DNA of 64,000 nucleotides, taken from positions 19,733-83,732 of IMG/VR virus record IMGVR_UViG_3300047548_000738. One strand, given 5' to 3'. The notes beneath the pieces are model-generated. The model did no database searches. It was not told the origin of the DNA and saw only the letters and a program-made list of their open reading frames with translations. Below are positions 1 through 64,000 of this stretch, one piece after another. The stretch is from a virus. The position numbers were made by a program, and so were the translations under genes. Position 1 is the stretch's first letter; each line of letters opens with the position of its first letter.

Positions 1-1
1 T

Positions 2-751
2 TCAGACATAAGTAATGTCGGTAACATAAACGTAACCGTTAGCGCAAATTTAGGTGCCGTAGGTAATATTACAATTACCGGAGGAAGTGCTGGTCAAGTG
101 TTAAAAACAAACGGTTCAGGTGTGCTAAGTTGGGGAGCTGACTCAGCAAGTGCGGGCGGGGCAAACACACAAGTTCAATTTAACGATGGTGGAAGTCTTG
201 CTGGAAACTCTAACCTAACATTCAATAAAACAACTTCTAATCTTACTTTAACAGGTAATATTATTGTTACTGGCAGCATTAGTGCTACCGGTAACGCAAA
301 TGTTACTGGAACAGCTAACGTAGGAAACGTTTATTCCACTGGAACAATCACAAGTGTAGGTAACCTTACTGCCGGTAACATTTCGGCAACTCTGGGTACG
401 ACAGCAATGAAAGACGGCACTTTCTCAAATTCTGCTGTAATTGCAAATACTGGTTACTTGAAATTAAACACAGTAACAGATAACTCTAAATTTGTTGCAT
501 TTCAGGGTCCCAATAGCATCGGGTCGTCCTACATACTTTGGCAATTACCCAATACTGCAGGTTCAGTAGGTCAATTCTTAACACAAGACGGTAATGGTAT
601 AATGAATTGGGGGAATGTGACTATTAGTAGCACAGTACCTACAACAGCATCAGACACCGGAACTGCTGGACAAATTGCATATGACAGTACCTATGTTTAT
701 ATATGTATTGCAACCAATACATGGAAACGAGCGGCACTTTCAACGTGGTAA
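2..751 (+). CDS. Tail fibre/adhesin protein, C-terminal part (5' end outside window)
   Basis: The reading frame is open from base 2, so this is the end of a longer gene. The protein is rich in Gly, Asn, Thr and Ser, with short beta-type repeats (ITGG, VTGSISATGN, TVGN-like units) and the GQVLKTNGSG and GQFLTQDGNG motifs seen in phage tail-fibre shafts. The end (AGQIAYDSTYVYICIATNTW then KRAAL) is a typical fibre tip. A GTG at 98 is in frame but is unlikely to be the start because identical repeat-like sequence continues upstream. Its role is inferred to be host attachment. A hairpin terminator follows directly and the next gene is convergent. Confidence 0.8.
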   Translation, partial: SDISNVGNINVTVSANLGAVGNITITGGSAGQVLKTNGSGVLSWGADSASAGGANTQVQFNDGGSLAGNSNLTFNKTTSNLTLTGNIIVTGSISATGNANVTGTANVGNVYSTGTITSVGNLTAGNISATLGTTAMKDGTFSNSAVIANTGYLKLNTVTDNSKFVAFQGPNSIGSSYILWQLPNTAGSVGQFLTQDGNGIMNWGNVTISSTVPTTASDTGTAGQIAYDSTYVYICIATNTWKRAALSTW

Positions 752-756
752 AAAAA

Positions 757-776
757 GCCCCTTAAGGGGCTTTTTT
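757..776. terminator. Bidirectional intrinsic terminator
   Basis: GCCCCTTAAGGGGC stem (757-770) flanked by an A-run on the left and a T-run on the right, between the convergent fibre gene and the minus-strand gene ending at 775. It could stop transcription from both sides. Confidence 0.9.
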
Positions 777-993
777 ATTTCTTACTTTTCACTAACTTGT
801 CAAGCATGTAAGTTGTAAACTTACCCTCGCACATCGCGGGCACTTCAACATACGGATCCTCTAGATAAAAAGGGCATGACGCTCTCCATTTACCGTTATC
901 TTTGAAATACTTAAGTTCTTTCAAATCTTCGGGGTTAGAAGGATCAAAGTCTCTGCGCTGAACTAATTTCCGACGAAAAGTAGTAAGTAGCAT
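775..993 (-). CDS. Hypothetical protein, 72 aa
   Basis: Not recognised. The ATG at 993 is chosen because it starts one base after the stop of the upstream gene (TGATATG), as expected for translational coupling. An in-frame start at 1050 would overlap that gene by 56 bases. The protein is basic at the N-terminus (FRRKLVQRR) with a Cys in FYLEDPY context near the middle and a Lys-rich end. It is last in a three-gene run that ends at the bidirectional terminator. Confidence 0.65.
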   Translation of the reverse strand: MLLTTFRRKLVQRRDFDPSNPEDLKELKYFKDNGKWRASCPFYLEDPYVEVPAMCEGKFTTYMLDKLVKSKK

Positions 994-994
994 A

Positions 995-1192
995 TCAACT
1001 ATCCCGAGTAATTTCAGTTGCGACCTCTTTGATAACTGCATTGACTTCATCTAAAGTAGAACAAAGTACTTTTGCAGTAGCCCAATCACCGTCGTCATTG
1101 CGGCCTGACACCTCAACCATGTAACCGTTGTCGTACATGTTGACAGTCAGGCTGTCGCTGACTTTAGAGAGTTTGTCGGACACTTTCATCAT
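995..1192 (-). CDS. Hypothetical protein, 65 aa
   Basis: Not recognised. It is a short mixed alpha/beta-type protein with a GYMVEVSGRNDDGDW segment. It overlaps the stop of the upstream gene by four bases (ATGA), so it is very likely co-translated with it. Confidence 0.7.
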   Translation of the reverse strand: MMKVSDKLSKVSDSLTVNMYDNGYMVEVSGRNDDGDWATAKVLCSTLDEVNAVIKEVATEITRDS

Positions 1193-1584
1193 GCAGGATC
1201 TACATTATGGAGATCAGCTGCCGCAACGATTTCTTCTGCGGTGACTTCTTTCTTTTTACCACGAGCCTTGATAGCTTCAATGCTGGGCTTAGCTGTTTTG
1301 GTAGCCTTGACTTTAACTACGCCCTTATTTGCGGTTTTCTGACGATCTTCCAGTGCGTCAGCAATAAGTGCCTGATCTTCTGCGCTAGAAAAATCAGCAT
1401 GAGATTGCATATATTGCAATGCCTCTACCTTTGTCATCTCACTGGGAAGTTCCATAAGGTCGATGCGTGTCGCACCACCTTTTGTGAATTGCTTCACCCG
1501 ACGGATGAGGTCGTCAGTGAAACGAACTTTAGAATTACCGTTATGAGTAGTAATACCTGCAACTTTGAAAGTTTGATTAGCCAT
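1189..1584 (-). CDS. Hypothetical protein, 131 aa
   Basis: Not recognised. The N-terminal half looks folded (FTDDLIRRVKQFTKGGATRI). The C-terminal half is Lys/Ala-rich (VKVKATKTAK) and ends in an acidic helix. There is a good Shine-Dalgarno (AAAGGAAAC) before the ATG at 1584 and a sigma70-like promoter 56 bases upstream. It is the first gene of a three-gene operon with four-base or near-zero spacing. Confidence 0.75.
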   Translation of the reverse strand: MANQTFKVAGITTHNGNSKVRFTDDLIRRVKQFTKGGATRIDLMELPSEMTKVEALQYMQSHADFSSAEDQALIADALEDRQKTANKGVVKVKATKTAKPSIEAIKARGKKKEVTAEEIVAAADLHNVDPA

Positions 1585-1639
1585 GATGTTTCCTTTAATA
1601 GCTAGGTTGATGAAAAATATGTCTTACGACATAGTTATA

Positions 1640-1668
1640 ATGATAACACCTACAGTTATTTTTGTCAA
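1640..1668 (-). promoter_or_regulatory. Sigma70-like promoter
   Basis: Minus strand TTGACA (1663-1668), 17-base spacer, TATCAT (1640-1645). It lies upstream of the gene starting at 1584. It lacks the CAATACATGTATTG palindrome found at related promoters nearby. Confidence 0.6.
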
Positions 1669-1687
1669 CCATAGATGTTACCAAAAT

Positions 1688-1825
1688 TCAGTTAAGAAGC
1701 AATGCCTTACCGACCGGGCTTTGACCTTGACCAATCGCCTGGGCAGTAAACCAGTTTTCAGCCATAATCACAGTATCGGTAAATTGAGATTCAGTCAGGA
1801 AGATTCGAATACGGAATTGTTGCAT
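1688..1825 (-). CDS. Small hypothetical protein, 45 aa
   Basis: A short ORF beginning MQQFRIRIFLTESQF. It is supported by a Shine-Dalgarno AAGGA seven bases before the ATG and by its position 9 bases after the stop of the upstream gene (1835). The function is not recognised. Confidence 0.6.
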   Translation of the reverse strand: MQQFRIRIFLTESQFTDTVIMAENWFTAQAIGQGQSPVGKALLLN

Positions 1826-1834
1826 GATTAGTCC

Positions 1835-2260
1835 TTAGTTAGAGAAAATGTAGGGTTTGTTCCACTTACCAATGTTCACATCCACGTACCAACCTACGTC
1901 AAAGTAGTCAGTTTGGATATCGGAATTATCGTGGTTGCCATTGTTCATTACGGGCAAAAGTTCAGACAAGAAAGCCTTAGCCTTACCAGAGAAGTGTTCC
2001 TTGTACCAGTAAGGATTCACATCCAGAGATTGGTTCTTCCGAATGTAGTCAATTTGAGATTGATCCATTTTGCGACCGATATTGCTGTCGGCATCGGTTT
2101 GGATGAAATTTTCAATAAAGTCAATAGGACCCGACTTGATGTTGACAACCAGGGTAGAATGATTGCGAACAGCGATAGTACCCTTGACACCGTACTTTTT
2201 CAGCACTGCTTTGATAGCAGGGACCAGTTGCTTTTTCAGGTCTTGACTAACATACGCCAT
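1835..2260 (-). CDS. Conserved-looking phage protein, 141 aa
   Basis: The function is not recognised. An N-terminal basic helix (LKKQLVPAIKAVLKKYGVKG) is followed by a beta-rich segment (VRNHSTLVVNIKSGPIDF) and an aromatic C-terminus (FDVGWYVDVNIGKWNKPY). The domain resembles polypeptides I associate with phage and plasmid accessory regions, but no name can be given. A Shine-Dalgarno AGGAG precedes the ATG. The palindromic promoter at 2285-2323 is the likely driver, with the 45-aa gene downstream in the same operon. Confidence 0.75.
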   Translation of the reverse strand: MAYVSQDLKKQLVPAIKAVLKKYGVKGTIAVRNHSTLVVNIKSGPIDFIENFIQTDADSNIGRKMDQSQIDYIRKNQSLDVNPYWYKEHFSGKAKAFLSELLPVMNNGNHDNSDIQTDYFDVGWYVDVNIGKWNKPYIFSN

Positions 2261-2284
2261 TTGTTAACTCCTGTTTATCAGTTT

Positions 2285-2323
2285 CAATACAAGTATTGTA
2301 GCAGATTTGGGAATATTTGTCAA
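2285..2323 (-). promoter_or_regulatory. Promoter with operator-like palindrome (copy 1)
   Basis: Minus strand TTGACA (2318-2323), 17-base spacer, TACAAT (2295-2300). The palindrome CAATACAAGTATTG (2285-2298) overlaps the -10 and the expected start site. It is one of seven such elements in the window. Confidence 0.85.
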
Positions 2324-2352
2324 ATTTTTGGGTGTTGTTTTGGCGCAACAAT

Positions 2353-2361
2353 GATAAATAA
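2353..2361 (+). promoter_or_regulatory. T4-late-like promoter element
   Basis: The sequence contains ATAAATA at this site, about 60 bases upstream of the GIY-YIG gene. Between them is an imperfect inverted repeat (GTAGTT...AACTAC, about 2365-2395). Late-type use is inferred from similarity to the T4 TATAAATA element. Confidence 0.4.
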
Positions 2362-2421
2362 AAGTGTAGTTCGCGGGCGTCGGAAACCCCAACTACTCTA
2401 ACGCTATTGAGGAGCATCAGC

Positions 2422-2916
2422 ATGAATATTTATTCAAAATCAAATCCGCCCAACGGATTCTATGTTTACGCATATCTGAGACAAGATAATACCCCATATT
2501 ATATCGGAAAAGGTTTAGGTAAAAGAGCCTGGATTAAAGGAAAAGGTGAGGTTTATCCGCCGGTTAATATTAATAAAATTATAATAATAGAGTCCAATTT
2601 AACTGATATTGGTGCATTAGCAATTGAGCGTAGATTAATTAAATGGTATGGAAGAAAAGATATTAATACCGGTATATTACGCAATAAATCTGATGGAGGG
2701 GATGGTGCCACTGGAGCAAAAAGGTCTGAGGATCATAAAAAGAAAATCAGAGACAAAATGCTAGGTCGTACTCAAACTTGGAGAGTTAAAGGATGTGTAG
2801 CACCTGACGGTACGATATTCAATAAGTTAATAGATGCCGCAAATGCGTATCATATAACCAGTGAAGGCATCCGATACAGGTGCTCTGTCAATAAAGATGG
2901 TTGGTCCTATCTTTAA
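2422..2916 (+). CDS. GIY-YIG endonuclease, 164 aa
   Basis: The N-terminus carries the GIY-YIG nuclease signature as FYVYAYL followed by [13 protein letters not shown]. The conserved Arg lies in [10 protein letters not shown] and a family Glu upstream. The C-terminal [20 protein letters not shown] segment resembles NUMOD-type DNA-binding modules of homing endonucleases. The ATG at 2422 follows a Shine-Dalgarno GAGGAG; an in-frame TTG at 2407 is less likely. It is a lone plus-strand gene among minus-strand genes, as expected for a mobile homing nuclease. Its stop overlaps the convergent neighbour's stop (TTAA). Confidence 0.85.
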
Positions 2917-3176
2917 TCAATCCCAAAATCAGTTTTTACAGATTGTTTAATATGTTCAACCATGGCTTTTGCTTCGGCACTTTGAAAAATTTCAGTGTGT
3001 GCTTCAATGATATCCAATGTCCGTTGGACAATCAACTGGGCGAACAATTCATAACTTGAATGAATCCTGTCCCACAGTATTGGATCGGGATTTGGGTCAA
3101 ATGGCACATCGCCAGGAAAAGCCTCAGCCGCGGCCTCTTGAGCCTTGCACCGAAGTTCATAAATTCGTTGGTTCAT
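2913..3176 (-). CDS. Small paralogue-family protein, 87 aa
   Basis: Function unknown. It begins [16 protein letters not shown] and contains [13 protein letters not shown], the same layout as the proteins at 19314-19502 and 41023-41250 (helical start, then FAELIVQEC-like helix). It is the second gene after the promoter at 3333-3371, with a four-base overlap with the upstream 47-aa gene. Its TAA shares the TTAA of the convergent GIY-YIG gene. Confidence 0.75.
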
Positions 3177-3316
3177 ACTAATGTTCCTTCAATTTCTTTT
3201 TCAACTATTTTCCAAAGATTCCAACCTTTGATGCTGTCAATGTGTTCCTGAGCCTTTTCTTGTGTTAGAAACACCGAATCAATTTTATCGTTGCGAATGA
3301 CAATATAGACGGACAT
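3173..3316 (-). CDS. Small hypothetical protein, 47 aa
   Basis: A short ORF starting MSVYIVIRNDKIDSVFLTQE. It sits 27 bases downstream of a near-consensus promoter and overlaps the next gene by ATGA. Position and coupling support a real gene. The function is unknown. Confidence 0.7.
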   Translation of the reverse strand: MSVYIVIRNDKIDSVFLTQEKAQEHIDSIKGWNLWKIVEKEIEGTLV

Positions 3317-3332
3317 GTGTTGCTTTCAAACT

Positions 3333-3371
3333 CAATACAAGTATTATATGCCCAAAACCATTTATTGTCAA
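3333..3371 (-). promoter_or_regulatory. Promoter with operator-like palindrome (copy 2)
   Basis: Minus strand TTGACA (3366-3371), 17-base spacer, consensus TATAAT (3343-3348), overlapped by CAATACAAGTATTA (3333-3346). It drives the 47-aa and 87-aa genes. Confidence 0.85.
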
Positions 3372-3556
3372 CCGCGCTGGTAGCGAGATTGAGCAAGGTA
3401 TTCAAGGTCAACATTGATATCCTCAATCAGAGCATCAATTTGATTGGCAGACATTTGGTAGGAGTCAGTGTCACCCAGAGCCTCTTTGATCTGGAATTTT
3501 GCATATTCCAGAGTATTGATAGCTTGTTCCAATTTGAGTACTTTTTTGTTACGCAT
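3368..3556 (-). CDS. Small helical protein, 62 aa
   Basis: Unknown. It is almost entirely helical (KVLKLEQAINTLEYAKFQIK, then ANQIDALIEDINVDLEYL) and could form a coiled coil. It follows the 109-aa gene by two bases. Its last codons overlap the -35 box of the next promoter, showing how compact the layout is. Confidence 0.65.
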   Translation of the reverse strand: MRNKKVLKLEQAINTLEYAKFQIKEALGDTDSYQMSANQIDALIEDINVDLEYLAQSRYQRG

Positions 3557-3558
3557 GA

Positions 3559-3888
3559 TTAGACTTTCAGAATACGATATGTTACACCTTGTGCAGTCTT
3601 GACCTTCTCAAGACCTTCGTTTTTGTAGCACATGTCCAGAAGGATCAGACCTTTGTTATCCTTTACCTGTGCTTTGTGTACTTTTACACTAATGAATTTT
3701 TTGCGGTATTCAATGAATACTTTTTCAGCACTGTAAACCATTTCCAGAGCCAATTTGACACGCTCGGCTTTCAGTTTTTGAGTATCAGAAAAAGTAGTAC
3801 TATTGACTGCACTACGCATACGGGCATCACGCTCAGCAAACCAAGCCCATTGACCTGCGTTTTTGTGTTCGGTTTCTTTTTCAAACAT
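3559..3888 (-). CDS. Hypothetical protein, 109 aa
   Basis: Unknown. The sequence is charged, with a helical middle (KLKAERVKLALEMVYSAEKV) and a beta-type C-terminus (GLILLDMCYKNEGL, VTYRILKV). It is the first gene downstream of the palindromic promoter at 3910-3948. Confidence 0.7.
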   Translation of the reverse strand: MFEKETEHKNAGQWAWFAERDARMRSAVNSTTFSDTQKLKAERVKLALEMVYSAEKVFIEYRKKFISVKVHKAQVKDNKGLILLDMCYKNEGLEKVKTAQGVTYRILKV

Positions 3889-3909
3889 TTCAGTGCTCCG
3901 TTAATCAAT

Positions 3910-3948
3910 CAATACATGTATTGTATGCCCAAAACGATTTATTGTCAA
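3910..3948 (-). promoter_or_regulatory. Promoter with operator-like palindrome (copy 3)
   Basis: Minus strand TTGACA (3943-3948), 17-base spacer, TACAAT (3920-3925). The perfect 14-base palindrome CAATACATGTATTG lies at 3910-3923. The spacer is nearly identical to copies 2, 4, 5 and 6. Confidence 0.9.
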
Positions 3949-4148
3949 TCCTTTTTCTTCGGTATACAGAGGTAAGACTTTTGTGTATTGGCCCGAATAT
4001 TAATACTTTCGTTTAACTCAGGCAGGCGCTGTCCAGCAGGGTTGATTTGAAATGCGTAAATTTCACGGATCGCATTCTGACACGAGGCTAGGTTATAATA
4101 TTCCCCTAAGAAGACCGGGGTAGATAAAATGAATACTAAAGTATACAT
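3945..4148 (-). CDS. Small protein with signal-like N-terminus, 67 aa
   Basis: Unknown. The hydrophobic start MYTLVFILSTPVFLGEYY could be a signal peptide or a single membrane segment. A Cys at NLASCQNAI and one near the end (SYLCIPKKKD) could pair outside the cytoplasm. It is third after promoter copy 4. Confidence 0.6.
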   Translation of the reverse strand: MYTLVFILSTPVFLGEYYNLASCQNAIREIYAFQINPAGQRLPELNESINIRANTQKSYLCIPKKKD

Positions 4149-4166
4149 TTTTTGTTAGCTTTCGTA

Positions 4167-4376
4167 TTAGTTTTTACCCACAAGCAGGCTCAAGATTTGA
4201 TTTTGCAGTTCCTGCACGTCCTCATATTCGACATAGAAGTCGGTAGTAGGATCGTAGTACTTTCCTTCTTTCGGATCGTAGTACAGAACCTGACCGTTCG
4301 GGTAGAAGAAAGGACCTTCCAGACCGTCACGGGGTTGATACTTAGCATCACGCTCACGCAGAATTTTGTAACCCAT
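4167..4376 (-). CDS. Hypothetical protein, 69 aa
   Basis: Unknown. It is rich in Tyr, Pro, Gly and Asp (GPFFYPNGQVLYYDPKEGKY). It lies in the operon of promoter copy 4, after the 54-aa membrane protein, with a weak AAAGG Shine-Dalgarno. Confidence 0.65.
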   Translation of the reverse strand: MGYKILRERDAKYQPRDGLEGPFFYPNGQVLYYDPKEGKYYDPTTDFYVEYEDVQELQNQILSLLVGKN

Positions 4377-4387
4377 AGTATTACCTT

Positions 4388-4552
4388 TCAGTCCATTTTG
4401 AACGCACGACGGTTAGAACGATAAGCACTTTTTGTTTCACTGACAGTCCAGTGATATGCTTGAATAGTCAGAATGTATACATTTTTGACCAGAATGACCA
4501 AGAACAACAGGGGCATAAATGCAAGATTTAAGTAGTACAAAACAGTATTCAT
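4388..4552 (-). CDS. Small membrane protein, 54 aa
   Basis: A short ORF with one clear hydrophobic segment (LNLAFMPLLFLVILV, residues about 8-22) and a basic C-terminal tail (YRSNRRAFKMD). It is the first gene downstream of promoter copy 4, 27 bases from the -10. The function is unknown; small phage membrane proteins are often host-takeover factors, but that is not shown here. Confidence 0.65.
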   Translation of the reverse strand: MNTVLYYLNLAFMPLLFLVILVKNVYILTIQAYHWTVSETKSAYRSNRRAFKMD

Positions 4553-4568
4553 TTCGGTCTTTTTCAAT

Positions 4569-4607
4569 CAATACATGTATTATATGCCCGAAATGATTTA
4601 TTGTCAA
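4569..4607 (-). promoter_or_regulatory. Promoter with operator-like palindrome (copy 4)
   Basis: Minus strand TTGACA (4602-4607), 17-base spacer, TATAAT (4579-4584), overlapped by CAATACATGTATTA (4569-4582). Confidence 0.9.
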
Positions 4608-4843
4608 GCCATATTCAGTTGAACTTGCATACCTTCCCAAGTGCCAGATTGTCCAACAGTGTTGGACAGAACACCACCGCAAGAGCGGGTGTATTCCAAA
4701 GATTCCAGAGCCTTTTGTGTTGCGGCATTGCAAACACCAAAGTCACCGACACCATTACGAATCTGTTTAGCGGTTGCGTAAAACGACACAGCACCGATAC
4801 AAATACGAAAACGTTGGGTTTGTTTGAAACGCTTGATAGTCAT
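4604..4843 (-). CDS. Hypothetical protein, 79 aa
   Basis: Unknown. It has a basic start (MTIKRFKQTQRFRICIG) and two further Cys residues (GVCNAAT, RSCGGVL). It is a single gene directly under promoter copy 5, with an AAGGAGTC Shine-Dalgarno before the ATG. Its stop codon lies in the -35 box of promoter copy 4. Confidence 0.7.
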   Translation of the reverse strand: MTIKRFKQTQRFRICIGAVSFYATAKQIRNGVGDFGVCNAATQKALESLEYTRSCGGVLSNTVGQSGTWEGMQVQLNMA

Positions 4844-4863
4844 GTCAGACTCCTTTAATCAAT

Positions 4864-4902
4864 CAATACATGTATTGTATGCCCAAACTGATTTATTGTC
4901 AA
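4864..4902 (-). promoter_or_regulatory. Promoter with operator-like palindrome (copy 5)
   Basis: Minus strand TTGACA (4897-4902), 17-base spacer, TACAAT (4874-4879), with the perfect palindrome CAATACATGTATTG (4864-4877). Confidence 0.9.
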
Positions 4903-4903
4903 C

Positions 4904-4934
4904 CAAAAAAAACAGCCTCGGGGGCTGTTTTTTG
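4904..4934. terminator. Intrinsic terminator
   Basis: AACAGCC/GGCTGTT stem (4911-4929) with T-runs on both strands. It ends the minus-strand unit that finishes at 4936 just before promoter copy 5. Confidence 0.85.
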
Positions 4935-4935
4935 T

Positions 4936-5673
4936 TTACTTTTGTGTTAACTGATTAAAAATTGATTGTAAACCACGCATATATTCCATTTGATTTGGAT
5001 ATAATTTATTTCGCTGTCTTATTAAGTTGAGATATTGCGCTTCTTTATTAATTAACATTAATTGTTCTTGTTTTGTTTTAGCATTAATTAATTGATTATA
5101 TAAATTTCTTTGTGGCCATTGATTATCAGTAGTTTTAGCTAATTTAATTAAAGGATTCTCTACGGATTTTTGTGGAGCTACTTGGGAAGGTTTTTCTTTA
5201 GGTGTATAATCAGGTTTATTAGTTGGTGATTTTTGAACAATATCTTTTTTAGTTACATTCAATAATGAAGAATCACTATCACCTGCAAATTTCATATTGG
5301 CCCAGCGTGTAGCCATTTGCTGTTGCCTTTGCATATTAGGTGGATTACCAGTACCTAAATCATCGTGACTATATATACCGTATAATGTTAATGTATTATC
5401 AGCTTGATTAACGCTGTATACTATACTTAGATTATGTGTTAAATGTGCATGACTTAGATTACTACCGCCCTTTGTTAAATTACCTCTAGTATTAAATCTC
5501 TTATCACTATCACCGAAACCTTGAAATCCGGGTGCAGAACCATTAAATGGAATATTATTTTTCCATTTAATAAAAGAGGATAATTCTTTTTTTAGGCGCT
5601 CTTTTTGGTCACTAAATTTGTTTAGTGTTCGTTCTAATTCTCCGCCTGTTTGTGTACCTAAAACCCTGAGCAT
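4936..5673 (-). CDS. Protein with possible RelE/ParE-like toxin domain, 245 aa
   Basis: The N-terminal half holds a Lys/Glu-rich helix followed by a segment with HAHLTHNLSIVYSVNQ and LTLYGIYSHDDLGTG. This resembles the beta-sheet core of RelE/YafQ-type toxins as found in phage proteins. That is a fold guess from pattern, not a proven match. The C-terminal half is Lys/Gln-rich and low in complexity (AQYLNLIRQRNKLYPNQM near the end). It follows the 60-aa gene at 5679 by five bases and is closed by the terminator at 4904-4934. Local AT content is higher than in neighbours. Confidence 0.55.
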   Translation of the reverse strand: MLRVLGTQTGGELERTLNKFSDQKERLKKELSSFIKWKNNIPFNGSAPGFQGFGDSDKRFNTRGNLTKGGSNLSHAHLTHNLSIVYSVNQADNTLTLYGIYSHDDLGTGNPPNMQRQQQMATRWANMKFAGDSDSSLLNVTKKDIVQKSPTNKPDYTPKEKPSQVAPQKSVENPLIKLAKTTDNQWPQRNLYNQLINAKTKQEQLMLINKEAQYLNLIRQRNKLYPNQMEYMRGLQSIFNQLTQK

Positions 5674-5678
5674 TAACC

Positions 5679-5861
5679 TTAAACCTTATCGAGCCACTCA
5701 AGTGCTTCTTCCACGGTCATGCTTTCCTGATTGTGGTTAAAGTTGCTCACGGATTCCGTGATCTCCTGCAAGGTGTCATCGTTGAAAGTGTGGTCTTTAT
5801 CAGACTTGAGACTTTCAAAAATTGCTTTTTTGCTAGGTTGGTTGATTTCATTGAGTCGCAT
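5679..5861 (-). CDS. Small acidic protein with MRLNEI start, 60 aa
   Basis: Starts MRLNEINQPSKKAIFESL, a variant of the MRxxE N-terminal peptide shared by several proteins at 54574-62084. An IFE/S site could serve as an (L/I)xE prohead-protease site. The rest is acidic (VEEALEWLDKV). It sits directly before the RelE-like gene, so it could alternatively act as its antitoxin. An ATAAATA element lies six bases upstream of the ATG and a sigma70-like promoter lies just beyond. Confidence 0.65.
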   Translation of the reverse strand: MRLNEINQPSKKAIFESLKSDKDHTFNDDTLQEITESVSNFNHNQESMTVEEALEWLDKV

Positions 5862-5867
5862 AATAAG

Positions 5868-5876
5868 TATTTATCA
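5868..5876 (-). promoter_or_regulatory. T4-late-like promoter element, leaderless arrangement
   Basis: Minus strand TGATAAATA followed by CTTATT and then the ATG of the 60-aa gene. TGATAAATACTTATT is close to the T4 late promoter TATAAATA with its downstream bases. No Shine-Dalgarno fits in the gap. Confidence 0.6.
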
Positions 5877-5891
5877 TTTTTGATACTACTA

Positions 5892-5920
5892 ATTATGCGC
5901 CCAAATTCATTTTTTGTCAA
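5892..5920 (-). promoter_or_regulatory. Sigma70-like promoter
   Basis: Minus strand TTGACA (5915-5920), 17-base spacer containing TTTGGGCG as in the palindromic promoters, then CATAAT (5892-5897). The palindrome itself is absent. Confidence 0.65.
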
Positions 5921-5922
5921 CC

Positions 5923-5947
5923 AAAAAAAAGCCCCGACTCGCGGAGC
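5923..5947 (-). terminator. Intrinsic terminator after clpP
   Basis: On the minus strand GCTCCG(CGAGT)CGGGGC, with one G-U pair, is followed by eight T. It is 19 bases downstream of the clpP stop. Confidence 0.75.
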
Positions 5948-5965
5948 ATTTTGAATACTAGAGTG

Positions 5966-6586
5966 TTACTCTCGCTTCTCGACCACTTTGTCTGCGAGAC
6001 CCCAATCAACCGCTTCCTGTGCTGACAAGAATGTATCAAACTTCATGGTTTCAAACAATTCTTCGTAAGACTTACCTGCGGAGTTGTGCTTCACATAGAG
6101 TTCGGTCAAACGTTTGTTAATACGTTGACTTTCTTCAAATGTGCGCTTGGCATCTTCAAATTGAAGTTCTTGTACATGAACACTACCTCGTGTACTAGGA
6201 GTACCAGAACTAACACGGTGAATCATAGTACGTGCTTCTGGGAGAACAAATCGTTTGCCCTTAGCACCTGCTTGTGCTAGGAACGAACCCATGCTACAAG
6301 CCTGACCCAATACGATAGTTTGAACATCACACTTAATAAATTGCATCGTATCATAGATTGCTAGACCAGCAGTTACTTGACCACCTGGGCTGTTGATATA
6401 CATGCTAATATCTTTGTCGGGGTTTTCTGATTCTAGGAAAAGCAATTGGGCAACAATCAAATTTGCCATTTGGTCATGAACTTCACCTTCAAGCATGACA
6501 ACACGGTCACGCAATAGGCGGCTGTAAATGTCATAACTACGCTCACCCTTTGCAGTTTGTTCGACAACGATTGGAACTAGACTCAT
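5966..6586 (-). CDS. clpP: ATP-dependent Clp protease proteolytic subunit ClpP
   Basis: A serine peptidase that forms the tetradecameric chamber fed by ClpX or ClpA. At 206 aa it has normal length. Visible are [19 protein letters not shown], the nucleophile Ser98 in [10 protein letters not shown], His123 in MIHRVSSG, and the C-terminal [14 protein letters not shown] region with the catalytic Asp just before it. The active site therefore looks intact. It has its own promoter (6612-6639) and terminator. The ClpX encoded at 12911-14107 keeps the IGF docking loop, so the two could work together in the infected cell. Confidence 0.95.
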
Positions 6587-6611
6587 AAACTTCCTTTGTA
6601 AAATAAAAACT

Positions 6612-6639
6612 ATTATACAGTTTTTATGTAGGAAGTCAA
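6612..6639 (-). promoter_or_regulatory. clpP promoter, sigma70-like
   Basis: Minus strand TTGACT (6634-6639), 16-base spacer, TATAAT (6612-6617), 26 bases upstream of the clpP ATG. The Shine-Dalgarno AAAGGAAG lies between. Confidence 0.75.
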
Positions 6640-6640
6640 C

Positions 6641-8197
6641 TTATTTGGCTCGTTTTTCTCTACCTATTCCAGAAGTTGCTTGTGGCTTTCGTTTGGATCT
6701 AGGTTCCGTAATATCAGATGCAGCTTTTGCCAAATCATCAGTATCCTGTGTCTTGCTTGGTTCTACTGTAGATTCTGGAGCATCATCACCCGAACTAGCT
6801 TTGGGTTTACCTTGTCCTTGGTCAATTAAGAAAGTGAAGTTACCCTTGATTTCAGTACTGGAGTAATTTTTACCAGCACTCAAAAACACACCTTTAATTG
6901 CATCACTTGGATAAACTGTTTTGAATTCGTTTAAAGTCCATTGATCTTTTCCCTCATTCGCTTTTGTGTAGACCTGAACTAGTGCTCCGTTGTTTAAAAT
7001 GTCAGCAGCAGCTTTAGGGAAATTAGTTGTTGCATTTACGTGTTCAGCTACTTTATGTGCAATCGCAGCGATTAAGTGCATGTAGATGTTAACTGAAGTG
7101 GGATTTTTTGTCTTTCTAGATTTTGCTAGGTTCTTTAATTTAGCAGACAATTTTAGTCCACCTACATTCTCTAAATCTATTTTAGGTAAGTTTCGCAATG
7201 CTTTAACTTGTTCAGCTTCTTCTGCATCAATCAGACCCTCATCTACTGCTAGTTTCAATGGAGCTCCGTGCATACCAGCACCAATCATGTCATCTAATAG
7301 TTGAACTTCTTTAGCATACTTCTTTAAAAACTTTTGTCCAGTAGGATTAGTTTTTAATTTCTGAACCTCATCATACAAGTTTTTAGCACTTGCTTCTGCA
7401 CCTTTACCACCTTTGCTACTAATAAGCAAAGTTTTTCCGTCTTTAGTGCTTATAACACTGTCAGTCAAACCACCTGTTTTTGTTGCACCGAATGTAATCA
7501 ACGTATCTTCAAAGGATCCATCTAAAAATCTTTCGGCCGCATCCATAGCATTACCATTGAATTGTCCTTTTTGCAATGCAATGGGCTGTAATATCTCACA
7601 GAAATAATCACGGAAAGCAGCAAATGGTATGTCTTTAGGTGCTTTGAATGACATAGGTAACGGCTCACCTATAGCAACTTTGTGTGCGACTGCGTACAAT
7701 GGATGACTTGTTCCTAAACTTTTGGCAAGTTGATTCATGATGCCGGGTATGGTTTGCAAATCTCTGTCAGTCAATAAGTCTAACGGTGATAATCCTGATT
7801 GTTCTTTCTTAGCTGATTTACTAGCAAACTTCCAATTCTGACCGTTCATTACAAATTTGTTATCAATTGTATTCTGTACAGGATCAGCTTTTACATCGTT
7901 TAGATAACGACCTATTGTTGTAGGACCACTTTTAGTATCAAATGTGATTAGAGCAAAACCACCTGCCCTAGTAGTTTTTGCGTTTTGCCATTGAATGTTG
8001 GGTATCTGTTTAGATACTTGTGCGATTGCTTGGTCGAGTTCTTCGGGTTCATATCTCCCGCCACCTTCAGGAAAGAATTGAATATTGTTAAATGTAATGG
8101 TTTCCCCAGCATCGTTTTGAAAGGGGTCTCCGGGTTTTCTTCCTGCTAGCCCAGTAGCTTCAATTAATAGGGTAAGTTTATCTAAAATATCACGCAT
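6641..8197 (-). CDS. Large protein with possible PD-(D/E)xK nuclease-like core, 518 aa
   Basis: Function unknown. Begins MRDILDKLTLLIEATG, a variant of the MRxxE N-terminal peptide with an LIE/A site that a T4 gp21-type protease could cut. About residues 237-265 contain TDSVISTKDGKTLLISSKGG, an Asp followed by a hydrophobic strand and SxK, reminiscent of restriction-nuclease-like folds. The C-terminal 50 residues are charged and disordered (Pro, Ser, Lys). An ATAAATA late-like element lies six bases from the ATG. A virion-associated role is inferred from the N-terminal peptide. Confidence 0.7.
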   Translation of the reverse strand: MRDILDKLTLLIEATGLAGRKPGDPFQNDAGETITFNNIQFFPEGGGRYEPEELDQAIAQVSKQIPNIQWQNAKTTRAGGFALITFDTKSGPTTIGRYLNDVKADPVQNTIDNKFVMNGQNWKFASKSAKKEQSGLSPLDLLTDRDLQTIPGIMNQLAKSLGTSHPLYAVAHKVAIGEPLPMSFKAPKDIPFAAFRDYFCEILQPIALQKGQFNGNAMDAAERFLDGSFEDTLITFGATKTGGLTDSVISTKDGKTLLISSKGGKGAEASAKNLYDEVQKLKTNPTGQKFLKKYAKEVQLLDDMIGAGMHGAPLKLAVDEGLIDAEEAEQVKALRNLPKIDLENVGGLKLSAKLKNLAKSRKTKNPTSVNIYMHLIAAIAHKVAEHVNATTNFPKAAADILNNGALVQVYTKANEGKDQWTLNEFKTVYPSDAIKGVFLSAGKNYSSTEIKGNFTFLIDQGQGKPKASSGDDAPESTVEPSKTQDTDDLAKAASDITEPRSKRKPQATSGIGREKRAK

Positions 8198-8203
8198 AAT
8201 ATG

Positions 8204-8212
8204 TATTTATGA
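8204..8212 (-). promoter_or_regulatory. T4-late-like promoter element, leaderless arrangement
   Basis: Minus strand TCATAAATA then six bases then ATG of the 518-aa gene; no Shine-Dalgarno. Confidence 0.6.
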
Positions 8213-8216
8213 CATA

Positions 8217-8708
8217 TTAGGTTTTAAATAAATCTTGATGTTTGTACCATTTACGCTGACTGTGTGCAGTCTTTAATGGTATAAAATGATCTTCTAATTT
8301 GTCTTTAAAACTGAAGAATGAAGGCCCATGACTCATTAAAAATGGTTTACCTTCATCATATCGTTGCGGGCCTAGAATATCCCATTGATATTGATGAACC
8401 ATTTCGTGCGCTAGTGTGGCTACCATCCATTGAACACTTATCCACTTATCCATTAACTCTATATCACAGTAACTTCCTGTTTTTTGCATCTCTATATTGC
8501 CGATGCACATCCCCCAATATTTTTGTCTTCTAGGGGCAATTATTAGTCTTGGTTTTCTGAGTTTATTGTTAAAAACGTGATAGTTAATTAACTCATAAAC
8601 ATGATGAATTTGTCGAGGTGATGGCCTAAAATACAATCTTTTTTGCTCAGTATAAGAGGGTAACGGTAACTCCATTAACTCTCGCAAAGTTAGATCGGTG
8701 TATGCCAT
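8217..8708 (-). CDS. SprT-like zinc metalloprotease, 163 aa
   Basis: Contains the HExxH motif in TLAHEMVHQYQWD (Zn ligands), preceded by the YELINYHVFNNKLRKP segment typical of SprT-family proteins. A third-ligand His may be in MSHGPSFFSFKDKL. SprT-like proteases act on DNA-protein crosslinks in cells; in phages their role is not settled. The ATG is five bases downstream of TACTAAATA, with no Shine-Dalgarno. It is transcribed divergently from the plus-strand gene at 8781. Confidence 0.8.
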   Translation of the reverse strand: MAYTDLTLRELMELPLPSYTEQKRLYFRPSPRQIHHVYELINYHVFNNKLRKPRLIIAPRRQKYWGMCIGNIEMQKTGSYCDIELMDKWISVQWMVATLAHEMVHQYQWDILGPQRYDEGKPFLMSHGPSFFSFKDKLEDHFIPLKTAHSQRKWYKHQDLFKT

Positions 8709-8713
8709 ACTAT

Positions 8714-8722
8714 TATTTAGTA
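8714..8722 (-). promoter_or_regulatory. T4-late-like promoter element, leaderless arrangement
   Basis: Minus strand TACTAAATA, five bases from the ATG of the SprT-like gene. Confidence 0.5.
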
Positions 8723-8753
8723 CAATATAAAAAATACCATTCTGTATAAAATA

Positions 8754-8761
8754 TCTAAATA
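8754..8761 (+). promoter_or_regulatory. T4-late-like promoter element with leader
   Basis: TCTAAATA followed by GTATG and a Shine-Dalgarno AAGGAG before the ATG at 8781. This is the usual T4-late spacing, in contrast to the leaderless sites. Confidence 0.5.
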
Positions 8762-8780
8762 GTATGATAAGGAGAACATT

Positions 8781-9113
8781 ATGTTTAATTTTTTAAAGAA
8801 ACTATTCGGAATTGCAGATACTGCTGCCCCGCAGGCACCATATAAGGTGGAAACACCAAAGCAGCCTGAACCTGTGAAATGTGGCTGCGGCCGTAGTCCT
8901 ACAGGATACTGTGTTGGGTTGCATAAGTTATCTGAAACTGAGTGGGCGACACATGCTGACAATCCAAATAAGGTTGCAGCAGCACCTGTAGCAGAAGTAG
9001 CAGAAAAAGCTAAAAAACCTGCTAAAAAGGCAGCTAAGCCAAAAGCCACCGGTGGAGCTAAAAAGCCTGCAGCAAGAACGGCAAAGCCAAAAGCTAGCAA
9101 ACCTAAAGAGTAA
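8781..9113 (+). CDS. Cys-motif protein with histone H1-like Lys/Ala tail, 110 aa
   Basis: Residues about 33-53 contain CGCGRSPTGYCVGLHKLSET, similar to CDGSH-type iron-sulfur or zinc motifs (CxC...CxGxH). The C-terminal 50 residues are a repeat of AKKPAKKAAKPKATGGAKKP type, like bacterial histone H1-like tails, so the protein is probably nucleic-acid binding. The start MFNFLKKLFG resembles MGIFDKLFGG of the protein at 36742-37191. It has a strong AAGGAG Shine-Dalgarno and forms a plus-strand pair with the next gene. Confidence 0.7.
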   Translation: MFNFLKKLFGIADTAAPQAPYKVETPKQPEPVKCGCGRSPTGYCVGLHKLSETEWATHADNPNKVAAAPVAEVAEKAKKPAKKAAKPKATGGAKKPAARTAKPKASKPKE

Positions 9114-9128
9114 TTTTTCAATTAACCA

Positions 9129-9824
9129 ATGATCTTCGGGTTTGATTTACTTAGCGACCTACAGTTAACGTCCGAATCCGAGTTCAATTGGACTGGTAAA
9201 CCCACAAGTTTGTTTTGTGTGTTATCCGGTAATATATCTAATGATATAGGTGTTTTACACAGGACTTTAAGACACCTCAGCGGTTTATACCATGGGGTGT
9301 TTTTTATTGATGGTACATTAGAGAATGAATATTCTATATCTAGGGATACCAAGATAAAAGAAATACAGAGTATTTGTTCAAACTATAGAAACGTAATTTA
9401 TTTACATAACAACGTGGTAGTTATTGATGGTATTGCTATAGTAGGTATAAACGGTTGGCAAGAAAAATATTTTGACTTTAGTGAAATGATTGATTTCCAA
9501 CAGAAACTGTTCAAGTATGAAGATATAAACTATCTAGAAAAGACTCTGGAAAAACTTCAATTACACAATGATGTGAGAAAGATTGTCTTAATAAGCAATT
9601 GTATTCCTCTTAAAGAACTGTTCTTTAAGGAGAAAGAACCAAATACTGACGATTTCTATGCAGGTAGTGTTTTAGATAAAGACACTGAGAAAAAAGTTAC
9701 AATATGGGTATACGGTTCTGATAATAAAATGGTTGACACCGTGATTAACGGTGTCAAGTATGTAAATAATTCTAAATTTGACAGAGATCCCTATTATCCC
9801 AAGCGTATAGAGATAAAGATTTAA
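9129..9824 (+). CDS. Degenerate calcineurin-like phosphoesterase, 231 aa
   Basis: The order of strands matches phage metallophosphoesterases, but the metal-binding motifs appear replaced. DLH reads SDLQL; the GD motif reads LSGNISND; GNHE reads DGTLENE; the later His motif reads LISNCIP; GHxH reads VYGSDNK. The flanking frame (VVVIDGIAIVGINGWQ; NGVKYVNNSKFDRDPYYP) is still recognisable. It is probably a catalytically dead paralogue with a binding or structural role. The family assignment comes from motif spacing and is moderately sure. It is convergent with clpS, and the two stops share TTAA. Confidence 0.6.
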   Translation: MIFGFDLLSDLQLTSESEFNWTGKPTSLFCVLSGNISNDIGVLHRTLRHLSGLYHGVFFIDGTLENEYSISRDTKIKEIQSICSNYRNVIYLHNNVVVIDGIAIVGINGWQEKYFDFSEMIDFQQKLFKYEDINYLEKTLEKLQLHNDVRKIVLISNCIPLKELFFKEKEPNTDDFYAGSVLDKDTEKKVTIWVYGSDNKMVDTVINGVKYVNNSKFDRDPYYPKRIEIKI

Positions 9825-10126
9825 GATTCTGCTTCAATTTTAACTTGAAGTGGGAATCCTTGATCTCTCGCCTCTAATGTTACTTCCATGCCTTTTTGTT
9901 CTGCGATTTCAAAGGGTAATACAGCAACTACTGCACTTCCTGATTCGTGAATACCGCTAGTGATATGCGATGCGGTATCTATGGTATAATTGAAGTGATC
10001 GATAAGACTAGAGACAACAAACTCCATAGTGGTAAAGTCATCATTCATATAGATTACTTTAAACATAGGCGGTTCGTTGACTTTTAAGTTTGGTTTAATT
10101 GTTACTTTAGAATCAGTTTGTGGCAT
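9821..10126 (-). CDS. clpS: ClpS-like N-degron adaptor
   Basis: 101 aa from the ATG at 10126; an in-frame TTG upstream is unlikely. ClpS delivers N-end-rule substrates to ClpAP. The core PPMFKVIYMNDDFTTMEFVV includes the Asn-Asp pair (29-30) that binds the substrate amino terminus. His60 in SGIHESG matches the second binding residue. The end FPLQVKIEAES fits the family. No ClpA is seen in the window, so it would have to work with host ClpA or redirect it. A perfect nine-pair hairpin lies in its leader. Confidence 0.9.
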   Translation of the reverse strand: MPQTDSKVTIKPNLKVNEPPMFKVIYMNDDFTTMEFVVSSLIDHFNYTIDTASHITSGIHESGSAVVAVLPFEIAEQKGMEVTLEARDQGFPLQVKIEAES

Positions 10127-10145
10127 GATATTTAATCTCAAGAAT

Positions 10146-10168
10146 GTGTGCAAGGGTCACTTGCACAC
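10146..10168 (-). promoter_or_regulatory. Stem-loop in clpS leader
   Basis: GTGTGCAAG(ggtca)CTTGCACAC, a perfect nine-pair stem 20 bases upstream of the clpS ATG. On the minus strand it is preceded directly by ATTAAATAC, a late-like -10, so it could form the 5' end of the transcript. No U-tract follows, so a simple terminator for hsp20 is unlikely. Confidence 0.6.
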
Positions 10169-10191
10169 GTATTTAATATAGATTGATTATA

Positions 10192-10638
10192 TTATTTATT
10201 GTACTTAATTGCAATGTTTTTCGGTTTCTTTTCTTCCGGAATCTTTCTTTCCAGCGAAATGTTCAAAATGCCGTTAAGAATTTCTGCATTGATTACTTCT
10301 ACGTGCTCCGCAAGAGTAAATTTTTGCTTAAAGTTTCTTCGGCTCAATCCTCGATGAAAATACTCCCAATTTGCACCTTCAGTGTGTACATGTTCTCCTG
10401 AAATATTCAGTACACTATTTTCCACAGTGATACTTATTTCCCCTTCATTGAAGCCTGCCACAGCAACCTCAATCAATACAGTTTCTTCCCCTGTTTTGAT
10501 TACATTATAGGGTGGATAGTTTCCCTGTGTTTGTGCTGATGCTGCACGTAGCAGTTCATCGAACATTGAATCAAATCCTATACCGAATTTGTGGATATTT
10601 GGAATATCTGTAGAACGTAGTGATAATTCTCTTGTCAT
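10192..10638 (-). CDS. Small heat shock protein, Hsp20/IbpA family
   Basis: 148 aa from the ATG at 10638 with Shine-Dalgarno AAGGAG. It is an ATP-independent holdase. The alpha-crystallin domain runs from about PPYNVIKTGEETVLIEVAV through ITVENSVLNISGEH to the closing strand NGILNISLERKIPEE. The GILNISLER segment corresponds to the conserved GxLxIxLxR motif. The last residues (PKNIAIKYN) resemble the IbpA-type I-x-I tail. It sits between clpS and dnaK in the chaperone block. Confidence 0.92.
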   Translation of the reverse strand: MTRELSLRSTDIPNIHKFGIGFDSMFDELLRAASAQTQGNYPPYNVIKTGEETVLIEVAVAGFNEGEISITVENSVLNISGEHVHTEGANWEYFHRGLSRRNFKQKFTLAEHVEVINAEILNGILNISLERKIPEEKKPKNIAIKYNK

Positions 10639-10700
10639 TGTTTTCTCCTTAAAAAGCAAGAATGAATATCGGGCCTGCCCCATGCAGCACCCGATACAAA

Positions 10701-12587
10701 TTACGCAGATTCTTTTACTTCTGCATCTACTACAGTCTCATCTACTGACTGTGTATTCTTTCCAGAACCCTCAGACTCTTGCTTCTTAACAAGCACAGGT
10801 CCGATTGCCTGATGTAGATCGTTTACTGATTGCTGAATAGCTTCAGTATTGTCTCCCGCAATAGCAACTTCACATGCATCGATTGCAGTTTGAATCTTTT
10901 CACTTTCTTCAGATGTGATTTGATCCTTGAACTTCTTATAATCATTGCTGTAATTATTCAACACTGATTCTGCATGATTACGTGCTTGAATGAGTTCAAC
11001 CATCTTTTTATCAGCTTCTGCATTTTCTTCCGCTTCACGGACCATTCGTTGAATTTCTGCTTCATGAAGTCCGCTGTCACTCTTAATAGTGATTTTGTTT
11101 TCTTTACCTGTACCTTTGTCTCTTGCAGAAATATGCATGATACCGTTAGCATCAATATCAAAGGTAACTTCAATCTGGGGCATTCCGCGTGGCGCGGGCG
11201 CAATACCGTCAAGTTTAAACTCACCTAATAGTTTGTTGTACTTAAACAATTCACGCTCACCTTGACCGACTTTAATATCTACTGCAGGTTGATTGTCGTC
11301 AGCAGTAGAGAATGTCTGACTAGCTTTAGTTGGAATAGTTGTGTTCTTTTGAATTAACTTAGTAAACACACCGCCCATTGTTTCGATACCCAAACTTAGT
11401 GGTGTAACATCAAGTAATAGAACGTCTTTTCTGTCTCCGGATAAAACACTACCTTGAATAGCGGCGCCTGCGGCTACAGCTTCGTCTGGGTTAACATCCT
11501 TACGAGGTGCTTTACCAAACAACTGTTCTACAACTTCTTGTACCTTAGGCATACGTGTCATACCACCGACGAGAATAACTTCATCGATTTCACTGACAGT
11601 AACACCAGCATCCTGAAGTGCTTGTTTACAAGGTTTAATACTACGTTGAATCAACTCGTCAACTAAACTTTCCAACTTAGCACGAGTGATTTTAATGTTT
11701 AAATGTTTAGGTCCTGTTGCATCAGCAGTAATGTAGGGCAAGTTAACGTCTGTCTGTGCAGAACTAGACAATTCAATCTTTGCCTTTTCTGCAGCCTCTT
11801 TTAAACGCTGTAGTGCCAATACATCTTTAGTCAAGTCAATACCTTGTTCTTGTTTAAAGGTATCAACCAAGAAGTCCATAATGCGTTGGTCAAAGTCTTC
11901 ACCGCCAAGGAATGTGTCACCGTTTGTTGAAAGAACTTCAATTTGTTTATCGCCATCAACGTTTGCAATCTCGATAATGGAAACGTCAAAAGTACCGCCA
12001 CCTAAATCATACACTGCAATTTTTCGGTCTTTTGTATCTTGTTTGTCTACACCGTATGCTAGAGCAGCCGCAGTTGGTTCATTAATAATACGTAGAACCT
12101 CTAGACCTGCTATACGACCTGCATCTTTAGTAGCTTGACGTTGACTGTCGTTAAAGTATGCGGGAACTGTAATAACTGCTTGAGTTACTTCATGCCCCAA
12201 ATAATCTTCCGCAGTCTTTTTCATCTTGCGAAGAACCTCAGCAGATACTTGAGGAGGTGCAAGTTTTTTGTCTTGTGCCTTGATCCATGCATCACCGTTG
12301 CTATTTTCAACAATAGTGTATGGCATTAAGTCAATATCTTTTTGAACTGCTTCTTCTTTAAACTTACGACCTATCAAACGCTTAGCCGCATAGATTGTAT
12401 TTTTAGGATTTGTCACAGCTTGACGTTTAGCACTAGCACCGACTAAAACTTCGTCACTAGTATATGCAACGATACTAGGGGTAGTACGTGCACCTTCGCT
12501 GTTTTCGATGATTTTTGAAACGCCGTTTTCAATAACGGCTACGCATGAATTTGTGGTACCCAAATCGATACCGATGACTTTGCTCAT
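10701..12587 (-). CDS. dnaK: Chaperone DnaK (Hsp70)
   Basis: Full length at 628 aa. The ATPase domain shows [13 protein letters not shown] at the start, the phosphate-binding [11 protein letters not shown] and the [15 protein letters not shown] motif. The linker [19 protein letters not shown] leads to the substrate-binding domain, and the helical lid and a charged tail follow. Hsp70 refolds proteins with DnaJ and GrpE; neither is in the window, so host partners are presumed. The gene has its own near-consensus promoter (12650-12678) and a strong Shine-Dalgarno. It is most similar in layout to bacterial DnaK, so it was probably acquired from a host. Confidence 0.97.
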
Positions 12588-12649
12588 TGTGTTCTCCTTT
12601 AATTAAGCAAGAATTTTATAAAGATATAGACCTGTTTAGCATCTATATA

Positions 12650-12678
12650 ATTATATCTATTTTATTTGATTGTGTAAA
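12650..12678 (-). promoter_or_regulatory. dnaK promoter, sigma70-like
   Basis: Minus strand TTTACA (12673-12678), 17-base spacer, TATAAT (12650-12655), 63 bases upstream of the dnaK ATG. It is not a heat-shock sigma32-type site. Confidence 0.75.
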
Positions 12679-12695
12679 ATATACAACTATTTAGG

Positions 12696-12914
12696 TTAGA
12701 ATAGTTTGGGAGGAAGCTGCTGGTCACGCAAGTGTTTTTTCCAACGACGGACTGCTTGGTTTTTTGCAATTTTTCTTTTTACTGCGGGTTTAACAAATTC
12801 TTGTCTATCTTTTAGTTCCTGTAGTAAACCCGTGTCAGTGATTTTCTTTTTTAATTTTCTTAGTGCCTTTTCCCAGTTTCCGTCATGCACTTGTACTCGT
12901 CTTCCTTTTGTCAT
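12696..12914 (-). CDS. rpsU: Ribosomal protein bS21-like
   Basis: 72 aa, normal S21 length. It starts [20 protein letters not shown] and has the family pattern of a short N-terminal segment, an ALRKLKKKI helix and a very basic second half ([18 protein letters not shown]). S21 binds 16S rRNA at the platform and helps initiation; phage-encoded copies are thought to replace host S21 and favour phage messages. Here it overlaps clpX by four bases and is therefore co-expressed with a protease subunit. Confidence 0.85.
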
Positions 12915-14107
12915 ATTAATATTGTAGGGTTAATAACCTGCTCCTTTGTAATATTTAGTGTTTTTATGTTATTTTCTTTATATATTCTAGTATTATACAT
13001 ATGACACATTAATACTCGTTCGATTTCTGTATGTAATCCACGTGCACCTGTTTTTAAACTTAGCGTATTTTCTGCAATTTGTTCTAAAGCATCAGGGGTG
13101 AATGTCAACTCAATTCCGTCTAGTTCAAACAAGTACGAATATTGACTGATATAATTGTTTTTAACGTCAGTGAGAATTTTGACTAATTGTTCCTTCGACA
13201 ATTCATCAATACTCACTGTTGTAGTAAATCTACCGATGAATTCTGGAATCATGCCAAATTTAGTAAGATCATCGGGAGTAACTTCCTTCAACGAACCTTC
13301 TAGTTTAACGTCTTTAACAGTAGCACTGAAACCGATACTTCCACCGTCTTTACGTTTTTGCACCAGTTCTTTCAATCCTACAAAAGCACCACCGGCAATA
13401 AACAGAATGTTTTTAGTATCAATTTCTAACATATCTGCTCCTGGGTGTTTTCTCCCACCTTGACCAGAAACTCTACAAATAGTTCCCTCAACAAGTTTAA
13501 GTAATGCTTGTTGTACTCCCTCACCTGATACATCACGGGTAATACTAGTCGATTCTCCTTTGCGGGCAATTTTGTCAATCTCATCGATGAAAACAATACC
13601 GCGTTCTGCAAGGGCCTTATCACCACCTGCAGCATTTAGTAGCATATTAATCATGGATTCTACATCATCACCTACATATCCTGCTTCGGTTAAACTAGTA
13701 GCATCAGCAATTACAAATGGTACTTGTAGATATTTTGCCGCAGTTTTCGCCAACAACGTTTTACCGGAACCAGTTGGCCCTAATATTAATACATTGCCCT
13801 TTTGCATTTCAAGATTTTTGGGTGGGTTAGTAATTCTCTTATAGTGGTTAGCTATAGCAACACTTAGCACCATTTTGGCATCATCTTGCCCTATGATGTG
13901 AGTATCTAAATAACTTTTAATTTTGTCTGGGTAATACTCTGGCAATGTATCTTCTTTTATGGATTGATCATCTTGTATAAGATCCTCACACAATGAAACA
14001 CAGTCGCTACAAATGGCAACGTTATCACCCACAATTAATTTTTTAACTACATCTTTGCTGTTACCGCAAAAACTGCAATGATTGATTGGTTTTAGTTCTT
14101 CGGACAT
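12911..14107 (-). CDS. clpX: ATP-dependent Clp protease ATP-binding subunit ClpX
   Basis: 398 aa. It has an N-terminal zinc finger (Cys11, Cys14, Cys33, Cys36), Walker A GPTGSGKT (110-117), Walker B IVFIDE (171-176) and a sensor and small domain to the end. The IGF loop (257-259, [10 protein letters not shown]) that docks on ClpP is present, so it is expected to pair with a ClpP, plausibly the one at 5966-6586. It unfolds tagged substrates. The four-base overlap with rpsU marks an operon. No clear promoter was found upstream. Confidence 0.96.
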
Positions 14108-14158
14108 TGTTTTATATTTTTATTATGTTACTTATCACAAAATACATATGCTATTAAA

Positions 14159-15139
14159 TTAGCATCTAGTGCGGCTTACCGACAAATCAATTTGATGCGC
14201 CCTAGAAATTTTATCACTTCTGTCTATTTCTATGAACATAGATTCTGAATCTTGGGCGTTACCTTGTATAATAAACCCACGATAATCTATATGCGGCACT
14301 GAATATGCAACAGCACATGTATTATATAAAGTTGTTCCTTGATGGTCTAGTACCTTTGCGTGTACATACACATCACCTAAAAACTTAGACTTAATCTGTC
14401 GTAGTCTTTGGGTATCATTGAAATTATAATGTACAGTACTACCGAATATACTTCCAGGAGCTTTACTAATGATAGTAAACTTCTCGCCCTGATTACCTTG
14501 GTCACTTACATGTTGTAATACTTCATGTAGTGCAAGTAGGAAATTGTAGTTCCATCGAACAGTGTAGGGAATTTGCAAAACTGCGTTACCGGTATTAGTT
14601 AGCTTAAAGCAAAAACTTCCTCGGGTTGGATCACCGCAATTAATTTTCGGATTCGTAACAACAAAGGCTTTGCTAGGGTATTCCATCATTATTTGGTCGA
14701 AAATCTTATGTGCGCTATCTTTACTTTCGTTGTAGGTTCTGTATTGTTCAAATAACTTGTCTCCGTTTACTGAACTACTATTATTACCAGTACTTAGCAA
14801 CCGCTGGTGTATTTTACTGGTATGAACTTTGACGTCCATCACTATGATAAACTCACCGGTATGAGTCTGCGATTCAGTTATAATAACGAAGTCTAAAATA
14901 TAGCCAGCACTATGAGCCCCGATATCTTGGCGAATTAGCTTATTATTTACAACTTTTTTGTCAGAGACAATCAATGTACCTACAGCAAGTTCGATTGCTG
15001 TTTGGAAGCCTTCTTCTTTGGCTTGTCTGCTAGTAACACCTTTACCAGTTACCCGAACATATTCATTTGAAGTTGTTGAGTAACTGGGTGTAGAAAAAGA
15101 TGTTGCAACTATAGCGATGAGTACGGCAACCCACTTCAT
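14159..15139 (-). CDS. Exported protein, FlgT/LPP20-like N-terminal domain, 326 aa
   Basis: A cleavable signal peptide is evident (KWVAVLIAIVATSFSTPSYS, residues 2-21). Next comes EYVRVTGKGVTSRQAKEEGF with an AIELAVGTLIV helix, resembling the N-terminal domain of outer-membrane-linked proteins such as FlgT or LPP20. The rest is beta-rich with two Cys near CGDPTRGSFCF and a late pair, consistent with the periplasm. It overlaps the lipoprotein gene by four bases, so the two probably form an envelope complex. Function in the phage is unknown. Confidence 0.65.
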   Translation of the reverse strand: MKWVAVLIAIVATSFSTPSYSTTSNEYVRVTGKGVTSRQAKEEGFQTAIELAVGTLIVSDKKVVNNKLIRQDIGAHSAGYILDFVIITESQTHTGEFIIVMDVKVHTSKIHQRLLSTGNNSSSVNGDKLFEQYRTYNESKDSAHKIFDQIMMEYPSKAFVVTNPKINCGDPTRGSFCFKLTNTGNAVLQIPYTVRWNYNFLLALHEVLQHVSDQGNQGEKFTIISKAPGSIFGSTVHYNFNDTQRLRQIKSKFLGDVYVHAKVLDHQGTTLYNTCAVAYSVPHIDYRGFIIQGNAQDSESMFIEIDRSDKISRAHQIDLSVSRTRC

Positions 15140-15759
15140 CGGTTCAGCGTTTTGTAAAGTTGACGAATAGAAGTATCGCTGTTACGTTCCCAACGAATAG
15201 TTACAGAAATTTCTTGATTACCTGTACGTTGTTCACTAACTGTTCTAAAGCCTCGCAGAATAGTTTCGGCTTCCGCTTTGATGGTACGGGTGATAGTTCT
15301 AGCAGTATCGTTAGAATTTTCACGCAAACCTTTATTGGTTTGTGTTGCTTCTTTGTCAGTCATGTAGCTTTCGCCTTGACCAGAAGTTTCATAAGAGTCT
15401 CTGGCCTTTTCAATGTGCTTTGCGACAACATTAGTGACACGTGTACTAGTAATTTTTTCATTTAGAAAGTGTGCTACGTTTGCACCTGCTTCCATTCTAG
15501 CTACCTTACGTGCTTCATTGACTTGAACAATCGATGCACCGTTAGTCCATGTCGTGCCAACTGATTCGATAGCTACAATCTCACACTTAGATTTCCAAAA
15601 CTTATACCAAGCACAGTCGGTCTCGATCTTAACTCCGTCTTCCGTAAAATTAGTAGACAATTTTTGATTTCGGATCGGTTCATCAATATTAGCAACTGGT
15701 GCGGACCCGCATGCAGTTAATACAATTGAACAAAAAACAATTGAAAGAGCAGTTTTCAT
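15136..15759 (-). CDS. Lipoprotein, 207 aa
   Basis: Start chosen at 15759 because it yields a lipoprotein signal peptide MKTALSIVFCSIVLTACG with a lipobox LTAC (Cys18) and has an AAGG Shine-Dalgarno. An earlier in-frame start at 15822 would spoil the signal. The mature part is helical (KVARMEAGANVAHFLNEKI) then beta (QEISVTIRWERN). It is expected on the outer or inner membrane facing the periplasm. A sigma70-like promoter lies just upstream. Its partner is the exported protein at 14159. Confidence 0.75.
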   Translation of the reverse strand: MKTALSIVFCSIVLTACGSAPVANIDEPIRNQKLSTNFTEDGVKIETDCAWYKFWKSKCEIVAIESVGTTWTNGASIVQVNEARKVARMEAGANVAHFLNEKITSTRVTNVVAKHIEKARDSYETSGQGESYMTDKEATQTNKGLRENSNDTARTITRTIKAEAETILRGFRTVSEQRTGNQEISVTIRWERNSDTSIRQLYKTLNR

Positions 15760-15794
15760 AAAAACCTTAATAGGTAGAGTTGTTGATGTAATGA

Positions 15795-15823
15795 TTGTAT
15801 GATAAGGTCTATTTTTAGACAAT
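15795..15823 (-). promoter_or_regulatory. Sigma70-like promoter for the lipoprotein operon
   Basis: Minus strand TTGTCT (15818-15823), 17-base spacer, TACAAT (15795-15800), 36 bases upstream of the lipoprotein ATG. Confidence 0.65.
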
Positions 15824-15837
15824 AGTTTTGGGCAGCG

Positions 15838-17346
15838 TTATTTTTTCATGTAATTTTGGATAGTATCTTGTTCAACATCTGTTAACAATTCAATATCATA
15901 TTCACCCGAAGAAATCTTATTAATTAAAAATTCTACGTATTTTTCGGTTAAGTAAGAAGAAGTAGTATCTTTTTGGATTTCAATCCATTTTCTTCCGTTG
16001 AATTTGAATACTTTATTGGGTATCGAGTCTGTTTTTACAAAAATGTTACCAGATTCTGCTATTAAAGGAAAAGTCGTACCGAATCCGTCGCCTATTTGTT
16101 TATCGTAGTTTTGAAATAATTTTGGGTCAATTGAACGGGCAACACTTTCTTTCATTTGCTTACCGTTGTATGTCACATAGCCATCACCTGTGTTAATGAT
16201 AACAGGCACTTTAGTTTCAATATTAGTTTCAATATAATCTCCGGGTCTTTCTGGACTAGAAGATTCTGCTAGGATTGGCTCTGGATCTGACTTGATTTCT
16301 TCAACTTGTTCTTGTACTGGTTGCTTTGTGGGTTTTGATTTTTTGGTTTTCTTATTCTTTTTCTTTGTTGGTATTAAGGAACCAAACATCCATCCTATGG
16401 GTGCAGGATCCTTAGATGGAGATGAGTTATCCGGTTCAATTACTGAATCCTTAAGTTGAGTTAACTGTTCAGTTGTTAATGGACCGTCATCTTGTTCATA
16501 GCTTTTTATTTCTTCGGCTGTTGGTTTTTCACCTACGTCAGCTATCCAGGGATCGGGCTTATCACTGTCAGATTCTTCTTTGTCCCATTCTTTGCTAGCG
16601 TTAGCAGCCAAAACTAGTGCAATAGCCAACGGGTCGAACACTATAACAATAAGAATAATAACCCATCTAACTGCAGCCTCTAGTAAATTGGTGTCAGGAT
16701 TGTCACCGTATATAAATGCCGCAATGTATTTGATTGGACCCACTTCGGCTTCAACTTTTCTGACTTCTGCACGAATAGGTGCAGCTTGGTCATTCAACGA
16801 AGCAATTAGTTTTTGATTGGCTTCAATCTCTTTGTTAATTCTATTTCTATCACGTTGCTGGCTTTTACGAATCGTGTTTGATTTGTCGGCGCCTTGTTCT
16901 GTGGTACTACGTGCCATGACTTGATCCACGGCGGCATCCATTTGTTTGAGTTCGTTTCTAAGGCTTTGAATATTTTCTTTTGCAGTACTAATCTTTTGTT
17001 CGTATATTTCCAACTTTGATAGAACATCTCCGCTGACTAAACTTTGGTCACTATGAGCCTTGGATAAGAAACCAAAGATACCCATGCTGGTCAAGAAGGC
17101 AAGAAGTACCACTGCGGGCACCAGATATAGTTTCAGAGTAATACTTGCACGATGCCAGTACTTTCTCAACCAAACTGTAGTGGTAATTTTACCTATTTCT
17201 AGTATAGAACCCATAACAATAATAGGAATAACCGCACCTGCAAAGATTGCGGTTAAACCTATAATACTGTAATAGGCTGCTACTGTACTTAATGATAGTG
17301 CTACTAACAGTGTTACGTTAGAGAAACTGATATATTTTTTAAACAT
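15838..17346 (-). CDS. Membrane protein with coiled coil, 502 aa
   Basis: Four or five membrane segments: about 10-30, 33-53 and 72-95, then one around residues 226-246 (VIILIVIVFDPLAIALVLAA). Between them lies a long coiled coil (residues about 105-195, KENIQSLRNELKQMDAAVDQ and following). The C-terminal third is cytoplasmic, with Lys/Pro-rich linkers and a small beta domain near VPVIINTGDGYVTYNGKQMK. Proteins of this layout recur in large phages but their role is unknown. The ATG is five bases from TGATAAATA with no Shine-Dalgarno, so late leaderless expression is likely. Confidence 0.7.
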   Translation of the reverse strand: MFKKYISFSNVTLLVALSLSTVAAYYSIIGLTAIFAGAVIPIIVMGSILEIGKITTTVWLRKYWHRASITLKLYLVPAVVLLAFLTSMGIFGFLSKAHSDQSLVSGDVLSKLEIYEQKISTAKENIQSLRNELKQMDAAVDQVMARSTTEQGADKSNTIRKSQQRDRNRINKEIEANQKLIASLNDQAAPIRAEVRKVEAEVGPIKYIAAFIYGDNPDTNLLEAAVRWVIILIVIVFDPLAIALVLAANASKEWDKEESDSDKPDPWIADVGEKPTAEEIKSYEQDDGPLTTEQLTQLKDSVIEPDNSSPSKDPAPIGWMFGSLIPTKKKNKKTKKSKPTKQPVQEQVEEIKSDPEPILAESSSPERPGDYIETNIETKVPVIINTGDGYVTYNGKQMKESVARSIDPKLFQNYDKQIGDGFGTTFPLIAESGNIFVKTDSIPNKVFKFNGRKWIEIQKDTTSSYLTEKYVEFLINKISSGEYDIELLTDVEQDTIQNYMKK

Positions 17347-17351
17347 CCTAA

Positions 17352-17360
17352 TATTTATCA
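17352..17360 (-). promoter_or_regulatory. T4-late-like promoter element, leaderless arrangement
   Basis: Minus strand TGATAAATA, five bases from the ATG of the 502-aa membrane protein. Confidence 0.6.
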
Positions 17361-17372
17361 GATATAACTCTG

Positions 17373-17588
17373 TTAAGTATGTTCATTGTTTAGTCCAAAC
17401 AAATGCCCAAAACTATCCGTAAATTGCGTAAGTGTCATAACCAAACGTCTAGGAAGACTGTTACCTTGAAAAATTTCATAAGTGATAAAGGGTTGTACCT
17501 CACCGTCAACTTCTTTATCTCTTATTTGTATGATTTTAATAGCGTTACCGTCTTCAAAATGGTATGACTTGCCAACTAAATTTTGCAT
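17373..17588 (-). CDS. Hypothetical protein, 71 aa
   Basis: Unknown. It is a small beta-type protein (GNAIKIIQIRDKEVDGEV) whose ATG overlaps the TAA of the upstream gene (TAATG). Probably co-translated with the zinc-ribbon protein at 17588. Confidence 0.65.
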   Translation of the reverse strand: MQNLVGKSYHFEDGNAIKIIQIRDKEVDGEVQPFITYEIFQGNSLPRRLVMTLTQFTDSFGHLFGLNNEHT

Positions 17589-18115
17589 TATTCTTCATCC
17601 ACATCATCAAACATCGCATTAATTTCTTCTATGCGCTTTTTACTTTCTTCTTCTTTGGCAAGGCCCTCGGGCGTTAGTTCAACGTCACTATCGCACATAG
17701 GGCAAATTTTCTTAGCTTCATCGAGGCTATTGCCATTACTGTCTTCCCAGACCCACTCTGCATCGTAACTCTGACCCTTCCACCTACATTTGGTACACTT
17801 ATGTGTAGGCTCTGGTGGAGGAGGCTCACTGTGCCAACTAGATTCATCGCCTAACTCATAAGTGATATCGTATCCGCCTTTTCGGTCAGTCCAGCAATCA
17901 TCGTATTGGAAACCCCATTCGATTTCTACATCGTTGTCCCAAGCATCATTGATAACATCATTTACATCAACTTCGCCTTCTTCGATTTGTTTCAAAAGAG
18001 TTTTTAGTTCTTTTTTCTTCATGTCGGGATAAATTTCACCCAACAAATCTAAATCCATTTCGATAGCATATTGTCTATCATGTGAATGCCATTCATGTTT
18101 TACAATCGTTACCAT
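17588..18115 (-). CDS. Acidic zinc-ribbon protein, 175 aa
   Basis: Function unknown. It is strongly acidic, with a C-terminal zinc ribbon made of CTKCRWKG and CPMCDSDVEL. Its N-terminal half shares the pattern (acidic, paired aromatic residues around WGFQYDDCW) of the proteins at 21206-21730 and 40387-41019, so it may belong to the same paralogous family. A Shine-Dalgarno AAGGAAC precedes the ATG. Confidence 0.7.
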   Translation of the reverse strand: MVTIVKHEWHSHDRQYAIEMDLDLLGEIYPDMKKKELKTLLKQIEEGEVDVNDVINDAWDNDVEIEWGFQYDDCWTDRKGGYDITYELGDESSWHSEPPPPEPTHKCTKCRWKGQSYDAEWVWEDSNGNSLDEAKKICPMCDSDVELTPEGLAKEEESKKRIEEINAMFDDVDEE

Positions 18116-18124
18116 AATAGTTCC

Positions 18125-18970
18125 TTACTTAATGTTTACAAACGGAGTAGAGTTACCAAGCATAGTGTTTGGAAGTTTACCGTCCCACTTTTCAATTGCT
18201 TGCAGTTGAACATACGCTTGACCCCCATTACTTTGAATAGCCTGCGCTTGAATCGCAATAGCTTTAGCTTCACCTTCAGCTTGTGCAATACGACTTGCGG
18301 CCTCAACTTTAATACGTTCTAAGTCTTGCTCAGCCTTCAGCTTAGCCTGAGTAGCAGTAACTTTCGCTTCAATAGCCTTCTGATATTCAACACTGAAACC
18401 AAAGTTTACCAAACTGACGTTACTGATATCAATGTCGAAGGGTGCGACTTTGTTAGCAATTTGTGTAGTAATTGCTTGTCGAACCTCGTCACGTTTAGTA
18501 ATCAATTCTTCGCTGGTATACTTTGCAGTCACTGCCTTGAATGATTCATTCAGTGCAGGGCCAAGAACCTTGTCATCCACATTCAAGCCGAATTCTTTGT
18601 AGATGTGAGGGACCTTGTTACCACTAAGACGGAAGTTAACTACAATATCAGTGTGAACTTGTTGCAAGTCTTTGGTACCTGCACTTGCGTTTTTCAATTC
18701 AGCACGTTGTAGTCGAACATCAACGTTACGGACACTTGAGATAGGGTTCACAAGTTGAGCACCTTCTTGTAGTGCCTCAGGATTAATTTTACCTAGCGTA
18801 ACTTGCACGCCTACATGACCACCTGGCACAACAGTGAAGGATTCGAACAATAGCACAACAATAAACAACAGTGCGCCACCGAGAATACCCAATTTACTTT
18901 TCTCAAAGAGAACATAAACGCCCACTGCAATGACGATAGCAAGCAGAGCGGCAACGATTAACATAAACAT
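18125..18970 (-). CDS. SPFH/prohibitin-family membrane protein, 281 aa
   Basis: There are two hydrophobic stretches at the start (LIVAALLAIVIAVGVYVLFE and LGILGGALLFIVVLLFESF). Next is an SPFH domain (GHVGVQVTLGKINPEALQEG; LQQVHTDIVVNFRL) and a long helix rich in Ala, Glu and Gln (KVTATQAKLKAEQDLERIK). This matches prohibitin/HflC-like proteins that assemble in rings at membranes and can hold FtsH protease in check. A phage copy might modulate host membrane proteolysis; this is inference. Shine-Dalgarno AAGGA. Confidence 0.9.
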   Translation of the reverse strand: MFMLIVAALLAIVIAVGVYVLFEKSKLGILGGALLFIVVLLFESFTVVPGGHVGVQVTLGKINPEALQEGAQLVNPISSVRNVDVRLQRAELKNASAGTKDLQQVHTDIVVNFRLSGNKVPHIYKEFGLNVDDKVLGPALNESFKAVTAKYTSEELITKRDEVRQAITTQIANKVAPFDIDISNVSLVNFGFSVEYQKAIEAKVTATQAKLKAEQDLERIKVEAASRIAQAEGEAKAIAIQAQAIQSNGGQAYVQLQAIEKWDGKLPNTMLGNSTPFVNIK

Positions 18971-18979
18971 AACTTATCC

Positions 18980-19117
18980 TTAAAGGGTTGATTTGATTTT
19001 AGAAATGACCTCAAGTGCTTCCTTGAAGTCGCTATATTGTAGCATGTCCTCAATAGTTTTGTCTAGAGGACTTACCCAATTTGTGTATGACTGCCGCCAG
19101 GAAATAGTGTAGTTCAT
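18980..19117 (-). CDS. Small hypothetical protein, 45 aa
   Basis: A short ORF starting MNYTISWRQSYTNWVSPLDK. It overlaps the upstream gene by ATGA and ends nine bases before the SPFH gene. Coupling supports it. The C-terminal part is helical (FKEALEVISKIKSTL). Confidence 0.65.
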   Translation of the reverse strand: MNYTISWRQSYTNWVSPLDKTIEDMLQYSDFKEALEVISKIKSTL

Positions 19118-19317
19118 TTGGTTGGATTCCTTAAACTCTTTTCAAACCATTCAGTCAAGTTAGAATTCATCGTGACCGTATTGTCCTCATAGAATTCCCG
19201 TTCACATGCTATCCTAATCATCTTGTAAAGATCAATGATGTTCTGACGATGTGCAGAACTCTGACGAACCTCACGCTGGATGATTCGATTCATAAACCAT
19301 TCTTCAAACTTGTTCAT
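19114..19317 (-). CDS. Small hypothetical protein, 67 aa
   Basis: Unknown; a helical, charged protein (MNKFEEWFMNRIIQREVRQS at the start). It overlaps both neighbours by four bases within a run of coupled small genes. Confidence 0.65.
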   Translation of the reverse strand: MNKFEEWFMNRIIQREVRQSSAHRQNIIDLYKMIRIACEREFYEDNTVTMNSNLTEWFEKSLRNPTK

Positions 19318-19502
19318 TCTTCAACTCCGAAATGTTCTAGTTTCTCATTTAAGAGATTCCAACTGACGCTACCAACTACAAACATATCACGACATTCCTG
19401 AACAATCAACTCGGCGAATTTTTCAGCGTTGTCAATATTCATCCATTTGCCACTGGTATCTGTACCAGCTTGATTCATAAGTTCTTTGATTCGTTCTTTC
19501 AT
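19314..19502 (-). CDS. Small paralogue-family protein, 62 aa
   Basis: Starts MKERIKELMNQAGTDTSG and contains AEKFAELIVQECRDMF. It is clearly related in layout to the proteins at 2913-3176 and 41023-41250. Function unknown. Four-base overlaps on both sides. Confidence 0.75.
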   Translation of the reverse strand: MKERIKELMNQAGTDTSGKWMNIDNAEKFAELIVQECRDMFVVGSVSWNLLNEKLEHFGVEE

Positions 19503-19666
19503 TTTTTCAGAATCTCCATCATTTGTTGTTTGTGATTATCAATGTAATTCTGTGCGACTTTCAACATGAATTCAGCATGTTCCAAACTAATAGGAATGAC
19601 CACCTTTTCACCTTCTTCAATTTCTTTTAGAAGGAGTAGTTTTTCAGTATCAGTATATGGAATCAT
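19499..19666 (-). CDS. Small helical protein, 55 aa
   Basis: A short ORF beginning MIPYTDTEKLLLLKEIEEGE. A strong Shine-Dalgarno GGGAGGG precedes it and it overlaps the next gene by ATGA. Unknown function. Confidence 0.7.
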   Translation of the reverse strand: MIPYTDTEKLLLLKEIEEGEKVVIPISLEHAEFMLKVAQNYIDNHKQQMMEILKK

Positions 19667-19869
19667 GTGCCCTCCCAATGTTTACGCCAAGTTCCAGTAT
19701 AGTACATTACTTCTCCGCATTGAGTACAACGATATCTTCCAATATCAATGTCCTCAGTCGTTTGTACTGTGGTATACTCCCAGTGACCCGGTTCAGTATA
19801 ACCCCAGTCATTCTCAAATTCATCATGCCAGATACTGACACTTCGTTGATGGTTACATTTATTTGTCAT
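19663..19869 (-). CDS. Small Cys-containing protein, 68 aa
   Basis: The start at 19869 gives MTNKCNHQRSVSIWHDEFEN and overlaps the ligase end by 11 bases. An upstream start at 19914 would overlap it by 56. CNH plus RYRCTQCGEVMYY could bind zinc. Function unknown. Confidence 0.65.
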   Translation of the reverse strand: MTNKCNHQRSVSIWHDEFENDWGYTEPGHWEYTTVQTTEDIDIGRYRCTQCGEVMYYTGTWRKHWEGT

Positions 19870-21196
19870 CACGGAATCGAACAAAGCGAGGGAATCTGAG
19901 GCTGTAACTACCATCTTGGTTCTGTGTAATCACATCACACAACACCTCAGCAGTGCGACCAACAATCAGGTTGCTGTTAGCCCAGTAACTGTCACGATCC
20001 TCGTCACTATAACCACTACCAACATTTACTTGAATGAATTTACCGTCATCGGTACCTTCACACACAAGAGCACCAAGACGACCTTGATTGCGACCAGTAC
20101 CTTCTTCAAGACCTACAACAGTCAAGTCAACAGTAATAGTAGGCTTCCATTTCATCCAAAACGTATTACGCTTGCACTCATAAGGAGCGCCAGTATCCTT
20201 AATCATAATGCCCTCGAACCCTGCGTTCACTTGATCTTTGGCATATCGATTTAGTTGGTCACGGCCTGCGGCAGTGTCGAGGTCAACCATGATGTGGGGC
20301 AACAGTTCAACGTTGGGCATAGTGTCAATTACACTACGCATATCTTCTAGGATTTTGATACGTTTATCAAGTTGTGCATTCCAGTATCCTCGACGGAAGT
20401 CAGCTAGTGGGATAATGTCAAAGATATTGAACACACTATCCTCAGCTTGTACGTTTTCTTTGCGGCGTGCTTGTCGCATAAGTTCTTGGAAAGTATTACC
20501 GATCACTTCTCCGTCGAGGACAAACCCCATACTAAGATTACTGGTTGCGGCTTTGCGAACCAACTTAACAAAGTTGTCTTGGATTTGTTTTTCAATGTGG
20601 GTAAAGTTCTCAAATACTTTACCATTACGGCTGTAGCATGTAGTAATGACCTCACCGTCATCACTGTGAATAACCATCAACAATACACGTACACCATCCA
20701 ACTTGGGTTCAAGTCGTTTAATGCCCTTCATTTCGGGACGACCTTCGCTATTAGTCGCAAGTTGACAACCAAAGATTGGAATCTCGTATTCAGTTTTCTT
20801 ACAGATTTTGTTGATAGTTTTGTCAGAAATGCCCGCACGAAGGTCTCGGCGAATGACAGGAGCACAGAATTTATTCCATTCTTCGCTGTCAAAACGCTCG
20901 GAAATATTATCAATGGCAGTCAATGCGGCATTACCAGTAAGTTCTCGCTTACTGAGTTTAATCAACAAGTCATTATATTCATGCCAAGGATTTTCTGCAC
21001 CGGTGATACCAATTGTGTCTGGTACTTTTCGTACACCGAATGTAATAAAGGGATTATAACAGGCTTTGACTAAACCCAGAAAGATTTGAGCATTGGTTGA
21101 ACCAAGCACACATGCCTCAAGTGCTTGTTTGAGTACGTCCTCTTTATGAAGACGGCTATCGGACTCGTTAAGTTTATTAATCCAGCTTGCGGACAT
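19859..21196 (-). CDS. ATP-dependent DNA ligase
   Basis: Seals nicks, here presumably between Okazaki fragments and during repair. At 445 aa it is close to T4 gp30. The adenylated Lys lies in EPKLDGVRVLL (motif I KxDGxR). Further motifs are SRNGKVFENF, VLDGEVIG, GFEGIMIKDT and FWMKWKP. The N-terminal 120 residues form the helical domain with LGLVKACYNPFITFGVRKVP. The C-terminal OB domain follows. It agrees with the T4-like replication genes elsewhere in the window. Confidence 0.93.
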   Translation of the reverse strand: MSASWINKLNESDSRLHKEDVLKQALEACVLGSTNAQIFLGLVKACYNPFITFGVRKVPDTIGITGAENPWHEYNDLLIKLSKRELTGNAALTAIDNISERFDSEEWNKFCAPVIRRDLRAGISDKTINKICKKTEYEIPIFGCQLATNSEGRPEMKGIKRLEPKLDGVRVLLMVIHSDDGEVITTCYSRNGKVFENFTHIEKQIQDNFVKLVRKAATSNLSMGFVLDGEVIGNTFQELMRQARRKENVQAEDSVFNIFDIIPLADFRRGYWNAQLDKRIKILEDMRSVIDTMPNVELLPHIMVDLDTAAGRDQLNRYAKDQVNAGFEGIMIKDTGAPYECKRNTFWMKWKPTITVDLTVVGLEEGTGRNQGRLGALVCEGTDDGKFIQVNVGSGYSDEDRDSYWANSNLIVGRTAEVLCDVITQNQDGSYSLRFPRFVRFRDDK

Positions 21197-21205
21197 GTAT
21201 ATTCC

Positions 21206-21730
21206 TTAGAAGGGCCATGCACTATTCTTGTCAATAGGTGGCCGGGGTTTCAGTTCAACTCGTTCTTCTGAAACAATATTATAATCTACAATGGTTAATT
21301 TGTCAACCACAAAGGGACCGTAAATTGTAATACTTTCGTAGTCAACTTGCCAGTCATGGTCTCCGTCATAAAGCCAGGCAGCATTACTCATACCATCCTG
21401 GTCACCTTCACAATAGCATCGTTCGATTTCTTCCCTTTCTGATTCAGTAAGGTCGTCATCATAATCAAAGTCAATGCTGATACCATCGTCAAGTTCACAT
21501 CCTAAACCAATGTTAGGATCTACACTAACGGTTTTATCTTCTAGGTACGGAATATCATCTTCGCCTTCAACAAATCCTTGACCCCAGCGATAAAGTTCAG
21601 TGACTTGCCAACCAACAGTAGACCCGTCTTCTTTTTCTTTGTAAACATCATAAAATACCTCAATAGATTTTTTATCTACTGGCTTGATGCGATATAAAAT
21701 TTCAGTTGTCGCCAATTTGCTTCTCCTCAT
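21206..21730 (-). CDS. Acidic paralogue-family protein ending in AWPF, 174 aa
   Basis: Function unknown. It shares with 40387-41019 a beta-rich start with GW (GSTVGWQVTELYRWGQGFV), an acidic core with ESEREE-like helix and Cys, and the KNSAWPF motif, here as the very C-terminus. The paralogue carries TGAVWPF followed by a zinc ribbon. The start may be internal because the ORF overlaps the upstream gene by 29 bases. Confidence 0.7.
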   Translation of the reverse strand: MRRSKLATTEILYRIKPVDKKSIEVFYDVYKEKEDGSTVGWQVTELYRWGQGFVEGEDDIPYLEDKTVSVDPNIGLGCELDDGISIDFDYDDDLTESEREEIERCYCEGDQDGMSNAAWLYDGDHDWQVDYESITIYGPFVVDKLTIVDYNIVSEERVELKPRPPIDKNSAWPF

Positions 21731-22022
21731 TTAGGATATTGAATAGTTCAAGACCTGCAACTGTCTCCATAGTCTCGTCAAGTTTTGAAATAATTTCTTC
21801 TAGATTGTCTTTAGTTTTCTGTAGTGTATCCTTACGAATACTACGAACGAATTGGCTGGTAGCAACCATCTTTTTGAGGTTACATTCTGTGCCCACTGTA
21901 GACATTTGTTCTTTGTTGAAACCTGATTCATATGAACTACGATACCCGTTTAGGAAAGCAAGTTCTTCCATTGTAACTTCGCACAATACGCGGCTACTAT
22001 CTACTTTAGCGATAATTTTCAT
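21702..22022 (-). CDS. Hypothetical protein, 106 aa
   Basis: Unknown. A beta start (IIAKVDSSRVLCEVTMEEL) is followed by a helical, charged remainder (KTKDNLEEIISKLDETMETV). It overlaps the upstream gene by four bases. Confidence 0.7.
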   Translation of the reverse strand: MKIIAKVDSSRVLCEVTMEELAFLNGYRSSYESGFNKEQMSTVGTECNLKKMVATSQFVRSIRKDTLQKTKDNLEEIISKLDETMETVAGLELFNILNEEKQIGDN

Positions 22023-22366
22023 GTTTGAACCTCCGGTACTTTTGCGCCCTTTAACATTCTAACAAGTTGACGGTTGCGTTCATCTTGCTCTTTACGCTCA
22101 CGCTTTTTATTATCGGACACTTTGAGATATTCATCATAGTTTCGTGCCCACTCAATGCCTGCTAGAAATGATTCTAGTTCATCAATCGTACCATAAAAGA
22201 ATTCAGCATCACGGGCATAGATGGGAAATGCATCTTTATCCTTAGGCTTGATCCCAACCATGTCAACATCACGATTGCCGAACTTGGGGTAGCAAAGCAT
22301 AAAGCCGAGTTTGTCTGCTCGTTCTCTAATGCGTTCGCACTTCAAAATCATGTGATACCCGCTCAT
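22019..22366 (-). CDS. Hypothetical protein, 115 aa
   Basis: Start at ATG 22366 (Shine-Dalgarno GAGGTGG, ATGA overlap with the upstream stop) rather than the GTG at 22372. It has a basic helical start and a Lys/Arg-rich C-terminal helix (DNKKRERKEQDERNRQ). Function unknown. Confidence 0.7.
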   Translation of the reverse strand: MSGYHMILKCERIRERADKLGFMLCYPKFGNRDVDMVGIKPKDKDAFPIYARDAEFFYGTIDELESFLAGIEWARNYDEYLKVSDNKKRERKEQDERNRQLVRMLKGAKVPEVQT

Positions 22367-22551
22367 AACCACCTCAAACTAAACCATTCGAAATTTTTTC
22401 TGATACTAAAACCTATAGCCATTGGGGTACTAGATTCATGTAAAAATTTTACATCATTTTTATTCATCCAATTCATTACTTCTGTAAACTCTTCCCAAGT
22501 CTTAACAAAGTAATAATTGTTGGGGTAACCCCTTTGTTGAAAAACTTTCAT
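22363..22551 (-). CDS. Hypothetical protein, 62 aa
   Basis: Start at 22551 overlaps the previous stop as TAATG. Aromatic-rich (NYYFVKTWEEF; FSIRKNFEWFSLRWL). Unknown function. Confidence 0.6.
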   Translation of the reverse strand: MKVFQQRGYPNNYYFVKTWEEFTEVMNWMNKNDVKFLHESSTPMAIGFSIRKNFEWFSLRWL

Positions 22552-23012
22552 TACCAACTTGAGTTATAGAATACTTTACGACCAAGGAACAGTTCTGCCT
22601 TAGCATCAATACAGAATTGGAGGTCTTGTTTTCTGTAATAATCATCGCTAGGATCACCGAAAAAGAATCCCTTAGTACCTAGTTTAGCGACACTACCAGC
22701 TTTGATATCTTTCTCAAGTTTATCAACATCGTCCCAAGTCAATTCAAGTTCAACACCATTGAAATCATCCAGTGGTTGTTTATTCTGAATAAATTGGTCT
22801 CGATTGTCGGTGGGATAACCATTCTTACGCAACCAAAGTTTCTCCATCCAACCCTGCAGATTAGGATGCTTGCGCCAATAAGCAATTTCTTGCGGCTTGG
22901 TAATGTTGGGATTTTCAAACTCATTAGTTTCTTTATTAAATTCAGCACCGTCATACCATTCGGCGCGATGCCCTTGCTTATTTGCAATGTATGCGTATTG
23001 ATCCAATCCCAT
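22551..23012 (-). CDS. Phage-type MGLDQYAY protein, 153 aa
   Basis: The start at 23012 gives MGLDQYAYIANKQGHRAEWY, an N-terminus I recognise as recurring in phage hypothetical proteins. The 20 residues upstream in the ORF are probably untranslated. Trp and charged residues abound (IAYWRKHPNLQGWMEKLW). Function unknown. Confidence 0.75.
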   Translation of the reverse strand: MGLDQYAYIANKQGHRAEWYDGAEFNKETNEFENPNITKPQEIAYWRKHPNLQGWMEKLWLRKNGYPTDNRDQFIQNKQPLDDFNGVELELTWDDVDKLEKDIKAGSVAKLGTKGFFFGDPSDDYYRKQDLQFCIDAKAELFLGRKVFYNSSW

Positions 23013-23019
23013 AATTAAC

Positions 23020-23148
23020 TCACTTGATGGTTTCTGTTGCAATATCTTTAGTCTTTTCAATGCCTTTGTCAAGCATACGTGCGATGCCTGTAAAGCCTAC
23101 AGTAGACACGACAATTCCAAAAATAGTTCCAAGAATAAAGTTTCTCAT
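23020..23148 (-). CDS. Small membrane protein, 42 aa
   Basis: A short ORF, MRNFILGTIFGIVVSTVGFT at the start, giving one membrane segment, then a charged helix. Its ATG overlaps the upstream TAA (TAATG). Function unknown. Confidence 0.65.
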   Translation of the reverse strand: MRNFILGTIFGIVVSTVGFTGIARMLDKGIEKTKDIATETIK

Positions 23149-23828
23149 TAAATTACCTTTACACGGTTGAGTTGAGTTGATTTGTCACGGGTACCCTTGA
23201 CAGTTCCTTGTATTGTAACACGATCTCCAATATTCATTTGCTTTTTGTATGCGAAAAACAACACTTGGTCAGCGTCAGTTATCCCAGTTATGTACCAGGT
23301 ATTCCATTTCTGTGACCAAAGTTGCTTAACCACTTCAAATTCAATTACTACTTTGTCACCTACCGTGCCCAAATAGCCACCGGTTGCAAAATTTATGCGG
23401 CGATCCACATCGTCACGCTTTATAGCCTTTTCGTAGGTAGCAGGTAGACTGATAATCACAGCAATATCATAATTGGTGGTTATAATATCACGCTCGGCAA
23501 TCAGCATTGCCGTGTTATTGAATTCATTTAACTGCTTGCCTTGTAGAACTTTGAATGTAAGACCCTTAAAGTACTGACGAACCAGAACTGCCTTGTCACG
23601 GCTTTCCTGTGTGATTTGTGTAGGGTCAACAAGCAAACGCATAACGATTTGCTTGTTAGTTTCGGAGCCAATTACACCAGGCTCAAGGGCTTTAATGTAA
23701 GCACCATTGATAGATTGTGCTTGGACAGCCGCGGCCCAAATATCATCCGCATTGTAATTTATCGGGACTGCAGGTATCCTCTTAATCGGCTTATTATGTT
23801 TAACTTGTAAACTGACAAAATTAGACAT
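23148..23828 (-). CDS. OB-fold-like protein, 226 aa
   Basis: Function unknown. The C-terminal 60 residues alternate strands ending in IGDRVTIQGTVKGTRDKSTQ, which reads like an OB-fold nucleic-acid-binding domain. The N-terminal part has helical and strand elements (DDIWAAAVQAQSINGAYIKA). It could be a replication- or repair-related DNA-binding protein; this is a guess from pattern. It lies in the operon started by promoter copy 6. Confidence 0.55.
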   Translation of the reverse strand: MSNFVSLQVKHNKPIKRIPAVPINYNADDIWAAAVQAQSINGAYIKALEPGVIGSETNKQIVMRLLVDPTQITQESRDKAVLVRQYFKGLTFKVLQGKQLNEFNNTAMLIAERDIITTNYDIAVIISLPATYEKAIKRDDVDRRINFATGGYLGTVGDKVVIEFEVVKQLWSQKWNTWYITGITDADQVLFFAYKKQMNIGDRVTIQGTVKGTRDKSTQLNRVKVI

Positions 23829-23836
23829 AATTGACC

Positions 23837-24034
23837 TCAGATAAAATCGTAGACAGTTTCATTACCGGACTTACAGAAGGTGATTGCAGGAGTAACACCA
23901 TTGTAGATTGCACTAAAAACTTCAACTGCGGTTTTGCTGTCGCCGGTGTTGAGAAACAATGTACCATTGAAAAAGTATGCGTCGGTGTTAGTGACAGACT
24001 TAACAACTTCCAGAACTTTTGCTTCGTCAATCAT
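23837..24034 (-). CDS. Hypothetical protein, 65 aa
   Basis: Unknown; alpha/beta (AKVLEVVKSVTNTDAYFFNG; SKTAVEVFSAIYNGV). First gene under promoter copy 6, with AAGGAT before the ATG. It is followed by 23148-23828 and more small genes. Confidence 0.7.
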   Translation of the reverse strand: MIDEAKVLEVVKSVTNTDAYFFNGTLFLNTGDSKTAVEVFSAIYNGVTPAITFCKSGNETVYDFI

Positions 24035-24054
24035 TACATGATCCTTTAATCAAT

Positions 24055-24093
24055 CGATACATGTATTGTATGCCCAAACTAATTTATTGTCAA
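24055..24093 (-). promoter_or_regulatory. Promoter with operator-like palindrome (copy 6)
   Basis: Minus strand TTGACA (24088-24093), 17-base spacer, TACAAT (24065-24070), overlapped by CGATACATGTATTG (24055-24068). Nearly identical to copies 3 and 5 although 19 kb away. Confidence 0.9.
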
Positions 24094-24135
24094 CCTAGAA
24101 AAGTGAACTTTTTAACAAACAAGAGTATTACCTTT

Positions 24136-24255
24136 ATGAAACTTACAAACCCGCATCTATATGAATTTTATAATAATGAGCATACAATCTCTGTTTGCAG
24201 TAAAAAGAGTAGTACACATGAACCATCTATAAAAATTTATGAACACACACACTGA
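24136..24255 (+). CDS. Possible small protein, 39 aa
   Basis: An in-frame short ORF (MKLTNPHLYEFYNNEHTISV...) just before and overlapping the LuxR-type gene by 17 bases. No good Shine-Dalgarno, so it is uncertain. It could be a leader peptide coupling translation into the regulator. Confidence 0.3.
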   Translation: MKLTNPHLYEFYNNEHTISVCSKKSSTHEPSIKIYEHTH

Positions 24256-25114
24256 AAATTTCAACGAAGATCAGTATCCTATACGTGATGCTGGAAGTTT
24301 AGTTTGGTATCATCTGTACAACAGTACAGGTAGTACTAGTACAGCCTTTACAACAAATGACGGAAGTACATCCTATACTATCGAAGGCAATCTAAAAAGG
24401 GGTAACACAGTAAGTAAGTCTATAAACATTAAGAAGGATGTTCAAATGACTATAGATGATAGACCAACTCACTTGTATTTCGATAGAGATCCGTGTAAAT
24501 TGAAAATTACTCCAGAAATTCAAAAACATTTAGATGCACAACCTAGAAAAATTGTTATTTGTAAAAAATGGAGTGACTTACCCTCACTACTAGACAATAG
24601 TGTTTATTCTATATGTTTCGCCGAATCTGAATTGAAATATAGTTCGGCTGTAGAAATCGTTAACATGGTTAACACTATGTCTAAATTAGTCAATCTCATG
24701 CACACAGTCACTGTGACAATGGCTATTACTAAAGATACTCGATATGAAACCATAAAGTTGCTACAAAAAAGTAATATTTTCGGTATCATACCAGTTCATA
24801 CTGATTTTGGTTTAGACGAGGCTACAAAAGGCTGTGCAGCACAATGGGCAAATATACCATATTGGCCTAAACAGATTCTTGATAAGTTATCTGGTTCAAA
24901 AAGAACCACTGATATTGCTAAGCCTGGACAAATTAAGTTAACTCAAAGACAACAACAAATTCTAGACCTGATAAGAGAAAGAGGAGCTAGTAACAAAGTC
25001 ATCGCCAAGACATTGAATATTAGCGAAAGTACAGTTAAACTTCACGTTGGAATCGTACTTAAAAAATTTAATGTAAAGAACAGAACACAATTGGCACTGT
25101 TTAGTAAAAAATAA
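24239..25114 (+). CDS. LuxR/GerE-type transcriptional regulator, 291 aa
   Basis: The C-terminal 60 residues form a LuxR-family helix-turn-helix: KLTQRQQQILDLIRERGASN, then VIAKTLNISESTVKLHVGIV and LKKFNVKNRTQLALF. The middle (about residues 95-220) alternates strands and helices like a receiver domain but lacks the usual acidic pocket and phospho-Asp. It is therefore a pseudo-receiver at best. An internal ATG at 24446 with AAGGAT just upstream gives a 222-aa alternative. It is followed by a strong terminator and then by the adhesion genes, which it may regulate. Confidence 0.75.
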   Translation: MNTHTENFNEDQYPIRDAGSLVWYHLYNSTGSTSTAFTTNDGSTSYTIEGNLKRGNTVSKSINIKKDVQMTIDDRPTHLYFDRDPCKLKITPEIQKHLDAQPRKIVICKKWSDLPSLLDNSVYSICFAESELKYSSAVEIVNMVNTMSKLVNLMHTVTVTMAITKDTRYETIKLLQKSNIFGIIPVHTDFGLDEATKGCAAQWANIPYWPKQILDKLSGSKRTTDIAKPGQIKLTQRQQQILDLIRERGASNKVIAKTLNISESTVKLHVGIVLKKFNVKNRTQLALFSKK

Positions 25115-25134
25115 AAGTCTCCTGCCTATCTCAT

Positions 25135-25161
25135 TAGCACACTTCGGTGTGCTATTTTTTT
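25135..25161 (+). terminator. Intrinsic terminator
   Basis: TAGCACAC(TTCG)GTGTGCTA followed by seven T, 21 bases after the regulator stop. The UUCG tetraloop makes it very stable. Confidence 0.92.
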
Positions 25162-25231
25162 GATTGTGTTATGAAGTATAGGCTATCATAGAGTACATAA
25201 AAGTGTTACGTAAAGTCATTTAAGTAATATT

Positions 25232-25276
25232 AGAGAATCTTACTCAGTGAGTGGTTCACTATTGTAACAGTTCTCT
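25232..25276 (+). promoter_or_regulatory. Long stem-loop in leader of the 251-aa gene
   Basis: Nested inverted repeat: AGAGAA...TTCTCT outside, TTAC...GTAA in the middle, AGTGA(gtggt)TCACT inside. It ends 18 bases before the ATG at 25295, so it could control translation or mark a processed 5' end. The 70 bases before it show no convincing promoter. Confidence 0.5.
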
Positions 25277-25294
25277 ATTACAAGGAAAAATAAA

Positions 25295-26050
25295 ATGGCA
25301 GACGTAGATACAAATTACTTAGCAGGTCAACATGCAGATATTCGCCGTGAGGCAGCAGAGCACCGCGCAACAATTCAGTTGGAAAACATGAAAGGTTTTG
25401 ACCGTGTTAATGCAGATGTTCTAAGAGGAACTAACGAAATCGTTAAGGAAGGTTTAAAAGAATCTTTCAACATTCGTGGTGATGTCAAAGACGCTCGATA
25501 CGATATCGGTGAGCGTGTTGGCAATCAAGGCGATCGTGTAACAGACAGACTGGTTGAGCATGACGCAAAAGTTGCTGCTCGTTTCTTCGACATTGGTCGT
25601 GATACACAGGACATCCGTGCTCAAATCATTTCAGCACAACAGGCAATGGTTACTGGATTCTTAGGTGTAACTAAGGATACAGAAATTCAAGCTCTCAAGA
25701 ATCAAGCAGAACTAGCCAAGCAGACAACATACTTGTCTGACAAGATTAGTCACGAGAACGAAAAGACTCGTGACCTAATCAATGATCTCAAGTATCACGA
25801 TCTAAACCGTGGCTTAGTTGAGCGTAATACAGAGTTGGTCAATAGTGAACAAGATCGCCGTCACTATCGTGATCGTTGGGACGATGCTCGTTTCAACCAG
25901 ATTCAAGCAGGTTTCCAAGGTCAGTGGGCACAACTACAATCTCAGATTCAGGCTTTCCAGAGTCAACTACAAGAAACTCGTCAAGGAATGGTTAACTTCG
26001 GCACAATGGCTGGCGTTGGTCAATCCTCTACAAGCAACAACGTAAGATAA
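25295..26050 (+). CDS. Coiled-coil protein, 251 aa
   Basis: Almost entirely helical, with many Arg/Asp/Gln residues ([39 protein letters not shown]). It is probably a rod-like or oligomeric structural protein. It ends in a Gly/Ser/Asn tail (SSTSNNVR). Shine-Dalgarno AAGGA. It stands alone between two terminators, suggesting separate and strong expression, as for a virion protein. The function is not recognised. Confidence 0.7.
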
Positions 26051-26074
26051 TCTAATCTTATTGTTTAGTAGTGT

Positions 26075-26107
26075 AATAGGCGGACCCACAAAGGTTCGCC
26101 TATTTTT
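26075..26107 (+). terminator. Intrinsic terminator
   Basis: AATAGGCG...CGCCTATT stem with an inner ACC/GGT and a T-run, between the coiled-coil gene and the collagen-like gene. Confidence 0.85.
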
Positions 26108-26123
26108 CAATAAGGATTATATT

Positions 26124-26723
26124 ATGAATAGCTTAGAGCGTAGATTAGTAGAACTTAATCAAGCATTGCTTAAATTAAACTCAGGTGAACCAATAGATCC
26201 TAAAATATTTGAGCAAGCAAGACAAGTATTAGCTGGCGGATCTCCTATTAACACGGGGCCCGGCAATGATACTGTTATTATAAATCAAGGAGTTAATAAT
26301 GAGCCATGTGACTGTCCACCAGGTCCACCAGGACCTCCAGGCCCTCAAGGACCGCCTGGACCGTCTGGAGAACCGGGCCCTCAAGGAGAACCAGGCCCTG
26401 CAGGACCTCCTGGTCCGCCTGGAGAGTGTACTTGTGAATGCCAAAGAATTCTGGTATCACAAGACTACACTGCTACGGTGGATGATTATTATATTGGTGT
26501 TAATAGTACTGGACCGGTTACTATCACACTTCCCTCAGATTGCGACTCTAGTTGCGAAATTGTTGTGAAGGCAGAGATGGGTCCACCATTGGGCACTCGC
26601 AAAATCACAATTGTGCCGGCCGAAGACTGGCAAACAATTGATGGTGCTAGCGAATACGTAATTGAGGTACCATATCAATCAGTGAATCTTATTTGTAACG
26701 GGGACAACTGGTGGATAATATGA
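26124..26723 (+). CDS. Collagen-stalk fibre protein, 199 aa
   Basis: Start at ATG 26124 with Shine-Dalgarno AAGGA. An N-terminal helix ([15 protein letters not shown]) comes first. A short collagen triple-helix repeat of Gly-X-Y ([14 protein letters not shown], residues about 66-100) follows, bracketed by Cys motifs PCDC and ECTCEC that could lock the three chains. The C-terminal beta domain (about 107-199) begins [17 protein letters not shown] and ends NWWII. A very similar domain ends the protein at 27591-28217. It is probably a trimeric fibre or head/tail decoration. Confidence 0.85.
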
Positions 26724-27181
26724 GCATAGCACGAAATCCAACTAATCTTGAATTATTGCAATTAGCAAAAGAGTTAGCTTACTCTGATTATAATAATCGC
26801 AGAGCTAATATTCATAATCAATGGTTAGCAGATAACGAAACTATGCTAAGAACTCGCAGAGTAAGTGTTCCTTACCCGGCAATACCACCGTATCCAGATG
26901 AAGAAGAAATCATACAACGAGCCAAAAGGCTTATCGATTTTCTAAACCAACCTAGACCTGATTTAGAAAAACAGAAACTTCACGAAGAAGTGAAAGAACT
27001 CATTCAGGATGTAAGTCAAGAAATCGGCAAAGTAATTGTTGTAGAAGAACAGCCCACCCCTACACAAACAACTATAAGTGAACCAGTTAATCAGGATGAA
27101 CTAAATCCGTCCCCTGAACTCACTACTGAAACTACTGAAAAAACATCGGTGATTGAGAAAATAAAAAATGTATGGCGTTAA
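26720..27181 (+). CDS. Helical linker-like protein, 153 aa
   Basis: ATGA overlap with the collagen fibre gene. A helical N-terminal half ([20 protein letters not shown]) precedes a Pro-rich hinge ([14 protein letters not shown]), another helix and a Thr/Glu/Pro-rich tail ending in a basic helix ([11 protein letters not shown]). It could be a chaperone or adaptor for the fibre. Function unknown. Confidence 0.65.
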
Positions 27182-27199
27182 TTTATAAAGGAGAATAAA

Positions 27200-27586
27200 A
27201 TGACACGCAAACCAAGAATGCCTAGAAGACCACAAGGCCCGCAAAACAAACCTAACAAACCAGGACATTACTATCCATATCATCATTATTGGTACTATGA
27301 TGATTGGTACTATGATGATTGGTATTACCATGATTGGTACTGGGATTACGATGACTGGTACTACGATGATTATTATTATGATTGGGATTGGGATTACATG
27401 GCAAAACCACAAATGCCCCAAACTTCTCAATCTCCGGATTCAACAAAGCAAATGATGAAGCAGGCGTATAAGAAAGGATTCGCTGACGGAGTTAGATCAG
27501 TTAAAGAAAAGAACTGGCCAAAACCCGAGCCAACACCTGAGCCAATGCCACCTGGACCAGCTCCGACGCCACCGATAACGGAGTAA
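27200..27586 (+). CDS. Tyr/Asp/Trp-repeat protein, 128 aa
   Basis: Three regions: a basic Pro-rich start (TRKPRMPRRPQGPQNKP), a block of about 43 residues (24-66) made almost only of Tyr, Asp and Trp in repeats of YYDDWYYDDWYYHDW type, and a Lys/Pro tail. The codons in the block also form DNA repeats (TGGTACTATGATGAT). No known domain. It may act as an adhesive or metal-binding segment on the virion. Shine-Dalgarno AAAGGAG. Confidence 0.8.
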   Translation: MTRKPRMPRRPQGPQNKPNKPGHYYPYHHYWYYDDWYYDDWYYHDWYWDYDDWYYDDYYYDWDWDYMAKPQMPQTSQSPDSTKQMMKQAYKKGFADGVRSVKEKNWPKPEPTPEPMPPGPAPTPPITE

Positions 27587-27590
27587 TTAA

Positions 27591-28217
27591 ATGAGTTACC
27601 TATCTAATCCAACAAGTAAAACAGAATACGGTGTTGTAACGGTAGGTGACTTCATCAACGTACTTGATGGAGTCATCTCTTTAGAACAGGATCTATCACC
27701 AAATGCTAATGTTACATTTAATAGTGGGAGCTTTGACGATTTATATGCTAATGGAAATCTTGTGGTCACTGAAGTCACGCCCACTTCAGGAAACGGCATT
27801 CAAATTAGCAATCTTCAGTCTAGTGGTTATTACGCTAGTTTTACTGTAACTAATACAGGTGTTCTAAGCCTAACTGCAGGCCCGGGCATTTTAATTAGTT
27901 CAAGTACCGGTGACATTGTAATTAGTGCCACAGGCGCGGACTTGATTCAAGTATATGGCACTACAACTAGCTACACAGCAACACTTGAGGATGAATACAT
28001 TGGTGTATATAGTGCAAGCGCAGTTACTATTACACTACCTCAAGGTGTAGATGGTCGTGTGTACTACATCAAAGATGAATATGGACAGGGTTCTGGTAAA
28101 ATTACAATTCACCCTTATACTAATGAATTAATTGACGGTAAACCTAGTTATGTTATAAGCGTTCCTAATCAGTGCGCTAGTATGGTTTTTAGGGCAGGCT
28201 CATGGCGATTAATATAA
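27591..28217 (+). CDS. Fibre-like protein sharing the tip domain, 208 aa
   Basis: The N-terminal half is a beta-rich Asn/Gly/Ser/Thr repeat region (NANVTFNSGSFDDLYANGNL) resembling fibre shafts. The C-terminal 90 residues (TATLEDEYIGVYSASAVTIT ... SMVFRAGSWRLI) match the tip domain of the collagen-stalk protein in order and aromatic positions. It overlaps the papain-like gene by 16 bases, so the two are translationally coupled. Confidence 0.8.
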   Translation: MSYLSNPTSKTEYGVVTVGDFINVLDGVISLEQDLSPNANVTFNSGSFDDLYANGNLVVTEVTPTSGNGIQISNLQSSGYYASFTVTNTGVLSLTAGPGILISSSTGDIVISATGADLIQVYGTTTSYTATLEDEYIGVYSASAVTITLPQGVDGRVYYIKDEYGQGSGKITIHPYTNELIDGKPSYVISVPNQCASMVFRAGSWRLI

Positions 28218-28969
28218 AATTAGGTTTTTTCACGTTAAAACCCAGTTCACCTGACAAACGTGATTACAAATATTCTCCTAAAAATACTGAGTTAAGAAAC
28301 AGTGTCGATTTGCGTGAATGGGATAGTGTGGTTGAAAATCAACTTGACTTGGGAAGTTGTGTAGGTAATGCAATTACAAATTGTTATGAACTAGAAACTA
28401 ACCGCCTATACCCAGACACCTTTAAACAACTTAGCAGACTGTTTGTTTATTATAACGGCAGACTGTTGGAGGGGACAACAGAATATGACGAAGGAGTTGA
28501 AATTCGCAGCGCAATCAAAGGTGTTGCACATTTCGGTATTTGTACAGAAGAATTATGGCCATACAGTATTGGCATGTTCAACGTGAAGCCAACACCTGAA
28601 TGCTATCGTGATGCTAGTTATAGAGTCGTCCCTAAGTATGAGAGACTATATACACTATCAGATATGCTAGATGCTGTCAATGCTAATTATCCAGTTGTCG
28701 CAGGTATGTATCTTTATGAGAGTTTCTTGTACCTTGACAAGGATGATTATATTGTTAAAAATCCATCATATAATGAAAAAACCATCGGCAGTCATGCGAT
28801 GGCTATTGTGGGATATGATTTAGATATGAAGCATGTCATTGCAAAGAACAGCTTCGGTACAGAATGGGGGTTAAATGGATATTGTCATATACCATTTGAT
28901 TATATCCAGACACAATGCTTTGAGCAATGGATCTTTGATATAGCAACCCCCACTATGATTACTTCTTAA
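28202..28969 (+). CDS. Papain-like (C1-family) cysteine protease, 255 aa
   Basis: Shows the papain active-site signature: Gln47 and Cys53 in QLDLGSCVGNA, His198 in IGSHAMAIVGY and Asn216 in AKNSFGTEWGLNGY. It lacks a propeptide and signal peptide and is of usual catalytic-domain length. Being the last gene of the fibre cassette, it may process the fibre proteins or be carried on the particle. It overlaps the convergent minus-strand gene by 11 bases. Confidence 0.87.
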   Translation: MAINIKLGFFTLKPSSPDKRDYKYSPKNTELRNSVDLREWDSVVENQLDLGSCVGNAITNCYELETNRLYPDTFKQLSRLFVYYNGRLLEGTTEYDEGVEIRSAIKGVAHFGICTEELWPYSIGMFNVKPTPECYRDASYRVVPKYERLYTLSDMLDAVNANYPVVAGMYLYESFLYLDKDDYIVKNPSYNEKTIGSHAMAIVGYDLDMKHVIAKNSFGTEWGLNGYCHIPFDYIQTQCFEQWIFDIATPTMITS

Positions 28970-29234
28970 TTTGTGTAGCTTGATTTACAAAAGCATACAT
29001 CTTTTCAGCAGTTTCTAGGATTTTATCAAGTCCTGGAAACTCCGGCATGTTAACTTTGTTAACAATCTGTCCAGTTTTTTCGTCACGTTCTGCGGTCATT
29101 TCCCAACCTTGGAACTTAACGTGAAAATCTTGACCCACGAGGTCTTTTGCCATTGCCAAGATTTCAGTGCGAATCTCGTAACCATTTTTATTAAATTTAA
29201 CTTCGGGTAGTTTTGGTGTGTTGAATTCAGACAT
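28959..29234 (-). CDS. Conserved phage protein, 91 aa
   Basis: Start at 29234 (Shine-Dalgarno AAAAGGAGAC) gives MSEFNTPKLPEVKFNKNGYE, a sequence type I associate with T4-like phages, function unknown. It contains a helix with RTEILAMAKDLVGQDF and a C-terminal helix. An inverted repeat and promoter-like sequence lie upstream. Confidence 0.7.
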   Translation of the reverse strand: MSEFNTPKLPEVKFNKNGYEIRTEILAMAKDLVGQDFHVKFQGWEMTAERDEKTGQIVNKVNMPEFPGLDKILETAEKMYAFVNQATQIKK

Positions 29235-29264
29235 TGTTGTCTCCTTTTGTGTGTTAGTGTGCAA

Positions 29265-29289
29265 CTATAACAAACCTATTTTGTTATAG
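29265..29289 (-). promoter_or_regulatory. Promoter-like region with 10-base inverted repeat
   Basis: CTATAACAAA(cctat)TTTGTTATAG. On the minus strand TTGCTA-N17-TATAGT spans it, so the repeat could be an operator over a promoter for the gene at 29234. A terminator for the GNAT gene is less likely, as no U-tract follows. Confidence 0.45.
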
Positions 29290-29871
29290 CAAGGGTTTTG
29301 GCATAATTGCGTTCGACCACAATTCTTTGTAACGCTTACGCAACTTTGCAAACTCAACCATGATTTCATTATGTTCTTTCCATAGCTGAGCATTAGCTTC
29401 AAAAACAGTAGCCTCAGGTACAGATAGTGCAGCAGTACGTTCACCATCACCTCTAGATTTTGTTTTTAACTCATGCTTGACTGCCAAGTGCTGAATCACT
29501 TTGTTATCTTCAATACAGTGCATATAGACTTCTGGAATGTGATGGAACTTAGCCCATGTCAACATTTCAGAAATTAATTGATCTCCTATGCCTTGTCGTT
29601 GATATTCGTGATCAACACTAACAGCAAGTTCCCAAGAACCATCATCGTTCTTAGCCATATGACCCCATCCAACACGCTTGTCATCAACCTTTGCATACCA
29701 TAACTCATGGTCTTTGTGGTTGTAACACATATTCAAAATTAACTGGTCGATATTGTAGTCACTGATTCTATAACCGAAGCGTGAATATCTATCTTCTTCG
29801 GTGAGATTCTTTAAATGCCTACTGTATTCAGGAATTTTGTATATGGTCGTGTGTTGGATATATACGGTCAT
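29284..29871 (-). CDS. GNAT-family N-acetyltransferase, 195 aa
   Basis: The acetyl-CoA-binding motif A is seen as LAVSVDHEYQRQGIGDQLIS (R/QxxGxG/A as RQGIGD). The strand-helix order of the GNAT core continues through VYMHCIEDNKVIQHLAVKHE. The start MTVYIQHTTIYKI begins the first strand. The C-terminal 50 residues are an extra helical extension. Substrate unknown; phage GNATs can modify host proteins or small molecules. It follows the 30-aa gene by ATGA overlap. Confidence 0.85.
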   Translation of the reverse strand: MTVYIQHTTIYKIPEYSRHLKNLTEEDRYSRFGYRISDYNIDQLILNMCYNHKDHELWYAKVDDKRVGWGHMAKNDDGSWELAVSVDHEYQRQGIGDQLISEMLTWAKFHHIPEVYMHCIEDNKVIQHLAVKHELKTKSRGDGERTAALSVPEATVFEANAQLWKEHNEIMVEFAKLRKRYKELWSNAIMPKPLL

Positions 29872-29960
29872 AATATGTTTTTGTATTTCTTAGCTTTATA
29901 GGCTTTAGCTTCTTGTATAGCCTCTAAAATAGAAATCAAAATTTTCTTTAACATTTTCAT
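29868..29960 (-). CDS. Small basic peptide, 30 aa
   Basis: MKMLKKILISILEAIQEAKA and a Lys/Tyr-rich end. It forms an amphipathic helix. It overlaps both neighbours by ATGA, which supports translation despite its size. Confidence 0.55.
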   Translation of the reverse strand: MKMLKKILISILEAIQEAKAYKAKKYKNIL

Positions 29961-30145
29961 AGAAAAGTCCTTTGTTCTCTTTCCTGGTACTCTCTAGTTA
30001 AACGTTCAACGTCAGCGGCATCTTTAGGATGATTATTGACGATGTAGTTTTCTAGGCGAGAACCATAGTTATCACCTTTAGCTATTGCAGGTGCAACAGC
30101 GCCCACAACGGCTAAAACAACAAATGCTAAGATGACGCCTAACAT
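29957..30145 (-). CDS. Small membrane protein, 62 aa
   Basis: N-terminal hydrophobic segment (MLGVILAFVVLAVVGAVAPA) that could be a signal or membrane anchor. A charged helix follows (DAADVERLTREYQEREQ). Function unknown. Confidence 0.65.
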   Translation of the reverse strand: MLGVILAFVVLAVVGAVAPAIAKGDNYGSRLENYIVNNHPKDAADVERLTREYQEREQRTFL

Positions 30146-30147
30146 GA

Positions 30148-30426
30148 TTATTTGACTTTCTTGCTCTTAGCGCAAGCGGCTGTGGGGAAATACTCAGAAA
30201 CTTTGTCAACGAATTTGACATACGGTGTACGATCCATAAGAATCTCACTGGTCTTTGTCATTGCGTCAGAACCAGCTGTGATGGCAGCTTTTGTATACTC
30301 AGTTTGAGCATCAACAAAACCATTTAGAACTTTTTGGAATCCGTCGTGTTGAACGAAAGTGTTTACGAATTGCTTTTTAGCAGATTGAATGCCGTCGACG
30401 GCTTGGAATGCGAATTGATTAAACAT
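30148..30426 (-). CDS. Phasin-like protein, 92 aa
   Basis: An amphipathic helical protein with the pattern FNQFAFQAVDGIQSAKKQFV and TEYTKAAITAGSDAMTKTSE, which resembles the phasin family that coats polyhydroxyalkanoate granules. The family usually has 110-200 aa, so this is a short version. Shine-Dalgarno AGGAG. A late-like element lies in the hairpin upstream. A role on host storage granules is inference; a general amphipathic-helix protein is the alternative. Confidence 0.6.
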   Translation of the reverse strand: MFNQFAFQAVDGIQSAKKQFVNTFVQHDGFQKVLNGFVDAQTEYTKAAITAGSDAMTKTSEILMDRTPYVKFVDKVSEYFPTAACAKSKKVK

Positions 30427-30482
30427 AATTTTCTCCTGTGTAAGTGTGTTTAATTGAGTTTTTATAGGCAGAACTCTAACTG

Positions 30483-30506
30483 CATATTAGTATTTACACT
30501 AATATG
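30483..30506 (-). promoter_or_regulatory. Late-like promoter inside an inverted repeat
   Basis: CATATTAGT(atttac)ACTAATATG. The minus strand reads TGTAAATACTAAT, close to the T4 late element. The phasin-like gene begins 57 bases further downstream. Confidence 0.5.
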
Positions 30507-30521
30507 ATAGCGTAAAATATA

Positions 30522-30692
30522 TTATTTCTTAGCTTCTTCAGACTTTTTATCCTTCTTTTCTTTGGCTTCTTTGTCCTTATCAGCTTTCTTTTTAGCCAAT
30601 TTCATTTCTGTTTTTGGCTTTTCTGCAGGTTCTGTAGCAAATGCAGGTGCAAGCAACCCCATAGATAATAAAGTTGTGATTAAAAATTTCAT
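30522..30692 (-). CDS. Small exported Lys-rich protein, 56 aa
   Basis: Start at 30692 (Shine-Dalgarno AAAGGAG). A signal peptide MKFLITTLLSMGLLAPAFAT is followed by a highly charged Lys/Glu/Ala tail (KKKADKDKEAKEKKDKK). It would be secreted to the periplasm. Function unknown. Confidence 0.65.
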   Translation of the reverse strand: MKFLITTLLSMGLLAPAFATEPAEKPKTEMKLAKKKADKDKEAKEKKDKKSEEAKK

Positions 30693-30708
30693 AATGTTCT
30701 CCTTTAAG

Positions 30709-30717
30709 TATTTAGCC
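30709..30717 (-). promoter_or_regulatory. T4-late-like promoter element with leader
   Basis: Minus strand GGCTAAATA, overlapping the stop codon of the 56-aa gene at 30712. It is followed by a Shine-Dalgarno and the ATG at 30692. Confidence 0.4.
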
Positions 30718-30882
30718 CCCACGACCAGTTTTTCTCATTACAGATGATCCAAATCCTTTGGTGGGTTTGGGTGCTTTTGCTTTTTGAACTTGTGCAGCCT
30801 TTTCAGGAGCAACTTTTAGATTACGTTCTTTAGCTTCACGTGCCATATTAATAAATGGATTAGGGCTTTTCTTTTCTGTCAT
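30712..30882 (-). CDS. Small basic protein, 56 aa
   Basis: Starts MTEKKSPNPFINMAREAKER and ends with the glycine-rich KGFGSSVMRKTGRGG. It overlaps the upstream gene by ATGA. A function is not recognised; the short Gly/Arg end suggests protein or nucleic-acid binding. Confidence 0.65.
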   Translation of the reverse strand: MTEKKSPNPFINMAREAKERNLKVAPEKAAQVQKAKAPKPTKGFGSSVMRKTGRGG

Positions 30883-31268
30883 TTCTTTACCTTTATTGAT
30901 TCTAAATATGATTCTAAATCCCCGTATAGAGTTAGCATCATTGCTATCCTGCTATCGTAGAGTCTAATGTAGGGGATATTTCCTGTCTCACTCTTACTTA
31001 CATCAATATAATAGGGGCATTTAATTTTTTTGCTTAAATCTATTACAAATCCGTAAAAATTTTTACCTATTTTCTTTATCTCGTGGTCTGAATATTCTAT
31101 ACCTGCATTTCTGAATTCGTGATCACCCATAGGTTTGAGGCGAAGACCAACGTCCCGCCTCGGGTTTTGCCACCATTTTTTCATTGCGTTGTCAAAGGTC
31201 CAATAACTATCTTCAAGCTGGTCTAATACAGTTTGGGTTATTTGCTCTTTGTAAGTTAGCTTAGTCAT
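30879..31268 (-). CDS. Hypothetical protein, 129 aa
   Basis: Unknown; mixed fold with a basic, aromatic-rich first half (WTFDNAMKKWWQNPRRDVGL) and a strand/helix second half. It overlaps the 97-aa gene by eight bases. Confidence 0.65.
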   Translation of the reverse strand: MTKLTYKEQITQTVLDQLEDSYWTFDNAMKKWWQNPRRDVGLRLKPMGDHEFRNAGIEYSDHEIKKIGKNFYGFVIDLSKKIKCPYYIDVSKSETGNIPYIRLYDSRIAMMLTLYGDLESYLESIKVKK

Positions 31269-31554
31269 CCGGATAGACTTTGGTGCCGTTATTCATAAAC
31301 ACAACACTAAACTTATCAGTTTTAAATTGCTTGTTTAATTTACGGCACAAATTTCTAGCATGTCCGGGATTGCTAAAACTAGTCTTTTTATATTTGGGTA
31401 CAGCTTCGCTATCCAAGTAATGCTGACTCTTTAGGTTAATAGGTTGCCCGTCATAAAACACCGCCCAGATACCTGCCGCTTCGACAATCTGGTCGCATTT
31501 ATATGTTGACTTGTCTACTATTTCTAGTAAAACTTTGGGTTGTGTTCTGCTCAT
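31261..31554 (-). CDS. Hypothetical protein, 97 aa
   Basis: Unknown. Contains HARNLCRKLNKQFKTDKFSV followed by a strand and turn. Looks like a small alpha/beta protein; four bases after the 61-aa gene. Confidence 0.65.
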   Translation of the reverse strand: MSRTQPKVLLEIVDKSTYKCDQIVEAAGIWAVFYDGQPINLKSQHYLDSEAVPKYKKTSFSNPGHARNLCRKLNKQFKTDKFSVVFMNNGTKVYPDD

Positions 31555-31558
31555 GTAC

Positions 31559-31744
31559 TCACCATTTTCCGCCCTTCACTACAACATCAATCACTTCATT
31601 TTTGTTATTTTCAACTTTATCTAGTAACAACTTCATGATTTCATCACGTAGTTCTTTGGCGTCATTGATCGGGATTAATACGTCCCTAACTTGCCTAGCT
31701 TCAGCCATGGCAATTTTATCAATAAATTTTTTAATACTACTCAT
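31559..31744 (-). CDS. Small helical protein, 61 aa
   Basis: Unknown; MSSIKKFIDKIAMAEARQVR followed by another helix (ELRDEIMKLLLDKVENNKNE). The ATG overlaps the upstream stop (ATGA). A GCATAAATA element is four bases upstream, inside the end of the preceding gene. Confidence 0.65.
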   Translation of the reverse strand: MSSIKKFIDKIAMAEARQVRDVLIPINDAKELRDEIMKLLLDKVENNKNEVIDVVVKGGKW

Positions 31745-32199
31745 TTTATATTTATGCTACTTTTAGCCTCTTCTTCCGTCATAAAAGGACCAAGATAGTC
31801 GTAACGCTGTACAAATATGTACTTTGGGCAAAAAATAGTCTCAAATTCTTCACATTGCTTTAGTGCGAACCACCCTGCGGCATAATAGCATTTGCTTTTA
31901 GGAGTCTTTGTAAAGATATGTAATTTACGCTTTACGTCATAAAAACTATTGTAGATTTTACCTGCAGGCGTCGGAAAAACCGCAAACACCGGTTTCTCTA
32001 CTTTTGCGGGTTTAATTGTTTTTAAGAATTCAATTTGGGTATGTTTTTCGATTTCTTTTGTAGAATCGTATAACTGAATCTTGTTATCTAATTTAACTGC
32101 AAATTCAGTACCTTCAGCGATAACGTTACCTACTTTTCTCTCACCGTCAGTGACTACCCAATATTGATTTTTAATTATAGGTTTAGCTTTTAAGTTCAT
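31741..32199 (-). CDS. Hypothetical protein, 152 aa
   Basis: Unknown. Beta-rich first half (YWVVTDGERKVGNVIAEGTE) and second half with strands around KCYYAAGWFALKQC. Overlaps the 156-aa gene by 17 bases; Shine-Dalgarno AAAGGAG. Confidence 0.65.
   Translation of the reverse strand: MNLKAKPIIKNQYWVVTDGERKVGNVIAEGTEFAVKLDNKIQLYDSTKEIEKHTQIEFLKTIKPAKVEKPVFAVFPTPAGKIYNSFYDVKRKLHIFTKTPKSKCYYAAGWFALKQCEEFETIFCPKYIFVQRYDYLGPFMTEEEAKSSINIK
31749..31757 (-). promoter_or_regulatory. T4-late-like element, leaderless arrangement
   Basis: Minus strand GCATAAATA then four bases then ATG of the 61-aa gene; inside the coding end of the gene at 31741-32199. Confidence 0.45.
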
Positions 32200-32653
32200 G
32201 GTTCTCCTTTGTTAACTCGCATACAAGCATAAAATGTTCATATGCATTTTTAACTGCTGGGTTAGCCAACAGCTTGTTTGCCTCTTCCATCATGGCTTTA
32301 ATGCCTTCTTCTGCGGCTTCACGATAACTGCAATATTCTAATGCATATCGTTCATCGCCCATTACGTCGGAAAGGTGTTGCCATGCTTTGTGTTGTTCGG
32401 GTGTAAGTTTTCTATCACTACGAGGACGCATAGCACTGATATCCATAATGCGTTTACTGATAGCATCTTCTGCAACTCGACCGGCAGCAATCATGGCAGC
32501 ATAGTTCGGGTCAATGTTATATCGAGTAGACTTACCACCGGGATAACTCATAATGATATGAGTACCCTTAGGCAAGGCGTCCAGTAAGTCACTGTCATAC
32601 TCACTTACTGGTACATACCTACGGCCAATCTTTTCGTAAAAAATCTTTTTCAT
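32183..32653 (-). CDS. Hypothetical protein, 156 aa
   Basis: Unknown. An N-terminal beta segment (VPVSEYDSDLLDALPKGTHI) and a largely helical second half with KLTPEQHKAWQHLSDVMGDE. Position in the operon, four-base overlap and coding quality support it. Confidence 0.7.
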   Translation of the reverse strand: MKKIFYEKIGRRYVPVSEYDSDLLDALPKGTHIIMSYPGGKSTRYNIDPNYAAMIAAGRVAEDAISKRIMDISAMRPRSDRKLTPEQHKAWQHLSDVMGDERYALEYCSYREAAEEGIKAMMEEANKLLANPAVKNAYEHFMLVCELTKENHELKS

Positions 32654-32910
32654 TTGATTAATTGAAATTTTTTAAGATACTCTTTTGCTTCTGTGGTGTC
32701 AATATCTTGTTCAAAATCTTGAACTGGAAATTCTTCATCTAATACTTTGGCAACATTAGACAAGTCATTAAGCAATTCTCTATTATACATTTTTACAATT
32801 TCAACTGCGTACATTCTGTCTTCATCATCTAGTGATTCCCACCAGTCAAACAATTCTGATGGAGTTTTTGACAAAATAAATTTAATATTTTCATAATCAC
32901 GTGGTTCCAT
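32650..32910 (-). CDS. Hypothetical acidic protein, 86 aa
   Basis: Start at 32910 (Shine-Dalgarno AAGGAT). Helical and acidic (FDWWESLDDEDRMYAVEIVK; VLDEEFPVQDFEQDIDTTE). Unknown function. Confidence 0.65.
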   Translation of the reverse strand: MEPRDYENIKFILSKTPSELFDWWESLDDEDRMYAVEIVKMYNRELLNDLSNVAKVLDEEFPVQDFEQDIDTTEAKEYLKKFQLIK

Positions 32911-32912
32911 AA

Positions 32913-33140
32913 TCAATCCTTCAATGTTTCCCAAACATATTCTTCTTCACGAATATATGCCACGGGCGTAATCCAACCTCTTGATATAGCATTAGATATT
33001 TCAAAAATTATAGATGCAGGACAATCATTACCAAATTCAATAGCTGCCCTGTGCGCTATTTTTACTCCGTCTGTCATAGTAAATTTTTTGTCGCCTGGCT
33101 CAAGGCGCTTGAAAGTAACCTTAGACGTAGTAATATTCAT
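32913..33140 (-). CDS. Hypothetical protein, 75 aa
   Basis: Unknown; basic start, with TDGVKIAHRAAIEFGNDCPA and an acidic end (EEEYVWETLKD). Four-base overlap with the next gene upstream. Confidence 0.65.
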   Translation of the reverse strand: MNITTSKVTFKRLEPGDKKFTMTDGVKIAHRAAIEFGNDCPASIIFEISNAISRGWITPVAYIREEEYVWETLKD

Positions 33141-33373
33141 TTCTTTAGCTCATCCAATACAATACGTTTTGCTCGTGCATCCAATTCAATTTCTTGCTGT
33201 CTAAGCATCAATGGGGCAAACGTTTCAATAAACTCCATAATAGCTTCTTTACCTCCGTCATTGAAATGATTGTACTCACCTTTTTTGCCCACGCTAGATT
33301 GGTAATATGAATCTCTGTCATTCAGCACAGCTAACACAGCCGCATATAATTGCTTTTCCAAGACTTTACTCAT
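33137..33373 (-). CDS. Hypothetical protein, 78 aa
   Basis: Start at 33373 gives MSKVLEKQLYAAVLAVLNDR and overlaps the exonuclease end by eight bases; the longer ORF to 33457 would overlap it by 92. Helical; unknown function. Confidence 0.65.
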   Translation of the reverse strand: MSKVLEKQLYAAVLAVLNDRDSYYQSSVGKKGEYNHFNDGGKEAIMEFIETFAPLMLRQQEIELDARAKRIVLDELKK

Positions 33374-34367
33374 GTACCTTACCTTCGTACGGAGAATTAA
33401 GCCACTTAGCATAAGACTCAGCATTTTGAGAAATTTTTTCAAGTTCATACTTACCACAGAATTTCATAAAGTGAACACCAACCTGAGGAGTAGTTTTTAC
33501 TCTAACAGATTCACGAATACGCTGATCAACCTTTTGTTTAATATCATCGGGTTGGGCGGTGAGGTCAATTAGCATTTTGTTACGTTCATAACAATCACGC
33601 ACCCGATGTTCGATGCCATTATGATCCACCCAACGTTGCAACATGAAAGTGTTCCAATTAAAGCCTTGCTTATCACGGTCTTCAAATGCTTCCATGATAC
33701 CGACTTTGTTCTTAGAACCTTTCTCACGTACACCAGGGTATGCAGTGAACACATTGTCACCTGCATCACCTCGAACAATTTTCTTGAACAACAGATATTC
33801 GGGACTACCTTCAAGTAGCTTAGGTTTCTTTTCCTTGTCTAGCACAGGCTTGCCGCTGTCCTTGAAATACCCGTTGAGTGTAATGAGTTCATTCGTGACA
33901 CCATTGTATTGGAGCACGTTTGGAGCAATAAGCTGAACATAATCGGAATCAGTGCTAATAATGTAATGCGTGTCATTTGGATGAAGATGAATGAATCGAG
34001 CAATTAGGTCGTCTGCCTCAGCATTTTCATGCCTAAGGACACTTACGTTTGTCTTTTCTTTGAGATAGGTTGTGAAGGCATCGTATGTCTGCCAGAACAT
34101 TTCGTTTTCTTCTTTTTCTGCTTCGGTGACTGACATTGCATCAACCACACGATTCTTTTTGTAAGGCTCGTAAACATCCTTACGCCAGCTTCTGCCTTCC
34201 AGACAAAAGACAACGTGGTCAATTTTATGATTACGAACTACTTGATTCACTGACGCAAGTGTCAGGTGTAGTGCCATACCTATCTTAGCCCAAGTGTCAG
34301 TATTGCGACTAGCAATATGACGGGCGCGGAAGAAAGTGTTTGCAGTGTCTATGAGTGCGTAATTCAT
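33366..34367 (-). CDS. 5'-3' exonuclease / RNase H-type (FEN superfamily)
   Basis: 333 aa. It removes RNA primers and 5' flaps in T4-like replication. The PIN-like core is seen as YALIDTANTFFRARH (first Asp), CLEGRSWRKDVYEPYKKNR, ENAEADDLIARFI with acidic ligands, and STDSDYVQLI. The H3TH region VRGDAGDNVFTAYPGVREKG binds DNA. It is preceded by its own promoter (34401-34430) and belongs functionally with the polymerase, clamp and ligase. Confidence 0.9.
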   Translation of the reverse strand: MNYALIDTANTFFRARHIASRNTDTWAKIGMALHLTLASVNQVVRNHKIDHVVFCLEGRSWRKDVYEPYKKNRVVDAMSVTEAEKEENEMFWQTYDAFTTYLKEKTNVSVLRHENAEADDLIARFIHLHPNDTHYIISTDSDYVQLIAPNVLQYNGVTNELITLNGYFKDSGKPVLDKEKKPKLLEGSPEYLLFKKIVRGDAGDNVFTAYPGVREKGSKNKVGIMEAFEDRDKQGFNWNTFMLQRWVDHNGIEHRVRDCYERNKMLIDLTAQPDDIKQKVDQRIRESVRVKTTPQVGVHFMKFCGKYELEKISQNAESYAKWLNSPYEGKVHE

Positions 34368-34400
34368 CGGGGATAGTATGTAGTTGAATAATATACGTAA

Positions 34401-34430
34401 ATTATACGACTATTTTGCGTTTTTTGTCAA
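34401..34430 (-). promoter_or_regulatory. Exonuclease promoter, sigma70-like
   Basis: Minus strand TTGACA (34425-34430), 18-base spacer, TATAAT (34401-34406), 34 bases before the ATG. It lies at the 3' end of the gene at 34402-34878. Confidence 0.7.
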
Positions 34431-34878
34431 CACTTTTGATATCCAAATACATTTCTGGATTAGAAATCAACTCTTTGACTGTAATCTTACGATGGTGATC
34501 CAAATTACTAAATGGAAGATAATCGTCCTTAATTGGATATACTTTAAACCCTTCTTGCCTAATGGTGTCATTTATCAACTTAATCATTTGAGATTGAGTC
34601 ATTTTAGCTTTTGGACTGATCCATTCAACAGGTTCCCCGTAAATTTTATGTGTGTTACTTGCGACCCGCTGTTTGATGATTGATTCTAGTGCCTTAATTT
34701 GTGTTGTCGTGCCGAAGTATAAATTAGAAAATTCTTGTTCGGTCCCAGAATGGTCACTGTATTGCTTTGATCTTTTTTTGGGATTGATAGTTATCCCATA
34801 CCCCAAAAGTTGTACGAACTCATCACTGTACTTAATGTAATGAGCTGTCTCAATCACATAGAAGAAGCACCCGGTCAT
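34402..34878 (-). CDS. GIY-YIG-like / T5orf172-like protein, 158 aa
   Basis: FFYVIETAHYIKYSDEF followed by LLGYGITINPKKRSKQYSDH and LYFGTTTQIKALESIIKQRV follows the order of GIY-YIG-type nuclease domains (strand, GxG, Arg helix, Glu). The usual GIY and YIG letters are divergent. Function would be DNA cleavage or binding. It overlaps the ParB-like gene by ATGA. Confidence 0.6.
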   Translation of the reverse strand: MTGCFFYVIETAHYIKYSDEFVQLLGYGITINPKKRSKQYSDHSGTEQEFSNLYFGTTTQIKALESIIKQRVASNTHKIYGEPVEWISPKAKMTQSQMIKLINDTIRQEGFKVYPIKDDYLPFSNLDHHRKITVKELISNPEMYLDIKSVDKKRKIVV

Positions 34879-36143
34879 GGGTTTACTTTCATGGCTTTCT
34901 TAACAGGTGCTGACAAGTATTTGGTCAAGTCACCTGCTTTACTGTTATCATACAGATCAACAATATCAGGCAACTGTTGGGAGCCGCCGAGTTGACGGTA
35001 CATTTTCATCAATAACACAAAGGACGCTTGCGCTTCAACTTTCTTTTCAGCCTCGTCAACGGACACATCCCAAGTCTTGGCATACCAGCGTTTGAAAGTG
35101 TTAGCACTTTCACTACTTAGATTTTCAGGTGTGCTGAACAGAGTTTGGATGATTGCGTGAAACGAATCCAAAAATTCAGACTGAAACTTTTTAGAGTAAA
35201 CATCTACTTTCATTTTGACTTTGAAATAGTCATACATAAAACCATACAAGTCAATCTCCATACCGTGAAGTTTGATGTTAGGCCAATACTTAGCATGAGT
35301 TTTCAAAATAAACTCCCAGTGCTGTGGTTTTTCTTTATACTTACGCATTGCACTGATGTGAGTGATAGATTTTGGATGACCCGCATTATCGTCATCGTCC
35401 TCAGAAATAGGTTCGAAACCATTATCTTCACAAATTTGTTGCAGAGTAGCAGATTGCTTATTCTCTGTTTCCATATTACCGTCAACACGGTAAGACAGAA
35501 CTTCAATCTTGTGGTGATCGTATGGACCGATTGGTTTAGAGAATTTTCCATTAAGAACACGGAATGCTTGACGAGCCATTGAACGATCATCAGTTTCAAT
35601 GTACAAGAAGGGAACTTCTAAATCTTTCCAATCACCGGTGTAATCTTCCCAAAGTCCATGGAATGCATAGGCAGCTTCAAGTACAACAGTGTGTTGTGCA
35701 TTAGTTGAGTGAAAGCGCCATTTGCCAACTTCTTTGGTTCCTTGAATTGCGGACATGAACGGGACACGGAAGTTTTCGATGTTAGCAATCTTTACTATAT
35801 GGTCAGGATCCATATCACGTTGGATATCGTCATCAATAAAAATATCCTTGAGTTTAACCATTGCGAATTTGATTCGCATACCGCGCTTAAATTTTAAGCC
35901 CTTCTTTTGCAAGAGAGCCAAATGTTTATGCCACTTTACGTTAACTGGATCGAACAATTCAGTAAGGCGATCCTGAACACTAATTTCAGTATACTGGCCT
36001 TTTTTACGCTTCAACCGGTGTACAATCTTTCGCAGCATCTTAACAGCCGCAGGCTTTTTATAAGTGAATGGGAAAGTAGTACGTGTTGATTTTGACGGTT
36101 CTTTTGCAAGTTTCATTGATTTTGCCAGTTTTACAGTAGACAT
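34875..36143 (-). CDS. ParB/Srx-like nuclease-fold protein, 422 aa
   Basis: About residues 95-165 (MVKLKDIFIDDDIQRDMDPD, then IVKIAN and HSTNAQHTVVLEAAYAFHG) resemble the ParB N-terminal domain, with its target-listing and H/N motif. The rest is helical and charged. Possible roles are DNA binding or a regulator of modification; this is inference. It is the first gene under palindromic promoter copy 7, so it is probably expressed early. Confidence 0.6.
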   Translation of the reverse strand: MSTVKLAKSMKLAKEPSKSTRTTFPFTYKKPAAVKMLRKIVHRLKRKKGQYTEISVQDRLTELFDPVNVKWHKHLALLQKKGLKFKRGMRIKFAMVKLKDIFIDDDIQRDMDPDHIVKIANIENFRVPFMSAIQGTKEVGKWRFHSTNAQHTVVLEAAYAFHGLWEDYTGDWKDLEVPFLYIETDDRSMARQAFRVLNGKFSKPIGPYDHHKIEVLSYRVDGNMETENKQSATLQQICEDNGFEPISEDDDDNAGHPKSITHISAMRKYKEKPQHWEFILKTHAKYWPNIKLHGMEIDLYGFMYDYFKVKMKVDVYSKKFQSEFLDSFHAIIQTLFSTPENLSSESANTFKRWYAKTWDVSVDEAEKKVEAQASFVLLMKMYRQLGGSQQLPDIVDLYDNSKAGDLTKYLSAPVKKAMKVNP

Positions 36144-36168
36144 GTGAATACTTTATCAGGTTGTTTAA

Positions 36169-36207
36169 CAATACTTGTATTGTAAACCCGTTTTTAATAT
36201 TTGTCAA
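36169..36207 (-). promoter_or_regulatory. Promoter with operator-like palindrome (copy 7)
   Basis: Minus strand TTGACA (36202-36207), 17-base spacer, TACAAT (36179-36184), overlapped by CAATACTTGTATTG (36169-36182). The spacer diverges from copies 2-6 but the palindrome is preserved. Confidence 0.85.
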
Positions 36208-36228
36208 CCGTACACTAAAGTACTCTTT

Positions 36229-36741
36229 TTAGGGTGCGATAACTTCCTGAAAAGAGCACTGGAATCTATCCCATATGTCACCTACAGGTACAAAGTTTTG
36301 AAATGTAATCTTAAGAGGATGCTTACTACGTTTAGAATAATAACTATAAGGTATACGCATAAAATATATGCGATGTAGGTTTGCTCCGGGCATACCCATA
36401 CAGATTCGTAGATCGCCTATTTTCTTTTCTATACCTGAAATAGTAGCTTGCATTCTTCCGTCTGCATACCTACAAACCATAGCAAATTTTGCATCACTGT
36501 TATCTGCGTAGTCTCTATAATGTGCATTTCTTTCTAGGATTACAGTATGCAGCATTCCTTTAGCCAACACCTGTTCCCAAAATCTACCTTTAAGTTGGTC
36601 ATCCTTCAACATTTGTTTTAATGCAAAGTTTCTTACCTCTTGTGATTCATCTTCATAAAGATAATCAACCAACTCATGCAAGAATTTCGGATTAAATTTT
36701 GTTTTGGCTGGGCTATCGAGTAATTCAGATACCAATTCCAT
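36229..36741 (-). CDS. Hypothetical protein, 170 aa
   Basis: Unknown. First part helical (FNPKFLHELVDYLYEDESQE), resembling a HEAT-like helix pair, then beta (AKFAMVCRYADGRMQATISG). It follows the basic protein gene by one base. Confidence 0.6.
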   Translation of the reverse strand: MELVSELLDSPAKTKFNPKFLHELVDYLYEDESQEVRNFALKQMLKDDQLKGRFWEQVLAKGMLHTVILERNAHYRDYADNSDAKFAMVCRYADGRMQATISGIEKKIGDLRICMGMPGANLHRIYFMRIPYSYYSKRSKHPLKITFQNFVPVGDIWDRFQCSFQEVIAP

Positions 36742-37191
36742 TTAACTTACCTCTGTTCGATTGTTTCCAATGTCTTTAGTCTTAATCGTACGCATATCAC
36801 GGTTTGTGGGGTCTGCCTCTACTTGTTCATACATTTCGAGGGCAACGTTTCTGCAAATATTCTGAAACCAACGGTCTACAATTTCTTGGTCGGTATCTTT
36901 TTCGTTAAACTTGTAACCCGATTTAATCAAGTTAACAACGAACTTGTCATTCCAGTCCAGTTCGAATGCCCCGGCATTTATGTCGTTGGGGTCTACTTCC
37001 ATACGCAAAATATTAACATATGGTTCACCAGCTTGTGTTGCTTTTTCTTTTTCTGAAAGAATTTTTTCTTGTTTAGGTTTTCGCGGCTTGCGTGGTTTTT
37101 TAGGTTTAACAGTTTCTTCTTTTTGCTTAGGTGCTTCTACTGGTTTAACAGTATCTTGTTTTCCACCGAATAGTTTATCAAATATTCCCAT
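36742..37191 (-). CDS. Basic Lys/Pro-linker protein, 149 aa
   Basis: Start at 37191 (MGIFDKLFGGKQDTVKPVEA). An amphipathic start like that of the 8781 protein precedes a Lys/Pro/Arg-rich linker (KPKKPRKPRKPKQEK) and an alpha/beta C-terminal part with FVVNLIKSGYKFNEKDTDQE. Possibly a nucleic-acid-associated or membrane-proximal factor; unknown. Confidence 0.65.
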   Translation of the reverse strand: MGIFDKLFGGKQDTVKPVEAPKQKEETVKPKKPRKPRKPKQEKILSEKEKATQAGEPYVNILRMEVDPNDINAGAFELDWNDKFVVNLIKSGYKFNEKDTDQEIVDRWFQNICRNVALEMYEQVEADPTNRDMRTIKTKDIGNNRTEVS

Positions 37192-38197
37192 AGTATTGCT
37201 CGTATAGTTTATGGCTTGCAAGATTCTTAGCCTTGCTTTCGCACATCATATCGAATTTATCATGAAATGTCATTGCCCAATTATTTACTGCATTATTCCA
37301 ATAATAGTCGCTATGTGCGCGGAGTTTTTGTTTATTAGTACCACCGGCGATTAGGCTCTCGCGGCATGGAAGAGTATTAGTGCAATGACCAACAAGGATA
37401 TCTTCACGTGAAACAGAATAATGTAGAGTAGGGCGAACGCCGCGCCAAGAATCAATAACCCGCTGAACACGCTCTGAGGATGCCTCCAAGTATTCTCCTT
37501 CTCGCACCCAATGATGATGAATGTCCAACACAATTGGAAGCAAATCAGATAGAGTAAGGCAATCATCAAGTCCCCAGGCATTTTCTTCGTTCTCAATAGT
37601 AATACAGTTACGTGCTTCAGGAGTTAGTCGTTGATACGCTTTGCGAATGCCTGCAGGACCTTGTCGACCACTGATATGAACATTAATTTTCATATCCTGA
37701 AATGTCTTGCCATAACCCATCCAGCGAGCCATATCAGTGTGATACTCAAACTCCTCGATACTCTTATTTACAATATTTTCGTTTTCACTAGCAAGAACTA
37801 CAAACTGATCGGGATGAAAAGAAACACGAACATTATTGGCACGTGCAGTCTCGCCCAGTGGTGCGAACCAACGTGCAAGTTGGTCTTGCGTATTTGTAGA
37901 TTGCCAGAATCCTTGCCAGTCTTCGTGTGTATAGAAACTAAGCATGTCACTAGTGATGCGTAACATACGCAGTGGTTCAGGTAGTGTAGCTACCTTCTTA
38001 ATCAGTGCATGTGTATTCATAATGTTGGTCTTAGCAACATCAATGATTTTTTGTTCGACAGTAGCACGACTGTTGCGCTTTGCCCATGCCATAGTAGTAC
38101 CGCCAGTATTCAAACCTTCAGTACTGGCGATCTCGCCTTTTTTGTTAATCTCTGCCCACTTGCAGGCAAAACCAATGCGTTTAATAGGTGTATTCAT
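37178..38197 (-). CDS. uvdE: UV damage endonuclease UvdE/Uve1-family
   Basis: 339 aa from the ATG at 38197, a TIM-barrel metal-dependent nuclease that nicks DNA 5' to UV photoproducts. Matching blocks are GFACKWAEINKKGE, MLRITSDMLSFYTHEDWQGF, VRVSFHPDQFVVLASENENI, ITIENEENAWGLDDC, VLDIHHHWV and HYSVSREDILVGHC. The His, Glu and Asp residues in these are the expected metal ligands. It would repair sunlight damage to phage DNA. A promoter sits only seven bases upstream of the ATG, so its message may be leaderless. Confidence 0.88.
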   Translation of the reverse strand: MNTPIKRIGFACKWAEINKKGEIASTEGLNTGGTTMAWAKRNSRATVEQKIIDVAKTNIMNTHALIKKVATLPEPLRMLRITSDMLSFYTHEDWQGFWQSTNTQDQLARWFAPLGETARANNVRVSFHPDQFVVLASENENIVNKSIEEFEYHTDMARWMGYGKTFQDMKINVHISGRQGPAGIRKAYQRLTPEARNCITIENEENAWGLDDCLTLSDLLPIVLDIHHHWVREGEYLEASSERVQRVIDSWRGVRPTLHYSVSREDILVGHCTNTLPCRESLIAGGTNKQKLRAHSDYYWNNAVNNWAMTFHDKFDMMCESKAKNLASHKLYEQYYGNI

Positions 38198-38198
38198 A

Positions 38199-39059
38199 CT
38201 ATGCAGTATACTTTTGTCTTTGTTTAATGTCAACACGCATTAGGTCCTGAATCGAATACTTTTGTATCATGTATGGACTCACTTCTTCCAAAACACTACA
38301 TGGCAGGTCACCTTTTCTTCTAGGTCCATAGTTAACATCAAAGTCACAGTTATTTACTTCTTGGAAAATATTAACCATTTCTCTGACAGTGTGACCTACT
38401 CCGTGACCCAAACATTCAATCTTGTTACTAGGATTTTTGATTGCTAATTTTAGTGCTTCGCAAATTTCATTAACATGCACGTAATCACGCACACATGTAC
38501 CATCCCAAGATTGTTCGTAGTCTTTCCCAAAGATAGTGAATGAGCCAGTCTTCATGGCTTTCATGAGATTGAACATAAGTCCATCTGGGTTAGTAGGGAA
38601 TATTCCTTCAAATCCTACTACGTTATAGAACCTAAATGTTGTATAGTCAATGCCGCGCTTCTTACATAATTCCCAAACAACATCTTCTGCGGCTCTTTTG
38701 CTGACACCGTATGCAGAACTACATCCTTCAGCAGCACCAGTACTAGCAAATACAAAGTTCTTTGCATCGATAAAATTTAGTACGTTCATTGTACCAATCA
38801 AGTTTGTAGTGTAATAGTCAACGGGAACTTTTTCACTTTCACCTACATTTACTAAGGCAGCTAAATGAATTACTGTATCAAACTCAGGTTGAATCACAAA
38901 AGGTTGCGTGATATCCATAATGTACTGAGTATGCACGGGAACTTGTGGCTTTACTTTATCTAAACCTGTTACATGAAATTCGTCATCTTTCATTAATAGT
39001 TGTGAAAGATAAGATCCTATATATCCAGAATTTCCTGTAATTAAAACTTTGTGTGTCAT
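38199..39059 (-). CDS. NAD-dependent sugar-nucleotide epimerase (GalE-like), 286 aa
   Basis: An extended short-chain dehydrogenase fold with the NAD motif ITGNSGYIGSYL (GxxGxxG), HLAALVNVGESEKVPVDYY, catalytic Tyr117 and Lys121 in YGVSK, and CVRDYVHVNEICEALKL. It would interconvert a UDP-sugar. It ends before uvdE and overlaps the glycosyltransferase gene by four bases, so both probably serve one glycosylation pathway. The exact sugar cannot be told. Confidence 0.87.
   Translation of the reverse strand: MTHKVLITGNSGYIGSYLSQLLMKDDEFHVTGLDKVKPQVPVHTQYIMDITQPFVIQPEFDTVIHLAALVNVGESEKVPVDYYTTNLIGTMNVLNFIDAKNFVFASTGAAEGCSSAYGVSKRAAEDVVWELCKKRGIDYTTFRFYNVVGFEGIFPTNPDGLMFNLMKAMKTGSFTIFGKDYEQSWDGTCVRDYVHVNEICEALKLAIKNPSNKIECLGHGVGHTVREMVNIFQEVNNCDFDVNYGPRRKGDLPCSVLEEVSPYMIQKYSIQDLMRVDIKQRQKYTA
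38205..38233 (-). promoter_or_regulatory. uvdE promoter, sigma70-like and close to the ATG
   Basis: Minus strand TTGACA (38228-38233), 17-base spacer, TATACT (38205-38210), with the ATG seven bases downstream, leaving no room for a ribosome binding site. Confidence 0.7.
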
Positions 39060-40390
39060 AGTCCCTCAAATAATGAATTTGATTTTTCTTCAGTTGGTTC
39101 AAATGAAGGGTCTTTAGTCAAATAAGTATCGGTATCAGTATATATAACTCTGAATTTATGTTTGTTCGTTAACACGCTTCGTATATCGTCTATACAAATA
39201 ATCTTACGATCCAAATCTTTAACATAATCTTCTAATTTTACTGTGGTCTCACTGCAAATCTTTGCGGTGTTATTATTAGATTCTTTTGGCTTAAACGTAT
39301 TGAAACATTCATTCCATTTATGAAATACTGTTGATTCTTGTTGTCTAGCATGGGCTAATGAACCCAGTAAATACCAGGTGCTTGCGTTTTCAAAACTGTC
39401 ATATAAATCTTTAGCACGTTTAGCCATGTCCTTCTTTGTGCAACTATAAAAGAAATCGTCATTAAAGTTTTTAGTCCAACGTTGTTCTGTTAAAACTAAT
39501 GTCGGTAGTTGAATATGTTGTTCATAGAATGCCATCCCGTAACTCTCGACAACACTTGGGTTAAAAGCAATTCGTGAACTCTTAATGAAATCGACTTTCT
39601 CTTGTCCAACAATACTAGCACGAACATCATATGTTGCACCAATCTTTTTTAAGCGTTCTTCAAACTTTTTAACACCGTTTGGGCTTGTCATTACTTTAGC
39701 AGGCAATCCAGTTTGTTCAATCAAATCAATAAACAACTCAGGATTTTTACCTTCTTCCCATCGTCCTACAAATAATACACCCTCACGCTCACCGTGATAT
39801 TCTTCCAATAATGAACGTTCAGTAATGGGTATAGGAAGATGAAATGCAGATTCATCTAAGTTAAGTTGGTTGAATTTGCTTTGTGTACCTACATCAATAT
39901 TAGGAATGCTTAGCTGGTGTCGCATCAATTCGTTAGTATTGTGTAAGAAAGGATTCTTTGTGTCTTTAAAAATTTGACTTTCTAAATGAGTATACGCAAT
40001 AACTTGAATCACATCTTCTAGACCCATTGTGCTTGCTACTTGAACCGTTTCGTATGTGTTACAGATAAGTGCATCATACAAATTATGTTCTAACGCATTA
40101 ACAATCGCATTGCGGAAGTTAGCCATGCGCTCATAACAAAATGTATCACCATACATAAAGATGTTGCTGTGATCCGTGTAGGACAATGAGTTTACCGGAG
40201 AAATAATATTAGCTTTTAGAGATTTTACAAAATCATTATCCTTAGGTTCTTTATCCGTGATAATATCTACTTTGATATTATGTTCGTCCATCAACTCACA
40301 AAAACTTTTTGCGAATTGCCCAATACCACCGTGAGGTATCAATGTTTGATAACTCACTAAAAAACCAATACGCTTATCGTATGTTCTCAT
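39056..40390 (-). CDS. GT4-like glycosyltransferase, 444 aa
   Basis: Contains RIGFLVSYQTLIPHGGIGQF at the start and a C-terminal GT-B domain with VLFVGRWEEGKNPELFIDLI and AFNPSVVESYGMAFYEQHIQ, typical of retaining GT4 enzymes that use nucleotide sugars. The last 90 residues are an extra helical tail. The acceptor is unknown; it may be DNA, a virion protein or lipopolysaccharide. Four-base overlaps on both sides show co-translation with the epimerase. Confidence 0.85.
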   Translation of the reverse strand: MRTYDKRIGFLVSYQTLIPHGGIGQFAKSFCELMDEHNIKVDIITDKEPKDNDFVKSLKANIISPVNSLSYTDHSNIFMYGDTFCYERMANFRNAIVNALEHNLYDALICNTYETVQVASTMGLEDVIQVIAYTHLESQIFKDTKNPFLHNTNELMRHQLSIPNIDVGTQSKFNQLNLDESAFHLPIPITERSLLEEYHGEREGVLFVGRWEEGKNPELFIDLIEQTGLPAKVMTSPNGVKKFEERLKKIGATYDVRASIVGQEKVDFIKSSRIAFNPSVVESYGMAFYEQHIQLPTLVLTEQRWTKNFNDDFFYSCTKKDMAKRAKDLYDSFENASTWYLLGSLAHARQQESTVFHKWNECFNTFKPKESNNNTAKICSETTVKLEDYVKDLDRKIICIDDIRSVLTNKHKFRVIYTDTDTYLTKDPSFEPTEEKSNSLFEGL

Positions 40391-41019
40391 CCTAGGTTGA
40401 CTCTACCACCGCACTCAGGGCAAACATATGCACCCTTGTCATCATCGTTTGGATTGTCTACTAAGTCGTTGATATCCTCAGTACTATATCCACAATCTTC
40501 GCAAGTAAATTCTGCTAATTCAGTTTCTTCACTACTAGCATTTGTAAAGGGCCATACAGCACCTGTTTTAGGTAGTGCTTGCTCAGTATCTGCGTCTTCT
40601 TCCTGATTTGTTTCGACAAGTTCGCCACATGTGCCATCTTCGTTTAATTTTCTAATTTCAAGGTCACAGTCAATAATCATTTCACACTCATCTTGACTCC
40701 AACCATGTTCTTCAAGGTCAAGCCAACTATTACCTTCATCAAAAAATTCTTCTAACCATTCGCGGGTTTCGTCATCTACATCATCGTAATCATACTCTTC
40801 CCAACAACCATCGGTTGTTTCAATTAACTCAGTTTCGTAGTCACAATTGTAGATATCCACACCTGCTTCGATTTTTGGTGGATTGTCATCGTCAGTATAT
40901 ACTAAAAATTCACCCCAACGCCATCCCGTTTCTACCATAAAAGTTTGACCATCTTTAACAAGATAGTTACGTTCAATGATAGATTTTTTCCATGATGGTT
41001 TTACACTCCACTCTGCCAT
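40387..41019 (-). CDS. Acidic zinc-ribbon paralogue, 210 aa
   Basis: A zinc ribbon at the C-terminus (CEDCGYST and CPECGGRVNL). Preceding it is TGAVWPF, shared with 21206-21730. The acidic N-terminal half shares WGEFLV/GW, WLEEFF-like and Cys patterns with both 21206 and 17588. Function unknown. It overlaps the GT gene by ATGA. Confidence 0.7.
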   Translation of the reverse strand: MAEWSVKPSWKKSIIERNYLVKDGQTFMVETGWRWGEFLVYTDDDNPPKIEAGVDIYNCDYETELIETTDGCWEEYDYDDVDDETREWLEEFFDEGNSWLDLEEHGWSQDECEMIIDCDLEIRKLNEDGTCGELVETNQEEDADTEQALPKTGAVWPFTNASSEETELAEFTCEDCGYSTEDINDLVDNPNDDDKGAYVCPECGGRVNLG

Positions 41020-41022
41020 GAT

Positions 41023-41250
41023 TTACTCCTTAAAAGTATCGTTAATTAATCTAATGCATTCTTGCACAATTCTAGGATTAAAGCAAGCATCAAAAGTAGT
41101 ATAGGTAACCTTTCTATAGTCACCGTTCTCTAATACTTTAACACATTCTTCTACAACCATTTCGCCGAATTTTTCTAGTAATGCTCCACCCACATCTGGG
41201 TAATGACTACCGCCCACTTCTAGTGCTATTTCTTTAAATTTTTGTTTCAT
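41023..41250 (-). CDS. Small paralogue-family protein, 75 aa
   Basis: Start at ATG 41250, overlapping the upstream TGA. MKQKFKEIALEVGGSHYPDV followed by KFGEMVVEECVKVLE matches the layout of 2913-3176 and 19314-19502, with a second half of extra helices (PRIVQECIRLINDTF). Function unknown. Confidence 0.72.
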   Translation of the reverse strand: MKQKFKEIALEVGGSHYPDVGGALLEKFGEMVVEECVKVLENGDYRKVTYTTFDACFNPRIVQECIRLINDTFKE

Positions 41251-41486
41251 TTTGTAAGTTTCCATAACATGAATTTGTTTCTATCAATCCAGTAATCTTC
41301 ATATACTGGATCTCCGGGACCGGTAATCATACGAACACCGTGATAGGCTTTCTTTCCCCATAGTTGCTTTCCTGTTAGAAAACAAGTATTAGGGCGCCAG
41401 CATAGTTTGTACTTCCAGTTTTGTACTTTGTTTAAGCCCCAATCTTCTTCACGCGGAGCTCCTGATACTTCTCCATCAAGCATCAT
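41247..41486 (-). CDS. Hypothetical protein, 79 aa
   Basis: Start at 41486 overlaps the queE stop (ATGA). Aromatic-rich, with KLCWRPNTCFLTGKQLWGKK, including two Cys. Unknown function; co-translated with queE. Confidence 0.65.
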   Translation of the reverse strand: MMLDGEVSGAPREEDWGLNKVQNWKYKLCWRPNTCFLTGKQLWGKKAYHGVRMITGPGDPVYEDYWIDRNKFMLWKLTK

Positions 41487-42349
41487 GTACCCCACTCGTT
41501 CTTAAACAATGGAACTTGAAGTCTGTCACTATAACGCAATCCATGCTTCATTGCTAAATCTGCAACTCTGCGATTATTAAGACTATAGACATTTTCTACA
41601 CCACCAACTGGCATCAAATATACAGGACCTTTAAATCCTGCGTTGCGATACTCATTAGTTGCTTCTAATGCTTCGTCAACATCATCATGTATAGCTACTA
41701 CGAACTTTAAGTAAGTGTAACCAACATCCTCATACTGCATGATAACATCAGGACGAATTGCATCTTCCCATTTTTCACCGCTGTTACTTAGTTTAGGACT
41801 TACGCTGAATGTCAAGCTATCACGACCTCGGCGACCACCAGGAGTACCGCGGGGATTCAAAGTCCAGTTCAACAAATAGTGTCTGAACTCTTTACTCAAA
41901 TCTTGTGTACCGTTTGTTTCAAACGTCAACTCTTTCAAATCCTGCATTTTTTCGTGATTCAGCAAATCAGGATAAGCACGTTGCCAACCCAGTAATGGTT
42001 CACCGCCTGTAATTACCAAGTGTTCTTCACGCCAAGTTTTGAAAGGAAGAATATCAGTAATGCTTTCGGCAAGACTATCAGTACTGAGTACAGGAGAAAG
42101 ATGCTTAAACCTAACATCCCAACTAGCATATGAATCGCATCCTGTAGATACGAGGGGCAAATCTTTATAATTTTTAATATTGTCTGCGTCAATCTTGTTT
42201 CTTTCTTCACTAATAGTTCCCGCGGGCATTCCAAAACCGCCGCATGTAAAGTTGCAACCAAACGTGCGTAAGAACACGCTTGGTACGCCCATGTAACGAC
42301 CTTCACCCTGGATACTATAAAATAATTCTGCTACTTTAATTTGTGACAT
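41483..42349 (-). CDS. queE: 7-carboxy-7-deazaguanine synthase (QueE-like radical SAM)
   Basis: 288 aa. The family converts 6-carboxytetrahydropterin to 7-carboxy-7-deazaguanine. Start YSIQGEGRYMGVPSVFLRTF is typical of QueE. The cluster-binding Cys are unusual: Cys32 and Cys36 (GCNFTC) are followed not by xxC but by an insertion of about 34 residues, and the third is probably Cys71 in STGCDSYASWD, which lines up with the usual CDSxxxWD. Also seen are HLVITGGEPLLGWQ and LTFETNGTQDL. It is in a cluster with queD and folE, so the pathway is credible. Confidence 0.85.
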   Translation of the reverse strand: MSQIKVAELFYSIQGEGRYMGVPSVFLRTFGCNFTCGGFGMPAGTISEERNKIDADNIKNYKDLPLVSTGCDSYASWDVRFKHLSPVLSTDSLAESITDILPFKTWREEHLVITGGEPLLGWQRAYPDLLNHEKMQDLKELTFETNGTQDLSKEFRHYLLNWTLNPRGTPGGRRGRDSLTFSVSPKLSNSGEKWEDAIRPDVIMQYEDVGYTYLKFVVAIHDDVDEALEATNEYRNAGFKGPVYLMPVGGVENVYSLNNRRVADLAMKHGLRYSDRLQVPLFKNEWGT

Positions 42350-42614
42350 AGATGTTTGACCACTTCTTCAGTTTTTCTTTTTTATTTTGCTTAGCAATGT
42401 CTAAGTTTGATTGTGATATTACACCCTGTTCTAGTAGAATGTCAACCATAGCAAGTACATCACCTATTTCATTTTCCAACATTATAGAATGTTCTAATCC
42501 GGTTTTATAATGTTTGCTAGCAAGCCCGAATCTTCGGCACTTGCTAACCTCAACGATAACCTCAGCACATTCTTCTTGTAAAATGTCTAACGTTTCTTGA
42601 ATTCGGCTATCCAT
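42336..42614 (-). CDS. MazG-like nucleotide pyrophosphohydrolase, 92 aa
   Basis: A helical protein with the MazG-like acidic pattern LQEECAEVIVEVSKCRRFG and LENEIGDVLAMVDILLEQ (EExxE and ExxD metal ligands). Such proteins hydrolyse NTPs. It lies between queE and queD, so it may clean up nucleotides or act in the same pathway. It overlaps queE by 14 bases. Confidence 0.8.
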   Translation of the reverse strand: MDSRIQETLDILQEECAEVIVEVSKCRRFGLASKHYKTGLEHSIMLENEIGDVLAMVDILLEQGVISQSNLDIAKQNKKEKLKKWSNIYVTN

Positions 42615-42616
42615 AT

Positions 42617-42808
42617 TTACCAATGCCTAATAGTGTTTGCAATAATAAAGAAGCATGTTATCACATGTATAACAACCCAGAAAGTTTTTAGGAACAATGA
42701 GATTCTTGCTTCACGCAAAGTTAGTATTGGTACATCCGGACGGTCATCGTCGGTATTACCCATTAGATGACCGGTGGCTCTAGCCCAAATTTTTTCAATT
42801 GAATTCAT
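42617..42808 (-). CDS. Small membrane protein, 63 aa
   Basis: Start ATG at 42808 overlaps the queD end by 14 bases. One hydrophobic segment (FLKTFWVVIHVITCFFIIAN) near the C-terminus. Function unknown. Confidence 0.6.
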   Translation of the reverse strand: MNSIEKIWARATGHLMGNTDDDRPDVPILTLREARISLFLKTFWVVIHVITCFFIIANTIRHW

Positions 42809-43283
42809 TATCTTCTCTGTGGCCAACTCTCATTGCCATGTTGGAGTCAGTTTCACGAACTTCAACTCTACAGCACCAAAGTCTATCAGCCTCTGTCTTT
42901 CCACATGAGGGGAGGAATATCGTATTGATATATTCGTATAGAAAATCAGCAAGTCCTTCACATCCGGTCTTTTCGACCTCAGTAATTTTAGCAAGACCGA
43001 GTTCACCCAAACGCAATAGTTCTGCACGATGAGGATCATCTTGAGCAACCAATAAAGTGTGATCAAACCATTCTTCGAGCTTATCTTTAAGTGGTCTGAG
43101 TCCACCATAGTCAAACGCCCAGTTACGAGCATCCAGATCATCTGTCTCAAATTCAAAATGGAACGAGAATGCGTAACCATGGATCTGATTACAATGCGAG
43201 TCGGCACGCCATTGACGATAGGCGCACGGCGCAATTTGTCTATAAGTTTTCGTAGAGCGATATTTCTTTTCACGATATGTCAT
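42795..43283 (-). CDS. queD: 6-carboxytetrahydropterin synthase (QueD-like)
   Basis: 162 aa. T-fold enzyme acting after FolE. Motif SHCNQIHGYAFSFHFEFE holds His30, catalytic Cys31 and His35. The third zinc ligand of the usual HGH is Tyr37 here, a variant I associate with phage QueD. Next are FDYGGLRPLKDKLEEWFDHT with His75, Glu109 in GCEGLAD and Glu144 in VRETDSNMA. Shine-Dalgarno AGGAG. It adjoins queE and a MazG-like gene. Confidence 0.82.
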   Translation of the reverse strand: MTYREKKYRSTKTYRQIAPCAYRQWRADSHCNQIHGYAFSFHFEFETDDLDARNWAFDYGGLRPLKDKLEEWFDHTLLVAQDDPHRAELLRLGELGLAKITEVEKTGCEGLADFLYEYINTIFLPSCGKTEADRLWCCRVEVRETDSNMAMRVGHREDNEFN

Positions 43284-43368
43284 AATTTTCTCCTATATTA
43301 GTTTAACATAGGCAGCAGAATTTGTAAAGCGGGATGATGACCGAGGCCGCTATCTTTATTTACCATTT

Positions 43369-43668
43369 TTATTTGTAAAGTGCCAATAATGTTTGGTACT
43401 TATCATATGCATCTTTCAACGCTGGATATTGTTTGTGTAACCATTTTTCATCACTTTGGTCTTGCCATAATCTAGTGTATTCACTATCTATCTTGACCAA
43501 ATTTTCAAACCCACTACGTGTAAGTTCTATTTCAATTAGTTCTTCGCGGTCAGCGTAATAACTTGCAGGTTGATTGTAATTGTAATTAATAGTATCAAAC
43601 TTACGGTCACGAACTACCTGAATATGTTTGACACTGAATCTTTGGACAAAATGATTGTAATCATTCAT
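43369..43668 (-). CDS. Hypothetical protein, 99 aa
   Basis: Unknown; charged, with KIDSEYTRLWQDQSDEKWLH. Four-base overlap with the cytidylyltransferase gene. The 85 bases downstream hold only a 22-codon ORF and possible promoter sequence for queD. Confidence 0.6.
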   Translation of the reverse strand: MNDYNHFVQRFSVKHIQVVRDRKFDTINYNYNQPASYYADREELIEIELTRSGFENLVKIDSEYTRLWQDQSDEKWLHKQYPALKDAYDKYQTLLALYK

Positions 43669-44138
43669 TGGTTTCCCCTTTTGTTGGACTCACTATCATA
43701 GACACGTTTACGGAGGCTACTGGAACTAAAGGAGTGATCTCTGCCGTTATACACGATTTCTATCCCCCGAAGGGTGCATTCATTTTTTCCAGTGAACTCT
43801 TTGTCAGCATACTCGACACCGAGTATCCTTGTATCCACAGGCAGTATAAGGAGTAGGTCCACGAGGTCTTGTTCGGTAGAGTAAACAACAACTTCATCAA
43901 CATATCTACAAGCAGCCAACTGTATCTGACGTTCAACAATACTTTGTATAGGTTTGTTTTTAGTGTCTGGCCTATCGATAGTGGGGTCTGTTTGTAGCCC
44001 GCATATGAGGTAGTCACAGTGGTTTTTCGCTTCACTAAGCATCGCAATGTGTCCCGCATGTAGCAAATCAAATGTGCTAAACGTGATACCAATTCTTTTA
44101 CCTTCTTGTTTAAGTTTTTTAACATGGTTGAAAATCAT
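43665..44138 (-). CDS. Cytidylyltransferase-like (TagD/GCT-type), 157 aa
   Basis: A nucleotidyltransferase of the HxGH superfamily: RIGITFSTFDLLHAGHIAML has the HAGH motif, and the C-terminal SSSSLRKRVYD carries the second motif. This activates a small alcohol or sugar phosphate with CTP. In this setting it may produce an activated sugar or alcohol for glycosylation. Four-base overlaps link it to both neighbours. Confidence 0.85.
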   Translation of the reverse strand: MIFNHVKKLKQEGKRIGITFSTFDLLHAGHIAMLSEAKNHCDYLICGLQTDPTIDRPDTKNKPIQSIVERQIQLAACRYVDEVVVYSTEQDLVDLLLILPVDTRILGVEYADKEFTGKNECTLRGIEIVYNGRDHSFSSSSLRKRVYDSESNKRGNQ

Positions 44139-44395
44139 AACTCTGTAATTTCCTCTACATACGGGGTAGGACCTACATCGCTGAACCCATATGTTACTTC
44201 ATATTCTTTGCCTGCGTGATGGTATGTTTCAGTAAATGTTCGTTGATTATTACTAACATCTGTGGGTCCTATTAAAGCTAATACTGTTAGTATTTGGTCA
44301 CGCTCTTCACCTTCAAGTACCCTGCGTTTCTTCATACCGATTCGTTGCAAGAATTCGATTGCTTCTTCTTTGGTTCTGAAGGGACTTCTATTCAT
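44135..44395 (-). CDS. Hypothetical protein, 86 aa
   Basis: Unknown. Basic helical start (TKEEAIEFLQRIGMKKRRVL) followed by a beta C-terminal half (TETYHHAGKEYEVTYGF). Coupled to the next genes by short overlaps. Confidence 0.6.
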   Translation of the reverse strand: MNRSPFRTKEEAIEFLQRIGMKKRRVLEGEERDQILTVLALIGPTDVSNNQRTFTETYHHAGKEYEVTYGFSDVGPTPYVEEITEL

Positions 44396-44517
44396 TATTT
44401 TTTATTGCAGTTACATGGTCTACGACCTTGATTACAATCACCAGTGCAACCACCGGGCAATCTACGAACAATTGATATAGCGATTGCTACTGATATTAAA
44501 ATAATAAATAAGGTCAT
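44395..44517 (-). CDS. Small membrane protein with Cys-rich tail, 40 aa
   Basis: A short ORF with MTLFIILISVAIAISIVRRL at the start and a tail with four Cys (GCTGDCNQGRRPCNCNKK). It overlaps the folE stop as ATGA and the next gene as TAATG. Function unknown. Confidence 0.6.
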   Translation of the reverse strand: MTLFIILISVAIAISIVRRLPGGCTGDCNQGRRPCNCNKK

Positions 44518-45197
44518 TTGCCCATCCTAGCGATAGACAAGAATTCATTTCGTGCTGCTGGATCGTTTTTGAATCCGCCACCCAAACGAACTGTTACAGT
44601 AGAACTACCTGTATCTTCCACGCCCCTTGATTTCACACAATAGTGTTGTGCGTCAATCATAACTGCTACATCTTCGGTGTCTAGAATGTACTGTAACGTG
44701 TGGAAGATTTGTTCAGTAAGTCGCTCTTGTATTTGAGGTCGCTTAGAGAAGTATTCCACGATTCGGTTGATCTTTGACAGACCGAGTACTCTTTGCTTAG
44801 GAACATAAGCAACAGTTGCCAAACCGTCAATAACGACAAAATGATGTTCGCAATTGCTTTGGACGGACACGTTACGCTCCACGACCATTTCATTATACTG
44901 CATCTTATTATCCACAGTCGTGCATTTTGGGAATGCTTCATAATCTAAACCCCAGAAAATTTCGTTAACATACATCTTAGCAACACGCTTAGGTGTTTCA
45001 ATTAGACTATCATCAGTCAAGTCTAAATCAAGGGTTTTCATGATATCAGCAAAGAGTTTTTCAATTACTTCAATCTTTGCTTTCCTATCTGGAACCATTT
45101 TATGTTCTTTGATCGGAGTTTCAACACCCATCTTAACTAGATGTTCGTGTACTTTTTGACCCAATTCGGGATCGGTTTTTGTTTTGTTATAAGACAT
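44514..45197 (-). CDS. folE: GTP cyclohydrolase I
   Basis: 227 aa from the ATG at 45197 (Shine-Dalgarno GGAAGGATT). The first enzyme of folate and 7-deazaguanine synthesis, turning GTP into dihydroneopterin triphosphate. Zinc ligands Cys116, His119 and Cys187 are in NCEHHFVV and AQHYCVKSRG; GLSKINRIVEYFSKRPQIQE is the classic motif. It heads the deazaguanine module with queD and queE, giving phages the precursor without relying on the host pathway. Confidence 0.95.
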   Translation of the reverse strand: MSYNKTKTDPELGQKVHEHLVKMGVETPIKEHKMVPDRKAKIEVIEKLFADIMKTLDLDLTDDSLIETPKRVAKMYVNEIFWGLDYEAFPKCTTVDNKMQYNEMVVERNVSVQSNCEHHFVVIDGLATVAYVPKQRVLGLSKINRIVEYFSKRPQIQERLTEQIFHTLQYILDTEDVAVMIDAQHYCVKSRGVEDTGSSTVTVRLGGGFKNDPAARNEFLSIARMGK

Positions 45198-45261
45198 ATA
45201 GAATCCTTCCTTACGCGGATATGAAAATTGAGTTGTTGTCACCGTTGTGTGACATACTTAT

Positions 45262-45534
45262 TTATGCTTTTGCTTTTTTAGTTGTCTTTTCTGCTGGTGT
45301 TTTTGCAGCTACTTTCTTTTCAGGAGCCTTTTTAGCTACTGTTTTTTTGTTTGTTTCGACACTAGCAATCGCTTCACGAACCTCTTTAAGAAGTTGTTCA
45401 TCGTCCCAAAGTAATTCGGTGCGACCATCATCGTAGGTATAAACAGTTAAGTGTGTACCTACTTCGATTTTTGCCGCACCGATCGCATTAGGAATAGTCA
45501 GTTTCACTGATTCTTTCTTTTTGCGAGTTGCCAT
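45262..45534 (-). CDS. Lys/Ala-rich tailed protein, 90 aa
   Basis: First half beta-type (KLTIPNAIGAAKIEVGTHLT), second half a histone H1-like repeat (KKAPEKKVAAKTPAEKTTKK). Probably DNA- or RNA-binding. It follows the H1-like gene by three bases. A CATAAATA element overlaps its end. Confidence 0.65.
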   Translation of the reverse strand: MATRKKKESVKLTIPNAIGAAKIEVGTHLTVYTYDDGRTELLWDDEQLLKEVREAIASVETNKKTVAKKAPEKKVAAKTPAEKTTKKAKA

Positions 45535-45536
45535 GA

Positions 45537-45731
45537 TTAGGCCTTTGCTTTTGCTTCTGCTCTTGCAGCTTTTTCTGCTGTAATTTCATTACGGCGTGCT
45601 TTAACAGCCTTTGCCAACTCTGCTAGTGCTTTACGGGCACGGGTGCCTGCTGCTGCATTACCTTTGTTGAACTTTTCATTTTCGGCTTCGTATGCTGCCA
45701 AGTGTGTTTTAATATCGTCATGTGCTGACAT
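45537..45731 (-). CDS. Histone H1-like (Hc1-type) protein, 64 aa
   Basis: The core EKFNKGNAAAGTRARKALAE followed by a Lys/Arg-rich helix matches the chlamydial Hc1/bacterial histone H1-like signature. The family condenses DNA. The end is an Ala/Lys repeat (AEKAARAEAKAKA). Phage DNA condensation is a reasonable role. A strong Shine-Dalgarno (AAGGAG) suggests high expression. Confidence 0.75.
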   Translation of the reverse strand: MSAHDDIKTHLAAYEAENEKFNKGNAAAGTRARKALAELAKAVKARRNEITAEKAARAEAKAKA

Positions 45732-45741
45732 AGTTTTCTCC

Positions 45742-46929
45742 TTAATATTTTGCTTCTCTAGTGTGTTTGCGATAATCGGTAGACATACGCAAATATTGCT
45801 CGCCTCGCCCCTCGATTATATCACAGATCCTGTCTACTGTCAAATTAGTCCAGTCACTTATTTTCCCAATATTGTGATGTGGTTTCTCAAGTAGTTTTTC
45901 TAACTTATCGATTGCATCGTTTATAGACCAGGGGATATACAACCTTTCTGCATCATTAGCAAAAGATTCTGGAAAGCTACGATAAGCAGGATATAGCACG
46001 TTGCAACCCAGGGCGTCAGCTTCTGATACTGTATTAGATACCCAGTCTTGCAATGCACAATTAAAAACTACACGGCTATCGTTAACGATACTGTAGTAAT
46101 CATTTTTTCCTAGATCCTCGTATAGTTTAATTTTACCTTCATCAATCATTTTCCTAGTACGTTGCATATAACTATCGTTGTTACTACGCAATTTCGCACC
46201 ACTGCAAATAGCAAATTCTACATAACGATTTGGATGACGTTTGTAAAATTCTTCTATTAGATCCATATAGAAATCAGGTTGTTTTTCTTGATCCCAACGA
46301 GCACTGAACACAACTCGATGCTTGCGTTCACCAAACGGAATTATTTGTCCTACACGTTCACGTACTTCATCTTTACTAAATGCTAGACCACTGATATTGT
46401 AGATCGGAGCTTCCCAACCTGCAATCTTCATGTGCATGACCATTTCTTCGTTAGTTGCGAGAATACCGCCATTAGATTGCTGTACTGCTTCACATACCAT
46501 CTGTTCATACGACCCCATCCAACGTGACATTCCCCAAACGTGAACAAAATCGTCAGGATCAATTGATTGTGCCAAACAACGTACATAAATTCTCGGACGA
46601 TGTGACTCAGGCACTTGATTAAGAATATAAGGCAAACTTTCAAAGCCCGGTTGGAACATGTCTTCAAAATAGATAACATCTTCACTGGTTACCTGTCCTT
46701 CCTTCATCAATTTAACAAGATTCATCAACTGACTCATACCAAAGTAACTACGACCATGTGCGTCAAGCACTTGACCTGTTACGATTTGTTGGTCAGTTGA
46801 AAGTGTATCTCCGGGCACAACTACATAATCAATGCCGCGGCGTTTAAACACACGTTCATTCCACTCTGTTAGTTGCAGTGTGTAACGTGCTTTATAGGGC
46901 TCAAGACCCATGTAATATAGTTTACGCAT
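45742..46929 (-). CDS. Glycosyltransferase-like protein (GT-B), 395 aa
   Basis: Start at 46929 (MRKLYYMGLEPYKARYTLQL). The C-terminal half has the GT-B donor-binding region RVVFSARWDQEKQPDFYMDL and VSNTVSEADALGCNVLYPAY. The N-terminal half carries TGQVLDAHGRSYFGMSQLMN. It uses a nucleotide sugar; the acceptor is unknown. It overlaps the nucleotidyltransferase-cupin gene by eight bases and probably uses its product. Confidence 0.75.
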   Translation of the reverse strand: MRKLYYMGLEPYKARYTLQLTEWNERVFKRRGIDYVVVPGDTLSTDQQIVTGQVLDAHGRSYFGMSQLMNLVKLMKEGQVTSEDVIYFEDMFQPGFESLPYILNQVPESHRPRIYVRCLAQSIDPDDFVHVWGMSRWMGSYEQMVCEAVQQSNGGILATNEEMVMHMKIAGWEAPIYNISGLAFSKDEVRERVGQIIPFGERKHRVVFSARWDQEKQPDFYMDLIEEFYKRHPNRYVEFAICSGAKLRSNNDSYMQRTRKMIDEGKIKLYEDLGKNDYYSIVNDSRVVFNCALQDWVSNTVSEADALGCNVLYPAYRSFPESFANDAERLYIPWSINDAIDKLEKLLEKPHHNIGKISDWTNLTVDRICDIIEGRGEQYLRMSTDYRKHTREAKY

Positions 46930-47689
46930 CTTTTCTTTCAATATCTTCTTCAATACATGCTTCACCGTATTGAATCTCTACAATACGACAAGGTTCTGTA
47001 TATGGATTACTTAGCTGATGCCAATCACCTGCTGAAATATTATAAGAATTATGTTGTTCTAGCATCTTAGTTGGAAGTCTGTATCCATTGTTCATCATAG
47101 ATAATACTTCACATTTACCTTCACTAACTAACCAGTATTCATTTCGTTTGAAGTGTTTTTGCATACTCAGTTTTTTACCCGGCTCTACTGTAAGTTCTTT
47201 TACTTTGCATCCAGGTACATCATGCAATACACGATAGTAACCCCATTGTCTTTCAGTTTTTGGATTCTTCCATTCACGCAAGATCCAACTACTAGAATTC
47301 ATTTTATTGTCACCACCGACACTGAAAACAAACTTAACTCTAGGATCAGATATACGCATTTCAGGAATGTTTTCCTTTGTGCGATCACCACCATTAGCAA
47401 AGATTACTTCATCATTTGGTCCACAATGATTTAGCAATTCTTCAATTGCATTACAGCTTGAGTTGTCATCATCATTATATACCATTGTTGCAGTAACGTC
47501 TTTTAGATTACCAACTATCGTTCTGCGCTCAGATAATGGCATAAAAGGTTGGCCCTTCTTACGAGCCAACCATTCGTCACTATTTAAGCCGACGATTAGT
47601 TGATCACCTAAATTTCTAGCAGCACGAAAATATTCAATGTGACCGCTATGAATTGGATCGAATCCACCAGTGACCAATACTATTTTCAT
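46922..47689 (-). CDS. Nucleotidyltransferase-cupin fusion, 255 aa
   Basis: N-terminal domain: VTGGFDPIHSGHIEYFRAAR, a HxGH cytidylyltransferase like the RfaE/HldE C-terminal domain. C-terminal domain (about 155-255): VEPGKKLSMQKHFKRNEYWL and IVEIQYGEACIEEDIERKDA, a cupin of the mannose-6-phosphate isomerase/guanylyltransferase type. The fusion of these two is unusual. It may make and isomerise an activated sugar for the two glycosyltransferases of this region. Confidence 0.82.
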   Translation of the reverse strand: MKIVLVTGGFDPIHSGHIEYFRAARNLGDQLIVGLNSDEWLARKKGQPFMPLSERRTIVGNLKDVTATMVYNDDDNSSCNAIEELLNHCGPNDEVIFANGGDRTKENIPEMRISDPRVKFVFSVGGDNKMNSSSWILREWKNPKTERQWGYYRVLHDVPGCKVKELTVEPGKKLSMQKHFKRNEYWLVSEGKCEVLSMMNNGYRLPTKMLEQHNSYNISAGDWHQLSNPYTEPCRIVEIQYGEACIEEDIERKDA

Positions 47690-47898
47690 ACTTCCTTGAC
47701 TAAATCATCCCAATTGTTTTTTGCTTCTTTACCTGAAGTCTTTTTCTGGAATTGACGATATGAGAAACTTCGCATGTCATACAAAGTTGATTCGTCCCAC
47801 TTATAACCGAAATCTACACAAAATTCTTTGTAATTTTCCAAATCAGTGAAGATTTGATGTTCGGTACTAAAAGTGCCAGTAAGTTTAGGTTTTGCCAT
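47686..47898 (-). CDS. Hypothetical protein, 70 aa
   Basis: A short protein (GTFSTEHQIFTDLENYKEFC; YRQFQKKTSGKEAKNNWDDL) of a kind seen in T4-like phages; function unknown. Four-base overlap with the fusion gene. Confidence 0.6.
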   Translation of the reverse strand: MAKPKLTGTFSTEHQIFTDLENYKEFCVDFGYKWDESTLYDMRSFSYRQFQKKTSGKEAKNNWDDLVKEV

Positions 47899-47912
47899 TT
47901 TTAATATTTCCT

Positions 47913-48365
47913 TTAAATAGCGAGTTGTTGATAAGGTTGAGTTGTATTATAACAGATTGTGGCGCCGTTCTCATTGTCTTCGGAAACACTGATTTCAACG
48001 TCACGCCCTGTATAGCGACTAGCGATTTGTTCGTAAAGATCATCACTAATCATTTCACATGACTTGAAATTAAGTTCCAGAGTACCTTCTTTGTAAAGGT
48101 TCTCAAGCCAGCGTTTGAACTGGATGAACTCAATATCACGGTCATTATGAAATACTTGAATCCCCACAGTGAAGTGGAAAATATGTCTGTGTGGCATACC
48201 CAAAAAGCTAACATCATACTCATCACCCGTTGCAAGTTTCGGGTCAGTAGATGCTGCTGGGTAGCGATGGATACCTTCTTTGTTGAAGGTTACCCAAATC
48301 ATTCGTTTGGCTTTGTCTTTGATTCTTGCACGTTGTTCTGCAAGTGCTTGTTCACGTTGTTCCAT
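47913..48365 (-). CDS. QueD/T-fold-like protein of unknown function, 150 aa
   Basis: The pattern resembles a 6-pyruvoyl-tetrahydropterin-synthase T-fold: HRYPAAST where the first zinc His would be, then GMPHRHIFHFTVGIQVFHND (His-x-His strand), a helix, SCEMISDDLYEQI and VSEDNENGA near the end (Glu). It is therefore a second, divergent QueD-like gene next to the DpdA-like gene. The fold reading is an inference from spacing; function may differ. Confidence 0.55.
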   Translation of the reverse strand: MEQREQALAEQRARIKDKAKRMIWVTFNKEGIHRYPAASTDPKLATGDEYDVSFLGMPHRHIFHFTVGIQVFHNDRDIEFIQFKRWLENLYKEGTLELNFKSCEMISDDLYEQIASRYTGRDVEISVSEDNENGATICYNTTQPYQQLAI

Positions 48366-48574
48366 TAGTAATTCCTATTAAGTGTTGCCCATGTTAACCA
48401 CTGATGAAATGTATTGTACACTATTTCCGCTTCTTTTTCATCTTGATTTACCCTAACTCCGCGAACATAAAACCCATCTTTGCTAATCCGTAGCATTTCA
48501 GTAGTATTAGTATTCAACGTGATATTGGATTCTTGATCCAAAGTCATTACAGCAGTATTAGCGATCATCATCAA
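48365..48574 (-). CDS. Hypothetical protein, 69 aa
   Basis: Unknown; MTLDQESNITLNTNTTEMLR followed by ISKDGFYVRGVRVNQDEKEA. Phage proteins with DGFYVRG segments are familiar but unnamed. The start could be the ATG at 48547 instead. Confidence 0.6.
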   Translation of the reverse strand: MMMIANTAVMTLDQESNITLNTNTTEMLRISKDGFYVRGVRVNQDEKEAEIVYNTFHQWLTWATLNRNY

Positions 48575-48770
48575 AGTCTACACGCTCATGGTCATAGTCC
48601 CATTGTGCGCGGCGTAGTTGTTGTAATTCACTGAGATACTTTTGTTTTGTCTCTCGTAGTTTTTGTATTTTATCAGAATCTCCTACTCCTGACTTCTCTA
48701 ATTGGAACAATTGATTATCTACTAATCTATGAGATTCTTCCAAAGTCTTGATTCTACTTTTATATGGCAT
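48558..48770 (-). CDS. Coiled-coil protein, 70 aa
   Basis: A single long coiled coil (RIKTLEESHRLVDNQLFQLE; KLRETKQKYLSELQQLRRAQ) with an acidic end, similar in type to YdcH/DUF465 small helical proteins. Two bases from the TGT-like gene. Confidence 0.65.
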   Translation of the reverse strand: MPYKSRIKTLEESHRLVDNQLFQLEKSGVGDSDKIQKLRETKQKYLSELQQLRRAQWDYDHERVDFDDDR

Positions 48771-48771
48771 A

Positions 48772-50358
48772 TCATTCTCCTAATACGTCTTTCATTGCAT
48801 CGTCACTGTCTTCCAGTTCTTCTTCTGGTGAAGAATCTTCATAAGTGTCTTTTTCAACGAAAAGTTTATCCCAGGTAGTCATAACATTAATTGTTTTCTT
48901 ACCACTAATTCCTTGACTTCCGGATTGCATTTGCATCCACAAGGAACTATGTGAGTCTATTAAATCTAGACTTCTTTGTCTATCATTTAGGCTAAAAATC
49001 TCATCGATAATATCACCAAAATGACAGTCATCCAGTTTGTGCATAACCATTTTAGGTCTCACACCTTGTTCATATTTGCGATTCGCTTCCTGCACTGCAA
49101 CAATGTGTTGATATACATTATGGCTTTGAACTAGTGTGTAACTCAACGTATCCCAAGATGTTTTTGTCTCTTTACCTTGTTGGTTAATAAATCCTTGACC
49201 TCGGTAACATACATCTTTCATTTTTAGCATATCAGTAACTGGACTATCAGTAAAGATTTTGTGTACACCGTCTTGTAGACATGCATCACTAAATTTGCGT
49301 TGATCACCGCCCGGAGCACCATTTGCGCTAACTCCGTAGTTCTTACTCTCAGCGGTCTTTTCCATACTGTATGACCATTTCTTTCTATGTTCAAAACTGT
49401 TGTTGAAATAGATCAATCCCTTAGCCGCACTAAAGAATGGGCTAGCACAGTCATACGTGATTCTTAGATTTGGATTATGATATTTACGAATAGCACGTTG
49501 AATATCAGAAAAGAGAACAGCATATTCCAAAATACTTACACCCAAGCAGTGAATCAAATCATGCTTGCCGGGTTGCAACAATCCATCATGTATGATATTA
49601 ACAAGACGGCGCAACATCAAATGCATGTCAATTTTATTTTGACCCCCGAATGCCCATCCGTTAAAGTGGGTCTCAGGATAGATGTTAGGATCGCAATATT
49701 TTTTCATTTCATCATACCAACTATCAGATTGGTCATGATTTCTACCTTGCAACACATTCAAAAATTTGCAATTACCATTTCGATGTTTAATGAAATATTC
49801 ATTATTAATATGCGTAGCACTAATAGCTTCTTCAATAGTGCTAATACCGTGGGCAGATTTGCCAGTCTTTGGATCTTTGATATGATATGTAGTTAGAGAT
49901 TGTGAAGGGATATCTAGACACATACCATAATCCATGTAAGTATCCATCCATGTCAAAACTTCTTTACGTTTCTTCATGGCTCGTGGACAATTAGGATCCT
50001 TCCAATCAGCAGGCCACTGACACTTGAGAATCTGAAATCCACCAGAGTCACCTAACAAAAATGTATTTTGACGGTCACGATCACGAATAATACTTTCTGC
50101 AGGATCTGTGACAGTTACATCTAAGTTAGCATGTCCTGCAGAATACAGACCCCATTTATAAGTGTACAGACCTTCCTTTTCGTTTAGAAAATTTAACTTT
50201 TCTACATCACCATTAAAACTCTGAGGTATGCGATTTGCATCAAAGTATTGTTCGCCTGATCGTTGTTTACCCAGGCCAGCAATATAGAAACTAGACACTG
50301 CCGGTAAAAACAGTGCCCATTCAGGATCATGTGCTTTAGATAGATTAACTTGTTCCAA
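48772..50358 (-). CDS. DpdA-like / TGT-family transglycosylase, 528 aa
   Basis: Residues 101-110 (LLGDSGGFQI) carry the TGT/DpdA DSGGFQ motif with substrate-binding Asp104. MDYGMCLDIPS (Asp149) and IHCLGVSILEYAVLFSDIQR match the barrel layout. Phage members of this family put 7-deazaguanine bases into DNA in place of guanine. It sits about 3.5-9 kb from folE, queD and queE on the same strand, so the window may encode precursor synthesis and insertion. No QueC is seen, so the base could stay as the 7-carboxy form or be changed elsewhere. Confidence 0.8.
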   Translation of the reverse strand: MEQVNLSKAHDPEWALFLPAVSSFYIAGLGKQRSGEQYFDANRIPQSFNGDVEKLNFLNEKEGLYTYKWGLYSAGHANLDVTVTDPAESIIRDRDRQNTFLLGDSGGFQILKCQWPADWKDPNCPRAMKKRKEVLTWMDTYMDYGMCLDIPSQSLTTYHIKDPKTGKSAHGISTIEEAISATHINNEYFIKHRNGNCKFLNVLQGRNHDQSDSWYDEMKKYCDPNIYPETHFNGWAFGGQNKIDMHLMLRRLVNIIHDGLLQPGKHDLIHCLGVSILEYAVLFSDIQRAIRKYHNPNLRITYDCASPFFSAAKGLIYFNNSFEHRKKWSYSMEKTAESKNYGVSANGAPGGDQRKFSDACLQDGVHKIFTDSPVTDMLKMKDVCYRGQGFINQQGKETKTSWDTLSYTLVQSHNVYQHIVAVQEANRKYEQGVRPKMVMHKLDDCHFGDIIDEIFSLNDRQRSLDLIDSHSSLWMQMQSGSQGISGKKTINVMTTWDKLFVEKDTYEDSSPEEELEDSDDAMKDVLGE

Positions 50359-50734
50359 CTTTTTCTTCTTCTCTAATTAGCGTTTTAACCATATCAATTT
50401 TATGCTTATATGATGCAATACTACTATTCATTTGGTTAACTAAGTCTTTGATAGCAGGACTAGACTCAGCTAATCTATTTAGGTCCGCTTCTTCCTGCAT
50501 TTTCTTTTCTGCCCACTTGAGTATACTGATAGCATTTTCATTCAAATTGACAGTAGCACTGCCGCCGCCAATAGTCATCCAACTGTTACCATCATAGACT
50601 TTCATTTGTTGACTATTGTGGTCGTATGTTAATGCCCCGATCATCGGTTGATTACCAGACATATTGATATAAGGCTGAGCACCTTTACTGCTAGTTACAG
50701 TTAAGAACTCGCCACCATGTACGTAGTCAATCAT
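50345..50734 (-). CDS. Conserved-looking protein, 129 aa
   Basis: Beta-rich first half (GALTYDHNSQQMKVYDGNSW) resembling phage virion-attached domains, and a helical second half (AEKKMQEEADLNRLAESSPA). Function unknown. Short overlaps connect it with the clamp and TGT-like genes. Confidence 0.65.
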   Translation of the reverse strand: MIDYVHGGEFLTVTSSKGAQPYINMSGNQPMIGALTYDHNSQQMKVYDGNSWMTIGGGSATVNLNENAISILKWAEKKMQEEADLNRLAESSPAIKDLVNQMNSSIASYKHKIDMVKTLIREEEKVGTS

Positions 50735-51462
50735 TTTGTTTGTCCTGGAATGAGATACCGATAAACTGACAAACCACTATCAACAGTAATCTCCATTGCA
50801 CCTGCATCTGCAATTCTCATTTTTTTGTCACCAGGTAGTGACAGAATACTATTGATTTGTGAAACTGGCCAGTGCCACTTAGCAGATACATTACCTGACA
50901 CGCCAGATTGAAATACAAAACTTCCGCTGTGTGTGCTAGGATCACCGAACTTAATAACTAAGTTTCCGTTTTCTACAACTGTCCTAAATGTTTCTTCTTC
51001 ACTGTTTGCAGAACTCTGTTTCTTCAAACGTAGAATACTAGCTACACTAGGCTCAAAGTCAATGTCCCAGTTAGTACCTTTAAAAGTAACAGACTTAACC
51101 ATTTCTTCTACTACTGACTTAGACATGAATCGATAGTCATTAACGAAATCGCCCGCAGCAGTTTCAAAGTGAATTGCTGTAGGCACATCTACTCCGTCAC
51201 GATTTTGTTTTGTCACATAGATTTTAGCCTTATCATCGTATTCTTCAAAACCCAAGATAGTTTTCAACTTTCCTAGATTAGGCATACCAACGACACCAAT
51301 AAATTCGGGGTGTGGGTTTTTAAATGTACCATTAACCACAACTTTTCTATCTTGTGCCAAAGCGTTTAGTGTAGTTTCTTTATCAGTGCCTGCGACTCTA
51401 ATAAGATCAATAAATCCTAATGCACTAGTGTGTGCAATAATATCCTGCAAAATGTCTTTCAT
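50731..51462 (-). CDS. DNA polymerase sliding clamp (gp45-like)
   Basis: 243 aa, near the size of T4 gp45. It holds the polymerase on DNA. There are repeated beta/helix clamp patterns (NGTFKNPHPEFIGVVGMPNL; MRIADAGAMEITVDSG) and a C-terminal strand LSVYRYLIPGQ typical of clamp ends. It has its own promoter (51501-51529) and lies next to the polymerase. T4 gp45 also supports late transcription; similar use is inferred. Confidence 0.8.
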   Translation of the reverse strand: MKDILQDIIAHTSALGFIDLIRVAGTDKETTLNALAQDRKVVVNGTFKNPHPEFIGVVGMPNLGKLKTILGFEEYDDKAKIYVTKQNRDGVDVPTAIHFETAAGDFVNDYRFMSKSVVEEMVKSVTFKGTNWDIDFEPSVASILRLKKQSSANSEEETFRTVVENGNLVIKFGDPSTHSGSFVFQSGVSGNVSAKWHWPVSQINSILSLPGDKKMRIADAGAMEITVDSGLSVYRYLIPGQTK

Positions 51463-51500
51463 GTTTGTTCCTTTAAAGTATTTAAAAACATATAATGTGT

Positions 51501-51529
51501 ATTATGATGGTATATAATACGTAAGTCAA
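51501..51529 (-). promoter_or_regulatory. Sliding clamp promoter, sigma70-like
   Basis: Minus strand TTGACT (51524-51529), 17-base spacer, CATAAT (51501-51506), 38 bases upstream of the clamp ATG. Confidence 0.65.
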
Positions 51530-51536
51530 CTCGAAT

Positions 51537-54248
51537 TTAACCGAATGTAAATAAATCATCAAACGCAGATTTAACGTCTGTGTTCTCACGTAATTTCCAA
51601 TCTAGCACCCCTAAGAGGTTATCGATTTTTTCATCGACTAGAGTTTTTTCCATTGCTTCATCATCGAACGGCAAATTACAGAACCATTCAGGTAGTCTCA
51701 GTTCATCTGTGGGATATGCAATACTAGTAAATCCCAATGGATTGGATTTTAGTTTACACACCACAATCTTCATACCGTCAACTATTTTCATCGAATAGTT
51801 ATCGCCGTGTAATCTTCGTAAATAATTCCAGTTGAGTGCTGCACGAACGTGTCCTGGCATGTTAGCTTTACCAGTTTTACTGTTGGCTTCTAAATCACCA
51901 TAATACGTTAAGTTGTTAACACCTTTGGGCGATCCTTTAGTCCAAGAATCTTGTGCGGCTAGTTTTCGTTTAAAATCTTTTACAGATTCAATAACATCCT
52001 CTCGTCCTTGACCACCTTGAATGACCATACTCAATATGCTCATTAAAAAGTCTTGAACTTGCTTGGGAGTATCTGCACGTTTCAAATCAAGACCCATTGC
52101 CTTGATATCACCTGCTTTACCTTCTTTATCTTTACGTTTACCCTCTTTATCAAAGATATTAATAGCATAACGTTTCTTGGTGATAAAAATACTTCTATCA
52201 CCAATAAGTTCACGACCAGCTTTAATAATAGCTCCGTTTTTTCTAGGAGCATGAAATGCTAACTCCATGAACGCGGGAAAGCTATCGTTAACTTGCTCAC
52301 CTATGCTATCGTAAAGTTGAATACACATTTCTTTATTCCAAGCCAAGGAACCATCATTAGCTTGATCTTTAAGAATAGGCCACGCAGTAAAATAACACGA
52401 GTCAGTATCACCATATACAATTGCAGGACCTTCATGCGTATATTCACCTGTGATTGTTTCGTTAATGTAACTCATCATATGTTTAACAATCTGTCGGCCC
52501 GACAAAGTAACACTTTGACCAATACGCTTATCGTAGAAACGACAGTGCTCATTCAACAGTGCTCCGTATGCAGAGTTAAGCAAAATCTTGCGAACCAGTT
52601 GTCGCTTATCCCAATACTCTTTGTCAGCATCGGTTGTTGCTTCTTTAAGTTTTTTCTGCATACTCTTACGATCTGAGTACCAGCGAGTCAGCAGACCAGG
52701 AATGACACCTTCTTTTTCATACGTGAATATAGTACCGTTTGCACTGATCATCCAGGGCTTATGACTATCGAAAATCATTTTCCAGATTTCAGCCGCAGAC
52801 ATTTCTACACTGCGACCATCTTCATAGTCAACAGTAAGAATAGTGCCACGCTCTTGGTTCATGATTGCTGTATATTCGAGTGAACCAAACAATCCTTCCC
52901 ACAAAATGGCACCAGTAACTTCGTCACCTTCTTTGGCTCGCTTTTTCATCGCACCTAATTTCAGTGACCTTTCTTTCATGTATTTGTCAGTTAACGTTTG
53001 TCTGACTTGTCCAATGATTGTTTCTGGTGCCATGTTAAGGGCCCGAATAGTACTGGGATAGAGCGAGTTGATATCGACTGCTCCGACCCATTCGTGCATT
53101 CCTTTTTTGGGCGTAGCAACATAGGCACCTGCCGCTTGCTGTTCATCTTCATGATCGTCCTTTCGTTTCTTATCTGGAACTACCAAACCTCTTTCATGTG
53201 CTTCGTTGAAGATTGCCATTTCAATCATTGCAACAGAACCCATAACAGTGGGTAACAACACTGTATTCTCATGTGCTAGCGCATTGGCTAGATCAAGGAA
53301 TTTTAGTTTGTTGTGGATTTTAACCAACAACATAGTATCTTGCCTGTTGTACTCTAAGAACTTAGGCCAATCTTTGTTATAAAGTTGGTCTAGTGTTCCT
53401 TCATATTGAGTTTTATTCTCACCGACTTCCATTTCTCCAATAGAGTCAAGTTTGTAACTATGTCTGCTTTCATAGTTATATTTTTTATATAACTGTAAGT
53501 AGTCCATATGTACTCGACCTACTAAGTCGTAAGTAGTTTCTTCTTTACCGAAACGTTCGTACTTTCTAGGTTTAGGAAGTTGACCCAATAAGCAAAACTT
53601 TCTAGTATCGTCTTTACTCATCACACGAGTGACACGATTAACCATATATGGAATATCATATCCTTCAGAGTTCCAACCAGTTAGAATGTCAGCGTCTTCA
53701 ATCAGTTGGAAGAATGCATCAAACATTTCTTTTTCTGATGTGAACAACAAACAATTTTCAAACTGACTTACGATTTCATTTGCAGTTTCTGATGACATGT
53801 GTTTCGGTGCCATGCACAATGTCACTAGAGTATCTTGCCAATCCAAGTACATGGAAATAGCAGTTACTGGATTGAATGGATCATCCGTTGGACTGAAACC
53901 CTTTTCAGGATCAAAGTCAACTTCAATGTCGAAAAAGCATGTATGAAGTTTAGGTGGCTCGACACCCAAATAATTTTCGCTCAAACAACGGAATATGACG
54001 TTAACGTCACTTTCGTATAATTGTTTACCGGAATAAATCCTGCGCTCTTTTTCAAATTCTTGTCTCTTGCGAGTACTGAATCTAGTTACAGGTTCGTTGA
54101 ACAAACTACGATGTTTTCCTTTAGGATCTGGGTAATAAAACACATAGTTTGCAGCAAATTCGTTATAGTGACGCTTGCCGTCTGGCCCACGTTCAACTAC
54201 ATAGATACGGTCTTCGTCCCGGCTATGTACTGCGTCCACATAACTCAT
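51537..54248 (-). CDS. DNA polymerase, family B (T4 gp43-like)
   Basis: 903 aa, close to T4 gp43. Exonuclease motifs: FFDIEVDF (105-112, Asp107 and Glu109), GWNSEGYDIP with Asp198, and YNRQD with Asp304. Polymerase motifs: A VDINSLYPS (391-399), B KILLNSAYGALL (554-565), C YGDTDS (612-617). All catalytic residues are intact, so it is a replicative polymerase with proofreading. It overlaps the dsbA-like gene by four bases. Confidence 0.97.
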   Translation of the reverse strand: MSYVDAVHSRDEDRIYVVERGPDGKRHYNEFAANYVFYYPDPKGKHRSLFNEPVTRFSTRKRQEFEKERRIYSGKQLYESDVNVIFRCLSENYLGVEPPKLHTCFFDIEVDFDPEKGFSPTDDPFNPVTAISMYLDWQDTLVTLCMAPKHMSSETANEIVSQFENCLLFTSEKEMFDAFFQLIEDADILTGWNSEGYDIPYMVNRVTRVMSKDDTRKFCLLGQLPKPRKYERFGKEETTYDLVGRVHMDYLQLYKKYNYESRHSYKLDSIGEMEVGENKTQYEGTLDQLYNKDWPKFLEYNRQDTMLLVKIHNKLKFLDLANALAHENTVLLPTVMGSVAMIEMAIFNEAHERGLVVPDKKRKDDHEDEQQAAGAYVATPKKGMHEWVGAVDINSLYPSTIRALNMAPETIIGQVRQTLTDKYMKERSLKLGAMKKRAKEGDEVTGAILWEGLFGSLEYTAIMNQERGTILTVDYEDGRSVEMSAAEIWKMIFDSHKPWMISANGTIFTYEKEGVIPGLLTRWYSDRKSMQKKLKEATTDADKEYWDKRQLVRKILLNSAYGALLNEHCRFYDKRIGQSVTLSGRQIVKHMMSYINETITGEYTHEGPAIVYGDTDSCYFTAWPILKDQANDGSLAWNKEMCIQLYDSIGEQVNDSFPAFMELAFHAPRKNGAIIKAGRELIGDRSIFITKKRYAINIFDKEGKRKDKEGKAGDIKAMGLDLKRADTPKQVQDFLMSILSMVIQGGQGREDVIESVKDFKRKLAAQDSWTKGSPKGVNNLTYYGDLEANSKTGKANMPGHVRAALNWNYLRRLHGDNYSMKIVDGMKIVVCKLKSNPLGFTSIAYPTDELRLPEWFCNLPFDDEAMEKTLVDEKIDNLLGVLDWKLRENTDVKSAFDDLFTFG

Positions 54249-54508
54249 AGGGTCTTGCCAACAGTTTCCAAAATAGTGTTGAGTTCTTCGTTTTCTTTGT
54301 TGGTTTCGCTCAATTTAGCTTTATGAGCAATTTTGATGGCGCGTTTTAAAACGCTAGGTTTGACTTCAAGTTCTTCTGCAACTGCTTTAACAGTGTCACT
54401 CAAACCACCTTGAAGTGTTTCAATTTCATGAAGTACTGCCATTCCTTCGTTGATAAGTTGGGTTAGTTTGATTTTTTGATCGCCGTTAAATGTTTTTGTG
54501 TCGGACAT
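54245..54508 (-). CDS. DsbA-like late-transcription/DNA-binding protein, 87 aa
   Basis: Start at 54508 with Shine-Dalgarno CAAGGAGAAA; MSDTKTFNGDQKIKLTQLIN opens the protein. The helix pattern with SVLKRAIKIAHKAKLSETNK matches T4-like DsbA, the double-stranded-DNA-binding protein near late promoters. It couples with the polymerase gene. It is 87 aa, similar to T4 DsbA (89). Confidence 0.75.
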   Translation of the reverse strand: MSDTKTFNGDQKIKLTQLINEGMAVLHEIETLQGGLSDTVKAVAEELEVKPSVLKRAIKIAHKAKLSETNKENEELNTILETVGKTL

Positions 54509-54530
54509 AGTTTCTCCTTGTGAAGTAATT

Positions 54531-54559
54531 AGTATATATGTACTTCGCAAGTAAGTCAA
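54531..54559 (-). promoter_or_regulatory. dsbA-polymerase promoter, sigma70-like
   Basis: Minus strand TTGACT (54554-54559), 17-base spacer, TATACT (54531-54536), 22 bases before the dsbA ATG. Confidence 0.7.
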
Positions 54560-54573
54560 CTATTTTGCGTAAT

Positions 54574-55857
54574 TTATTGGTGATACTTTACCGTTCCGTC
54601 TGTACCGACAGAGATATGTTTGTATATCCACTCACTTAACCCAAAGTCATCATTTCCTCGACTTCTGCGGCCACTATCCATACCAAAATAATCATGTACA
54701 GCAAAACTGTATAAACTATCCATTCCAGAAATGGTTATAGCCTCACCGTTACCGTCATCTTGATTTGCCATTCTTTCAGCAAAGGCTTTTATTTCTCTAG
54801 CAGATAAATTTATAGAATTTTGCAGCAACTTGTATGAATATCTAGCTTCAGGATTATAGTCACTGTAATCATTTAACTTGTCGTTATTATTTATGATATC
54901 CCAAATTTCGTCTTCATCCATTGTTTCAGGATCAATGATACCCATTCGTTCAGCCTCTTCCCACTGCCATTCACGGAATGAATCATCATTTACTTCCCAA
55001 TCACTGAATAATTCAGAAATATGGTCTAGTGCTAATTCTTGTATTTTGTTGCCAATAGTTTCTAAAAGTTTATCGTCAGCGAAAACTACCAAATTATTAA
55101 TTTCTGGCTCATGTTCTTTGAAGAAAGGTAGTAACTCAGGAAAGCGTACTGTCAACAAATCTGCAATATCAATGGGTTCATCGGTTTCATCCATGAATTG
55201 ACCAGTTGCAAAATGTAGTTGATATTTTTCACCATCATATCGAGGCTTTGTAGGCAATAATATATACAACTTTCCCTGACGTGCATAACGTTCATAGTAG
55301 TTACTACTTTGTGTTGCTGCCGTACACCAAGTTGTACCCTGACCATAATAACAAGCAGCTTGTTGATCTTCAGGAACAATTACTCTTACATTCTCGTCTT
55401 TGAAAACTTGTTTTGCTTGACCTCTATCTTTGATTGGTTCCGGCGGCGGCTCATAATTAGAGATAATGTTAAAGAACTGTGTAAAGTTCAAACGCATAAT
55501 ATCTTTAGCGTCTTGTCTAAAATCTTGTCTACGTTTTGCTTTATCGTATCTAGCTAAGTATGTAGGCAACCAAACAATAGCATCTTCAATACGTTTAATA
55601 TTACCTTTAGCATACTCACGTGCAATCCAAGGTGTATAAATTTTGTTAGGCGTCGGATCTGAATTTTCTAAATTTGTTAGTACATCATTAAGAATTTTAT
55701 CAGTATTAGGATTTCCGTTTTGGTCTTTATATGTGTCACTATGCAACTCGTATGTACGCTTATCACCACCTGTCATGAAAGCATTGACAATTTGTGGACC
55801 CATCATTTGAACGGTCTTTTGGCGACTATATTCTAATAGAAATTCTTTCGCTCTCAT
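54574..55857 (-). CDS. MRAKEF-type protein with TxWCTA domain, 427 aa
   Basis: Starts MRAKEFLLEYSRQK, a capsid-targeting-like peptide with an LLE/Y site. The middle domain contains VIVPEDQQAACYYGQGTTWC and TAATQSSNYYERYARQGKLY, a domain seen in phage and bacterial proteins whose activity I cannot name. The rest is acidic and helical. If packaged, it would enter the host with DNA. It overlaps the lysin gene by ATGA, last in a three-gene operon from 57310. Confidence 0.65.
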   Translation of the reverse strand: MRAKEFLLEYSRQKTVQMMGPQIVNAFMTGGDKRTYELHSDTYKDQNGNPNTDKILNDVLTNLENSDPTPNKIYTPWIAREYAKGNIKRIEDAIVWLPTYLARYDKAKRRQDFRQDAKDIMRLNFTQFFNIISNYEPPPEPIKDRGQAKQVFKDENVRVIVPEDQQAACYYGQGTTWCTAATQSSNYYERYARQGKLYILLPTKPRYDGEKYQLHFATGQFMDETDEPIDIADLLTVRFPELLPFFKEHEPEINNLVVFADDKLLETIGNKIQELALDHISELFSDWEVNDDSFREWQWEEAERMGIIDPETMDEDEIWDIINNNDKLNDYSDYNPEARYSYKLLQNSINLSAREIKAFAERMANQDDGNGEAITISGMDSLYSFAVHDYFGMDSGRRSRGNDDFGLSEWIYKHISVGTDGTVKYHQ

Positions 55858-56516
55858 ACAACTTTTTCGTACTTTAAAAATTTATTATGTCTACGCTCTA
55901 AACCATGAAGCGCAGGATTAATTTGTCGAGTAACTTGGCGAGTATCAGCAAAATCACTAACATTGGGTTTAACTCTTGTGTTCCAATACCATGTAGCAAT
56001 TTGTGATGCTACTTTTGGATCTGCTGCTAGTTCAGGATTATTGAGTAAATCAATTCCTAATGACTTACTAGCACGTGCATAATTTTCTCTACCAGTTAAT
56101 TGAATAAATCCTCTACCGTGAAACTTCTCGCCATCACCTATTCTAGTATTTCCTATAATTTTAGCTGTCTTGGGTGCGTATTTGGGATCATATTTTTTAG
56201 CAAAATACTTAGGTCCCATTGGCTTTTCTTTTAGTTTAGTAAAGTTCCAGGTCTCGTGCATTGTTTGCGCCATGAACTGCGCTAACTCAAGACCTTTTAA
56301 ACCTGCAGCCTTAGCTTGATTAAACAAAAAAGTTTCTAAGCTAGGGTTGCTGCTTAACGGTATAAACTGTTTTTGAACTGGTGGGGGATTTTCGGTGGGA
56401 GGAGTTGTGTTTTTTGTTAGTTGGTATCCTGCGGCAGCTGCACCTGCTGCGGCAGCTGCACCTCGTAAAAAGCCTCGACGGCTTAAATCCTCAGTAGCAA
56501 ATTCAGAAAATCTCAT
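55854..56516 (-). CDS. GH19-type lysin with Tat-like signal and MRFSEF start, 220 aa
   Basis: Residues 58-220 form a GH19 (chitinase/lysozyme) domain: Glu88 in TMHETWNF, then RIGDGEKFHGRGFIQLTGRE, and YWNTRV near the end. Residues 12-19 SRRGFLRG followed by an Ala-rich hydrophobic run are a good twin-arginine signal, and the first ten (MRFSEFATED) match the capsid-targeting-like peptide. It cleaves peptidoglycan. A lysin with a Tat signal and a head peptide is odd: it may be delivered with the DNA or exported by the host Tat system. Confidence 0.85.
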   Translation of the reverse strand: MRFSEFATEDLSRRGFLRGAAAAAGAAAAGYQLTKNTTPPTENPPPVQKQFIPLSSNPSLETFLFNQAKAAGLKGLELAQFMAQTMHETWNFTKLKEKPMGPKYFAKKYDPKYAPKTAKIIGNTRIGDGEKFHGRGFIQLTGRENYARASKSLGIDLLNNPELAADPKVASQIATWYWNTRVKPNVSDFADTRQVTRQINPALHGLERRHNKFLKYEKVV

Positions 56517-57310
56517 TGGAATATCTCAGGATGCTTTTTGCCGTATATTTTTATATACTTTCCAGCTAGCATGTCTGCCATAACTTCGATCGGGCTTCCG
56601 GGATAACTATCACCCGGTTTTATCATGTCTAGCTGCATTTGTTTTTCATGTACAATTTCATGAAACACCGTACGTAGAATGTCAATTAGATTACGATTAG
56701 CAGTATATACCCATATCTCACCTCTTGTACCGTCGTGAGAGTGTCTTCCAGTATGGCTCCCTTGCTGTGCTTCTTCAGTATCTGCACTAAATGTAAATTT
56801 AGGATATGGTTTCTGTAGGTTTACAATTTTGTAAGCCCAGTTAATAAAGTGTTTTATTCTATCATTTTCGTCTTCAGGCTTTAAGGAATCTTCAAACACC
56901 CTACCGTGTTCATCTTTTGTAACTATAGTGTAAGTGATATCCCTAAATTTACTTCTAAGACTTCGTGCTGCTGAATCTGCGTCTTTTGGATTAGAAAACT
57001 TGACAACTGGTTTACCATTTCCGTATACTATATACACCTTAGCTGGATTAGGATTTACCATTAAATTAGGATTACCTTCCTCTACTTTGTCAGTTTCTTT
57101 GAGTTTTTCTTTATATTTCTTAATCCAATGATCCGGAGTATGCTTGTATTTTGCGACAAACATGTCATGTAACTTTTTACCGGTAATATGGTGTCGCTTA
57201 CTTATTCGGCGCATTAGATGGTCAATGGTGTCATAGTCTGTTTTATTAAGACTAGGGAGTTTACGCTTTAACTCATCAACCGCGGATTCTTCTAATTCTG
57301 ATGCTCTCAT
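56513..57310 (-). CDS. MRASEL-type HExxH metalloprotease-like protein, 265 aa
   Basis: Start at 57310 (MRASELEESAVDELKRKL) follows TGATAAATA by five bases and shows a LEE/S site. The first 100 residues are a helical basic module. The C-terminal part carries VFHEIVHEKQMQL (HExxH zinc site) and a later Glu in EVMADMLAGKY. It may cut a host protein after injection. It overlaps the lysin gene by ATGA. Confidence 0.75.
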   Translation of the reverse strand: MRASELEESAVDELKRKLPSLNKTDYDTIDHLMRRISKRHHITGKKLHDMFVAKYKHTPDHWIKKYKEKLKETDKVEEGNPNLMVNPNPAKVYIVYGNGKPVVKFSNPKDADSAARSLRSKFRDITYTIVTKDEHGRVFEDSLKPEDENDRIKHFINWAYKIVNLQKPYPKFTFSADTEEAQQGSHTGRHSHDGTRGEIWVYTANRNLIDILRTVFHEIVHEKQMQLDMIKPGDSYPGSPIEVMADMLAGKYIKIYGKKHPEIFQ

Positions 57311-57315
57311 ATTAA

Positions 57316-57324
57316 TATTTATCA
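57316..57324 (-). promoter_or_regulatory. T4-late-like promoter element, leaderless arrangement
   Basis: Minus strand TGATAAATA, five bases from the ATG at 57310. It could drive the protease-lysin-TxWCTA operon. Confidence 0.6.
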
Positions 57325-57334
57325 GAAATGGCAA

Positions 57335-57418
57335 AAGCTCACTTTATAGTTTCACGGTAGCGAATCGTTACTCCTAAAGCCAGCAGCCGGCTCACACTAC
57401 GGTAACTTAATACCGGTC
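57335..57418 (-). other. Structured intergenic region after the GIY-YIG gene
   Basis: 84 bases without an ORF. On the minus strand it contains AGCCGGCTGCTGGCT and TTACCGTAGTGTG, which can pair internally. It lies directly downstream of a GIY-YIG gene; a similar inverted repeat lies before the other GIY-YIG gene at 2365-2395. Function unknown. Confidence 0.35.
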
Positions 57419-58024
57419 CTAAGGTGTGTTTCTTCTACGTTTAGCTTCCGATGATGAAACTGAAACATACATATGTGTATTTATCGGACCAGACCTATCC
57501 ACCTCAGCGTACACTTCTTTTGATATTCGCATGCCATTACCATTTATATCTACTACAGAAACTGTACCTAAACTGCTATCTCTAATTTTGTTTCTGCCGA
57601 TTTCCGTCAGGGGGACTAAATTCTTTTCTTTGTGTTCTTTAATTCGTTCGGGTGTCCAGTATTTTTTATTCCATTCGCTGTGTTGCTTTTTCCGAGCATT
57701 ATCCCATATAGGCTTAGGTGGATGACCATGCAGTGCCTTGTTAGTTAGAATTCCACCTTCTTCAAATCCCATTCTACCGTATTTCAGTATAAAATATGTT
57801 TCTCGGTTGTACGCTAAGTTTTCATCAGCTATATTATTTTCTAACTCAACTATTGTAGGTAACAACCCTAGTTCTGCAAGTTCTTGGATAATCCTTACTT
57901 TATCTGCATTATCCGTTTTTCCTAAGTGCTCCCTGAGGTGGTCGGATTTGCGATTATTTTTTCCTTTACCCACGTAAAACGGTGCACCATTTCTAGGGTC
58001 AATATAAGCATAAATGTAATACAT
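57419..58024 (-). CDS. GIY-YIG homing-type endonuclease, 201 aa
   Basis: N-terminal nuclease motif YYIYAYIDPRNGAPFYVGKG (YxY...YVG form), then AYNRETYFILKYGRMGF with the Glu/Arg. The C-terminal half has KHSEWNKKYWTPERIKEHK and AKRRRN, which look like DNA-binding modules. The ATG is only four bases from GCATAAATA, giving a leaderless late message. It sits between the lysin operon and the desaturase and is probably mobile. Confidence 0.85.
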   Translation of the reverse strand: MYYIYAYIDPRNGAPFYVGKGKNNRKSDHLREHLGKTDNADKVRIIQELAELGLLPTIVELENNIADENLAYNRETYFILKYGRMGFEEGGILTNKALHGHPPKPIWDNARKKQHSEWNKKYWTPERIKEHKEKNLVPLTEIGRNKIRDSSLGTVSVVDINGNGMRISKEVYAEVDRSGPINTHMYVSVSSSEAKRRRNTP

Positions 58025-58028
58025 GTAG

Positions 58029-58037
58029 TATTTATGC
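58029..58037 (-). promoter_or_regulatory. T4-late-like promoter element, leaderless arrangement
   Basis: Minus strand GCATAAATA, four bases from the ATG of the GIY-YIG gene. Confidence 0.55.
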
Positions 58038-58050
58038 CTGTCACACTATC

Positions 58051-58767
58051 TTACGAAGGTAGTGTGTTTCGTAATTTCAACAGTCCAAGAATTTTGAACA
58101 ATTGAATATAAATCCAACCCATATCTAGTTCAAACCAGCGCTTGCTTAGCCTAGGACTTGCAGGGTCTAAATGATGATTATTATGGAGTTCTTCTCCACC
58201 GATAATGATACCAAGGGGGCTAATATTGCGACTATTATCTTTGGTGACACCGTTTCGGTAGCCCCACCAATGTCCTATTCCATTGACAACACCTGCAGCC
58301 CAGAACGGAATCCATATCATTTGAATACCCCAAATTAATAATCCTATAGGACCAAACAAGATTATGTTAATCAATAGCATCAAACCTATACCTAGTCTGG
58401 AATGCTTACTATAAACATGTTTTTCTATCCAATCATCAGGTGTCCCCACTCCGAAGTTTTCAATCATTTTTGTGTCTTTGCTGGCAATGTGATACAAGAA
58501 TGCACCACCGAACAATACACGTTTTAATCCGTAAATTAACGGACTATGAGGATCTCCTGGAGTGTCACAGTCTTTGTGATGTTTTCTGTGTATGGCTACC
58601 CATTGCTTGGTAACCATGCCTGTCGTTAGCCATAGCCAAAAACGCATAAAGTGACTTAGTATAGGATTGAAAATTAATCCTTTGTGTGCTTGTCCTCTGT
58701 GTAGGAAAACAGTCACACATATGATAGTAATGTGTGTTACTATTAGAGTATAAATTAATGCTATCAT
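58051..58767 (-). CDS. Fatty acid (acyl) desaturase, 238 aa
   Basis: An integral membrane di-iron enzyme. Three His boxes are complete: HRGQAH (23-28), HRKHH (60-64) and HNNHH (195-199), plus GHWWGYRN. Several hydrophobic helices span residues 1-20, 35-55, 125-150 and 150-165. It introduces a double bond, probably into acyl-lipid or acyl-ACP chains, changing membrane fluidity. It is shorter than many members but retains the core. It follows the 24-aa ORF by ATGA overlap. Confidence 0.9.
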   Translation of the reverse strand: MIALIYTLIVTHITIICVTVFLHRGQAHKGLIFNPILSHFMRFWLWLTTGMVTKQWVAIHRKHHKDCDTPGDPHSPLIYGLKRVLFGGAFLYHIASKDTKMIENFGVGTPDDWIEKHVYSKHSRLGIGLMLLINIILFGPIGLLIWGIQMIWIPFWAAGVVNGIGHWWGYRNGVTKDNSRNISPLGIIIGGEELHNNHHLDPASPRLSKRWFELDMGWIYIQLFKILGLLKLRNTLPS

Positions 58768-58838
58768 ACAGGGCTATAAGGATTTACGGGTCTATCCCAC
58801 TCACCTTCTTGTTCTGGAAATACTGGATATTCATTCAT
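58764..58838 (-). CDS. Possible small peptide, 24 aa
   Basis: MNEYPVFPEQEGEWDRPVNP and four more residues. It starts three bases after the stop of 58842-59303, with GATTAAATA four bases upstream. Its stop overlaps the desaturase ATG. Small, so uncertain, but the spacing favours it. Confidence 0.4.
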   Translation of the reverse strand: MNEYPVFPEQEGEWDRPVNPYSPV

Positions 58839-58841
58839 ATG

Positions 58842-59303
58842 TTATTTAATCTCGTATGCTTTGGGGTTTATTAATAAGAAATCAGTTCCATTAACACCTT
58901 CTCTAGTTTTCATATCCCAGTTAGGTAATAAACGCTTGGCCATTTTTGCATACAACCCGGTGCGTGAATCACCTTTAGACGAAAATGTGATTTCTAAAAC
59001 TTTGTTACCGTATTCTTCTAAGAAGTTTCTTGTGATATCCACTACGGTAGACATAACTTCTGCTGAATTACCTGTACCCGTTTTACCGAACAAGTCTTTT
59101 TTACCTTCGTGGTCATCGTCACGCTTGACACGGAATATGATTTCCCATTTAGTAGGGTTGTGCTTCAAATATGTGTAAGCATACCACAAATAATCAACAT
59201 CACCTACGGTAAAAGTAGCCATCGCTTCTTCACTACCACGAAAGGCCCATTCCCAGTTTTTACCTGGCTTGAATAGTTCTGCTAAAAATTCGGTAGCTCT
59301 CAT
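58842..59303 (-). CDS. MRATEF-type protein, 153 aa
   Basis: Starts MRATEFLAELFKPGKNWEWA, with LAE/L as a candidate prohead cleavage site. The rest is alpha/beta with ITFSSKGDSRTGLYAKMAKR, a segment seen in other phage proteins. Function unknown. It overlaps the kinase-like gene by ATGA. Confidence 0.75.
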   Translation of the reverse strand: MRATEFLAELFKPGKNWEWAFRGSEEAMATFTVGDVDYLWYAYTYLKHNPTKWEIIFRVKRDDDHEGKKDLFGKTGTGNSAEVMSTVVDITRNFLEEYGNKVLEITFSSKGDSRTGLYAKMAKRLLPNWDMKTREGVNGTDFLLINPKAYEIK

Positions 59304-59995
59304 TTTTTATAATACTGAGTTAAAACATTACTGTTGAAGCCAACATCAACGATGATAGGCTTGCCGTTATATAATCCCCAGTTTGCAGGTCTGCGAAAAT
59401 CACCTAACTCCACATCAAACTGAGAATTTAAATCTGCTAGCACATTAGCATATTCAGTGAAGGTATCAATGTCTTGGTCTGATTTTCCTGCTTCTCTCAT
59501 TCTATCAATATAACCCTGAAACGGACCCATAAACTTTTTTCTACCTGTAATGGCTTGCGCTGCGTTTACTAAAAAGTTTAAACTCTCACACTTCATCGTG
59601 TTGCATAGTTGCTTTTCGTTTACTTTTTGTGCTAGTTCAGTATGAACCCAAGTAGGTTCACGATTCTGTTCATCATAATCAATGATAGGAATTAATATAC
59701 CTAACTGACTTGCGTATCCATCACTAAGAATATCTGCTTCAACACTATTCTGTGCCAGACCTTTTTGATTCTTGGCAATCTTTAACACTGTAGGACGACC
59801 CTGATATTCGATTGTAGTAGCGACACGACTAGAACCGGTACCTAGTTTCTTTGCTCTTTCTAATGCGTATGCTAATCTTTGTTTGAATGTTGTGCCGCGA
59901 CCATATTGAGCAGGATCCCAGTCAGCGGGCAATGGCATTTCAGCAACTACTTGCTCATTAAATTGAGTTACTGCAATAAATTCGTTTGCTCTCAT
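59300..59995 (-). CDS. MRANEF-type protein-kinase-like protein, 231 aa
   Basis: Starts MRANEFIAVTQFNEQVVAE. Residues about 50-90 (GTGSSRVATTIEYQGRPTVL, then KIAKNQ and EADIL) resemble a glycine-rich loop, a catalytic Lys strand and the partner Glu of protein-kinase folds. RPANWGLYNGKPIIVDVGF resembles the catalytic Asn and the metal-binding Asp region. A host-modifying kinase injected with DNA is an attractive guess. It is coupled to the Dps gene above (TAATG). Confidence 0.6.
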   Translation of the reverse strand: MRANEFIAVTQFNEQVVAEMPLPADWDPAQYGRGTTFKQRLAYALERAKKLGTGSSRVATTIEYQGRPTVLKIAKNQKGLAQNSVEADILSDGYASQLGILIPIIDYDEQNREPTWVHTELAQKVNEKQLCNTMKCESLNFLVNAAQAITGRKKFMGPFQGYIDRMREAGKSDQDIDTFTEYANVLADLNSQFDVELGDFRRPANWGLYNGKPIIVDVGFNSNVLTQYYKK

Positions 59996-60435
59996 TATTC
60001 ACGGCTTGTGTTAAGAATGCTACGAATGAACCATGCTTTCTTTGCATATAAGTCTTGCAATTCAGCCATGTAATTAGCAATGCCTTGTTGACGATCCGCT
60101 GTTGCCTCATCAAACATTGTGGCAACTAATTCTATCATCTTTGTACAATCTTGTAGTGTTTCTACAAACATCAACTCAGCACGTGGAATCTTTGTTTGGT
60201 CTTGAATAATAGATAATTCTGAGTATCGGGATAAGCTACCTGGTGTATAGTGACCTAATATTCTGATATACTCAGCAATCTTATCAATCGTGTCTGCTAC
60301 ATCACCATACAACGTATCAAAGAAGGCATGATATTGAGGGAAATTACTTCCCTCAACATTCCAGTGAAAGTTTTGACTTTTGATTGCAAAACTCTGAGTG
60401 CTGGCTAATAATATTTTTAAGTTATCGGTTAACAT
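59995..60435 (-). CDS. Dps/ferritin-like protein, 146 aa
   Basis: A four-helix Dps-type protein: FHWNVEGSNFPQYHAFFDTL carries the ferroxidase His and Asp, with the next acidic ligand in YGDVADTIDKIAEYI. It is close to the 150-160 aa family length. Dps dodecamers oxidise iron and bind DNA, protecting it. In a phage it may protect packaged or replicating DNA. The ATG is five bases from CACTAAATA, with no Shine-Dalgarno. Confidence 0.85.
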   Translation of the reverse strand: MLTDNLKILLASTQSFAIKSQNFHWNVEGSNFPQYHAFFDTLYGDVADTIDKIAEYIRILGHYTPGSLSRYSELSIIQDQTKIPRAELMFVETLQDCTKMIELVATMFDEATADRQQGIANYMAELQDLYAKKAWFIRSILNTSRE

Positions 60436-60440
60436 AGCTT

Positions 60441-60449
60441 TATTTAGTG
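60441..60449 (-). promoter_or_regulatory. T4-late-like promoter element, leaderless arrangement
   Basis: Minus strand CACTAAATA, five bases from the ATG of the Dps gene. Confidence 0.5.
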
Positions 60450-62084
60450 TTTTAATAATAACGTACTTAGTACTCCTGCACTCTTGGCAGTGATATCAGG
60501 TTCACCTGGGGTGATAATAACATTGTACTTAACTGGAGTTTGTACTTTACCACCATTTGTTTTGCTGTCCCACTCAGAATAACTAAGAATACTACTTGGA
60601 CTAATTCCATACTCTTTAGCTAATCTTTGTTTTAGTTCAGGTAACTTGTCAGGTATCACTTGCCATTGGCCTTCAGGACCCTTAACTAAGTTTTTCTTTT
60701 CGTCCTTAACTAATAAGTCATAGAATAGACTTGATGGAACAATTCGACTGTTTTTAGTTTTTTCTAATTCAGGATCTTGCGCTTTTACTTTCTTCTCTTG
60801 GCTAGTATGAGCCCCTTCACTCCAGTTAATCATGAAGTTAGCTGGCTTTTCTGCTAAAGCAACATCAGCCATTTTAGTATATGCATAGAACATAACACCC
60901 GGGTGTGCTTTTGCTAAGTTCATTGCCAAGTCTACATACTCAGGGCTAAAGAAGTCACCGGCATCATGCCAACGAATCGTAACAGTGTAACCACCTTTGT
61001 CACCTTTCTTTTCTTCTTTAGCAATTTCAGAACTTAACTGACTCATAAATCCCTCAGGATCGTTCAATAGATATGTTAAAATTCTACCATCACTTAACCA
61101 AGGACCTTGGAATTGAATCTTTCCACCTTTCATTGCAAAGCAATCGACTTTACAACTTCCGGCACCTGGACAAGTGTTTACGATAATAATTTCATTTGTA
61201 TTTTCGTCTAATGCAACGCCAGTTAAAGCAGCAAACCCAATGTTAAAGAACTGTTCTAATTCTCCGTTGCTGTGCTTCATCTTTTCATTTTGCTTTAAAA
61301 GTTTTTTAGGTCTTTCTTTTAACGCATTCTTTATTGCATCAACATCATACTTCTTGCCTTCTTCGTTGTAGTAGCCCATTACAGAACTACGGTGAATGTA
61401 TGGCATCTTGTACTTGTCAGTTTTTGTCTTTGACTGAGTACGAATTCTGTCTAAGTAATCTTCTAACTCTTTACCCTTTAGTTCACGGGTTTGTGCAGGA
61501 AGTTTGGTTGCTTCCGCCACACCTTGCTCTTGACCTTGGACATCAGCAACAGCGCCGTTGCTTAACTTAACCATCATAACGCCGTCTGGACCAAACATAC
61601 GCTTGAATCCAGCTGTGCTCATGCGACCATGTTCTGTGCCGTCTCTAACATCACCGATACGGTCAGCAGTAATACGAACAGCACTGTTTCGTGGTAATAT
61701 TTTTCTACCGTTATGCGCCTTCATAGAAAGCAAATCTTGTAGGATAGCATCTGCATTATCTAATACAACTTGTTTGGCTTCTTCTGGGCTTCTGGCTAAT
61801 ACATAGTAGTAACGACCGCTATAGTCAGGATACTTCCCTCTATAGTAGTTGTTCATGATAACAACCTGGTAGCTCTTTAAACTCTTGAGTTTGTATAGTT
61901 GCGATGCTGCTCTATCATCTGCCCACTTATCGAAAGCCGGGCCTTCTGTTACTGATTGGTCCGAGCCAGGTTCTTCGCCCTCTTGACTCTTAGCAACGAA
62001 TTGTTGAGGTGACATAACTTGGATGCCTTTTACTGCACCCGGTAACTTAGGAGAAGCACCTTCGAATAACTGCTGAATTTTCAT
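60444..62084 (-). CDS. Gp88-like Cys-cluster protein with capsid-type N-terminus, 546 aa
   Basis: Starts MKIQQLFEGASPK (LFE/G as a possible prohead site). An N-terminal module (about 70-190) is acidic/aromatic. From about residue 280 it shows NTCPGAGSCKVDCFAMKGG and TIRWHDAGDFFSPEYVDLAM, a pattern I associate with the Gp88 family found in mycobacteriophages, with Cys that could bind a metal or cluster. The family function is unknown to me. It is the gene after the 40-aa ORF. Confidence 0.6.
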   Translation of the reverse strand: MKIQQLFEGASPKLPGAVKGIQVMSPQQFVAKSQEGEEPGSDQSVTEGPAFDKWADDRAASQLYKLKSLKSYQVVIMNNYYRGKYPDYSGRYYYVLARSPEEAKQVVLDNADAILQDLLSMKAHNGRKILPRNSAVRITADRIGDVRDGTEHGRMSTAGFKRMFGPDGVMMVKLSNGAVADVQGQEQGVAEATKLPAQTRELKGKELEDYLDRIRTQSKTKTDKYKMPYIHRSSVMGYYNEEGKKYDVDAIKNALKERPKKLLKQNEKMKHSNGELEQFFNIGFAALTGVALDENTNEIIIVNTCPGAGSCKVDCFAMKGGKIQFQGPWLSDGRILTYLLNDPEGFMSQLSSEIAKEEKKGDKGGYTVTIRWHDAGDFFSPEYVDLAMNLAKAHPGVMFYAYTKMADVALAEKPANFMINWSEGAHTSQEKKVKAQDPELEKTKNSRIVPSSLFYDLLVKDEKKNLVKGPEGQWQVIPDKLPELKQRLAKEYGISPSSILSYSEWDSKTNGGKVQTPVKYNVIITPGEPDITAKSAGVLSTLLLKH

Positions 62085-62087
62085 AAA

Positions 62088-62210
62088 TTAATTACTCTCT
62101 ATAAACAATGCTAGTTGTGCTCTTGCTTCTCTGAAATTGTTTGCTTCAATTTCAACGTACTTTTCTGCTCCACTTTTGCATAACGCAGTAAATTTATATG
62201 TATATTTCAT
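62088..62210 (-). CDS. Small protein, 40 aa
   Basis: A short ORF MKYTYKFTALCKSGAEKYVE and 20 more residues, one alpha/beta unit. It overlaps the upstream stop by ATGA and ends three bases before the Gp88-like gene. Function unknown. Confidence 0.65.
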   Translation of the reverse strand: MKYTYKFTALCKSGAEKYVEIEANNFREARAQLALFIESN

Positions 62211-64000
62211 TTGTTTTTATCTCCCTTTTTCTGTACTTCTTTATCAGCCGGGGTTGAACCTAACTCGTGGTCAACTGGTTTATTGCTTAAGTCGTTGTCT
62301 TTACCATGCTTAAACATTTCTAATTGTTTTTTTAACTCTCTTGCTAACAATTGTTCTTCGCTAAGTTCAGCTTCATTAACAGGAGTTTCGTCTGGTCCCC
62401 AAGCAGTAATTAATAAATTACCTTTTAACTCTGGGGCACGTTTTAACAATGATAGTGCTCCTTGATTTGCAGCCTGCTTACCTGTGAACGGGCCTTCTAA
62501 ATAATTATTTTGCTTAGTCTTAACCCAAAATTTACCAGACTTCTCATACTCTTGACGTTCTGCGTGTTGCTTAGCTAATTGTGCGTCAATCTTTTCACCA
62601 CCGGCAATTTCTCTCTCACGACCAAGTCTAGCTTTACGAGTTACGTCAATTATTTCTTGTTCAGGTTCCGGATACTTTTCTGCTTCTTTTAAAGATTGTT
62701 TCTTTTCTAAAACTTGTTGTTCTAAAACCATTGCTAATTTTTCTAGTTGTTCAACACTTTCGCAATTCCAACGGCGTAGTGCCTTGTTGATTGGACTATC
62801 GGGATTTCTCTTTGTCTTGGCACTTGCGTGTGCCTTCTTCATACCCTTCATTCTAGCACAGAATGATTTGCGGCGCTTTGCTGCCTTACTGCCTTTCTTT
62901 AATTTGCTAGGCTTTGTAGTGACGGCAGTTTGTAATTTAGAACCGGGATTCTCTCTACGGTATGCTTTTACAGCTTTACGACTCATGCCATCAGTCTTAT
63001 CTTTCTTGTTGACTTTTTGCCAGTCTTCGTTTAGTTGTTGCAATTGATGCTGTGCAGTGTTCCACAACTCATAATCTGACAAGGCTTCGAAACTTTCCCA
63101 TACTGTGTCAACACTAACATTGTTTTTAAGAGCCGTTTCTTCGACAAAGATATCCATAGCTTCAAACATAGCATCAACTTCGGAATCTACTTCATCACTA
63201 GATTCCTCACTGTACATGTAATCCCAAACTGCCACTAACATAGATTTAGCAATAGCAATCTTTTCTTGGCACCATTCAGGTAAATTATCACCTGATTGAA
63301 TCAACTCATCAATACCCTCGACTGCACGGCCTAGTGTTTCTAGATTGTTTTCAGCCATGCCAGCTTCGTCATCGTATTCTGCATTTTCATTTTTTGGCTT
63401 TTGACCTTTTTTCTTCATTGAGATAGCAATGGCTGCTTGTTGTGCTAGATTAGCTGCTTCATTCATAGTTCCTAAATTGGATTCTTGTATATCTAATATT
63501 TTCATATTTTCTATTCCTTCGACTGCACTTTCATTTGTTTTCTTTTTTGTAGCAACATTAATAGCTTTACCACTACGTTCTGGATTAGGATCTTCTCGGC
63601 GCTTTTTACTAGCTGCATATTTACGACCTTTTTTACCTAATGCATGTGCTTTTGCTTGTGGCAAACACTTTGGCTTACCTTCACTATCATCACCTCTAGC
63701 ACAGTCACCGCGAATCTTGCCATCAGGACCAAATCGTACCCATTTTTCTTTAAACCATTTGCGTAAATTCTCGTCTAGTTCTTCGACACTTTCTTTTGGA
63801 ACACAGTTAGGCACCATTTTGCCGCCCTTCTTTTTCATTCCAACTTGCTTGTGAGTATCCCAGCACTTTTCATCTAGTTGTTCTTCCGCCACACCTTGCT
63901 TTTTTCTATACTCTGCGGCATCTTTAGCCAACTCGTCACGATAATGTTGTGGAGCAGGATCACCTACCATATCAGCCTGACGCTTTGCCCAACGCTCTTT
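62207..64000 (-). CDS. Large basic/acidic virion-type protein, start outside window
   Basis: The frame stays open to the window edge, so the gene is partial at its 5' end. Residues include two Cys/Lys-rich modules (RGDCARGDDSEGKPKCLPQA and KSFCARMKGMKKAHASAKTK...RRWNC) of a kind met in phage structural proteins. Between them are acidic helical stretches and repeated VEGI/VEEL segments. Several (L/I/V)xE sites suggest it could be a prohead protein cut by a gp21-like protease. Function not proven. Confidence 0.65.
   Translation of the reverse strand, partial: KERWAKRQADMVGDPAPQHYRDELAKDAAEYRKKQGVAEEQLDEKCWDTHKQVGMKKKGGKMVPNCVPKESVEELDENLRKWFKEKWVRFGPDGKIRGDCARGDDSEGKPKCLPQAKAHALGKKGRKYAASKKRREDPNPERSGKAINVATKKKTNESAVEGIENMKILDIQESNLGTMNEAANLAQQAAIAISMKKKGQKPKNENAEYDDEAGMAENNLETLGRAVEGIDELIQSGDNLPEWCQEKIAIAKSMLVAVWDYMYSEESSDEVDSEVDAMFEAMDIFVEETALKNNVSVDTVWESFEALSDYELWNTAQHQLQQLNEDWQKVNKKDKTDGMSRKAVKAYRRENPGSKLQTAVTTKPSKLKKGSKAAKRRKSFCARMKGMKKAHASAKTKRNPDSPINKALRRWNCESVEQLEKLAMVLEQQVLEKKQSLKEAEKYPEPEQEIIDVTRKARLGREREIAGGEKIDAQLAKQHAERQEYEKSGKFWVKTKQNNYLEGPFTGKQAANQGALSLLKRAPELKGNLLITAWGPDETPVNEAELSEEQLLARELKKQLEMFKHGKDNDLSNKPVDHELGSTPADKEVQKKGDKNK

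Follow-up and report, generated by a model that had tools for sequence, protein, structure and literature searches.

The clpS locus and its altered metallophosphoesterase gene

The 64,000-nucleotide stretch analyzed here (the window) covers positions 19733 to 83732 of an 83.7-kb virus record. On its plus strand, at 9129 to 9824, lies an open reading frame (ORF) of 231 amino acids with an ATG start, which we annotate as a pseudo-metallophosphoesterase from its match to PHROG 1649, an AF2 model, Foldseek comparisons, and 76 nonredundant relatives. A small gene for a 110-amino-acid protein precedes it (8781 to 9113, +), and beyond this gene lies a conserved neighbor for a SprT-like protein (8217 to 8708, -; Pfam PF10263, E 1.3e-5, just under the cut-off). 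Convergent with the ORF, and overlapping it by 4 bp, is a gene for a ClpS adaptor (9821 to 10153, -; PF02617, E 8.2e-24), followed by genes for an Hsp20-type small heat shock protein (10192 to 10683, -; PF00011, E 5.9e-17), a DnaK-like chaperone recognized by sequence (10701 to 12587, -), and a ClpX-like unfoldase (12911 to 14107, -; AAA_2, E 1.3e-31; zf-C4_ClpX, E 1.3e-13). The same order recurs in relatives, where the pseudoenzyme gene is convergent with clpS (usually with a 4-bp overlap), hsp20 follows, dnaK and clpX are usually present, dnaK being a conserved neighbor in most, and the SprT-like gene flanks the locus on the side away from clpS.

The T4-type DNA polymerase of the window phage has its closest matches, at 48 to 50% identity, in Sinorhizobium phage Phosso and Agrobacterium phage Atu_ph07, and a 367-kb contig holds one relative of the pseudoenzyme locus. 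These two observations indicate that the window virus, an aquatic bacterial virus, is a T4-related and probably large phage.

A preliminary description had read the ORF as an intact calcineurin-like frame whose motifs were replaced at five places, and all five changes are present in an ORF that stays open over its full 231 codons. Former motif I reads SDLQ for SDLH (residues 9 to 12; 9153 to 9164, +), with Asp10 kept and His12 changed, and former motif II reads SGN (residues 33 to 35) for GD, with GN (residues 34 and 35; 9228 to 9233, +) placing Asn where the bridging Asp would be. The former GNHE motif lies in DGTLE (residues 61 to 65) as GTLE (residues 62 to 65; 9312 to 9323, +), so that the Asn and the catalytic His are lost and Glu65 is kept. 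In our ligand table, SNCIP (residues 156 to 160; 9594 to 9608, +) replaces THxxP and GSDN (residues 196 to 199; 9714 to 9725, +) replaces GHxH. Six of the seven metal ligands (D, H, D, N, H, H, H) and the catalytic His are thus gone from the window protein. The earlier claim that the whole metal site had been lost was slightly too strong, in that Asp10, the sole ligand kept, is invariant in the family and Glu65 is kept as well.

The PHROG 1649 profile, labeled metallo-phosphoesterase, matched the window protein at residues 41 to 196 (E 8e-7) and matched 12 of 21 relatives. No Pfam PF00149 match above the cut-off was found among 21 family members, as expected from the loss of the motifs, and Pfam, NCBIfam, and PDB sequence searches with the pseudoenzyme gave no usable match. 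Structure prediction had been proposed in the preliminary description as a check on the scaffold. An initial AF2 prediction with 3 sequences gave a poor model (pLDDT 62.6), which we replaced by a 21-sequence model (pLDDT 85.3, pTM 0.85), for which all Foldseek matches in the PDB at an E value of ≤0.001 were metallophosphoesterase (MPE)-fold proteins or a complex containing one (TM 0.46 to 0.59). These included PptH, MPPED2, Mre11, Dbr1, GpdQ, and GAP50; PolD, polymerase delta, and VPS29 entries appeared lower in the list, and the best viral matches were metallophosphatases with TM values of up to 0.77. The scaffold seen earlier is therefore borne out by both the profile match and the predicted fold. 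The TM values against PDB entries mark the window protein as a divergent member of the fold, and the PHROG match, a full-length alignment to ligand-intact orthologues, and the fold together show that the motif pattern is not due to chance. By its predicted fold, and by descent as read from sequence, the window protein is a member of the calcineurin-like metallophosphoesterase superfamily.

Conservation of the former metal site

Searching viral contigs with profiles yielded 25 loci, which overlap with the best 80 loci taken from a search anchored on clpS. The pseudoenzyme gene adjoins clpS in 79 of these 80, and the contig of the 80th ends there. Among the 76 nonredundant pseudoenzymes of the ligand table, position 10 is Asp and position 35, that of the bridging Asp, is Asn without exception, and Glu65 is present in 75. 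Position 12, formerly His, is Asn in 66 and His in 5 (Gln in the window protein); the Asn of the former GNH is kept in 3; and the position of the catalytic His, residue 64, is Leu in 62 and never His. The motif IV His position (residue 157) is Asn in 55 of the 76 proteins and His in 10, and each His of the former GHxH survives in only 1. The loops of the old metal site had a mean conservation of 0.82 versus 0.61 for the rest of the protein. The closest pair of pseudoenzymes, the sole unsaturated one, gave a dN/dS of 0.06 at a dS of 0.11; wider pairs gave 0.04 to 0.05 but are saturated.

Selection for a noncatalytic role, as proposed in the preliminary description, is well supported by these data: at least 76 distinct phage proteins vary little in length and all have Asn at the bridging position, dN/dS is about 0.06, and catalytic and half-way orthologues exist at the same locus. 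We infer, and consider it very likely, that the ORF at 9129 to 9824 encodes a noncatalytic pseudoenzyme under selection; proteins of the window type would no longer hydrolyze phosphoesters. A decaying gene without function might be suspected from the one relative with a broken frame, but the other complete relatives have an uninterrupted, full-length gene, its invariant residues and low dN/dS speak for constraint, and conservation across independent metagenomes refutes functionless decay, to which we assign practically no probability. In the broken relative the frame is split in two (L031 positions 4716 to 4895 and 4937 to 5410), which reflects either real decay or an assembly error. One MPE-like protein beside clpS, in L319, is a member of the pseudoenzyme clade without the first Asp (GEL for SDL). 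A single scan of bacterial and archaeal genomes found no relative of the pseudoenzyme, and we set aside a recent host origin of the gene.

The protein might still be an enzyme that works with one metal or by a new metal-free chemistry. Asp10 and Glu65 are nearly invariant, the pocket loops are conserved, and VPS29, itself with Asn at the bridging position, can take up metals during soaking at high excess (PMC3101248). However, nearly all family members have lost the His ligands and the positions of the catalytic loop vary freely, and we regard retained or new catalysis as very remote. A second use of the same pocket would be as a ligand sensor or sponge in which hydrolysis is lost and the ancestral phosphodiester, a cyclic nucleotide for instance, is still bound and so sequestered or sensed, possibly against host nucleotide-signaling defenses. 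Conservation within the protein is highest in the old active-site loops, with Asp10, Asn35, and Glu65 nearly invariant, and a role in counter-nucleotide defense has been proposed for calcineurin-like enzymes of jumbo phages (PMC7824862). However, phosphate binding in the MPE fold needs two metals and six of the seven ligands are gone, residues 63 and 199 vary freely, and the family belongs to the core of its phage lineage and has a fixed position, whereas counter-defense genes are patchy. We consider a sensor or sponge unlikely, although the conservation of the pocket loops taken by itself fits a retained small-molecule ligand and a protein interface equally well.

Three forms of the gene at one position

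Catalytically intact proteins (SDLH, GD, DGNHEH, THxxP, and GHxH) hold the position of the pseudoenzyme in other phages. In 166 of 239 clpS-anchored loci, an MPE-like gene is convergent with clpS, and 112 of the 166 are nonredundant. We scored these 112 for retention of eight residues, the seven ligands and the GNHE His, and the distribution was bimodal: 82 proteins, including one broken copy (L110/L031), keep 0 to 2 of the eight, 30 keep 7 or 8, and none lies between. Nine of the 30 high-retention proteins are GNDE or GNEE variants (the GND group), in which all metal ligands are intact and the catalytic His is replaced; another, L268, keeps seven residues and has lost only the last His. The clpS locus therefore exists in three states, with 21 intact or near-intact GNHE proteins, 9 GNDE or GNEE proteins, and about 80 pseudoenzymes. 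The remaining 73 of the 239 loci (e.g., L182 to L189 and L289 to L312) have no convergent MPE-like neighbor; a few of their contigs end nearby but most continue, so clpS also occurs in other lineages that lack such a gene.

MPEs of the PHROG 1649/DGNHEH type from phages (Phosso, Atu_ph07, and the orthologues L256 and L177) share with the pseudoenzyme the fold, descent, and stretches outside the active site, and the syntenic catalytic ones occupy the same clpS/hsp20 locus. Unlike the pseudoenzyme, they keep all metal ligands and GNHE, and no gene with a Lys/Ala/Pro-rich tail lies upstream of them at this locus. This synteny bears on a role in Clp or chaperone regulation, in which the protein would act with ClpS, Hsp20, DnaK, ClpX, and ClpP, for example as a protease adaptor or inhibitor. 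The near-constant clpS neighbor in the best 80 clpS-anchored relatives and the chaperone genes that adjoin in nearly all would suit such a regulator. However, the pseudoenzyme gene is read from the other strand and has a promoter-like motif of its own, synteny extends over the whole region, and the catalytic orthologue has the same neighbors. The position is thus older than the pseudoenzyme, which weakens the Clp adaptor idea, and we judge it improbable.

In our careful tree, the pseudoenzymes formed one clade (support, 100/100) on a stem of 1.9 changes per site. They branched within the GND group, with which they formed one clade (100/99), and all proteins of the clpS locus likewise formed one clade (100/98). 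A constraint that placed the catalytic and GND proteins together was rejected (p-AU 0.021). By BLAST, the window protein was 31 to 37% identical to the GND proteins over residues 1 to 231 (E ~1e-43 to 1e-50) and 27 to 29% identical to the GNHE proteins (E ~1e-24 to 1e-27). The ligand columns were retained in the tree and would draw the GND group to the catalytic group, and so they are not the source of the pseudoenzyme-GND clade; the placement of the pseudoenzymes could be affected by long branches, given their long stem. GNH variants of the metallophosphoesterase superfamily are not always inactive, and for this reason we do not call the GND group inactive. Position and phylogeny make it very probable that the gene at 9129 to 9824 is orthologous by position to a phage metallophosphoesterase and arose through stepwise, in-place inactivation of such an enzyme; the catalytic His would have been lost first and the metal site second, at one locus.

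An intact metallophosphoesterase is encoded elsewhere in the same record (L002 positions 1244 to 2092). Together with the four PF00149 matches in the 367-kb relative, this means that the phage need not have lost the enzymatic function overall. The intact MPE falls in another clade, and on this ground we rejected the idea that the pseudoenzyme is its recent duplicate. An intact enzyme in the same genome could take the pseudoenzyme as a regulatory partner, the pseudosubunit of a heterodimer, and its presence near the locus in several relatives would favor this; the separate clades of the two proteins speak against it, and we think such a pairing highly improbable.

The upstream gene and a possible scaffold role

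The gene at 8781 to 9113 (+) encodes a protein with an amphipathic N terminus (MFNFLKKLFG), a Cys-rich insert (CGCGRSPTGYCVGLH), and a Lys/Ala/Pro-rich tail. Pseudoenzyme phages carry a small gene of this kind on the same strand, whose product has a hydrophobic or amphipathic N terminus (MEIIIGIAVV... or MFNFLKKLFG...) before the Lys/Ala/Pro-rich tail; in some copies the N terminus is a membrane helix and in others an amphipathic one. A gene with such a tail was detected upstream of the pseudoenzyme gene at 69 of 77 loci, the other 8 having none by the threshold used, but at none of the 30 other loci (21 catalytic and 9 GND). Some copies have a CDGSH- or zinc-like Cys/His motif, CGCGRSxTGxCVGLH (window 8781 to 9113, +; L106 positions 4989 to 5309; L209 positions 2079 to 2390; and L211 positions 4495 to 4806). 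One of the ligands of VPS29 is a Cys4 zinc microdomain in VARP (PMC7539009), to which this motif bears a resemblance only. The upstream proteins of L008, L032, L118, and L120 have an EF-hand or dockerin-like loop (DVNQDGKVNLKDAV), with a Pfam Dockerin_1 match for L032 (E 1.5e-5).

A late-promoter-like motif, CTAAATA, lies 26 nt before the upstream gene (8755 to 8761, +), and a divergent CTAAATA precedes the SprT-like gene (8714 to 8720, -). All 19 loci examined carry a TAAATA-type motif, in most cases CTAAATA, 25 to 41 nt before the upstream gene, and the divergent motif is likewise found in all 19. The 367-kb relative has ATAAATA at -33 of the gene that follows the major capsid gene. CTAAATA is not enriched in the whole window (10 versus 15 expected), so the promoter reading derives from positional conservation, and the classical T4 late promoter TATAAATA is absent from the whole window (0 versus 6 expected). 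The conserved motifs suggest late expression of the pseudoenzyme locus. At six other window genes (6641 to 8197, 8217 to 8708, 15838 to 17346, 56513 to 57310, 57419 to 58024, and 59995 to 60435, all -), [AC]TAAATA starts 11 to 13 nt before the ATG, which leaves no room for a ribosome-binding site and raises the possibility of leaderless late transcripts.

Our preferred reading, to which we give a probability of about 0.5 as a whole, is that an MPE lost its activity in place and was retained as a docking scaffold. The old pocket would now be a cluster of Asp10, Asn12 (Gln in the window protein), Asn35, Glu65, and Asn157, with the hydrophobic Leu64 in place of the catalytic His, and this former metal pocket may have become a docking surface, perhaps for the protein encoded just upstream on the same strand. 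The two proteins would then form a late-expressed assembly or tethering scaffold. That the pseudoenzyme serves as a scaffold for a protein partner has, in our estimate, somewhat less than an even chance. The upstream protein is the best candidate for the partner, since its gene is found where the metal site has been lost, and we name it tentatively; its gain lies on a single branch, and the link with metal-site loss may be a coincidence.

VPS29 is the closest precedent for how such a mechanism may work. It is a metal-independent rigid scaffold in which the bridging Asp is Asn39, Phe63 contacts VPS35, and the metal pocket is part of the interface (PMC3101248). The phage family resembles it in having a noncatalytic MPE fold, Asn for the bridging Asp (76 of 76), and, in most members, a hydrophobic residue for the catalytic His (residue 64). 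We take Phe63 of VPS29 to occupy this same position of the GNHE motif. However, VPS29 keeps His and Asp ligands, whereas the phage family has lost the His positions in nearly all members, and for this reason we do not file the phage protein as VPS29; moreover, VPS29 is a shorter, eukaryotic protein, the phage has no counterpart of its partner VPS35, and the two resemble each other weakly by Foldseek (E 4e-3 and above). A second precedent is the B-subunits of eukaryotic replicative DNA polymerases, in which an inactivated calcineurin-like domain is retained as an assembly scaffold (PMC4996933). These subunits carry an OB domain and bind the polymerase, whereas the phage protein is a single 231-amino-acid domain with no OB domain in the AF2 model. 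Plasmodium GAP50, an MPE-fold membrane anchor by the title of PDB 3tgh, matched the window protein in Foldseek (E 2e-4) but is larger, has its own membrane attachment, and comes from an unrelated organism.

In the literature searched, with most subscription journals outside its scope, we found no published account of such a phage pseudoenzyme family. Annotation pipelines would miss the family (no Pfam match) or label it an enzyme (PHROG 1649). The eukaryotic inactivated MPEs, VPS29 and the polymerase B-subunits, are known as finished products, whereas for the phage pseudoenzyme, also of the MPE fold, the series of forms in place is unusually complete. Because the enzyme, the half-way form, and the pseudoenzyme share one syntenic position, the order of the losses and the gain of a partner can be tested on orthologues. 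The fullest version of our reading holds that phages made their own VPS29-like pseudoenzyme stepwise at one locus and joined to it a membrane-tethered, basic-tailed partner as a late-stage scaffold, with all three forms surviving today; we rate this version as doubtful.

Left of the window, the same record holds unusual phage cargo on the minus strand (L002 positions 6666 to 8729, 9756 to 11018, 11015 to 12124, and 12126 to 13076), read from sequence as a large membrane protein with adenylate-cyclase-like sequence, two curlin-like QxGxxN-repeat proteins, and a FecR-like protein. Near the other end of the window, 62207 to 63970 (-) encodes a 587-amino-acid protein with DUF6321 (E 6.3e-11), which is common mainly to cyanophages and Pelagibacter phages and adjoins terminase genes in some of them.
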